Part shown: piece by piece, positions 1 through 33,772 of the stretch
How the letters are laid out: each line of letters begins with the position of its first letter
Position numbering within the stretch: position 1 is the first letter of the stretch
From: Bacteroidales bacterium
GTDB lineage: Bacteria; Bacteroidota; Bacteroidia; Bacteroidales; Dysgonomonadaceae
DNA: 33,772 nucleotides
NCBI GenBank assembly: GCA_012728155.1
Contig: JAAYFR010000099.1
Span: 1 to 33,772, forward strand
Direction: 5' to 3'
The notes under the pieces: model-generated
The model's input: only the letters and a program-made list of their open reading frames with translations
Database searches by the model: none
What the model was told of the DNA's origin: nothing
Translations under genes and position numbers: made by a program

Positions 1-2
1 AG

Positions 3-455
3 GTAGGGAAACGCATTCGGGAGACCTACGAAGTAAACCTGTTACAAGATGCCAAAGGACCGAAGCAGGTGCTGGACGCTGATCCGGATACTTATCTGCT
101 GCTACGCGGAAACAAGCGTGAAATTGTCATTACACTCCCCGCCCCCGCCACGATCAACCGGGTGATGCTGCAGGAGGCCATTGCCACCCATAGCGAACGG
201 GTGGAGCAACATGCGGTGGATGCCTGGATCGACCATCAATGGAAAGAGATTGCTACCGCCACCAATATCGGTTATAAACGTATCCTCCGTTTTCAGGAGG
301 TTACTACCCATAAACTCCGTCTGCGGGTATTGGAATCTCGCCTCGACCCGGCTATCAGCCATATATCTGCCCACTATTACCGCAATTGTCCACCGCAATT
401 GTCCCTTATGAGCGATAGGGAGGGTATGGTGATTGGTGTTCCGTTTGATTTTTAA
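3..455 (+). CDS. Alpha-L-fucosidase (GH29), C-terminal fragment truncated by the window start
   Basis: The frame is open from base 3 (VGKRIRETYEVNLLQDAKGPKQVLDADPDTYLLLRGNKREIVITLPAPATINRVMLQEAI...) and stops at 455. This resembles the C-terminal beta-sandwich region of GH29 enzymes, and a second GH29 gene follows. Confidence 0.75.
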   Translation, partial: VGKRIRETYEVNLLQDAKGPKQVLDADPDTYLLLRGNKREIVITLPAPATINRVMLQEAIATHSERVEQHAVDAWIDHQWKEIATATNIGYKRILRFQEVTTHKLRLRVLESRLDPAISHISAHYYRNCPPQLSLMSDREGMVIGVPFDF

Positions 456-456
456 G

Positions 457-464
457 TATATTTG
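457..464 (+). promoter_or_regulatory. Putative Bacteroidetes-type -7 element (TATATTTG) for the downstream GH29 gene
   Basis: TATATTTG matches TAnnTTTG. A TTG at 433-435 lies 21 bp upstream. It sits just after the preceding stop codon and about 30 bp before the ATG at 494. Confidence 0.5.
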
Positions 465-493
465 TATCCGATCAATAACTAAATATATTCATT

Positions 494-1876
494 ATGAAGA
501 GAAGAAAGATAATTCTGGTTGTGCTGTTTCTCACCGTGATCCACACTCATTCACTGTTCTCTCAACAACCTGTATGGAGTGAGACCAAAGAGCAGAAAAC
601 GCAAAGGATGGAGTGGTGGAGACATGACCGGTTTGGGATGTTCATCCACTGGGGTATTTATGCTATGCCGGCAAGGCACGAATGGGTACAACTTTATGAG
701 AAAATTCCGGCTGCCGAATACCGGAAATATTTCGACCGCTTCAATCCCGATCTTTATAATCCCGAAGAATGGGCGGCCAAGGCAAAAAAAGCAGGTATGA
801 AGTATGTGGTACTGACTACCAAACATCACGACGGTTTTTGCCTGTGGGACTCCAAATATACCGATTATAAAGTGACCAATACCCCTTATGGGGAGGACCT
901 TATCAAGCCGTTCGTTGAAGCATTCCGCGCCGAAGGGATCCGTGTTGGTTTCTACTATTCGCTGATTGACTGGCATCATCCACATTTCGCTTTCGACCGG
1001 AACCATCCCCCCGTGCCAACCGGTTCGGAAGAGAGAGAAAAAGAGAATGCAAAGCGGGATATGAATATCTATCGTCAATATATGAAAGATCAGTTGAGGG
1101 AACTATTGACCCAATTTGGTCAGATTGACGAGCTGTTCATGGACTTCTCCTATCCCGGTGAAGGGGGAAAAGGGCACCAGGATTGGGATTCGGAAGGGTT
1201 GGCGAGGCTTGCCCGCGAATTGCAACCCCAGATCATCATCAACAACCGGATGGATTTGGGGCATACCGACTGGGGGTGGGATTTTATCACCCCGGAACAG
1301 TTTATGCCGCAGGAATGGCCTACCGTCGATGGTGAACGGGTGCCATGGGAAACCTGCCAGACTTTCTCCGGTTCATGGGGTTACTATCGTGACCAGTACA
1401 CATGGAAAAGTACCCATCAATTGATTGTGATGCTGATAGAAACTGTGAGCAAGGGAGGGAATTTGCTCCTCAATGTGGGGCCCACCGCACGGGGAGTCTT
1501 TGATGATCGTGCCAATGAGCGTCTGGACGGTATCGGCCAATGGATGCGCTTCCACGATCGCTCGATCTATGGTTGTACGCAAGCACCGGACGAATACACG
1601 GCACCTCAGAACTGTTTAATGACTTATAACCCCGAAACCCACAGGCTCTATATCCATGTATTGGAATGGCCTTTCAAGTCGCTTCACCTGCCGGGAATGA
1701 AAGATAAGATTGAATATGCCCAACTATTGAACGATGCTTCTGAGATAAAATTCCACTCCCGCACCCAGACCGGCAGCCATACGGTAGAGACATCGCGGGA
1801 AAACGACGTTATTCTGACCCTTCCGGTAGAACGGCCCAATACCGACGTGCCGGTAATTGAGTTATTCTTGAAATAA
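494..1876 (+). CDS. Alpha-L-fucosidase, GH29 family, secreted
   Basis: 460 aa with an N-terminal signal peptide. GH29-like motifs include WWRHDRFGMFIHWGIYAMPARHEW, YVVLTTKHHDGFCLWDSKYTDYKV, GFYYSLIDWHHP, DELFMDFSYPG and SKGGNLLLNVGPTARG. Confidence 0.95.
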   Translation: MKRRKIILVVLFLTVIHTHSLFSQQPVWSETKEQKTQRMEWWRHDRFGMFIHWGIYAMPARHEWVQLYEKIPAAEYRKYFDRFNPDLYNPEEWAAKAKKAGMKYVVLTTKHHDGFCLWDSKYTDYKVTNTPYGEDLIKPFVEAFRAEGIRVGFYYSLIDWHHPHFAFDRNHPPVPTGSEEREKENAKRDMNIYRQYMKDQLRELLTQFGQIDELFMDFSYPGEGGKGHQDWDSEGLARLARELQPQIIINNRMDLGHTDWGWDFITPEQFMPQEWPTVDGERVPWETCQTFSGSWGYYRDQYTWKSTHQLIVMLIETVSKGGNLLLNVGPTARGVFDDRANERLDGIGQWMRFHDRSIYGCTQAPDEYTAPQNCLMTYNPETHRLYIHVLEWPFKSLHLPGMKDKIEYAQLLNDASEIKFHSRTQTGSHTVETSRENDVILTLPVERPNTDVPVIELFLK

Positions 1877-1885
1877 TCAAGCAGA

Positions 1886-2305
1886 TCATATCCGGTCGTA
1901 GGGCAACTGTGCCAACATGTCGGAGATCTTGTCCACTGCCTCCTTCATCGGTTTTTCTACCATACTCCTGATGAAGGGGTTCAGGTCGGCTTTGACTGTC
2001 ATCCGGAGGCGGGTATCTTTTTCGGCTTTAGCCACCAGTTGTATCCAGAGGAAAATATCGAAAGGGAGCCCTTCTGATTTGAACTTAACCAATTTGTTCG
2101 GCTCACGCTCTACCACGAGGAAAGATACTGCTCCAACCGGATCCACCTGGAAAGAGACGCTGTCTTGGTCGAATGAGAATTCCTTGATTCGCTCTTCGGG
2201 AATCATATCAGTTACCAGATCAAGTTTTCTCAGATCGGAGAGCACACGAAACACATCGGCATCGTTGTGGAGTATAGTTTTCACTTCACTGGTAATTTCG
2301 GTCAT
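1886..2305 (-). CDS. SRPBCC/START-like domain protein
   Basis: 139 aa (TEITSEVKTILHNDADVFRVLSDLRKLDLVTDMIPEERIKEFSFDQDSVSF...). The pattern resembles polyketide-cyclase/START-like proteins. Its start overlaps the pyrE stop by an ATGA junction. Confidence 0.6.
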   Translation of the reverse strand: MTEITSEVKTILHNDADVFRVLSDLRKLDLVTDMIPEERIKEFSFDQDSVSFQVDPVGAVSFLVVEREPNKLVKFKSEGLPFDIFLWIQLVAKAEKDTRLRMTVKADLNPFIRSMVEKPMKEAVDKISDMLAQLPYDRI

Positions 2306-2964
2306 TTTTTTAATTTTTTCACGGTTTGTCCCCAGTTCTGCGGATCTTTACGCCAATCTTGCAACGTCTGTAATTCCGATTCATCAATATAGTCGGTCGC
2401 CAGTGCTTCGTCCAGGATCGCATCGTAATTACAAAGTGTGGTAAGCTCCACCCGTGCATCATGCATCCGTTTCTGGGCGAGAGGAAATCCATAAGTAAAT
2501 ATGGCCAGCATGCCAAGGACATCCGATCCGTTATTTCGGATGGCTTCCACCGCTTTCAGGCTGCTACCTCCCGTAGAAACCAGGTCTTCCACCACAATCA
2601 CCTTCTGTTTCGGGCGCAGGTCACCTTCGATCATATTTTCCAGGCCGTGGTCTTTTGGTGCCGAACGGACATATACGAAAGGCAATCCAAGTGCATCGGC
2701 CACCAGTACACCGGGTGCAATGGCACCTGTGGCAACTCCTGCCACCGCATCAGCCTGTGGATACTTTTCGAATACCAGGCGGGCGAACTCCACCTTCACA
2801 AAATTACGGATTGTCGGATAAGACATCAGCTTCCGGTTGTCGCAATATATGGGTGATTTCCAACCGGAGGCCCAAGTGAATGGGTTAGAGGGCTGTAATT
2901 TAATGGCTTTAATTCTAAGGAGTTTTTCGGCTGTTAATTTCTGTAGTGGGTTCATATGATTCAT
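2302..2964 (-). CDS. pyrE: Orotate phosphoribosyltransferase
   Basis: 220 aa with FTWASGWKSPIYCDNRKLMSYP, AVAGVATGAIAPGVLVADALGLPFVYVRSAPKDHG and the PRPP-binding motif VIVVEDLVSTGGSS. Confidence 0.95.
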   Translation of the reverse strand: MNHMNPLQKLTAEKLLRIKAIKLQPSNPFTWASGWKSPIYCDNRKLMSYPTIRNFVKVEFARLVFEKYPQADAVAGVATGAIAPGVLVADALGLPFVYVRSAPKDHGLENMIEGDLRPKQKVIVVEDLVSTGGSSLKAVEAIRNNGSDVLGMLAIFTYGFPLAQKRMHDARVELTTLCNYDAILDEALATDYIDESELQTLQDWRKDPQNWGQTVKKLKK

Positions 2965-2996
2965 TTGTTTTTGTCATCTCTTTCGCAGATTAACCA

Positions 2997-3004
2997 CAAA
3001 AGTA
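2997..3004 (-). promoter_or_regulatory. Putative -7 element (TACTTTTG) for pyrE
   Basis: The minus strand reads TACTTTTG about 33 bp upstream of the pyrE ATG. No clear -33 element was found. Confidence 0.4.
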
Positions 3005-3048
3005 CGATTTTTCAAATTTATTTGGTGTTCTTTTTGAAAAAAAAAGGG

Positions 3049-3744
3049 TTAAAAGACCTCGCCGAGGGTGGCAATACTGATTTTCACTCCCTTACATGCT
3101 TGTAGGGCTATTCCACACGCCTCCAGTGTAGATCCTGTAGTAATCACATCATCCACCAGTAACAGATGTTTCTGTTGGAACAGCAGCGGGTCTGTCACTT
3201 TAAAAATATCTTTCACATTCTCCCAGCGCTCCGTCTTGGTCCGTTTTGTTTGAGTGGGGTTATATATAATTCGGACAAGATTATTTGTGGAGAGAGGCAG
3301 GCTGGTAATATCAGAAAGCCCTTTGGCAATTATCTCAGCTTGGTTGTATCCTCTAAATTTCTCTCTTTTGGGATGGAGTGGCACCGGCACGATCAAGTCG
3401 ATCGAGTCAAGGAATTCACTTTCCATCAGATCTTTACCGAACATTCTTCCCAGTAGCAGGCCGATAGCCTGTTTGTGGCGATATTTCAGGTGATGAATCA
3501 AGGGTGGCAGGGTTCCCCCTTTGGCGTAAACAGCATAAGAGGCAATTCGTTCGAAAGGTATTCGGCCGGCCATCAGCTTTTCCAGATCGTTATCCGGCTC
3601 ATTGAAGTTATGGGTCTTGGGTAACTTATAGAGGCATTGCAGGCAGACCCCCTCTTCTCCGGGGAGCAGCTCATTACCGCAAACGACGCATACATTCGGA
3701 TAAAAAAGGTGGATCAATTCACCCCACAACCTATTCCGTTTCAT
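3049..3744 (-). CDS. comF: ComF family phosphoribosyltransferase-like protein
   Basis: CVVCGNELLPGEEGVCLQCLYKLP (Cys cluster), HHLKYRHKQAIGLLLGRMFG, LIVPVPLHPKREKFRGYNQAEIIAKGL and LLLVDDVITTGSTLEAC. Confidence 0.9.
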   Translation of the reverse strand: MKRNRLWGELIHLFYPNVCVVCGNELLPGEEGVCLQCLYKLPKTHNFNEPDNDLEKLMAGRIPFERIASYAVYAKGGTLPPLIHHLKYRHKQAIGLLLGRMFGKDLMESEFLDSIDLIVPVPLHPKREKFRGYNQAEIIAKGLSDITSLPLSTNNLVRIIYNPTQTKRTKTERWENVKDIFKVTDPLLFQQKHLLLVDDVITTGSTLEACGIALQACKGVKISIATLGEVF

Positions 3745-4234
3745 CGAAAGAGTCCTCTATTTTCATTTGCTTCATACAGTGCAATATTTCTTCCATTGAG
3801 AAGCCTTTTCCCAACGCATACCGGATCAATTTTCCCCGTTTTTCGTAGTTTGATGTTCCGGTCACACTTTTCCATTTTTTTTCAAGCAAAGGCTGTAATG
3901 AGTGGCTGAATGAGTTTTCGGACAGCTCCGCGAGTCCCTCTTCAATCAACTCCTGAGGTAGCTGTTTGTACTTCAGGGAGAGTATGATTTTCCTCTTTCC
4001 CCACTGATTGAAGTGGAGTTTGTCATAGATATAACTACGGATAAACCGTTTCTCATCGATATATTTTTCTTTTTTCAGCCGGCTGATGATTTTATCTGTC
4101 AAAGGTTCCGGAACTCCCATTCTTTGTAATTTCCCGGCAATATCAAAGGGAGCACACTCCTTTTGTGAACAGATCCGTGCCATCTTTGCATAGGCTTTCT
4201 CCTCGGTTATGATTTCCCCTTTTCTATCCATCAT
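3731..4234 (-). CDS. recX: RecX family regulatory protein
   Basis: Helical protein with RecX-like repeats (RLKKEKYIDEKRFIRSYIYDKLHFNQWGKRKIILSLKYKQLPQELIEEGL). It overlaps comF and prmC. Confidence 0.8.
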   Translation of the reverse strand: MMDRKGEIITEEKAYAKMARICSQKECAPFDIAGKLQRMGVPEPLTDKIISRLKKEKYIDEKRFIRSYIYDKLHFNQWGKRKIILSLKYKQLPQELIEEGLAELSENSFSHSLQPLLEKKWKSVTGTSNYEKRGKLIRYALGKGFSMEEILHCMKQMKIEDSFDETE

Positions 4235-5075
4235 TTCTTGGTTTTACGGCACGTACCATCCGCTCATTTCCCGAAATATCTCTTCTCAGTTCGATTGAGA
4301 TAAATCCTTTTCCATCAAGCATATCGCATACCTCTTTCCCTTTATTTCTGTTGATTTCGAAATAGACTTCTCCTCCATCATGGAGTGCAGAAAGTGCCAC
4401 TTCGGCAATCCGTTCATAGAAAACCAATGCATGGTCATCGGCTACAAAAAGTGCCTCGTGTGGTTCAAAATCGAGGACATTTATCTCCATGCTACTCTTT
4501 TCCGATTCAGTCACATAAGGGGGGTTGCTCACGATCAGGTCAAAGGTGGAATTATTCTCTACAGGCTGAAAAATATCCCGCACCAAAAAATGAACGCTCA
4601 CCCTATTTAGGAGTGCATTTTCCGAAGCCACCCTTACAGCTCTTTCCGATTTATCCCACGCATGCACATCGGTATGAAGCATTTTTTTCGCCAGTGTGAT
4701 GGCGATAGCGCCGCTACCGGTTCCGATATCCAATATTGAGTGGGGAGATGATCGGTTTTCGGTAAGGATCCACTCCACAAGCTCCTCAGTCTCAGGTCGA
4801 GGAATAAGTACATCTGGTGTAACCTTGAATGGCAATCCGTAAAATTCTGTCTTTTCCACTATATACTGTATCGGTTCTCCTTTTTTCAGCCTATGGAGAA
4901 TATCTTCTATTTTCCTACGCTCCGAACCGGATAAATGATTATTTTTGTCTATCGTTATGCTTGTGTGTAAGTTGCCACATATCTCTTCGAGGATGAGTTG
5001 AGTGAGGATGGATATCTCCGGTTTTGAGTAGATACCCTCCAATTCCTGCAAAATATGTTGCATTGCGTGTTGCAT
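4224..5075 (-). CDS. prmC: Peptide chain release factor N(5)-glutamine methyltransferase
   Basis: GEPIQYIVEKTEFYGLPFKVTPDVLIPRPETEELVEWIL, ILDIGTGSGAIAITLAK and DLIVSNPPYVTESE (NPPY motif). The ORF track extends to 5348, but the family-typical start (MQHAMQHILQELEGIYS) maps to 5075 and avoids the ribD overlap. Confidence 0.9.
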   Translation of the reverse strand: MQHAMQHILQELEGIYSKPEISILTQLILEEICGNLHTSITIDKNNHLSGSERRKIEDILHRLKKGEPIQYIVEKTEFYGLPFKVTPDVLIPRPETEELVEWILTENRSSPHSILDIGTGSGAIAITLAKKMLHTDVHAWDKSERAVRVASENALLNRVSVHFLVRDIFQPVENNSTFDLIVSNPPYVTESEKSSMEINVLDFEPHEALFVADDHALVFYERIAEVALSALHDGGEVYFEINRNKGKEVCDMLDGKGFISIELRRDISGNERMVRAVKPRNDG

Positions 5076-5099
5076 AACGAGTACAAATATAACAAAAAA

Positions 5100-6170
5100 A
5101 TGGAGTTGAATCCGCTGTTTATGGAAAGATGCCTTCAGCTGGCCCGCAAGGGTGAAGGCTTCACAAAACCGAACCCTTTGGTGGGTGCGGTAGTGGTGCA
5201 CAACGGTACCATCATCGGCGAAGGGTTCCACCGCCACTATGGGGGAGCGCATGCGGAGGTGAATGCCATAGCCTCGGTAAGGGAGGGTAGGCTCCTTTCT
5301 GAGTCCACCCTTTATGTATCTCTTGAACCTTGTGTTCATCATGGGCAAACCCCTCCCTGTACGGAATTGATTATTGCTAAAAAAATTCCACGAGTTGTAA
5401 TAGCCACCGGTGATCCCAACCCAAAAGTATCCGGCAAAGGCATTGCGATGATGAGGGAGAGCGGTATTGAGGTAACGGTAGGGATGCTGGAAAAGGAAGC
5501 GCGTGAACTGAACCGGATCTTTTTCGTAAATCAGCTTTATAACAGGCCATTTGTTGTTTTAAAATGGGCTCAGAGCAGTGACAGTTACATGGATTGCTCT
5601 CGCATACCGGGTGATGGGAAGAGTCCGGTTCTTTTATCCAACTCGATAACACAGACCATCGTCCATAAATTCCGCACTCAGGTGCAAGGCATCATGACAG
5701 GCACAAACACCGCTCTTTTGGACAATCCCCGGTTGACAGCCAGGAAATGGTTTGGTGATGACCCCATAAGGGTGGTGATTGACAGGGAAAATAGAATTCC
5801 TGCCGATGCTTTTCTTTTTGATGGAATGGTACCTACCATTGTCTTCACTGCATCTCTCCCCACTCAGAGAACAAAACAGAAGCATGTGAAGCATATCGTT
5901 ATAGACTTTTTGGGAGATACCAATAGAGAAATCTTAACCCGCCTATTCGAAGAGAAAATATACTCTTTGTTGATTGAGGGGGGGGCTCATCTCCTCACCT
6001 CTTTTATTGAGAAAGAGATGTGGGATGAAGCCTATATTGAGATAGGTGAGAAGGCTCTTCACGCAGGGGTGAAAGCTCCGCTCATTCAGGGGGATATGGA
6101 ACTCTTTAAAAACTATCCGGGATCGGTTCAATTCTATTTAAAGAGTAAAATAACTCGAAATTTTCATTAA
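5100..6170 (+). CDS. ribD: Bifunctional diaminohydroxyphosphoribosylaminopyrimidine deaminase / 5-amino-6-(5-phosphoribosylamino)uracil reductase
   Basis: MERCLQLARKGEGFTKPNPLVGAVVVHNGTIIGEG, HAEVNAI and SLEPCVHHGQTPPCTELII (deaminase zinc motifs), followed by a reductase domain. The start is set at the internal ATG at 5100. Confidence 0.93.
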   Translation: MELNPLFMERCLQLARKGEGFTKPNPLVGAVVVHNGTIIGEGFHRHYGGAHAEVNAIASVREGRLLSESTLYVSLEPCVHHGQTPPCTELIIAKKIPRVVIATGDPNPKVSGKGIAMMRESGIEVTVGMLEKEARELNRIFFVNQLYNRPFVVLKWAQSSDSYMDCSRIPGDGKSPVLLSNSITQTIVHKFRTQVQGIMTGTNTALLDNPRLTARKWFGDDPIRVVIDRENRIPADAFLFDGMVPTIVFTASLPTQRTKQKHVKHIVIDFLGDTNREILTRLFEEKIYSLLIEGGAHLLTSFIEKEMWDEAYIEIGEKALHAGVKAPLIQGDMELFKNYPGSVQFYLKSKITRNFH

Positions 6171-6207
6171 ATATTCATTTTAATGTGGTTATAGAGAAAA
6201 ATCTTTC

Positions 6208-6215
6208 TACTTTTG
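6208..6215 (+). promoter_or_regulatory. Putative -7 element (TACTTTTG) upstream of the DUF6242-like lipoprotein
   Basis: TACTTTTG matches TAnnTTTG about 42 bp before the ATG. The -33 element is not clear. Confidence 0.4.
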
Positions 6216-6256
6216 CATATCCTAAATAACTGTGGAGTACAATATTTTTGAAACAA

Positions 6257-7603
6257 ATGATATCTAAATATTTCCTTAGGGCATCACTACTTATTACAAA
6301 CTTATTGTTGTTTTCGTCATGTTTTCGTTCATCTGACGATAATATGGATTACCCTGTTGATCCTCAAATATATGCCATTTCCATATCTTCCAAAGCCGAT
6401 ACCGCCAGCCTTTTACCGGATGTAGCCTTTACGATTGACCAGGTAAATGGAAAATTGTTCAACAGAGAGCCACTTCCCTATGGGTTCCACGTAGACAGTG
6501 TAATGCTCACTCTTAGCAGTTCGAATAGTTATTTCTTATTTAGCAAAGTAGAGCTCACCCTCGAAGCGGACTGCACATATATATGGCTCTCGGATTCAAT
6601 TCCAATTCCCCGATTGAGTAAGATAAAAACCACCGCTCCAGATGGGATAACCTCTAAGGAGTATGATTTCAAGTTGAATATATACCAAGAAGATCCCTAT
6701 ATCCTCACTTGGAAAAAAATAAGTGGAGATTATCTCAATTATCCCGTAGAGAGTCAACCGACCATTCTCTACAAAAACAGGTTTTACACCTATTATCGAT
6801 CGGGGGATGAGATTAAAGCCGTTTCCGCTGCCATCTCCGATAAACCCGTATGGGATTCGGTTATCTTATCCGGTATTCCTCACACTCTTCGTCTCTCATC
6901 GGTTATTACATCGGGAGATCTCATTTATGCCCTCGATGCGGCAACAGGAAATGTTTATTGCTCTTCCGACGGTTCCAGTTGGGCTGCCGTAAAGACAGAC
7001 TACGAAGTGGCAGCGCTCTATGGGGAACTCCCTTTTGCTACGAAAGGTACTATTTTACTGGCGGTAACTGACGGTGAGAAGATCAAGTTTGGCCGTGCAA
7101 ACAATAATTTTTCGGAAATAGTTTTGATGAATGATTTGCCGGTCAATATGCCGACACAAAATTTTTCAGCGATGAAGGTTGAAAGTGCGACCTCCTATGC
7201 CAGCAAATTTCTCTTCTTGGCGGGGGGCGATAGTGCTCACGATCTCTTCAATAATAATATCTGGATGTTGCAGGAAGATGAGGGTGTGATTAAATATATC
7301 ACCTCAAAAATGCCGAGAGAAACTGTTTTAATAGGGAGCAGTCTCTTTTTCTATGACGATAAACCCTATCTGATGACTATGTCAGCCGGAGAAAATAGAT
7401 TGATCTATTCAGAGAATTTTGGTGCAGATTGGATAAAAGCTGGAGAGAACCAATCTTTACCGGATGATTTTGCAGCGAGGAAGCATGCTTCTGTAGTGAC
7501 TGATGCGAATAATAACATATGGATATTCGGTGGAATATCTTCATCCAATGGCCAACTTGTGGATCTCTGGAAAGGGAGGCTCAATAAATTTGGCATCGAT
7601 TGA
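6257..7603 (+). CDS. DUF6242-like lipoprotein with a beta-propeller/kelch-like C-terminal region
   Basis: The N-terminus MISKYFLRASLLITNLLLFSSCFRSSDDN looks like a signal peptide plus lipobox. The C-terminus has propeller-like repeats (KHASVVTDANNNIWIFGGISSSNGQLVDLWKG). The family assignment is from memory. The ORF track starts at a TTG at 6248; the ATG at 6257 is more plausible. Confidence 0.65.
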   Translation: MISKYFLRASLLITNLLLFSSCFRSSDDNMDYPVDPQIYAISISSKADTASLLPDVAFTIDQVNGKLFNREPLPYGFHVDSVMLTLSSSNSYFLFSKVELTLEADCTYIWLSDSIPIPRLSKIKTTAPDGITSKEYDFKLNIYQEDPYILTWKKISGDYLNYPVESQPTILYKNRFYTYYRSGDEIKAVSAAISDKPVWDSVILSGIPHTLRLSSVITSGDLIYALDAATGNVYCSSDGSSWAAVKTDYEVAALYGELPFATKGTILLAVTDGEKIKFGRANNNFSEIVLMNDLPVNMPTQNFSAMKVESATSYASKFLFLAGGDSAHDLFNNNIWMLQEDEGVIKYITSKMPRETVLIGSSLFFYDDKPYLMTMSAGENRLIYSENFGADWIKAGENQSLPDDFAARKHASVVTDANNNIWIFGGISSSNGQLVDLWKGRLNKFGID

Positions 7604-7695
7604 TAAAAGCCATTTTTGGGGTTGCACCGTATTTTGTACTGTACAATTTATCTGCTAAATCTGCGTTAGAGTAGAGACAATAATACTCAAACAGA

Positions 7696-8403
7696 ATGAA
7701 AGCTGAAAGATTTGTCGTTCTCTTATTTGTTGTAATGACGCTCTTTATGTTGATTTCCACTGCAGATGGGCAGGCGCAGGAATATAAGTACGAAATGGGA
7801 GGTGCTGTGGGCAGCTCGTTTTATATGGGCGACGCAAACAGGAGCAGACTTTACCTTCACCCCGGATTGAGTGGGGGGATTCTCTTTCGATACAACCTCA
7901 ATTTTCTCTGGAGCATCAAAACCGGTCTCTCCGTCGCCACTGTTTCAGGAGAAAGTGAAGAGTCGGGCAATTCCTTCCCATTCGGCGGTCGAGCCTCTTT
8001 TCATCGTACGCTGGCAGAGTTGGGCACACAAGTGGAGTTTAATTTTTTCCCTTATAGTGACAGGTATGCATATCTCGGGACTAAAAACTATACTCCTTAT
8101 CTGTGTACAGGGGTGGGTGTCACCTATGCGTCGGGGGAAAAAACCTTTTTTGGTGCAAACATTCCTTTTGGAATAGGGTTTAAGTATAAATTAAAAAACC
8201 GGATGAATATCGGCATTGAGTTTTCGATGCGGAAATTGTTCCGTGATGATTTTGATGTTACTGAGAAAACCACCGGATGGAGTCTGGATAATCCTTTCAG
8301 CATTGAAAGCAGTCTCCTTAAGAACAGGGACTGGTACTCATTTACAATAATTTTCCTGACATGGGAATTTGCTACTCGTGAAGATCCTTGTCGTGGAAAT
8401 TAA
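7696..8403 (+). CDS. DUF6089-like outer-membrane beta-barrel protein
   Basis: Signal peptide followed by a porin-like pattern (YKYEMGGAVGSSFYMGDANRSRLYLHPGLSGGILFRYNLNFLWSIKTGLS... TPYLCTGVGVTYASGEK... GIGFKYKLKNRMNIGIEFSMRKLFRDDFD). It lies immediately upstream of uppS-bamA. Confidence 0.7.
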   Translation: MKAERFVVLLFVVMTLFMLISTADGQAQEYKYEMGGAVGSSFYMGDANRSRLYLHPGLSGGILFRYNLNFLWSIKTGLSVATVSGESEESGNSFPFGGRASFHRTLAELGTQVEFNFFPYSDRYAYLGTKNYTPYLCTGVGVTYASGEKTFFGANIPFGIGFKYKLKNRMNIGIEFSMRKLFRDDFDVTEKTTGWSLDNPFSIESSLLKNRDWYSFTIIFLTWEFATREDPCRGN

Positions 8404-8422
8404 CAATTCAGAGAGAAAGAAG

Positions 8423-9172
8423 ATGCCGTTGCTTGACAAGATAGAGAGAAATCGACTGCCCGCCCATATCGCCATTATTATGGACGGTAACGGTCGATGG
8501 GCGAAAAAGAGAGGGATGGAGCGAAGCGAAGGGCATAAAGAGGGGGTGAATGCAATAAAAAAAGTGGTGGAAGCTGCGTTGAAGGCATCGGTACAGTATC
8601 TGACACTTTACGCTTTCTCCACTGAAAACTGGGGTCGTCCTACTGAAGAGGTGCAGCAATTGATGGATTTGATGATATATGCCATTTCGAGGGAGACTCC
8701 CGATTTAAAAAAGAACGGTGTAAAGATTTGTTGTATCGGAGATATGGATCGCCTCCCGAAATATGCAGCTACTGCAATGGAGGAGTGTATTCAGGAAACC
8801 GCACAGGGAACGGGGCTTACTTTAGTGCTTGCGTTAAGTTATTCCTCAAAATGGGAACTTGTCGCCGCTGCCAGGAAGATAACCGCAGACGTTGTAAAAG
8901 GAGTTTTACAGGAAGGAGATATAAATGAAGAGACTTTTGCCAGTTATCTTACTACCTGCGATATTCCCGATCCCGATCTATTGATACGAACCGGTGGTGA
9001 ACAACGTATAAGTAATTTTTTGCTGTGGCAATTGGCCTATGCGGAATTTTATTTTACCGATACTTTCTGGCCTGATTTTGGTGAGAATGACTTGTATGCA
9101 GCAATCATCGACTATCAGGGGAGGGAGAGGAGATATGGAAAGACCAGTGATCAAATAGAGAGAGTTCAATAA
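8423..9172 (+). CDS. uppS: Isoprenyl transferase (undecaprenyl diphosphate synthase)
   Basis: HIAIIMDGNGRWAKKRGMERSEGHKEG, YLTLYAFSTENWGRP and PDLLIRTGGEQRISNFLLWQLAYAEFYFTDTFWPDF. The start is set at the internal ATG at 8423. Confidence 0.95.
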   Translation: MPLLDKIERNRLPAHIAIIMDGNGRWAKKRGMERSEGHKEGVNAIKKVVEAALKASVQYLTLYAFSTENWGRPTEEVQQLMDLMIYAISRETPDLKKNGVKICCIGDMDRLPKYAATAMEECIQETAQGTGLTLVLALSYSSKWELVAAARKITADVVKGVLQEGDINEETFASYLTTCDIPDPDLLIRTGGEQRISNFLLWQLAYAEFYFTDTFWPDFGENDLYAAIIDYQGRERRYGKTSDQIERVQ

Positions 9173-9220
9173 CAGTTCTCCGCAGAGAACGAGAGAGTTA
9201 TAGAAAAGAAAAATAGCACA

Positions 9221-11911
9221 ATGTTGAAGAGAATATCTTATTTACTTCTGTTATTAATCATGTTGTCGCAGTTTGTGTTAAAGGCGCAAACCAATGACAC
9301 CATTCCTTCGTCGACTTCGGACGTACCTACCGTGAACTATACGGCTGCTTCAAAAAAATACTACATTGCCAATATCGATGTGACGGGTGTGGAAGGTACC
9401 ATGTACGAGGATCAGAAGTTTACCCTTGTAGGATTTTCTGGTTTGTCGAAGGGGCAACAGATCCAGATCCCCGGTGAAGAGCTATCCGATGTGGTCAAGA
9501 AATTTTGGAAACACGGTCTCTTTTCAGATATAAAAATATTGCAGACCAAGGTAGAGGGTGACAGTGTTTGGTTGGAGTTGCGTTTGACAGATCGGCCTCG
9601 GGTAAGTGATATCCGCTTCATTGGCATGAAAAAGGGGGAGCAAGAGGAGATAGAGAAGAAGTTAGGCGTTGTCAAAGGGAATCAAATTACACCTCCTCAG
9701 ATATCGCGTGCCGAGATAATTATAAAAAGTTTCTTTTCCGACAAAGGGTTTGGTGATGCGGAGGTGCGGATTATGCAGCGTCCTGATCCCACACAAAAAA
9801 ACCAGGTAGTACTGGAAATTGAAGTCGACAAGAAGGAGAAGTTGAAGGTAAACAGCATCAATCTAGTGGGGAACGAGGCGCTCTCCGACCGCAAATTGAA
9901 ATGGGCCATGAAGAAAACGAATGAGAAGGGGAAGTTGATCAACCTCTTCCGCGCCAAAAAATTTGTGGATGGCCTCTATAAGGAAGACAAGAATAAGCTC
10001 ATCGGGAAATATCATGATGAGGGTTATCGCGATGCGGAGATTATCCGCGATTCGGTGTACAAGCATGATGAAAAGACGGTCAGCATAGATATTGAACTGG
10101 AAGAGGGGCCGCTCTATCACATCCGCTCCATCAACTGGGTGGGAAATACTCATTATCCCTCTTCTCAATTGGGTTTACTCCTCAATATGTCTCCGGGAGA
10201 TATTTATAACCAGAAGAAATTACAGGAGAGGTTGATTTCCGATGAAGATGCGGCTGTCAACCTATACCAGAATAACGGCTATCTGTTTTCCAATATAGAT
10301 CCGGTGGAAATCAATATAGAGAATGATTCGGTTGATCTTGAACTGCGTGTGATTGAAGGACCGAAAGCCACTATTAAACGGGTAATTATCCAAGGGAATG
10401 ACCGTCTTTATGAAGATATCATCCGTCGTGAGTTGAGAACAAAACCGGGTACAGTATTCAGTAAGGAGGATCTCCTGCGATCGGTACGTGAAATTGCCCA
10501 GACAGGACATTTCGATCCCGAAGCCCTTTCGGCCGATATTGGAGGAGGAATCAGTCCCAATCCTGCGGATGGGACGGTGGACATCACCTATCCATTAACT
10601 TCAAAGGGGAATGACCAGATTGAGTTTTCTGCCGGATGGGGTGTGACCGGATTAGTGGGTAAGCTCAGTTTGCGGTTGAACAACTTTTCGCTACAAAACC
10701 TGTTGAATCCTTCCATGCATAAGGGGATCATTCCTCAGGGAGAGGGGCAAACATTGGTGTTGAGCGCACAGACCAACGGTCAGTATTATCAATCCTACCA
10801 GTTTCAGTTTGTGGAGCCTTGGTTTGGAGGGAAAAGGCCGAATCATCTCTCATTCAGCGCTTATTATTCGAGAATGACCGGGTTGAACGAGCGCTTTTAC
10901 AGTCAGAATATCTACTCCAATCCCTATATGTATGGATATCCCTATGGTGGTTATGGCGGTTATGGTTATGGTGGTTATGGCGGTTATGGTGGTTACGGTG
11001 GTGGCTATTATCAGGATGCGATGGAGTATAGCTACGACCCGAATCAGGTATTTAATATGGTGGGTGTCTCTTTGGGATATGGAAAGCGGCTTGAATGGCC
11101 GGATGACTACTTCCAGTTTATGGCAGAATTGGGTTATCAGCTCTACTCGTTAAAAAACTGGCGATACAATTACTTCCCATTTCAGACAGGGAATAGCAAT
11201 AGTGTGACACTGGGGTTGACGCTTTCGCGTATCTCCACCGACAGTCCTATCTATACGCGTACTGGCTCTCAATTCACGTTGAGTGTGAACGCAACTCCTC
11301 CTTTCTCGTTGTGGGACGGTAGGGATTACACCAAGATGGCAGATACCAATCCGGCAAAATATAGATGGAACGAATACCATAAATGGAAGTTGAAGATACG
11401 TACCTTCACACCGCTGACACCGCTGACCGTAAAGAGGACGCCGGTGATGGCTCCCCGGGTAGAGTTTGGAGTATTGGGGCATTATAACAAGAACAAGCTG
11501 ACTCCATTTGAGACATTTGATGTGGGGGGTGATGGAATGACCGGTTATACCACTACCTTCGCCACCGAGAATGTAGCATTACGTGGATATGAAAACAATT
11601 CGATTGCCACCAATGCGCGCATCTATACACGTCTCGGTCTGGAATTCCGTTATCCGTTTATCCTGGAGCCCAACTCCACTATCTACGGCATAGCATTCCT
11701 GGAAGCGGGAAATGCATGGGTAGAAGCAGAGATGAAAAATTTCAATCCATTCGACTTGAAACGATCGGCCGGTGTGGGTGTACGTATCTTCCTGCCGATG
11801 ATCGGGTTGATGGGGATCGACTGGGCATATGGCTTTGATACGGTATATGGCCGAGGTTCAAGGGAGAGGGGAGGAAGTCAGTTCCACTTTATTATCGGTC
11901 AGGAATTCTAA
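9221..11911 (+). CDS. bamA: Outer membrane protein assembly factor BamA
   Basis: 896 aa with POTRA repeats (INWVGNTHYPSSQLGLLLNMSPGDIYNQKKLQERL...; VIIQGNDRLYEDIIRRELRTKPGTVFSKEDLLRS) and a Bac_surface_Ag barrel ending in HFIIGQEF. It contains a Gly/Tyr-rich insertion. Confidence 0.95.
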   Translation: MLKRISYLLLLLIMLSQFVLKAQTNDTIPSSTSDVPTVNYTAASKKYYIANIDVTGVEGTMYEDQKFTLVGFSGLSKGQQIQIPGEELSDVVKKFWKHGLFSDIKILQTKVEGDSVWLELRLTDRPRVSDIRFIGMKKGEQEEIEKKLGVVKGNQITPPQISRAEIIIKSFFSDKGFGDAEVRIMQRPDPTQKNQVVLEIEVDKKEKLKVNSINLVGNEALSDRKLKWAMKKTNEKGKLINLFRAKKFVDGLYKEDKNKLIGKYHDEGYRDAEIIRDSVYKHDEKTVSIDIELEEGPLYHIRSINWVGNTHYPSSQLGLLLNMSPGDIYNQKKLQERLISDEDAAVNLYQNNGYLFSNIDPVEINIENDSVDLELRVIEGPKATIKRVIIQGNDRLYEDIIRRELRTKPGTVFSKEDLLRSVREIAQTGHFDPEALSADIGGGISPNPADGTVDITYPLTSKGNDQIEFSAGWGVTGLVGKLSLRLNNFSLQNLLNPSMHKGIIPQGEGQTLVLSAQTNGQYYQSYQFQFVEPWFGGKRPNHLSFSAYYSRMTGLNERFYSQNIYSNPYMYGYPYGGYGGYGYGGYGGYGGYGGGYYQDAMEYSYDPNQVFNMVGVSLGYGKRLEWPDDYFQFMAELGYQLYSLKNWRYNYFPFQTGNSNSVTLGLTLSRISTDSPIYTRTGSQFTLSVNATPPFSLWDGRDYTKMADTNPAKYRWNEYHKWKLKIRTFTPLTPLTVKRTPVMAPRVEFGVLGHYNKNKLTPFETFDVGGDGMTGYTTTFATENVALRGYENNSIATNARIYTRLGLEFRYPFILEPNSTIYGIAFLEAGNAWVEAEMKNFNPFDLKRSAGVGVRIFLPMIGLMGIDWAYGFDTVYGRGSRERGGSQFHFIIGQEF
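10943..11010 (+). repeat. In-frame tandem repeat encoding (GGY)n / (GYG)n inside bamA
   Basis: The DNA reads ggtggttatggcggttatggttatggtggttatggcggttatggtggttacggtggtggc, translating to YGGYGGYGYGGYGGYGGYGGGYY. Confidence 0.85.
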
Positions 11912-12088
11912 TCTGATTAACATAATTTATTAAGATACCTCTAAACGTTTTATTGTTAAGACTGTCTTTATAAGAGCCGAAACTCTTAGATCCAGAGTCA
12001 AAACAGGAAGTCCGAGATAGGGAATTTGGGAGAGTTGATTGTTTCGGTGTTTCTTAATGCTGACTTTAAAAACAAAAACAGGAAAGAT

Positions 12089-12601
12089 ATGAAGAAGATT
12101 TTTTATTTTATAGCAATATTTATGACATTCGCTGTAGGGAACAGTTATGCTCAAAAGTATGCTCTGATCGACATGGAATATATTCTGAAGAGAATACCCG
12201 CTTATGAAAGTGCGAACAAGCAACTGGAATCGTTTTCGAAGCAGTGGCAAAGTGAAGTCGATAAAGAGGTGGAAACGGTAGATGCCATGTATAAAAAGTA
12301 CCAAGCTGATTTGCCGACGCTGCAAGGGAGTGAAAAGACCAATCGTGAAAATGAAATTGTGGCAAAAGAAAATGCTATCCAGGAACTGAGGAATAAATAT
12401 TTCGGATCGCAGGGCGCGTTATTTAAAAAACAGGAAGAGTTAATCATGCCGATACAGGATGATATCTATGAAGCGGTCAAAGTCATCTCCACTGAATCGG
12501 GTTATTCACTTGTGGTGGACAGGGCGTCGGCTACATCCATTATATTTGCTTCGCCCGGTATCGACATAAGCGATCAAGTGCTTTCAAGGTTAGGATATTA
12601 A
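12089..12601 (+). CDS. OmpH/Skp family periplasmic chaperone (copy 1)
   Basis: MKKIFYFIAIFMTFAVGNSYAQKYALIDMEYILKRIPAYESANKQLESFSKQWQSEVDKEVETVDAMYKKYQADLP... has a signal peptide and the Skp coiled-coil pattern. The start is set at the ATG at 12089. Confidence 0.88.
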   Translation: MKKIFYFIAIFMTFAVGNSYAQKYALIDMEYILKRIPAYESANKQLESFSKQWQSEVDKEVETVDAMYKKYQADLPTLQGSEKTNRENEIVAKENAIQELRNKYFGSQGALFKKQEELIMPIQDDIYEAVKVISTESGYSLVVDRASATSIIFASPGIDISDQVLSRLGY

Positions 12602-12612
12602 AATAAATAGTC

Positions 12613-12620
12613 TATCTTTG
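12613..12620 (+). promoter_or_regulatory. Putative -7 element (TATCTTTG) upstream of the second skp
   Basis: TATCTTTG matches TAnnTTTG, 44 bp before the ATG at 12665. Confidence 0.45.
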
Positions 12621-12664
12621 TAGCCGATTTTTATTGCATTACCCACTAAATAGAAATAGTAATC

Positions 12665-13171
12665 ATGTTAAAGAAATTATTGGTTTTTTTTATTGCTTTG
12701 GCTCCATTGACAGCCATGCCCCAAGGGGTGAAAATTGCCACAGTGAATGTGCAGGAGATTTTTGGTGCCATGCCTGAACTTTCCGGCATTGAGACCCAGC
12801 TTTCCAACAAACAGGAAGAGATCAGAAAAAATATCCAGGCACTGGAAACTGAATTCAACAAAAAATTGGAGGAGTTTGAAGCCAATCCGGCTGAGTCTGA
12901 CGCTGCAAGACAAGATCAGCAAAAACAAATAGCCCAGTTACAAGACAGGTATCAGACCTACATGCAAAATGGTCAGCAGGAGTTACAGCAATTACAACAG
13001 CAATTGTTAGAGCCTGTGAATAAAAAAATATTTGATGCAATCAAAGCGGTGGGAGACGAGAACAGCTACACCTTTGTGTACGATATCTCCTCATTACAAA
13101 CTCCCATTGTTTATTTGACTCCTTCTGCCGTGGATGTTACGCCGCAGGTAAAAACAAAACTGGGCATTTAA
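12665..13171 (+). CDS. OmpH/Skp family periplasmic chaperone (copy 2)
   Basis: MLKKLLVFFIALAPLTAMPQGVKIATVNVQEIFGAMPELSGIETQLSNKQEEIRKNIQALETEFNKKLEEFE... matches the Skp pattern. Confidence 0.9.
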   Translation: MLKKLLVFFIALAPLTAMPQGVKIATVNVQEIFGAMPELSGIETQLSNKQEEIRKNIQALETEFNKKLEEFEANPAESDAARQDQQKQIAQLQDRYQTYMQNGQQELQQLQQQLLEPVNKKIFDAIKAVGDENSYTFVYDISSLQTPIVYLTPSAVDVTPQVKTKLGI

Positions 13172-13190
13172 ACAATAAAAGGCAGAGACC

Positions 13191-13231
13191 TACCGAAAGG
13201 GTTCCTCGTACTGAGGAGCCCTTTTTCGGTT
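13191..13231. terminator. Bidirectional intrinsic terminator between convergent skp and the USP gene
   Basis: taccgaaagggttcctcgtactgaggagccctttttcggt. Inverted arms AAAGGGttCCTC/GAGGAgCCCTTT with flanking ACCG/CGGT, located between convergent stop codons. Confidence 0.75.
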
Positions 13232-14397
13232 TACATTCCCTTGATCACCAATAGCGGTGTGTCGGAGTGGAATATCATTCTTCTTGCAATTCCGGGATTG
13301 AATATCCTTGCAAAAATATTGCGTCGCGAACTCGACAGGGATATCATATCCACATTGTTTTTCTCCGCGAACTTGTCGAGGGCCACTTCCAACACCTCAT
13401 TCTGGTCGATCAGTTTGTATTCGATCTGCAGATATGGATAAAGGTCGGAAAACCGTTTTTGTACTCCCGACAGTTTGATTTCGTTCCAGACATCTTCTTT
13501 CTTGGCAATATGTGCCAGATATACCTTTACCGGATAGGGTTTTAGGAAGTTCATCATAATATCGAATGCCTTGAACTCACGCTCTTGGAAGTTGGTAAGA
13601 AAAACGATGGTCTTCATTTTCGAGAGACTTCTTATCTTGGCTCCTTCCGGAATTGCAAAAACGGGTGTCCTACAGCCTTCCATCACTTCAGCAGTTACAC
13701 TGCCAATAAGATCGAGCTCCATTGCATTTTTCCCTCTTGTACCCATTACGATTGCGGTGGGGCCGATTTTTTTTGAATAGGTGATGATCTCCTCTTCCGG
13801 CAATCCTTCCACCAGGGCGGTTTTATAGGGTACCTGCGGTATTGATCCGGCAGCGATTCTGTTTTCGATCTTCTCTATCAGAGCTTGCATCTCTCTCTCC
13901 GTTCTATTCCTCACATCCTGAAACAGATCTTTGTCGGTCGTCTGCAGGGTGAAGGTGTCTCCAAAGGGGACTGATGCCGGATAAAAAGGGGTGAAAAAAG
14001 CGTGGAGTAATTTTACTTTACATCCCAGATCGTGTGCCAAATGAAATCCAAATTCACATGCAACCAGAGAGTAGTCGGAAAAATCTACCGGAATAAGGAT
14101 CTCTTTCTTTAGTATCTTCTGCTCTTTCTCCTCTTCGTCGGAGGAAAAATCTACACTTTCAATAATTTGGAGGGCTCTGGGAAGATCGCTTTCGTTGATT
14201 CGTACGCGTACATTTCCCGGTATCACCGGATCAATCAGATTGATGCCGTGTATGACTGACGGAATCCCTTCCAATTCAAGGATCGATTTTAATATATGAG
14301 CTTTTTCATACGTATGGATGGCGACCGTAACCAGCTTCTCTTCGGTTGAACCGCTATTTTTTTTATCCTTTTCCATAGAGTGTTGTCTTTTGGGCAT
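13231..14397 (-). CDS. Universal stress protein with tandem USP domains and an N-terminal DUF2007-like domain
   Basis: The N-terminus LVTVAIHTYEKAHILKSILELEGIPSVIHGINLIDPVIPGNVRVRINESDLPRALQIIE resembles DUF2007. USP domain 1 follows (KKEILIPVDFSDYSLVACEFGFHLA... AIVMGTRGKNAMELDLIGSVTAEVMEGCRTPVFAIP), then a divergent USP domain 2 (...ISLSSSRRNIFARIFNPGIARRMIFHSDTPLLVIKGM). Confidence 0.85.
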   Translation of the reverse strand: MPKRQHSMEKDKKNSGSTEEKLVTVAIHTYEKAHILKSILELEGIPSVIHGINLIDPVIPGNVRVRINESDLPRALQIIESVDFSSDEEEKEQKILKKEILIPVDFSDYSLVACEFGFHLAHDLGCKVKLLHAFFTPFYPASVPFGDTFTLQTTDKDLFQDVRNRTEREMQALIEKIENRIAAGSIPQVPYKTALVEGLPEEEIITYSKKIGPTAIVMGTRGKNAMELDLIGSVTAEVMEGCRTPVFAIPEGAKIRSLSKMKTIVFLTNFQEREFKAFDIMMNFLKPYPVKVYLAHIAKKEDVWNEIKLSGVQKRFSDLYPYLQIEYKLIDQNEVLEVALDKFAEKNNVDMISLSSSRRNIFARIFNPGIARRMIFHSDTPLLVIKGM

Positions 14398-14444
14398 TGA
14401 AAGGGATGACTCTCCTTACATGCCAAGGTTCATAGATCACATAT

Positions 14445-14485
14445 AAAAAACCCACTATTGCACAAGGGAGTGATTTAATAGTGGG
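14445..14485 (-). terminator. Intrinsic terminator downstream of the small HTH gene
   Basis: Perfect 9-bp inverted repeat CCCACTATT (14451-14459) / AATAGTGGG (14477-14485), followed on the minus strand by TTTTTT (14450-14445). Confidence 0.85.
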
Positions 14486-14493
14486 CATTCTTT

Positions 14494-14784
14494 TTATTCT
14501 TCCTCTTCGGTTTCCATCGGACTGGGCTCGGGGTAATCTTTAAGACCGAGAATTTTCAGTGCCTTATCGAAGATGGTAGTATCATCAAGCACCACAATGC
14601 CGCCATTGGGTCCTGGTTCAATATGTATTCCCACACTATTGCCCTCTTTGTAGTTGTATCCACCAAAATAGTTCCTTACAGTTTCGGGTTTCATACCCAA
14701 TTCCTCGGCTATCCGGTGGATACTACCGTCAGGCAGTTTGTCTTTCAGTTCTCTTAATTCGTTAAACGTAATTGTCCTTGCCAT
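14494..14784 (-). CDS. Small helix-turn-helix DNA-binding protein
   Basis: 96 aa. MARTITFNELRELKDKLPDGSIHRIAEELGMKPETVRNYFGGYNYKEG contains an HTH-like segment, followed by an acidic tail (PSPMETEEEE). Confidence 0.7.
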   Translation of the reverse strand: MARTITFNELRELKDKLPDGSIHRIAEELGMKPETVRNYFGGYNYKEGNSVGIHIEPGPNGGIVVLDDTTIFDKALKILGLKDYPEPSPMETEEEE

Positions 14785-14921
14785 GGCTATTTATTTTTTA
14801 TATGAATAATTCAATTTGGGTCATCTATTTATGCCATAAACATACATAAAAAAATAGAGAAATCAAATTTTTTATCTTAAAATTTTCACGAAAAGAATTT
14901 GGTCCTATTTTTACACTCCTA

Positions 14922-15620
14922 TCAATGGGGTAAATTTGCTAAGAAAGGGCTAAAAATAGTGACAACAATTAGGTATAAAATGATAAATGTGCCCAATAAT
15001 TTCCCCTTACTTTGATCATATGCGCTCACTTTACGGGGTGAGGGAGGATTGATAATGGTTTTCCTCAATGCTGTGTAGATCACATATAAAATGAGCGCCA
15101 CGAGCGTGCCTACAATCATTCCCGCTAAGATATCAGAAATAAAATGTACTCCCAGGTAAATACGGGTATAACTGTTGATGGTTGCCCATAGTAGGGTAGT
15201 GGTCGTCACCCAGCGGTTTCGAAATATCAATGAGGGGAATACTGCCAGTCCGAAGCTGTTTGAGGCATGTCCTGAAATAAAACCGTATCTCCCTCCCCTG
15301 TATCCGTTTACAATATCTACCCAATTCTTGAAGTCGGGATGGTGGGTAGGACGAAAGCGTTCAAAGAAGGGTTTAAAAAAAGAAGATGAGATTTGATCTG
15401 TAGCCACAAATAGGAGAATAAGGAAGAGGGTAACCAGAATAGCCTCATTTCGGTGTGTCCGATAAAAAAAGATGAATAGGATAAAGAGAAATAGCGGTAT
15501 CCAGATAAAACGGCCGCTAATTGTCCACATCAGATTATCTAAGAACAACGAATCGCTCCCGTTCAAAGAAAAAAAAAGGTTACGTTCAAAAGGGAGTAAG
15601 CTCTCAATAAATTCTTTCAT
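14922..15620 (-). CDS. PAP2-family membrane phosphatase
   Basis: Multi-TM protein with PAP2 motifs KPFFERFRPTHHP, YGFISGHASNSFG and TRIYLGVHFISDILAGMIVG. Confidence 0.9.
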   Translation of the reverse strand: MKEFIESLLPFERNLFFSLNGSDSLFLDNLMWTISGRFIWIPLFLFILFIFFYRTHRNEAILVTLFLILLFVATDQISSSFFKPFFERFRPTHHPDFKNWVDIVNGYRGGRYGFISGHASNSFGLAVFPSLIFRNRWVTTTTLLWATINSYTRIYLGVHFISDILAGMIVGTLVALILYVIYTALRKTIINPPSPRKVSAYDQSKGKLLGTFIILYLIVVTIFSPFLANLPH

Positions 15621-15658
15621 TTTATTTTGAGGAGTAAGAAATTAGAAATATCGGCACA

Positions 15659-16489
15659 TTAAATAATTTCCACTTCTTGTTGACGGATCCACCCCCTACT
15701 GCCGTCAGCAATCTGAATTTCAAGCCAGTTACCATCTTTATTTCTGATCTTGACTTTAGTACCCTCATGCAGCTCAAAAAGTTGATTGCTCCCCGTATCG
15801 GGTGATGCATTCACCGGCGCCGCTCCAACCATCACAATGGCGGAATCTTTGCGGCTCCGTTCACTCTTTTGGCTGAACGCAAAACTATTCGCGCCAATCA
15901 TGAGCAGCAATAGTACGATACCTGTATAAAAAGCGGTTTTCCTCGCCCAAAGGAGTCGTATGAAAAGGTAAACTGCCATACAAGTCAGAAAGAGTATAAA
16001 GAGCACAATTGCCATAACAGCCCATTGGTTGGAACTGAATAGATTTCTGACGCCTCTGAACCAGTTGGTAAGGAAGAGGTTGGCGGCAGTATCGATTCGA
16101 TCCACAGTTCGATTTTGTGCAAATCTCAGATTATGACGGATATCGCTATCACCCGGATCAAGGAGCAATGCTCTTTCGTACCACAGAATTGCTTTTCCCG
16201 TCTGGTTATCTCGAAAGTAGGCGTTTCCCAGGTTATAATAGAGTTGTGCTGACACCTTGTCGTCGGCCATTTCCTGCGCAATAAGTTTCTCATAAAGCGC
16301 TATACTCTTCTTATAGTCTTGATCGCGGTATGCTTGAGAAGCCCCGTCTGAAGCAGTCTCTGATGGGGTACTGGAAACAACTCCGTCGGCCTTCACTGTT
16401 TGTTGGACAGAATCGGCAGCCTCCTGACCTGAGACCCTCCCCACGCTACTCCATAGGATCAATATAAATATCAGTATGTTACGCATCAC
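15659..16489 (-). CDS. batE: BatE: TPR plus SH3-like domain protein
   Basis: TPRs (YKKSIALYEKLIAQEMADDKVSAQLYYNLGNAYFRDNQTGKAILWYERALLLDPGDSDIRHNL), two TM segments and a C-terminal SH3-like region (ELHEGTKVKIRNKDGNWLEIQIADGSRGWIRQQEVEII). It occupies the last position in the Bat operon. Confidence 0.85.
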   Translation of the reverse strand: MMRNILIFILILWSSVGRVSGQEAADSVQQTVKADGVVSSTPSETASDGASQAYRDQDYKKSIALYEKLIAQEMADDKVSAQLYYNLGNAYFRDNQTGKAILWYERALLLDPGDSDIRHNLRFAQNRTVDRIDTAANLFLTNWFRGVRNLFSSNQWAVMAIVLFILFLTCMAVYLFIRLLWARKTAFYTGIVLLLLMIGANSFAFSQKSERSRKDSAIVMVGAAPVNASPDTGSNQLFELHEGTKVKIRNKDGNWLEIQIADGSRGWIRQQEVEII

Positions 16490-16586
16490 CTTTTAGAATA
16501 AAGAATAAAGATAAAAAAAACTTTTGAGTCAAGCATCAAGATGTGGAATTTTGGACCTATTTAATATGGACCGATTACAATTCAGT

Positions 16587-18446
16587 TCATGATTCCACTT
16601 TCCCACTTTTCCTCAGCTTACCCTCCATCTCTTCGATGGCTTTCATTGTGTCGTTATAGATTTGGCCCATCTCTGCATTGGATTCGGCAGGAGCGTACCG
16701 CGCGAATTCACAACTATCTAAAATCTCCATAAATTGATTTGCCAGCGATTCACTGACTCCTTTTTTCGATAGCTCTGCTTCAATATTATTTTTTGAAAGT
16801 CGTGCCAACGGTATCGAGAGCTTATCGCTGAAATATCCCCATATTGCGCGGAGTACCTCTTCATAGAAGTGCTCTTTATCTTCTTCTTTGAGATAGTTGT
16901 TGGCCGTTTTCAGTCGCTTGATGGCCATTTTATTTGCTTTTCGGTTACGCATCAACGCCACATTGGCATTCTCACGCGCCTGTTTCCGGTTAATCAGGAA
17001 TAGCAGGATGAGTGCCAGTAGAGGAATCAAATACCATAACCAGTAGCTCACTGAACCGACAAAGAAGGATGTGGCGGAGAGATAGGATGGCTCCTCTATT
17101 TTCAGGAAGCGTATATCCTGCTCCACCTTCACATCTTGGCGGTTCACAAAAGTGCCGGTCGTACCACTTCCCTGTTCCCCTTTCTCGATCTGTAGATGCT
17201 GTTCGGCCATGGTGAGTGTCTCGTAGCTGTTCTTGGCCGGGTCGAAATAGGTGAATTCTACGGCAGGGATGGTATAGGTACCTTCATAGCGGGGGATAGC
17301 CATGTACTCTATCTTCCTGATTCCGGTCAATCCGTTAGTCGTCACATTCAATGAGTTGGTCACTGTGGGGTCATACGTCTCGAAATTGTTGGGAAATTCT
17401 ATTTCCGGGTTACGGATCAGTTTCATATTTCCTGTTCCTGATACCTCCAATGTGATGGTGATCGCCTCATTGGCCTTTACTGTCGTAGCGTTGATTCCCG
17501 ATTTCAAATTGAACAGACCTACCGCGTTGGCATAGCTGGGGGGTCTATTTGCCGGGAGGGGTTTCACGTTGATTGACAAAGGGTTGGTGACCAGATTTTT
17601 TTTCACATCCACCATCACCTCTTGTGTTCCGAAGAAGGTAGAGACTCTTCTTCCTGAAGGAACAGAGAAGACCATCTCCAGGCTTCCCCGGGGGATGGAT
17701 ATTTGTCCCGACCGTTGTGGGAACAAGAGTGTTTTGCGCAGATCGGCGGTATAATAATTTCTTCCGTTATAGCGTTCCATCTGCAATTGTTGATTTGCAG
17801 GGAGATTGATCTCTTCCACCATAAACCCTTCGAATTCGGGGAACTGTATCTTTCCGAAATTGACCACGTTCAGTGTGGTATAGAGCCTGAAAGTAACCGT
17901 AAATCCCTCCTGTTCATACGGGGCATTTTTGGAGACAATGGCCCGGATAAAGGCATCTTCTGTTGAGACGGTAGCGTTGCCGGTAGCGGCTGAACGCTCT
18001 TCATTGCGTTGTCCACCTGGTGCTGCTTCTTGTGGTGGTGTCTCGTCGGGGGGGAGTACTTTTATTTGTAGGGAGTTCGATTCATAATTACTTCCGTTTA
18101 CCTTGATGGAGGCGGCGGGAATAGTGAATGTGCCCGTTTTTTTTGCTTCCAGGATATAGGTATAGGTGACGGAATTTTCGGAGGTAGTTTTTCCGTTCAC
18201 TGTCCGTTGGCTGAAGCTGGTGGATATGCTGGGGCCGAACAATATGTTGAAATCGGAAATTTCGGGAAGGCGGATATCTTTTCCCTCCTGGTTGAGGAGA
18301 TAGCTTAGCCGGAACTGCTCCCCTTCCACCACCGTTGCCGGGGCGGAAGCTTTAAATGTCACTTGCGCAGATAGCTGGTCGACGCCTGTCAGTAACAGCG
18401 CAAGAAAAAGAATATGTATATATATTTGTCTCATATAAGTTACCAA
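16587..18446 (-). CDS. batD: BatD family protein
   Basis: Signal peptide, Ig-like repeats (VTFKASAPATVVEGEQFRLSYLLN...), a TM segment and a C-terminal cytoplasmic region. It follows batC. The start could be the ATG at 18434. Confidence 0.85.
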   Translation of the reverse strand: MVTYMRQIYIHILFLALLLTGVDQLSAQVTFKASAPATVVEGEQFRLSYLLNQEGKDIRLPEISDFNILFGPSISTSFSQRTVNGKTTSENSVTYTYILEAKKTGTFTIPAASIKVNGSNYESNSLQIKVLPPDETPPQEAAPGGQRNEERSAATGNATVSTEDAFIRAIVSKNAPYEQEGFTVTFRLYTTLNVVNFGKIQFPEFEGFMVEEINLPANQQLQMERYNGRNYYTADLRKTLLFPQRSGQISIPRGSLEMVFSVPSGRRVSTFFGTQEVMVDVKKNLVTNPLSINVKPLPANRPPSYANAVGLFNLKSGINATTVKANEAITITLEVSGTGNMKLIRNPEIEFPNNFETYDPTVTNSLNVTTNGLTGIRKIEYMAIPRYEGTYTIPAVEFTYFDPAKNSYETLTMAEQHLQIEKGEQGSGTTGTFVNRQDVKVEQDIRFLKIEEPSYLSATSFFVGSVSYWLWYLIPLLALILLFLINRKQARENANVALMRNRKANKMAIKRLKTANNYLKEEDKEHFYEEVLRAIWGYFSDKLSIPLARLSKNNIEAELSKKGVSESLANQFMEILDSCEFARYAPAESNAEMGQIYNDTMKAIEEMEGKLRKSGKVES

Positions 18447-19174
18447 TTCTTATTATTCCTTCTGTTATTCTCTGCCTGTTCTTCCCTCTCTTTGGCCTTG
18501 ATCTGTTGTACTTTCTCCTGGGTCTCTTTTTCATCCTGTTCTATCGCCTGCAGTAGTTGTCGGGCATTGTCGCGTGACATCTGTTCCGGCTGGTCGGGTT
18601 GTTCCGCTCGTTTCTCCTGATTCTGGTCATTCTGCTGCGGTTGCTGTTCCTGTTGTTGCTCCTGATCTTGTTGTTGTTCCTGCTGGTCGTCTTGCTGATC
18701 ATCGTCTCCTCCGCCCTGTTCCTCTTCATCCTGGATCATCTTCTGTACCACCGCCAGGTTGTATCGCGCCTCATCATCCTGGGGATTCAACCGCAACGCC
18801 ATCTTATAAGCCTCCATCGAACCCTGCAACTCTTTCTTCTGGAGTATCGTATTTCCTGTGTTGTGCCAGGCGGCAGAGGCTGCTGTCGGATTTTCCTGCT
18901 CTAATGTGGTACAATGGTTGTACATCTCTATTGCCTGATCCCACTCTTTTTGTCGATAGAGGGCATTTCCCAAATTAAAGTTTGCCTCTTTGGATGCAGC
19001 ATTTCTCTCCACCGCATTCTGATAAGATTTGGCCGCATCGGAAAATTTCTCTTGTCGGTACTCCTTGTTCCCTTTACGGATATTCTTCCGGACCTCTTTT
19101 TGTGCGGAGAGCGCTGTGGGTAGCATCATCCCCATTAGAAAAAACAGAATATATTTTATAAAAACCTTATTCAT
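18440..19174 (-). CDS. batC: BatC: TPR protein with a Q/D/E-rich low-complexity C-terminal region
   Basis: TPR repeats (EYRQEKFSDAAKSYQNAVERNAASKEANFNLGNALYRQKEWDQAIEMYNHC) followed by GGGDDDQQDDQQEQQQDQEQQQEQQPQQNDQNQEK. Confidence 0.85.
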   Translation of the reverse strand: MNKVFIKYILFFLMGMMLPTALSAQKEVRKNIRKGNKEYRQEKFSDAAKSYQNAVERNAASKEANFNLGNALYRQKEWDQAIEMYNHCTTLEQENPTAASAAWHNTGNTILQKKELQGSMEAYKMALRLNPQDDEARYNLAVVQKMIQDEEEQGGGDDDQQDDQQEQQQDQEQQQEQQPQQNDQNQEKRAEQPDQPEQMSRDNARQLLQAIEQDEKETQEKVQQIKAKEREEQAENNRRNNKNW

Positions 19175-19247
19175 TGATCAATCCTTTGTAAAAACTGGCA
19201 ATTACCATACAATTAAAAACGTGATTCAATCAGAGTATATCAGCACA

Positions 19248-20270
19248 TCATTTGAACACCCTCACATTCCGGAAGAGCGGATTTTTCTTGTCATAAAGCA
19301 ATATCTCCACCACAAGTATCGTCAGTATTATCCAGGCGAGCATTGAGAATTTCTCATCATACTCCGAATAGGTAAGAGTGGTGGTCTTGCCTGTTTCCAA
19401 CTCATCGAGTTGTGTTTCCAATGCCCGGATAGCACTGTTTGAGTTGTCTGCCCGGATATAAAACCCTCCCCCACTTTGTGCGATCTCCATCGCCATCTGT
19501 TCATTGAGTCGGGAGACCACCACATTGCCTTCGGAGTCGGTCATGAAATTGCTTCCATACTCAGTGGAACGTATGGGTGAACCGTCGGGTGAGCCAATCC
19601 CGATCAGGTTGATCATCACACCTGCTTTTGCTGCTTCTGCGGCAATATTGACTGTGTTTTCACCATGATCTTCACCATCGGTAATGATCACCATCGCTTT
19701 ACTTATCTCCTGGTCAGCCGATAAGCAGCTCATTCCCAGGCTAATTGCTTGTCCAATTGCCGTTCCTTGTATCGGCACAAGACTCGGATCGATGGTGTTG
19801 AGGAAGATTTTTGCCGACTGGGTATCAGATGTCAGCGGCATCTGTACATAGGCCTCTCCCGCGAAAACGATCAGTGCCACCTTGTCATTCTTGCGCAGGT
19901 CGATCAGCCGCGACAATATCTGTTTGGCACGTGCCAGCCGGTTGGGTGATGCATCTTCGGCCAGCATTGAGTTAGAGACGTCGATGGCAATGACCAATTC
20001 GATTCCCTCTTTCTCCACCGTCTCCACCTTCGTGCCGAATTGTGGTCGGGCGATCATAAATATACCGGCACACAATGCTGCAAAGATAAGCCAAAATTTC
20101 AAATAGGAACGCTTTAGGGAGAGTTCGGGCATCATCATTTTAAGGGTGGCGAGATTACCCAGTTTCTGGACATCCTTGCGTTTTCTGATATTCAGAAAGA
20201 TGTATATTGCCAGCAACAGGGGCATGGCGAAAAATAGCCACAAATATTCCGGATTTCCGAATCTAAACAT
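19248..20270 (-). CDS. batB: BatB: von Willebrand factor A domain protein
   Basis: MIDAS motif VIAIDVSNSMLAEDASPNRLARAK, VIITDGEDHGEN, and N- and C-terminal TM segments. Confidence 0.9.
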   Translation of the reverse strand: MFRFGNPEYLWLFFAMPLLLAIYIFLNIRKRKDVQKLGNLATLKMMMPELSLKRSYLKFWLIFAALCAGIFMIARPQFGTKVETVEKEGIELVIAIDVSNSMLAEDASPNRLARAKQILSRLIDLRKNDKVALIVFAGEAYVQMPLTSDTQSAKIFLNTIDPSLVPIQGTAIGQAISLGMSCLSADQEISKAMVIITDGEDHGENTVNIAAEAAKAGVMINLIGIGSPDGSPIRSTEYGSNFMTDSEGNVVVSRLNEQMAMEIAQSGGGFYIRADNSNSAIRALETQLDELETGKTTTLTYSEYDEKFSMLAWIILTILVVEILLYDKKNPLFRNVRVFK

Positions 20271-20286
20271 ATCTATCCTACATTTA

Positions 20287-21276
20287 TCAAGGGACGCTCC
20301 TCAACCACGTCCTTCGTAATAATAACTCCAACAATATCAATCCCAGCGCAGTCAGTGCAAAGGGAAGGAACAGCTCTTTATGGCGCGTTACATTCTGTAC
20401 GCTGATGAGGTATTTCTCCATCTCGTCGATCTCGTCATACACCTGTCGAAGCCCTTCGGTATCTTGGGCACGGAAGTATTGTCCTCCGGTCATTGCGGCG
20501 ATTTCGGTGAGTGTTTTCTCATCGATATCCACCGGCATATTTTGCATTCTGATACCATAAGGAGTATTCACCGGGGTAGGGGCCATCCCTTTGGTGCCTG
20601 CTCCCACCGTATAGACCCGGATACCATAAGAGCGTGCCAGGTCGGCAGCAGTAAGGGGAGCGATCTGCCCGCTGTTATTGGTTCCATCGGTGAGCAGGAT
20701 CACTATGCGCGATTCCGATTCACTCTCTTTCAGCCGGTTTACCGAGGTAGCCAGTCCCAGTCCGATGGCCGTTCCATCTTCAATCATGCCAAATTCGATC
20801 TCATTGAGCAAGTTCAACAATATCTTATGATCGGTAGTGAGTGGACACTGCGTGAAACTTTCGCCCGCAAAGATCACCAATCCGATATTGTCGTTGGGGC
20901 GGTCGGTAATAAACTCCGACGCCACCTTCTTGGCCGCTTGTAGTCGATCGGGCTGCAGGTCCTGTGCCAGCATGGAACCCGACACGTCGAGTGCCAGCAC
21001 GATATCGATCCCTTGTGTTTCTGTCTCTTCCCAGCTGTTTACCGACTGTGGACGGGCAATTACAATAATGATTAATCCAATAGCGATTATTCTGAGTGCG
21101 AATGGGAGATGCCGAAAATAGACCCTAAAGCCAGGTTTCATCCCTTTAAAAGCGCTCGTTGAGGCGAGCTTGAACGAAGCTTGCGTCTTCGACAAGCGCA
21201 GCACATACCACACGATCAGCGGGATAATGAGCAGCAACAGATATAGGTATTTAGGATGTAAAAATTCCATCGTCAT
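20287..21276 (-). CDS. batA: BatA: von Willebrand factor A domain protein
   Basis: MIDAS motif VLALDVSGSMLAQDLQPDRLQAAK, IVILLTDGTNNSGQ and TM segments. It lies upstream of batB. Confidence 0.9.
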   Translation of the reverse strand: MTMEFLHPKYLYLLLLIIPLIVWYVLRLSKTQASFKLASTSAFKGMKPGFRVYFRHLPFALRIIAIGLIIIVIARPQSVNSWEETETQGIDIVLALDVSGSMLAQDLQPDRLQAAKKVASEFITDRPNDNIGLVIFAGESFTQCPLTTDHKILLNLLNEIEFGMIEDGTAIGLGLATSVNRLKESESESRIVILLTDGTNNSGQIAPLTAADLARSYGIRVYTVGAGTKGMAPTPVNTPYGIRMQNMPVDIDEKTLTEIAAMTGGQYFRAQDTEGLRQVYDEIDEMEKYLISVQNVTRHKELFLPFALTALGLILLELLLRRTWLRSVP

Positions 21277-22361
21277 TTACTTTTTTCAATATTACTCTCC
21301 TCGTCTCTTCGTTCTCCAGTCTCCTTGCTCTCCCGTTCCGTTTCAGTCTTCTCTTCTTTCACGACAGGATCAGGCTCCCGGGTCTGGTTGACAAAGAAAT
21401 AGGAATTTACCAGACTCAGATCATTTTCATCGGGGTAGGGTTTGTACTTTGCAAATTTCACCAAATCGGAAGTCGACAGGATCTGTTTCAGGTTTTCATA
21501 TACCGACTCTACTTCGGTTATTTTTCGGATCTCATTCAGTATCTCGCCAGAGGTCATCTCCATCGCATTGATTCCTTCTCGTTCAAAGATATAGGTGCGC
21601 AGGATATCTGTGAGTTTGCTATAGAATTCTTTCTCCCTGCCTTGCAGCCATATTTTCTCTGCTTTGAGTTTGTCCAGCTCACTAATTGCACGCACATGTG
21701 CTGGCAACACTTGCGGCGGTGCAAAAAAATAGCCTTTCTTCTTTTTATTCAATACAAGGTAGATAATATAACCAATCGCTCCGATGATCAGTATCACTCC
21801 CAATAAAATCCAGAGTATCCACAAGTAGTCGCTCCATACGAAGGGGGCTTTTTGCACCGGTTTGATGTCGTAAAGTTGCAATTGCCTGAAATCGATAGAG
21901 TCGGTCTCCCCTTTCTGGATCTTTTCCAGGTAAGCCAATGTGGAATCGGAGAGTTCCGGTGAGGTGACCTTTAACCCGAATGAGTTGGAATAGATGGTAT
22001 CTGTTCCGTCGAAAAAAGGGATATAGGGTATATGGTAAAGGGTAGAATCGAACGAAGTGATTAGATAGTTGAAATTGAGGGTCATCACATTGTTTTCGAT
22101 AAGGGTATCGGGGGGTAGCATGGCAATCACTTCGATACCGGGCACAATCTCTTTTTCATATACCGGAAAATGAATAATCCTCTCTTTGGGTGTAATCACT
22201 TTGAGGTTGATGAGCGCCTGTTCACCGATCAATATTTCAGTAGGCTGTACGGTTGCCTGCACGGAAGTTTTTTGTGCGGCAAGGGGAGTAACGACGAATA
22301 AAAGGCAAAGCACCACTGAGGCCGCCCAAATTGAGATGATATGTTGTTTTTTTCGTTTCAA
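21273..22361 (-). CDS. Membrane-anchored Bat-operon protein with an N-terminal beta-rich domain
   Basis: Signal peptide, a beta-rich extracytoplasmic domain (SVQATVQPTEILIGEQALINLKVITPKERIIHFPVYEKEIVPGIEVI), a TM segment and a cytoplasmic helical domain, located between the DUF58 gene and batA. Confidence 0.7.
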   Translation of the reverse strand: MKRKKQHIISIWAASVVLCLLFVVTPLAAQKTSVQATVQPTEILIGEQALINLKVITPKERIIHFPVYEKEIVPGIEVIAMLPPDTLIENNVMTLNFNYLITSFDSTLYHIPYIPFFDGTDTIYSNSFGLKVTSPELSDSTLAYLEKIQKGETDSIDFRQLQLYDIKPVQKAPFVWSDYLWILWILLGVILIIGAIGYIIYLVLNKKKKGYFFAPPQVLPAHVRAISELDKLKAEKIWLQGREKEFYSKLTDILRTYIFEREGINAMEMTSGEILNEIRKITEVESVYENLKQILSTSDLVKFAKYKPYPDENDLSLVNSYFFVNQTREPDPVVKEEKTETERESKETGERRDEESNIEKSK

Positions 22362-22363
22362 AG

Positions 22364-23233
22364 TTACTTTCTCTGTTTAAATAGTTGTAGTAACAATTTC
22401 ACATAATCGCTTTCGGTGGAGACCGACACGCTATCCACGCCGCTCTGTCGGAAGGTATTGTCCATCGATATCTGCAGGTCGTTCCACCACGAGCGGTAGC
22501 GATCCCTCACCTTTTTGGAAGAGGTGTTGATCCATTGTTCTCCTCCCGTTTCGGGATCTTTCACTTTCATCAATCCTACCGGTTGTAATTCAGTGCTCAG
22601 CTTGTCATACACCTGAATAGCTGCCACATCATGCTTCTTTGCTGCAATCCGGAGTGCTTGTTTATAATCGCCAGCATCGATAAAATCGGATATCAGGAAG
22701 GCGGTGCACCGTTTTTTGATGGCGTTGGTCATGTAACGGAGGGTCTCATTCAGATCGGTACCGTTACCTTCAGGTTGAAATCCAAGTATTTCCCTGATAA
22801 TGTATAGGATATGTTTTCTTCCTTTTTTGGGAGGGATAAATTTCTCCACCTTATCGGTAAAGAAGATCACGCCGATTTTATCGTTGTTCTGGATTGCGGA
22901 GAATGCCAGTGTAGCGGCGATTTCTGCAACGATATCTCTTTTCAGCAAGGTGTGGGAGCCAAAACCGAGGCTTTCCGACACATCGATCAGCAGCATTACG
23001 GTCAGCTCACGCTCCTCTTCAAATATTTTGATATAGGGTCGGTTGTAACGCGCGGTCACATTCCAGTCGATATCGCGCATATCGTCTCCATACTGATACT
23101 CCCGAACCTCAGAGAAGGCCATACCTCGCCCTTTGAACGCAGAGTGGTACTCCCCGGCGAAGATATTTCGCGAAAGGCCCCGCGCCTTGATCTCTATATG
23201 TCGTACTTTTTTAAGTAGGTCGGTCGTCTCCAT
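22364..23233 (-). CDS. DUF58 domain-containing protein
   Basis: HSAFKGRGMAFSEVREYQYGDDMRDIDWNVTARYNRPYIKIFEEERELTVMLLIDVSESLGFG is the DUF58 signature. Confidence 0.95.
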   Translation of the reverse strand: METTDLLKKVRHIEIKARGLSRNIFAGEYHSAFKGRGMAFSEVREYQYGDDMRDIDWNVTARYNRPYIKIFEEERELTVMLLIDVSESLGFGSHTLLKRDIVAEIAATLAFSAIQNNDKIGVIFFTDKVEKFIPPKKGRKHILYIIREILGFQPEGNGTDLNETLRYMTNAIKKRCTAFLISDFIDAGDYKQALRIAAKKHDVAAIQVYDKLSTELQPVGLMKVKDPETGGEQWINTSSKKVRDRYRSWWNDLQISMDNTFRQSGVDSVSVSTESDYVKLLLQLFKQRK

Positions 23234-23253
23234 CTCTCTTCTCCCTTTACTCC

Positions 23254-24249
23254 TTAGGGTACCTCTACCCTGTTCAGAATTTCGCTGACGATCTCTTCGG
23301 AAGTCATATTATTGGCTTCCGCCTCGTAGGTAAGGCCGATGCGATGGCGCATTACGTCGTGGCATACGGCACGGATATCTTCAGGGATCACATAACCGCG
23401 GCGCTTGATAAATGCGAAAGCGCGGGCAGCTAGCGCCAGGTTGATGGAAGCACGGGGTGATGCCCCGAAGCCGATCATCTCTTTCAGGTTTGCCATACCG
23501 AACTGGTCGGGGAAACGGGATGCAAATACGATATCCACAATATATTTACTGATTTTCTCATAGATATATACCTCTCTTACCACTTTACGAGCCTCCAGGA
23601 TCGCCTCCTTAGAGATAACGGCTTTGTCGATGGTTGCAGGTTCGAAGATATTCTGACGGATGATCTGTTTCTCCTCCTCTTTGGAGGGATAGGAGATGAT
23701 CACCTTCAGCATGAAACGGTCTACCTGCGCTTCCGGCAGCGGGTAGGTACCCTCCTGCTCGATAGGATTCTGTGTTGCCATCACCAGGAAAGGGTTGGGC
23801 AATGGATAAGTTTGCTCGCCGATGGTTACGTGACGCTCTTGCATCGCTTCGAGCAGTGCACTCTGCACTTTGGCGGGTGCCCGGTTGATCTCATCGGCCA
23901 GCACGAAATTGGCAAAGATGGGACCGTGCTTTACGAGAAACTCCTCATTTCGCTGGCTGTAGATCATGGTTCCAATCACGTCGGCCGGCAGCAGATCGGG
24001 GGTAAACTGGATACGGCTGTAATCGGCATCGATCAGTTGGGCCAGCGTTTTAATGGCCAGGGTCTTTGCCAAGCCGGGTACCCCTTCCAGCAGGATGTGC
24101 CCGTCGGACAATAATCCAATCAGCAGCGATTCCACTAAGTGTTTCTGTCCCACGATCACCTGATTCATCCCGGTAACGAGTGTTTGGACAAAGCCGCTCT
24201 TCTGTTCTATTCTCTCATTTAACTCCTTAATATCGACAACTTGGCTCAT
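23254..24249 (-). CDS. MoxR family AAA+ ATPase
   Basis: HILLEGVPGLAKTLAIKTLAQLIDADYSRIQFTPDLLPADVIGT, FVLADEINRAPAKVQSALLEAMQE and VMATQNPIEQEGTYPLPEAQVDRFMLK. Confidence 0.97.
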   Translation of the reverse strand: MSQVVDIKELNERIEQKSGFVQTLVTGMNQVIVGQKHLVESLLIGLLSDGHILLEGVPGLAKTLAIKTLAQLIDADYSRIQFTPDLLPADVIGTMIYSQRNEEFLVKHGPIFANFVLADEINRAPAKVQSALLEAMQERHVTIGEQTYPLPNPFLVMATQNPIEQEGTYPLPEAQVDRFMLKVIISYPSKEEEKQIIRQNIFEPATIDKAVISKEAILEARKVVREVYIYEKISKYIVDIVFASRFPDQFGMANLKEMIGFGASPRASINLALAARAFAFIKRRGYVIPEDIRAVCHDVMRHRIGLTYEAEANNMTSEEIVSEILNRVEVP

Positions 24250-24288
24250 ATTTTTTTATTTATTGAAGTATTTATCTTTTTCGACTTA

Positions 24289-24296
24289 CAAAATTA
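24289..24296 (-). promoter_or_regulatory. Putative -7 element (TAATTTTG) for the moxR-bat operon
   Basis: The minus strand reads TAATTTTG about 40 bp upstream of the moxR ATG. The -33 element is not clear. Confidence 0.4.
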
Positions 24297-24443
24297 GAAA
24301 TGTTAAAGAGGTTTTGCACAGATTAGGGGTTAAAAATGTTTAAGTCTGTAGGATGACCCCCTTTCGAAATGATGGAAAAAAAATTGTTGCCTCAAGTATC
24401 GATGAAATGGCAGGCAGTTGGCGGGATTAAATTATCACTTCCT

Positions 24444-24482
24444 CCCGATAAATCGGGGCAAGTTGTCCCGACAAATCAGGAT
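24444..24482. repeat. REP-like composite dyad element, copy 1
   Basis: TCCCGATAAATCGGGGCAA-G-TTGTCCCGACAAATCAGGA. The 19-nt arms give 14 Watson-Crick pairs plus 1 wobble, with a nested CCCGATAAATCGGG palindrome, upstream of tgt. Confidence 0.6.
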
Positions 24483-24490
24483 TAATTTCC

Positions 24491-24498
24491 TATCTTTG
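24491..24498 (+). promoter_or_regulatory. Putative -7 element (TATCTTTG) for tgt
   Basis: TATCTTTGC lies 29 bp upstream of the TTG start. A candidate TTG lies at 24463-24465, with a rather long spacer of 25 bp. Confidence 0.5.
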
Positions 24499-24527
24499 CC
24501 CCCTAAACTCAGTCAGCTCAGATTATA

Positions 24528-25658
24528 TTGGATTTCCGATTAGTACATACCGACATCAGTTCGAACGCCCGGGCAGGCATCATTACCACCGACCATGGAG
24601 AGGTGGAGACTCCGGTTTTCATGCCGGTGGGCACTGTAGGAAGCGTAAAAGCAGTGCATGTCAGCGAGTTGAAAGAGGATATAGGAGCACAGATTATCTT
24701 AGGTAATAGCTACCATCTCTATCTGCGACCGGGTCTTGAGATTCTGCAGCAAGCAGGGGGATTACACCGGTTCAACAGTTGGCACAGGCCGATGCTGACC
24801 GATAGTGGAGGATTTCAGGTTTTCTCACTGACCGAAAACCGCAAGCTCTCGGAGGAGGGAGCGCAATTCCAGTCGCATATCGATGGTTCCCGTCATTTCT
24901 TTACACCGGAAAAGGTGGTGGATATCCAGCGTATTATCGGCGCCGATATCATGATGGCGTTCGATGAATGTACGCCGGGGGATGCCGATTATGATTATGC
25001 GAAAAGGTCGCTCGACCTTACAGAGCGGTGGCTCGACCGCTGTCTGGTTCGTTTTCGTGAGACAGAGTCGCCATACGGGTATCGCCAGACTCTTTTTCCC
25101 ATCGTCCAGGGATGTGTATATCCCGATCTACGACGTCGTGCCGCAGAAAATGTGGCAGCCAAAGAGGCGGATGGGAATGCTATCGGGGGGTTGGCTGTGG
25201 GTGAGCCTACCGAAAAGATGTACGAGATGGTGGAGTTGGTCAACGAGATCCTGCCGAAAGAGAAGCCGCGTTATCTGATGGGGGTGGGCAAGCCGGAAAA
25301 TATCTTGGAGGCGATTGAACGGGGTGTGGATATGTTCGATTGCATCATGCCCACGCGCAATGGCCGTAACGGGCAGATTTTTACCAAGCAGGGAGTGATG
25401 AACATGCGCAACGATCGGTGGAAGAACGATTTCTCTCCCATTGAGGAAGATGGCGCCTCGTTTGTAGATACCCTCTACAGCAAAGCCTATCTGCGCCATC
25501 TCATCAACGCTAACGAGATATTGGGATTGCAAATTGCTTCCATTCATAACCTGGCCTTTTATATATGGTTGGTACAGGAGGCAAGAAAACATATCATCGC
25601 CGGCGATTTCCCGAAGTGGAAGTCGGCGATGTTAGAAAATGTAACCAGACGATTATGA
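24528..25658 (+). CDS. tgt: tRNA guanosine(34) transglycosylase
   Basis: DFRLVHTDISSNARAGIITTDHGEVETPVFMPVGTVGSVKAVH, LTDSGGFQVFSL, IGADIMMAFDECTPGDADYDYAKRSLDLTERW and RYLMGVGKPENILEAIERGVDMFDCIMPTRNGRNG. It uses a TTG start codon. Confidence 0.96.
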   Translation: MDFRLVHTDISSNARAGIITTDHGEVETPVFMPVGTVGSVKAVHVSELKEDIGAQIILGNSYHLYLRPGLEILQQAGGLHRFNSWHRPMLTDSGGFQVFSLTENRKLSEEGAQFQSHIDGSRHFFTPEKVVDIQRIIGADIMMAFDECTPGDADYDYAKRSLDLTERWLDRCLVRFRETESPYGYRQTLFPIVQGCVYPDLRRRAAENVAAKEADGNAIGGLAVGEPTEKMYEMVELVNEILPKEKPRYLMGVGKPENILEAIERGVDMFDCIMPTRNGRNGQIFTKQGVMNMRNDRWKNDFSPIEEDGASFVDTLYSKAYLRHLINANEILGLQIASIHNLAFYIWLVQEARKHIIAGDFPKWKSAMLENVTRRL

Positions 25659-26755
25659 AGAAGAATAATTTTCTGAGGTTAAGACGGTTGGACAGGTATA
25701 TCATTAAAAAGTTCTTAGGGACCTTTATTTTTATGATTGCCCTGATCATCTCCATCGCGGTGGTATTCGATATCAACGAGAAGATCGATAAATTCATGAC
25801 CAACAATGCCTCACTGCAAGCCATTATTTTCGACTATTACCTCAATTTCATCCCCTATTATACCAATCTGTTCAGTCCTCTATTTGTCTTCCTTGCCGTC
25901 ATCTTTTTTACTTCCAAGATGGCGAATAACTCCGAGATCATTGCCATCCTTTCAAATGGTATAGGTTTTAGGCGATTAATGAAGCCCTATATGGTATCGG
26001 CATTGGTAATTGCTGTTTTCTCCTTTTTCTTTGGGGGCTATATTATCCCTCCGGCGAATGCTACCCGTATTCAATTTGAGCAGACCTATGTGAATCCGCG
26101 GGCTAAAGTGACGAGCGACCGTGATATTCAGTTTAGGATAGGGCCGCAGACCATTGTTTATTTCGGTAATTTTGATATGACCAGCAACACCGGTTATTAT
26201 TTCTCTATGGATCATTTCGATAGCCTTCGACTCACATCAAGGCTCACTGCGCAATCGATCCGCTACGATTCCAGTAATCACTGGACAATCAACAATTACC
26301 AGATCAGGCGTTTTGAAGGGCTGAAGGAGATCATTACCAAAGGTACTTCCATAGACACCATTTTACAGATTGTTCCCAATGATTTTATCATTGCCAAGAC
26401 AGACCAGCAGATGATGACTTCCCCCCAACTCCGCAAATACATCCGCAGTCAACAGGAGCGTGGATTGGGAAATATACAGGCATTTCAGATAGAGTATCAC
26501 TCGCGGATAGCCTCTGTTTTTTCGGCATTTATCCTTACCATTATCGGTGCGGCGTTATCAGCGAGAAAAGTGAAGGGGGGAATGGGGCTTAATATTGGTG
26601 TTGGGTTAGCACTCAGTATGGCTTATATTCTTTTCATGACGGTAAGTTCCACTTTTGCGGTGAAGGGGGGGATGAGTCCGTTCGTCGCTGACTGGATTCC
26701 GAATATTATCTTTACAGCCATTGCTTTGTTTTTGTATAAGCGAGCTCCTAATTGA
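25655..26755 (+). CDS. LptG/LptF (YjgP/YjgQ) family permease
   Basis: MKKNNFLRLRRLDRYIIKKFLGTFIFMIALIISIAVVFDINEKIDKF... has the YjgP/YjgQ pattern with N- and C-terminal TM bundles. The start overlaps the tgt stop (ATGA). Confidence 0.9.
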   Translation: MKKNNFLRLRRLDRYIIKKFLGTFIFMIALIISIAVVFDINEKIDKFMTNNASLQAIIFDYYLNFIPYYTNLFSPLFVFLAVIFFTSKMANNSEIIAILSNGIGFRRLMKPYMVSALVIAVFSFFFGGYIIPPANATRIQFEQTYVNPRAKVTSDRDIQFRIGPQTIVYFGNFDMTSNTGYYFSMDHFDSLRLTSRLTAQSIRYDSSNHWTINNYQIRRFEGLKEIITKGTSIDTILQIVPNDFIIAKTDQQMMTSPQLRKYIRSQQERGLGNIQAFQIEYHSRIASVFSAFILTIIGAALSARKVKGGMGLNIGVGLALSMAYILFMTVSSTFAVKGGMSPFVADWIPNIIFTAIALFLYKRAPN

Positions 26756-26818
26756 TCCCGATAACTTCTCCCGATTGATCGGGAAATGGGGAGGAGTTGC
26801 CGCGACATGTTGGGGGGG
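26756..26818. repeat. REP-like dyad element, copy 2 (possible terminator)
   Basis: atcccgataacttctCCCGATTGATCGGGaaatggggaggagttgccgcgacatgttgggggg. A CCCGATtgATCGGG core is nested in AACTTCTCC/GGAGGAGTT arms, and it starts directly after the lptG stop. Confidence 0.5.
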
Positions 26819-26881
26819 TAATGATGCTTGTAGGAATAATCAATTAATCAGTAAATCATGCAATTAGCTAATAGAAAAAAT

Positions 26882-27691
26882 ATGAACCGCAACATTCTTA
26901 TTATTGTACTGCTTGCCGTGACATGGCAAGTGGGTGCGCAGACAAACTATCCGACGATTGTTATTGAGACCAATTATGGGACAATGAAAGCAATATTATA
27001 TGATGATACGCCTGTACATAGCAATCATTACCTGAAACTGATAAAGGAAGGCTATTTCAACGGCACCCTCTTTTACAGGGTGGTAAAGGATTTCGTGATA
27101 CAGGGAGGGGCACAGGACTCACGCAATGCTCCTGCCGGTGCTCAGATTGGTGGTGGACGTACCGATATGGAGTTGATGCCTGAATTTCGACGGGACAAGT
27201 TTCATAAAAAAGGGGCTCTTGCTGCTCCGAGAAAAAGTGATGACGAGAATCCGCAGAAGAAATCGGATGCGTCACAATTCTATATCGTTCAGGGGAGGGT
27301 CTATACCCAGGGGCGGCTCGACTCGATGGAGATGGCGGTGAATGTGCCGATCAAGAACGAAATTATCCGTACCCATTATTTGCCGGATAGGGGTGAGCTG
27401 GACAAACTCAAAGAGGCCAAAGATGCTGGCGGATTCAACGCCCTTTTGGATTCGCTTCTGCAAGTGGTGGACTCACTCTATGCGATAGCTCCCGGCAAGT
27501 TTTTTCTTCCGGTGGAATTGAAAGAGGCATACACCACCCTTGGCGGTGTCGATCGTCTGGATGGATCGTATACCGTTTTTGGAGAGGTGATCGAAGGGAT
27601 TGAGGTGATCGATAAGATTGCCCGCTTGCCGGTTGATGGCAACAGTCGTCCCGAAACCGACGCAAAGATCATCAAGATTTATCCGGAGTAA
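26882..27691 (+). CDS. Cyclophilin-type peptidyl-prolyl cis-trans isomerase, exported
   Basis: Signal peptide followed by YPTIVIETNYGTMKAILYDDTPVHSNHYLKLIKEGYFNGTLFYRVVKDFVIQGGAQDS and GSYTVFGEVIEGIEVIDKIA. The start is chosen at the ATG at 26882. Confidence 0.92.
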   Translation: MNRNILIIVLLAVTWQVGAQTNYPTIVIETNYGTMKAILYDDTPVHSNHYLKLIKEGYFNGTLFYRVVKDFVIQGGAQDSRNAPAGAQIGGGRTDMELMPEFRRDKFHKKGALAAPRKSDDENPQKKSDASQFYIVQGRVYTQGRLDSMEMAVNVPIKNEIIRTHYLPDRGELDKLKEAKDAGGFNALLDSLLQVVDSLYAIAPGKFFLPVELKEAYTTLGGVDRLDGSYTVFGEVIEGIEVIDKIARLPVDGNSRPETDAKIIKIYPE

Positions 27692-27699
27692 CTATCCGG

Positions 27700-28473
27700 C
27701 TACTCAATATTTTTTCTTACCCCGATCAGAAACGCTTTCATCTTGTCGGAATCTTTTTCACCGATAATATCGAGCAATTCTCTCAATTGCATCCTGATTT
27801 TTTCCAACTGCTCCGAGGTGTGGGGGTTGAAAAGTATCTCGGTGAGCAGGTAATCATCTTCAGAGAGCAATCCCTGTGCGATATTCATATGTTTTTTAAA
27901 GGTGGTGCCCGGTGCATCTTGATGCTTCATCACCGAAGCAAATACCAATGTAGAAGCAAAGGGGATAGAGAGGGAGTAGGCGATAGTCTCGTCATGTTCG
28001 CGAAACGAATATTCAAACACATTGAGTTTGAGTTGGCGGTAGAGATCTCTGAAGAACACCTTTCCCATATGCGACGATTCTGATATGATGATGGCGCTCT
28101 CTCTACTCAGGTCGTTCAGGCTGGCGAAGGTGGGACCGAACATGGGATGGGTAGAGACATAGGGACGGGTACGCTCCTTATAGAACTCTTCCAGCCCGGT
28201 TTTTACCGAAGCGATATCGCTCAGGATACATCTCTCCGGCAGATAGGGCAGTACGTTATGGAATGCGGGGATGGTGTATTTTAGTGTGGCAGCGTTGATC
28301 ACCAGCTCCGGCTCAAAATCTCTGACCTCTTCAGCTTCAGTCATCCGCTGCGTATTATAGATAAACCGCAATTTTTTTGGATCGGGATCCAGTACCGCCA
28401 CTTCGTGGTCGAAACTAAGCACATCGGCAAAGAAAGAGCCCATTTTCCCGGCTCCGAGAATCAATATCTTCAT
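27700..28473 (-). CDS. tyrA: Prephenate dehydrogenase
   Basis: MKILILGAGKMGSFFADVLSFDHEVAVLDPDPKKL (NAD-binding), ILSDIASVKTGLEEF and PYVSTHPMFGPTFASL. It is in the aromatic amino acid operon. Confidence 0.88.
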   Translation of the reverse strand: MKILILGAGKMGSFFADVLSFDHEVAVLDPDPKKLRFIYNTQRMTEAEEVRDFEPELVINAATLKYTIPAFHNVLPYLPERCILSDIASVKTGLEEFYKERTRPYVSTHPMFGPTFASLNDLSRESAIIISESSHMGKVFFRDLYRQLKLNVFEYSFREHDETIAYSLSIPFASTLVFASVMKHQDAPGTTFKKHMNIAQGLLSEDDYLLTEILFNPHTSEQLEKIRMQLRELLDIIGEKDSDKMKAFLIGVRKNIE

Positions 28474-28563
28474 ATAATTTAGGATTTAAGATGTAGGTGT
28501 TGGGATATTCCCAATTTATCGATTAAACCGAGTAGGCAATCATCAAATGAGCAGGTCATCCCT

Positions 28564-29640
28564 TCATTTCATTGATTTCGCCCTCTCCATAACCACCATC
28601 TGCTGACGGACCGATTCGGAGTGGATGGCTTCCAGCACTTGCTTGATAAAATCTCCCGACATCTCCATCCGTTCGGCTTGTCCGGCGCGGTCGGTGAGGA
28701 TATGGTCATACCGATGTGTTTGCAGGATGGGCATGTCATGCTCCAGTTTATAGTGTCCGATTTCCCTCGATACTCGCATCCGTTTGGCCAACAGTTGCAA
28801 CAGGTCATTGTCGAGGTCGTCGATCTGTTCACGCAAAACGGAGAGATCCTCTGTGGTCTGAACCGCATCCCGAATGACAAGGTTGTCGAGCACCTCTTTC
28901 AGGGCGGCAGGTGTAATTTGTTGCTCTTTATCGCTCCAGGCCTCATCGGGAGAGCAATGAGTCTCTATGATCAACCCCGAGAAGTTAAGGTCCATCGCCT
29001 GCTGGCTTAGCTTCAGAATCAGGTTGCGGGCACAGCCCATATGGCTTGGGTCGCCTATTACGGGCAATGTAGGAAAACGGCGTTTCAGTTCGATGGGAAT
29101 ATGCCATTGGGGTAGATTGCGATAGATGGTTTTGTCGGGCGTACTGAAGCCGCGATGGATTACCCCGAGCCTCTTTATGCCTGCATTATACAATCTTTCC
29201 AAGGCGCCCACCCATAATTCCAGATCGGGATTGACCGGATTTTTTATCAATATCGGGATATTCACCCCTTTGAGCGTGTCGGCAATCTCTTGTACTGCAA
29301 AGGGATTTGCCGCTGTACGCGCACCAATCCACAGCATGTCTATTCCATATTTCAACGCCTCATAGACATGTTTTTCGGTAGCTACTTCGGTCGACATATA
29401 CATGCCGGTCTCCTTTTTAGCTTCCATCATCCATTTGAGGGCGGGACTTCCTACTCCTTCAAATCCGCCCGGTTTGGTTCTTGGCTTCCATACCCCCGCC
29501 CTGAATATTTTTACTCCGTTTTCTGCCAACTGGCGGGCAGTGGTCATCACCTGTTCTTCTGTTTCCGCACTACAAGGGCCGGCGATTACAAGCGGTCTCT
29601 TGTCGTCTATGTTGGGTAGTAAGATTGATTCGAATTCCAT
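28564..29640 (-). CDS. Bifunctional 3-deoxy-7-phosphoheptulonate (DAHP) synthase / chorismate mutase
   Basis: MEFESILLPNIDDKRPLVIAGPCSAETEEQVMTTARQL, FRAGVWKPRTKPGGFEGVG and GDPSHMGC (DAHP synthase). The C-terminal chorismate mutase region is LREQIDDLDNDLLQLLAKRMRVSREIGHYKLEHDMPI. The start was moved from 29703 to 29640. Confidence 0.95.
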   Translation of the reverse strand: MEFESILLPNIDDKRPLVIAGPCSAETEEQVMTTARQLAENGVKIFRAGVWKPRTKPGGFEGVGSPALKWMMEAKKETGMYMSTEVATEKHVYEALKYGIDMLWIGARTAANPFAVQEIADTLKGVNIPILIKNPVNPDLELWVGALERLYNAGIKRLGVIHRGFSTPDKTIYRNLPQWHIPIELKRRFPTLPVIGDPSHMGCARNLILKLSQQAMDLNFSGLIIETHCSPDEAWSDKEQQITPAALKEVLDNLVIRDAVQTTEDLSVLREQIDDLDNDLLQLLAKRMRVSREIGHYKLEHDMPILQTHRYDHILTDRAGQAERMEMSGDFIKQVLEAIHSESVRQQMVVMERAKSMK

Positions 29641-29707
29641 ATTGTTGTTGTTTGTTGTTTTTAAAATTGATGTAAAGAAGTTCCGTTGAACGTTGTCTGG
29701 CATATGA

Positions 29708-30859
29708 TCACATTGGTTGAATTCTTCTATAGGCCTCTTTCAGCTTTTCGACCGACGAGCCAAGGGAAATCCGGATGAACCGGTTCCCATTATTTCCGAA
29801 GATGGCTCCCGGAGTGATAAATACCCTCCTATTGTAAAGTATGTCATCGACAAATGTTTTGCTGTCGGGTGCCTCATCGGGAAGTTTTCCCCATACGAAA
29901 AGTCCCACCTGGCGCTTATCGTAGCTGCAATGCAGCAGGTCCATGATTTTTTCCGCCCATTGGCGGCGTTCGGCATATATCTTATTCATATTGGCATGCC
30001 ATTCGTCGCTGTTGGACAATGCGGCGATAGTGGCCAACTGTACCGGTTTGAATTGTCCGCTATCGATATTACTTTTGGCCTTGACTACCCATTTTACAGA
30101 TTGTGGGTTGGAGGCCAACATTCCCATACGCCATCCCGACATATTATGAGATTTGCTTAATGAGTTCAGTTCGATACAGATATCTTTGGCACTCGGCACA
30201 GAGAGGATACTCATTGGCTTGTCGTTCAGGATAAAACTATAAGGGTTATCGTGGCAGATAAGGATCTCGTGGCGTTTGCCAAAATCTACCAGCTTTTCGA
30301 AGAGTTCCATCGAAGCATTGGCGCCGGTAGGCATGTTGGGATAATTGACCCACATCAGTTTCACCTTCGATAGATCCATCTTCTCCAATGCTTCGAAATC
30401 GGGATTCCAGTTATTCTCTTCCCGCAAGTCGTAGGGTATTACGTTTGCTCTCAGCAGCTTCGAAACGGAGCTATAAGTGGGGTAACCCGGATCGGGAACC
30501 AAAACGGCATCGCCGAAATTGAGGAAAGCCATTGAGATGTGCAGCACTCCCTCTTTTGAACCGATCAGCGGTAACACCTCATCTTCCGCTAATTCCACTT
30601 GGTATATTCTTTTGTACCACTGTGCAAACGCTCTTCTCAGCTCGGGAATACCGGTATAGGGCTGATAAGCATGCGTATCAGGGCGCTGGGCAGTTTCACA
30701 CAGTGTATGGATGGTCTCTTCCGACGGCATCCGGTCGGGAGCACCCACGCCGAGACTGATCACATCTTTCCCTTCGGCATTCATACGGGCCACTTCCGCT
30801 AACTTCACCGAAAAATAGTATTCGGAGATCGATTTTATATGTTCAGCAGGTTCTATCAT
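29708..30859 (-). CDS. Class I/II pyridoxal-phosphate aminotransferase
   Basis: DVISLGVGAPDRMPSEETI, AYQPYTGIPELRRAFAQWYKR, MWVNYPNMPTGA, ICHDNPYSFI and SLSKSHNMSGWRMGM (PLP lysine). It is located within the aromatic amino acid operon. Confidence 0.93.
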   Translation of the reverse strand: MIEPAEHIKSISEYYFSVKLAEVARMNAEGKDVISLGVGAPDRMPSEETIHTLCETAQRPDTHAYQPYTGIPELRRAFAQWYKRIYQVELAEDEVLPLIGSKEGVLHISMAFLNFGDAVLVPDPGYPTYSSVSKLLRANVIPYDLREENNWNPDFEALEKMDLSKVKLMWVNYPNMPTGANASMELFEKLVDFGKRHEILICHDNPYSFILNDKPMSILSVPSAKDICIELNSLSKSHNMSGWRMGMLASNPQSVKWVVKAKSNIDSGQFKPVQLATIAALSNSDEWHANMNKIYAERRQWAEKIMDLLHCSYDKRQVGLFVWGKLPDEAPDSKTFVDDILYNRRVFITPGAIFGNNGNRFIRISLGSSVEKLKEAYRRIQPM

Positions 30860-30878
30860 ATTTTTAAATTGCTATTAT

Positions 30879-30981
30879 CACTTACCATTTACCACTTACC
30901 ATTTACCATTTACCACTTATCATTTATCACTTACCACTAACCATTTATCAATTAGACCATTATCCTTAATTCTCCATTCTC
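30879..30981. repeat. Degenerate heptanucleotide tandem repeat (about 11-15 units; plus-strand consensus about CAYTTAY)
   Basis: The plus strand reads cacttac catttac cacttac catttac catttac cacttat catttat cacttac cactaac catttat caattag (30879-30955). More degenerate 7-mers continue into the pheA 3' end up to cattctc (30975-30981). Confidence 0.85.
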
Positions 30982-31821
30982 AAATCCATGCTTCTCCTCC
31001 CTATATTCGCCCAAAATTTTCAGATTGCTGATCAGCGGCATGATGGCGTCAACCGACTGTCGGTATCGATGATAATCGGTGAAGGTGAGATCAATATAGA
31101 ACTGATATTCCCACTCTCTTCCGATAATGGGAAGCGACTGGATACGGGTGAGGTTGATATTATAGAACGACAATACCGAGAGTACCTGTGAGAGGCTCCC
31201 TTCGTTATGTGGCAGTACAAAGACCAGCGACGATTTATTGATATGGTTTTCCTTCTGCACTTCACGCAGCATATCGCCTTGTGCCATGATGAGGAAACGG
31301 GTAAAGTTTCTTTTGTTTGTCTCAATACCGTGGGCAAGCACTTCTAACCCATATTTCTCGGCAGCTAACTCACTACAGATGGCGGCGGCTGATTCCAGCT
31401 GTTTGTCTCGGATATCGCGTGCTGCCAAGGCGGTATCTTCGTGTTCTACAATTTTCACACCCGGCAAAGCATCGAGGAAAGCTTCGCATTGCATCAAAGC
31501 GATAGGATGCGACATCACCTCTCTGATCTTTTCTATGGAGTTGCCGGGAAGTACCGCCAACGAATGCGATATACGCAATTTATGTTCTCCGGCAATCTGC
31601 AGACTGCTCATCTTTAAAAGGTCGTGGTTCTGCAACAGACTTCCGGCAATGGTATTCTCAATGGCCATCATGCCGATCAAATCAGGATCTTTCCTTGTCT
31701 CAGCGAAGATATCACGGAAAGTACTGCATGGAACTATTTCCAACTCCTCATCACTAAAATATTCGCGGGCTGCAATCTCGTGGAATGAGCCTTCCCCTCC
31801 CTGAATGGCTATTCTTTTCAT
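30952..31821 (-). CDS. pheA: Prephenate dehydratase
   Basis: MKRIAIQGGEGSFHEIAAREYFSDEELEIVPCSTFRDIF, MMAIENTIAGSLLQNHDLL, NFTRFLIMAQ (TRF motif) and an ACT domain SSLVFVLPHNEGSLSQVLSVLSFYNINLTRIQSLPIIGREWEYQFYIDL. Confidence 0.95.
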   Translation of the reverse strand: MKRIAIQGGEGSFHEIAAREYFSDEELEIVPCSTFRDIFAETRKDPDLIGMMAIENTIAGSLLQNHDLLKMSSLQIAGEHKLRISHSLAVLPGNSIEKIREVMSHPIALMQCEAFLDALPGVKIVEHEDTALAARDIRDKQLESAAAICSELAAEKYGLEVLAHGIETNKRNFTRFLIMAQGDMLREVQKENHINKSSLVFVLPHNEGSLSQVLSVLSFYNINLTRIQSLPIIGREWEYQFYIDLTFTDYHRYRQSVDAIMPLISNLKILGEYREEKHGFENGELRIMV

Positions 31822-31840
31822 CTGTTCAACTATTTAAATG

Positions 31841-31877
31841 AAAAAAGTCCCACCGTGTAATCGGCAGGACTTTTTAT
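31841..31877 (-). terminator. Intrinsic terminator in the pheA leader (attenuator hairpin)
   Basis: The minus strand reads AUAAAAAGUCCUGCCGAUUACACGGUGGGACUUUUUU. Stem AAAAAGUCC/GGACUUUUU plus CCG/CGG around a U-G internal loop, ending in a 6-U run about 20 nt before the pheA ATG. Confidence 0.85.
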
Positions 31878-31933
31878 TATTTTATGATATGACTTTTTTA
31901 ATTTCTTCTCATTTTGCATATAAAATCCTGCCT

Positions 31934-31990
31934 TTACCTACTAAAGTAAAAGTAAAACCAGAAAGCAAATGCAAAAATAGAACCAATCAT
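31934..31990 (-). CDS. Putative aromatic-rich attenuator leader peptide MIGSIFAFAFWFYFYFSR*
   Basis: Minus strand: ATG ATT GGT TCT ATT TTT GCA TTT GCT TTC TGG TTT TAC TTT TAC TTT AGT AGG TAA. It has 6 Phe, 2 Tyr and 1 Trp in 18 codons, and lies between a TAnnTTTG promoter and a terminator upstream of pheA. Confidence 0.8.
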   Translation of the reverse strand: MIGSIFAFAFWFYFYFSR

Positions 31991-32039
31991 TGTAATTTAT
32001 ATTATGGATATGACACGTAAATCATATCGATGATGAGTG

Positions 32040-32069
32040 CAAAAGTACTACTTTTTTCTTTTCAACAAA
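32040..32069 (-). promoter_or_regulatory. Bacteroidetes-type promoter for the pheA operon leader (TTTG-N18-TACTTTTG)
   Basis: Minus strand: TTTG (32069-32066), 18-bp spacer, TACTTTTG (32047-32040), about 50 bp upstream of the leader ATG. Confidence 0.7.
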
Positions 32070-32185
32070 CAAAATGGAGGAAAAATGTGATAAATAATAT
32101 AAAAAAGGAGGATTTAATCATGATAAAGCGGGTGGGTGCTTATGGTTTTTATATAATAATTGGACAGAGGTAACAAAAATATTTT

Positions 32186-32193
32186 TATATTTG
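32186..32193 (+). promoter_or_regulatory. Putative -7 element (TATATTTG) for the POT transporter gene
   Basis: TATATTTG matches TAnnTTTG. A TTG at 32160-32162 lies 23 bp upstream. It is about 50 bp before the ATG at 32244. Confidence 0.5.
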
Positions 32194-32243
32194 CAAATTA
32201 AAACCGAAGAGAGTAATATTTACAATCATAAACAAATCAGTCA

Positions 32244-33772
32244 ATGTTCAAAAATCATCCTAAAGGGTTGCTCGCCGCCTCACTGGCGAATATGGGAGAG
32301 CGTTTTGGTTTTTATACCGTGATGGCTATCCTTTCACTTTTCTTAATGACAAAGTTCGGCTTAAATGAGACAAGCACTGGAATTATCTACTCCATCTTTT
32401 ATGCTTCCATCTATCTGCTGGCGTTGGTAGGTGGTTTGCTTGCCGACAAAACTCGAAATTATAAAGGCATCATATTGATCGGTCTGCTTTTGATGACATT
32501 GGGATATGTGATTATCTCGATACCTACTGCAACGCCTGTGCCACAGGATAAATTCGGCATTTTGCTGGCTTTAAGTTGTTTTGGACTTCTTACCATTGCA
32601 TTTGGAAATGGGATGTTCAAAGGTAATCTGCAAGCACTGGTCGGCCAGATGTATGATAATCCGCAGTACGAAAAAATGCGCGATTCCGGGTTCCAGTTGT
32701 TCTATATGTTTATTAATGTGGGTGCCATCTTCGCTCCTTTTCTTGCTGTTGGCGTAAGAAATTGGTGGGTAGAGAAGAATGGTTATCTATATAATGCCGA
32801 TCTCCCTTCCCTTGCCCACCAATATCTGGGCAACACCATTACTCCTGAAGGAACGGCAAGGTTACAAAATCTGGCATCGGAAGCTGGATTTGCCGGTACC
32901 GACATTGCCACTTTCAGCAGTGGTTATTTGAATGTCTTCACTACCGGATTTCATTACGCTTTTGCGATAGCTATTGTGGCGATGATTATCTCATTGCTCA
33001 TCTATGTTTTCAATAAGAATGGATTCCCCGATCCAGCTGGCAAGTACATTGACAAGAGTGGCAATGCTGCTGTGGAAGAGATGGATATCAAAGAGGTAAA
33101 GCAGCGTCTTTATGCTCTGTTTGCCGTTTTTGCGGTCGTTATTTTCTTCTGGTTCTCCTTCCATCAAAATGGATTGACCCTTACCTATTTTGCCAAGGAC
33201 TATACCGATTTGAACCAGATAAAGGTCAACTTGGGATTTGTCACTTTACAGGGAGCCGAAATATTCCAGTCGATCAACCCTTTCTTTGTGGTGTTCCTTA
33301 CTCCTATTATCGTGGGATTTTTCGGATGGCTCAGGAGCAAAGGGAAAGAACCGTCCACACCCCGCAAGATAGCGATTGGTATGGGTATCGCGGCAATGGC
33401 TTATGTGGTCATGGCAATAGGGTCGATCGGACTTCCCCTCAAGTCGGAAGTGGATGCGATGGGTGGATTGGCCGATTCGGCACGTGTAACTCCCTGGCTA
33501 TTGATTGGCACCTATTTTATCCTTACCGTAGCCGAGCTGTTTATCAGTCCGCTGGGTATCTCATTTGTGTCGAAAGTGGATCCTCCCAAATTTCAGGGTA
33601 TCATGCAGGGTGCCTGGTTAGGAGCTACAGCAGTGGGTAACAGCCTATTGTTTATCGGCGCCATCTTCTACACCAATATGTCGATGGTTACCACATGGAT
33701 GCTATTCGTAACGGCATGTCTCATCTCCATGTTCACCATGCTGGCAATGATCAAATGGCTGGAAAGGGTTGC
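32244..33772 (+). CDS. POT (proton-dependent oligopeptide transporter) family MFS protein, truncated by the window end
   Basis: The frame is open from the ATG at 32244 to the window end: MFKNHPKGLLAASLANMGERFGFYTVMAILSLFLMTKFGLNETSTGIIYSIFYASIYLLALVGGLLADK... It is not in the ORF track, presumably because no stop codon lies within the window. Confidence 0.9.
   Translation, partial: MFKNHPKGLLAASLANMGERFGFYTVMAILSLFLMTKFGLNETSTGIIYSIFYASIYLLALVGGLLADKTRNYKGIILIGLLLMTLGYVIISIPTATPVPQDKFGILLALSCFGLLTIAFGNGMFKGNLQALVGQMYDNPQYEKMRDSGFQLFYMFINVGAIFAPFLAVGVRNWWVEKNGYLYNADLPSLAHQYLGNTITPEGTARLQNLASEAGFAGTDIATFSSGYLNVFTTGFHYAFAIAIVAMIISLLIYVFNKNGFPDPAGKYIDKSGNAAVEEMDIKEVKQRLYALFAVFAVVIFFWFSFHQNGLTLTYFAKDYTDLNQIKVNLGFVTLQGAEIFQSINPFFVVFLTPIIVGFFGWLRSKGKEPSTPRKIAIGMGIAAMAYVVMAIGSIGLPLKSEVDAMGGLADSARVTPWLLIGTYFILTVAELFISPLGISFVSKVDPPKFQGIMQGAWLGATAVGNSLLFIGAIFYTNMSMVTTWMLFVTACLISMFTMLAMIKWLERV

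Follow-up and report, generated by a model that had tools for sequence, protein, structure and literature searches.

A candidate ribosome-controlled attenuator with alternating phenylalanine and tyrosine codons upstream of pheA operons in Bacteroidia

Introduction

Leader-peptide attenuation has mainly been studied in proteobacteria. In the Bacteroidales bacterium studied here, a short, phenylalanine- and tyrosine-rich open reading frame upstream of pheA raises the question whether such a mechanism controls the downstream operon and, if so, which amino acids it senses. Short ORFs resembling leader peptides occur in a map of Bacteroides thetaiotaomicron (PMC7366714), and a transcriptome study of Flavobacterium psychrophilum reported, in its main text, indications that amino acid operons are attenuated by leader peptides, as well as a conserved, unexplained element without Rfam hit 5' of pheA in this species and other Flavobacteriaceae (PMC9723704). 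The DNA analyzed (hereafter, the window) comprises 33,772 nucleotides of contig JAAYFR010000099.1 (assembly GCA_012728155.1). An original prediction, made from these letters alone, had proposed a phenylalanine-controlled pheA attenuator in which one RNA segment can pair with either of two partners.

Results

Leader peptide and operon

The following features, all on the minus strand, were assigned to the leader region and the operon.

32069-32040, minus strand: putative Bacteroidetes-type promoter (TTTG at 32069-32066, 18 nt, TACTTTTG at 32047-32040)
31990-31934, minus strand: leader peptide ORF MIGSIFAFAFWFYFYFSR, with stop codon TAA at 31936-31934
31957-31943, minus strand: control codons 12-16, Phe-Tyr-Phe-Tyr-Phe (TTT TAC TTT TAC TTT), near-invariant in the family
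31821-30952, minus strand: pheA, prephenate dehydratase (Pfam PDT, 1.7e-55; NCBIfam PRK11898, 1.6e-60, slightly below cut-off)
30859-29708, minus strand: class I/II aminotransferase (Pfam Aminotran_1_2, 5.7e-57)
29703-28564, minus strand: DAHP synthase-chorismate mutase fusion (Pfam DAHP_synth_1 and CM_2)
28473-27700, minus strand: tyrA, prephenate dehydrogenase (Pfam PDH_N, 1.9e-7, above cut-off)

Since pheA, the aminotransferase, the DAHP synthase-chorismate mutase fusion and tyrA all lie downstream of the leader, the operon makes both Phe and Tyr, and its entry enzyme is common to all aromatic amino acids. The closest named relatives of the window PheA were found in Proteiniphilum species (Dysgonomonadaceae; 86-90% identity). 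No gene is located 5' of the leader on the same strand, and the neighboring ORF, at 32244, is on the opposite strand. This divergent gene (32244-33770, plus strand), which adjoins the leader, encodes an oligopeptide:H+ symporter (TIGR00924); peptide uptake and Phe/Tyr synthesis may have a regulatory region in common here.

PheA was present in 91 of the 101 genomes of the family, and 90 upstream regions were taken for comparison. Leaders of the same shape were detected in 88 of these regions; the other two were the region of L032, which ends at a contig end, and that of L047 (genome G041), whose pheA has no leader. Family leaders started with ATG or GTG, stopped at TAA, TAG or TGA and, in most cases, had FYFYF-(S/K)-(R/K)-stop as their C-terminal end. 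In the 84 leaders that were aligned, codons 12-16 were conserved as Phe (82/84), Tyr (83/84), Phe (83/84), Tyr (81/84) and Phe (83/84). A TAnnTTTG motif, mostly 27-29 nt 5' of the leader start, was found in 84 of 85 family members and in 8 after shuffling, the commonest spacing to the -33 TTTG being 18 nt. The stretch from the predicted start site to the leader ATG also contains a short, perfectly paired hairpin, GATATGAT-TTACGT-GTCATATC (32028-32007, minus strand), and a similar one is visible in the closest relatives only (e.g., L002 and L003).

Antiterminator and terminator share one segment

Folding and comparison of relatives led to the assignment of the following RNA elements.

31976-31969, minus strand: segment 1, UUUUGCAU, leader codons 5-8; pairs with 31919-31912
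31957-31931, minus strand: candidate inner stem of the 1:2 hairpin, UUUUACUU (31957-31950) with AGGU.AAGG (31939-31931)
31932-31920, minus strand: segment 2, GGCAGGAUUUUAU, 5' arm of the antiterminator; pairs with segment 3
31919-31912, minus strand: segment 1', AUGCAAAA, directly adjoining segment 2; partner of segment 1
31875-31841, minus strand: intrinsic terminator (3:4), 14-bp stem and U tract; from folding and covariation
31874-31863, minus strand: segment 3, AAAAGUCCUGCC, common to antiterminator and terminator; from folding and covariation

Re-reading of the coordinates placed GGCAGGATTTTAT at 31932-31920 (minus strand), beginning one base past the leader stop, and ATAAAAAGTCCTGCC at 31877-31863 (minus strand). 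The former contains GGCAGGAUUUU(AU), whose pairing partner is AAAAGUCCUGCC, which also serves as the 5' arm of the terminator upstream of pheA. Both RNAfold and the 84 relatives gave this pairing as continuous, which made the 2-nt bulge originally drawn in it unnecessary; the U31925-G31870 pair, a wobble in the window, is U-A in most species. The terminator stem alone (31875-31842) had a folding energy of -19.3 kcal/mol and is accompanied by a T tract at 31846-31841. Because positions 31875-31863 are common to both pairings, antiterminator and terminator are mutually exclusive: folding from the leader stop onward yielded the antiterminator, and folding without segment 2 yielded the 14-bp terminator. 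The core of the original prediction, 2:3 versus 3:4 pairing through one shared segment, was thus borne out in its strings as well as its coordinates. A promoter/terminator scan of the window did not call the terminator of the pheA leader.

When the spacer was shuffled 1000 times with its dinucleotides preserved, the observed helix run or folding energy was never reached. Across the 84 aligned family leaders, 94.5% of the antiterminator cells were paired and 5 of the 12 pairs showed two-sided changes, and the helix scored above 500 of 500 shuffles and every slide; for the terminator, 93.2% of cells were paired. APC mutual information was swamped by relatedness, and compensations were counted on a tree instead. 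In one parsimony reconstruction on one FastTree PheA tree with 89 leaders, two-sided compensatory changes numbered 13 in the antiterminator and 21 in the terminator. Covariation, proposed as one of the checks on the GGCAGGA:UCCUGCC pairing, came out in its favor.

An alternative partner for segment 1

The original prediction had also suggested a 1:2 pairing, UUUGCUUU:AAGGCAGG. This pairing can be drawn in the window, but failed comparison, with 69.6% of cells paired versus 74.8% in a control slid by one column, and with a single compensation. The pairing UUUUGCAU:AUGCAAAA (1:1') is supported as the probable segment-1 pairing in its place. Two-sided changes occurred in 8 of its 11 column pairs in the 84 leaders, and 13 compensatory events were reconstructed on the PheA tree (89 leaders); an example is the change from GCAUAU/AUAUGC to GCCUAU/AUAGGC in L026. 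In the window, the 1:1' hairpin encloses segment 2. The inner stem, in which UUUUACUU of the control codons faces AGGU.AAGG over the stop codon, was paired in 98.5% of cells in 84 species, but its changes were all one-sided and of wobble type, so that this stem is no more than suggestive. The combined structure of 1:1', inner stem and terminator scored above its controls in the 84 leaders.

Predicted effect of ribosome position

The antiterminator of attenuators is generally held to form before segment 4. The effect of ribosome position was modeled in register, with segment 4 not yet transcribed and with an assumed ribosome footprint that extends 12 nt past the first base of the A-site codon. 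In 84 of 85 species, these in silico foldings gave a probability of 2:3 pairing of approximately 1 at whichever control codon the ribosome was placed; with the ribosome at the leader stop, this probability was 0 in all 85. A ribosome at the last Phe codon of the window leader left exactly GGCAGGA free. This stall and stop geometry, present in 84-85 of 85 species, and the strong covariation agree with the ribosome-controlled 2:3 versus 3:4 attenuator that had been predicted. Without a ribosome, also before segment 4, the probability of 2:3 was 0 in the window and above 0.5 in 40 of 85 species, so that termination in the absence of translation is not general.

Two further models, whose predictions conflict with those above, were set aside for the model without segment 4. 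For full-length RNA at equilibrium, the terminator outcompeted 2:3 in 63 of 85 species even when the ribosome stood on the last Phe codon; since equilibrium folding favors the terminator, the mechanism requires 2:3 to form before segment 4. When pairing across the ribosome was permitted, a ribosome at codons 13-16 was enclosed by 1:1', and the model predicted termination.

Occurrence across Bacteroidia

Beyond the family, a leader of this type preceded pheA in all 40 Bacteroidales loci of other families and, in further orders of the class Bacteroidia, in 19 of 20 loci. In the sole leaderless class member outside the family among these, G420 (L148/L311), pheA lies directly 3' of another ORF. 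A terminator was detected in nearly all leader loci of Bacteroidia outside the family. The predicted antiterminator probability exceeded 0.5 in 55 of the 60 non-family loci, a moderately discriminating value given that shuffled spacers averaged 0.51. Outside Bacteroidia, 2 of 11 assessable loci had such a leader, L136 (G358) and L152 (G479), each with a terminator; inheritance and transfer are both conceivable origins of these two.

Tyr codons in relation to operon content

The phenylalanine switch originally proposed was an incomplete description of the leader, since the block reads F-Y-F-Y-F before an operon for both Phe and Tyr, and Tyr is gone only before a lone pheA. Downstream genes were identified at about 120 loci, of which nearly all came from other families; the leader finder scored F and Y equally and was thus not biased to either residue. 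Tyr occurred within the densest nine residues of all 96 leaders that precede pheA together with at least one of the genes for the aminotransferase, DAHP synthase and prephenate dehydrogenase. Conversely, a lone pheA was preceded by a clear leader in five cases, all without Tyr in the control block: FFFFFAFFF (G124 and G316, one genus), FFTHFFFFF (G115) and FFFFFF (G134 and G321, one genus). Because two pairs of these genomes each belong to one genus, these leaders represent three clear lineages rather than five independent events. A sixth leader before a lone pheA, FVFGFLFCF of G191, is doubtful.

In the three Phe-only lineages (G124/G316, G115 and G134), the tyrosine genes are located elsewhere and have Tyr-containing leaders and terminators of their own. 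The separated tyrosine operons of G124 and G115 are preceded by the leaders MIKNISVFAYFYYYFYFSKK (similar in G316 and G231) and MNNTFGYYAFYYYFFYNN, respectively, with segment 2 and a terminator visible in both, while MAPVHTYYAWSFFFFYF precedes prephenate dehydrogenase in G134. G200 and G191 likewise have mixed leaders in front of their separated operons. These split-operon leaders argue most strongly for a role of the window's Tyr codons as control codons, and dual sensing of Phe and Tyr by the window leader appears likely on this comparison of sequences. Somewhat less firmly than for attenuation itself, we favor the view that a Bacteroidia-wide leader integrates Phe and Tyr in one alternating block, which becomes Phe-only or Tyr-rich when the operon splits.

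Discussion

Proposed mechanism and alternatives

Very probably, the four-gene Phe and Tyr operon is governed by a trp/phe-type transcription attenuator under ribosome control. Its sequence, conserved pairings, register and operon content are established here; stalling, termination and a response to Tyr as well as to Phe are what we infer. When charged tRNA-Phe or tRNA-Tyr is scarce, the leading ribosome would stall in the FYFYF block with its front edge just short of 31932, leaving segment 2 free. Free segment 2 would then capture newly made segment 3, no terminator would form and the operon would be transcribed. With both tRNAs charged, a ribosome at the stop codon would cover segment 2, 3:4 would form and transcription would be expected to end near 31841. 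If the leader is left untranslated, 1:1' may lock segment 2 in a hairpin and cause termination, at least in the Proteiniphilum group.

It is possible, if rather unlikely, that the attenuator senses Phe alone and that its Tyr codons serve as spacers or to slow the ribosome down, as reported for the Corynebacterium glutamicum aroR-aroF system. There, a Phe-Tyr-Phe leader, AroR, controls a DAHP synthase operon by ribosome stalling and is described as answering Phe limitation and not Tyr availability (Neshat et al., 2014, as reported in PMC11802643). The AroR case shows that Tyr codons alone are no proof of Tyr sensing, and Phe indeed always occupies the final position of the block, which is the best placed. 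The FYFYF block of the window is longer than that of AroR and comes from an unrelated phylum. Tyr codons 13 and 15, however, are conserved as well as the Phe codons, and Tyr is missing exactly before lone pheA genes and present with tyrA or shared genes in several lineages. A different arrangement of the read-through state, in which 1:1' and 2:3 coexist as an H-type pseudoknot rather than as alternatives, seems improbable. The RNA order 1, 2, 1', 3, with zero gap between 2 and 1', makes the lower part of 2:3 compatible with 1:1' in sequence, and both helices covary; however, a stalled ribosome would occupy the loop and the upper antiterminator stem has bases in common with 1'.

Attenuation by a translating ribosome is also to be weighed against readings in which translation plays no part. 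A riboswitch, T-box or protein-binding leader overlapping a short ORF by chance could account for a highly conserved 5' structure before a biosynthetic operon, and the Flavobacterium pheA 5' element, for which the main text of its report names no ligand (PMC9723704), is similar. Such an element is nevertheless very improbable here, given that the conserved portion is in-frame coding sequence, that its Phe/Tyr content tracks operon content and that no Rfam family, T-box and riboswitch families included, matched at gathering cut-offs. An accidental complementarity next to a mere terminator of an upstream transcript, to which the strong intergenic hairpin with its U tract would be suited, can almost certainly be dismissed: no same-strand gene lies upstream, no shuffle in 1000 equaled the helix, and the covariation of segments 2 and 3, with its 13 compensations, has already refuted it.

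Relation to known systems

The Rfam scan of the window yielded no family at the gathering cut-off and no T-box match of any kind; sub-threshold matches such as AbsR25 (33.4 versus 47) were treated as chance. Phe_leader (RF01859), which represents pheL-pheA of Escherichia coli and other proteobacteria, scored 25.0 bits, below its gathering cut-off of 55. The window leader shares with pheL-pheA a Phe-rich leader peptide, exclusive terminator and antiterminator structures and a position upstream of pheA. It differs in its mixed Phe/Tyr composition, its phylum and its segment sequences, as well as in an operon that adds the aminotransferase, DAHP synthase/chorismate mutase and tyrA. Bacteroid-trp (RF01692), with 22.3 bits against a gathering cut-off of 49, is likewise a peptide-leader cis element of Bacteroidetes, but serves Trp genes (Weinberg et al., 2010, PMC2864571) and has other amino acids and another operon. 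The Flavobacteriaceae pheA element concerns the same gene and class, and is probably homologous or analogous to the window leader; a leader sequence, segment pairing, covariation and a role of Tyr are all absent from the main text of its report (PMC9723704).

In the open-licence literature, no account was found of the segments of this leader or of a Phe/Tyr rule. Work by Lopatovskaya and co-workers from 2010, cited in PMC4833913, may predict some of these leaders. The mechanism is textbook attenuation, while the leader, which occurs across the class Bacteroidia, is new to Rfam. It represents a well-supported, Bacteroidia-wide attenuator outside every Rfam model, for which a single leader pattern suffices as a basis for automatic annotation. 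Genomes with split operons provide natural experiments on whether one leader reads two charged tRNAs and whether codon content tracks the pathway branch, and the leaders are candidate Phe/Tyr-responsive parts for engineering of Bacteroidales.

Leader loss, duplication and operon variants

As in L047, no recognizable leader was found before pheA in L326 (G200) and in L359-L363 (genus g39), several of which have a lone pheA; loss of the leader after operon splitting is possible. L084 (G086) and L085 (G094) are second copies of pheA, with Phe/Tyr leaders of their own, in genomes that already have one. An extended operon, in which pheA and DAHP synthase/chorismate mutase are followed by three genes and tyrA, was observed in L260, L280, L285, L287 and L307, all of which kept Phe/Tyr leaders. 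In L260, the three additional genes encode 3-dehydroquinate synthase, a type I dehydroquinase and chorismate synthase.
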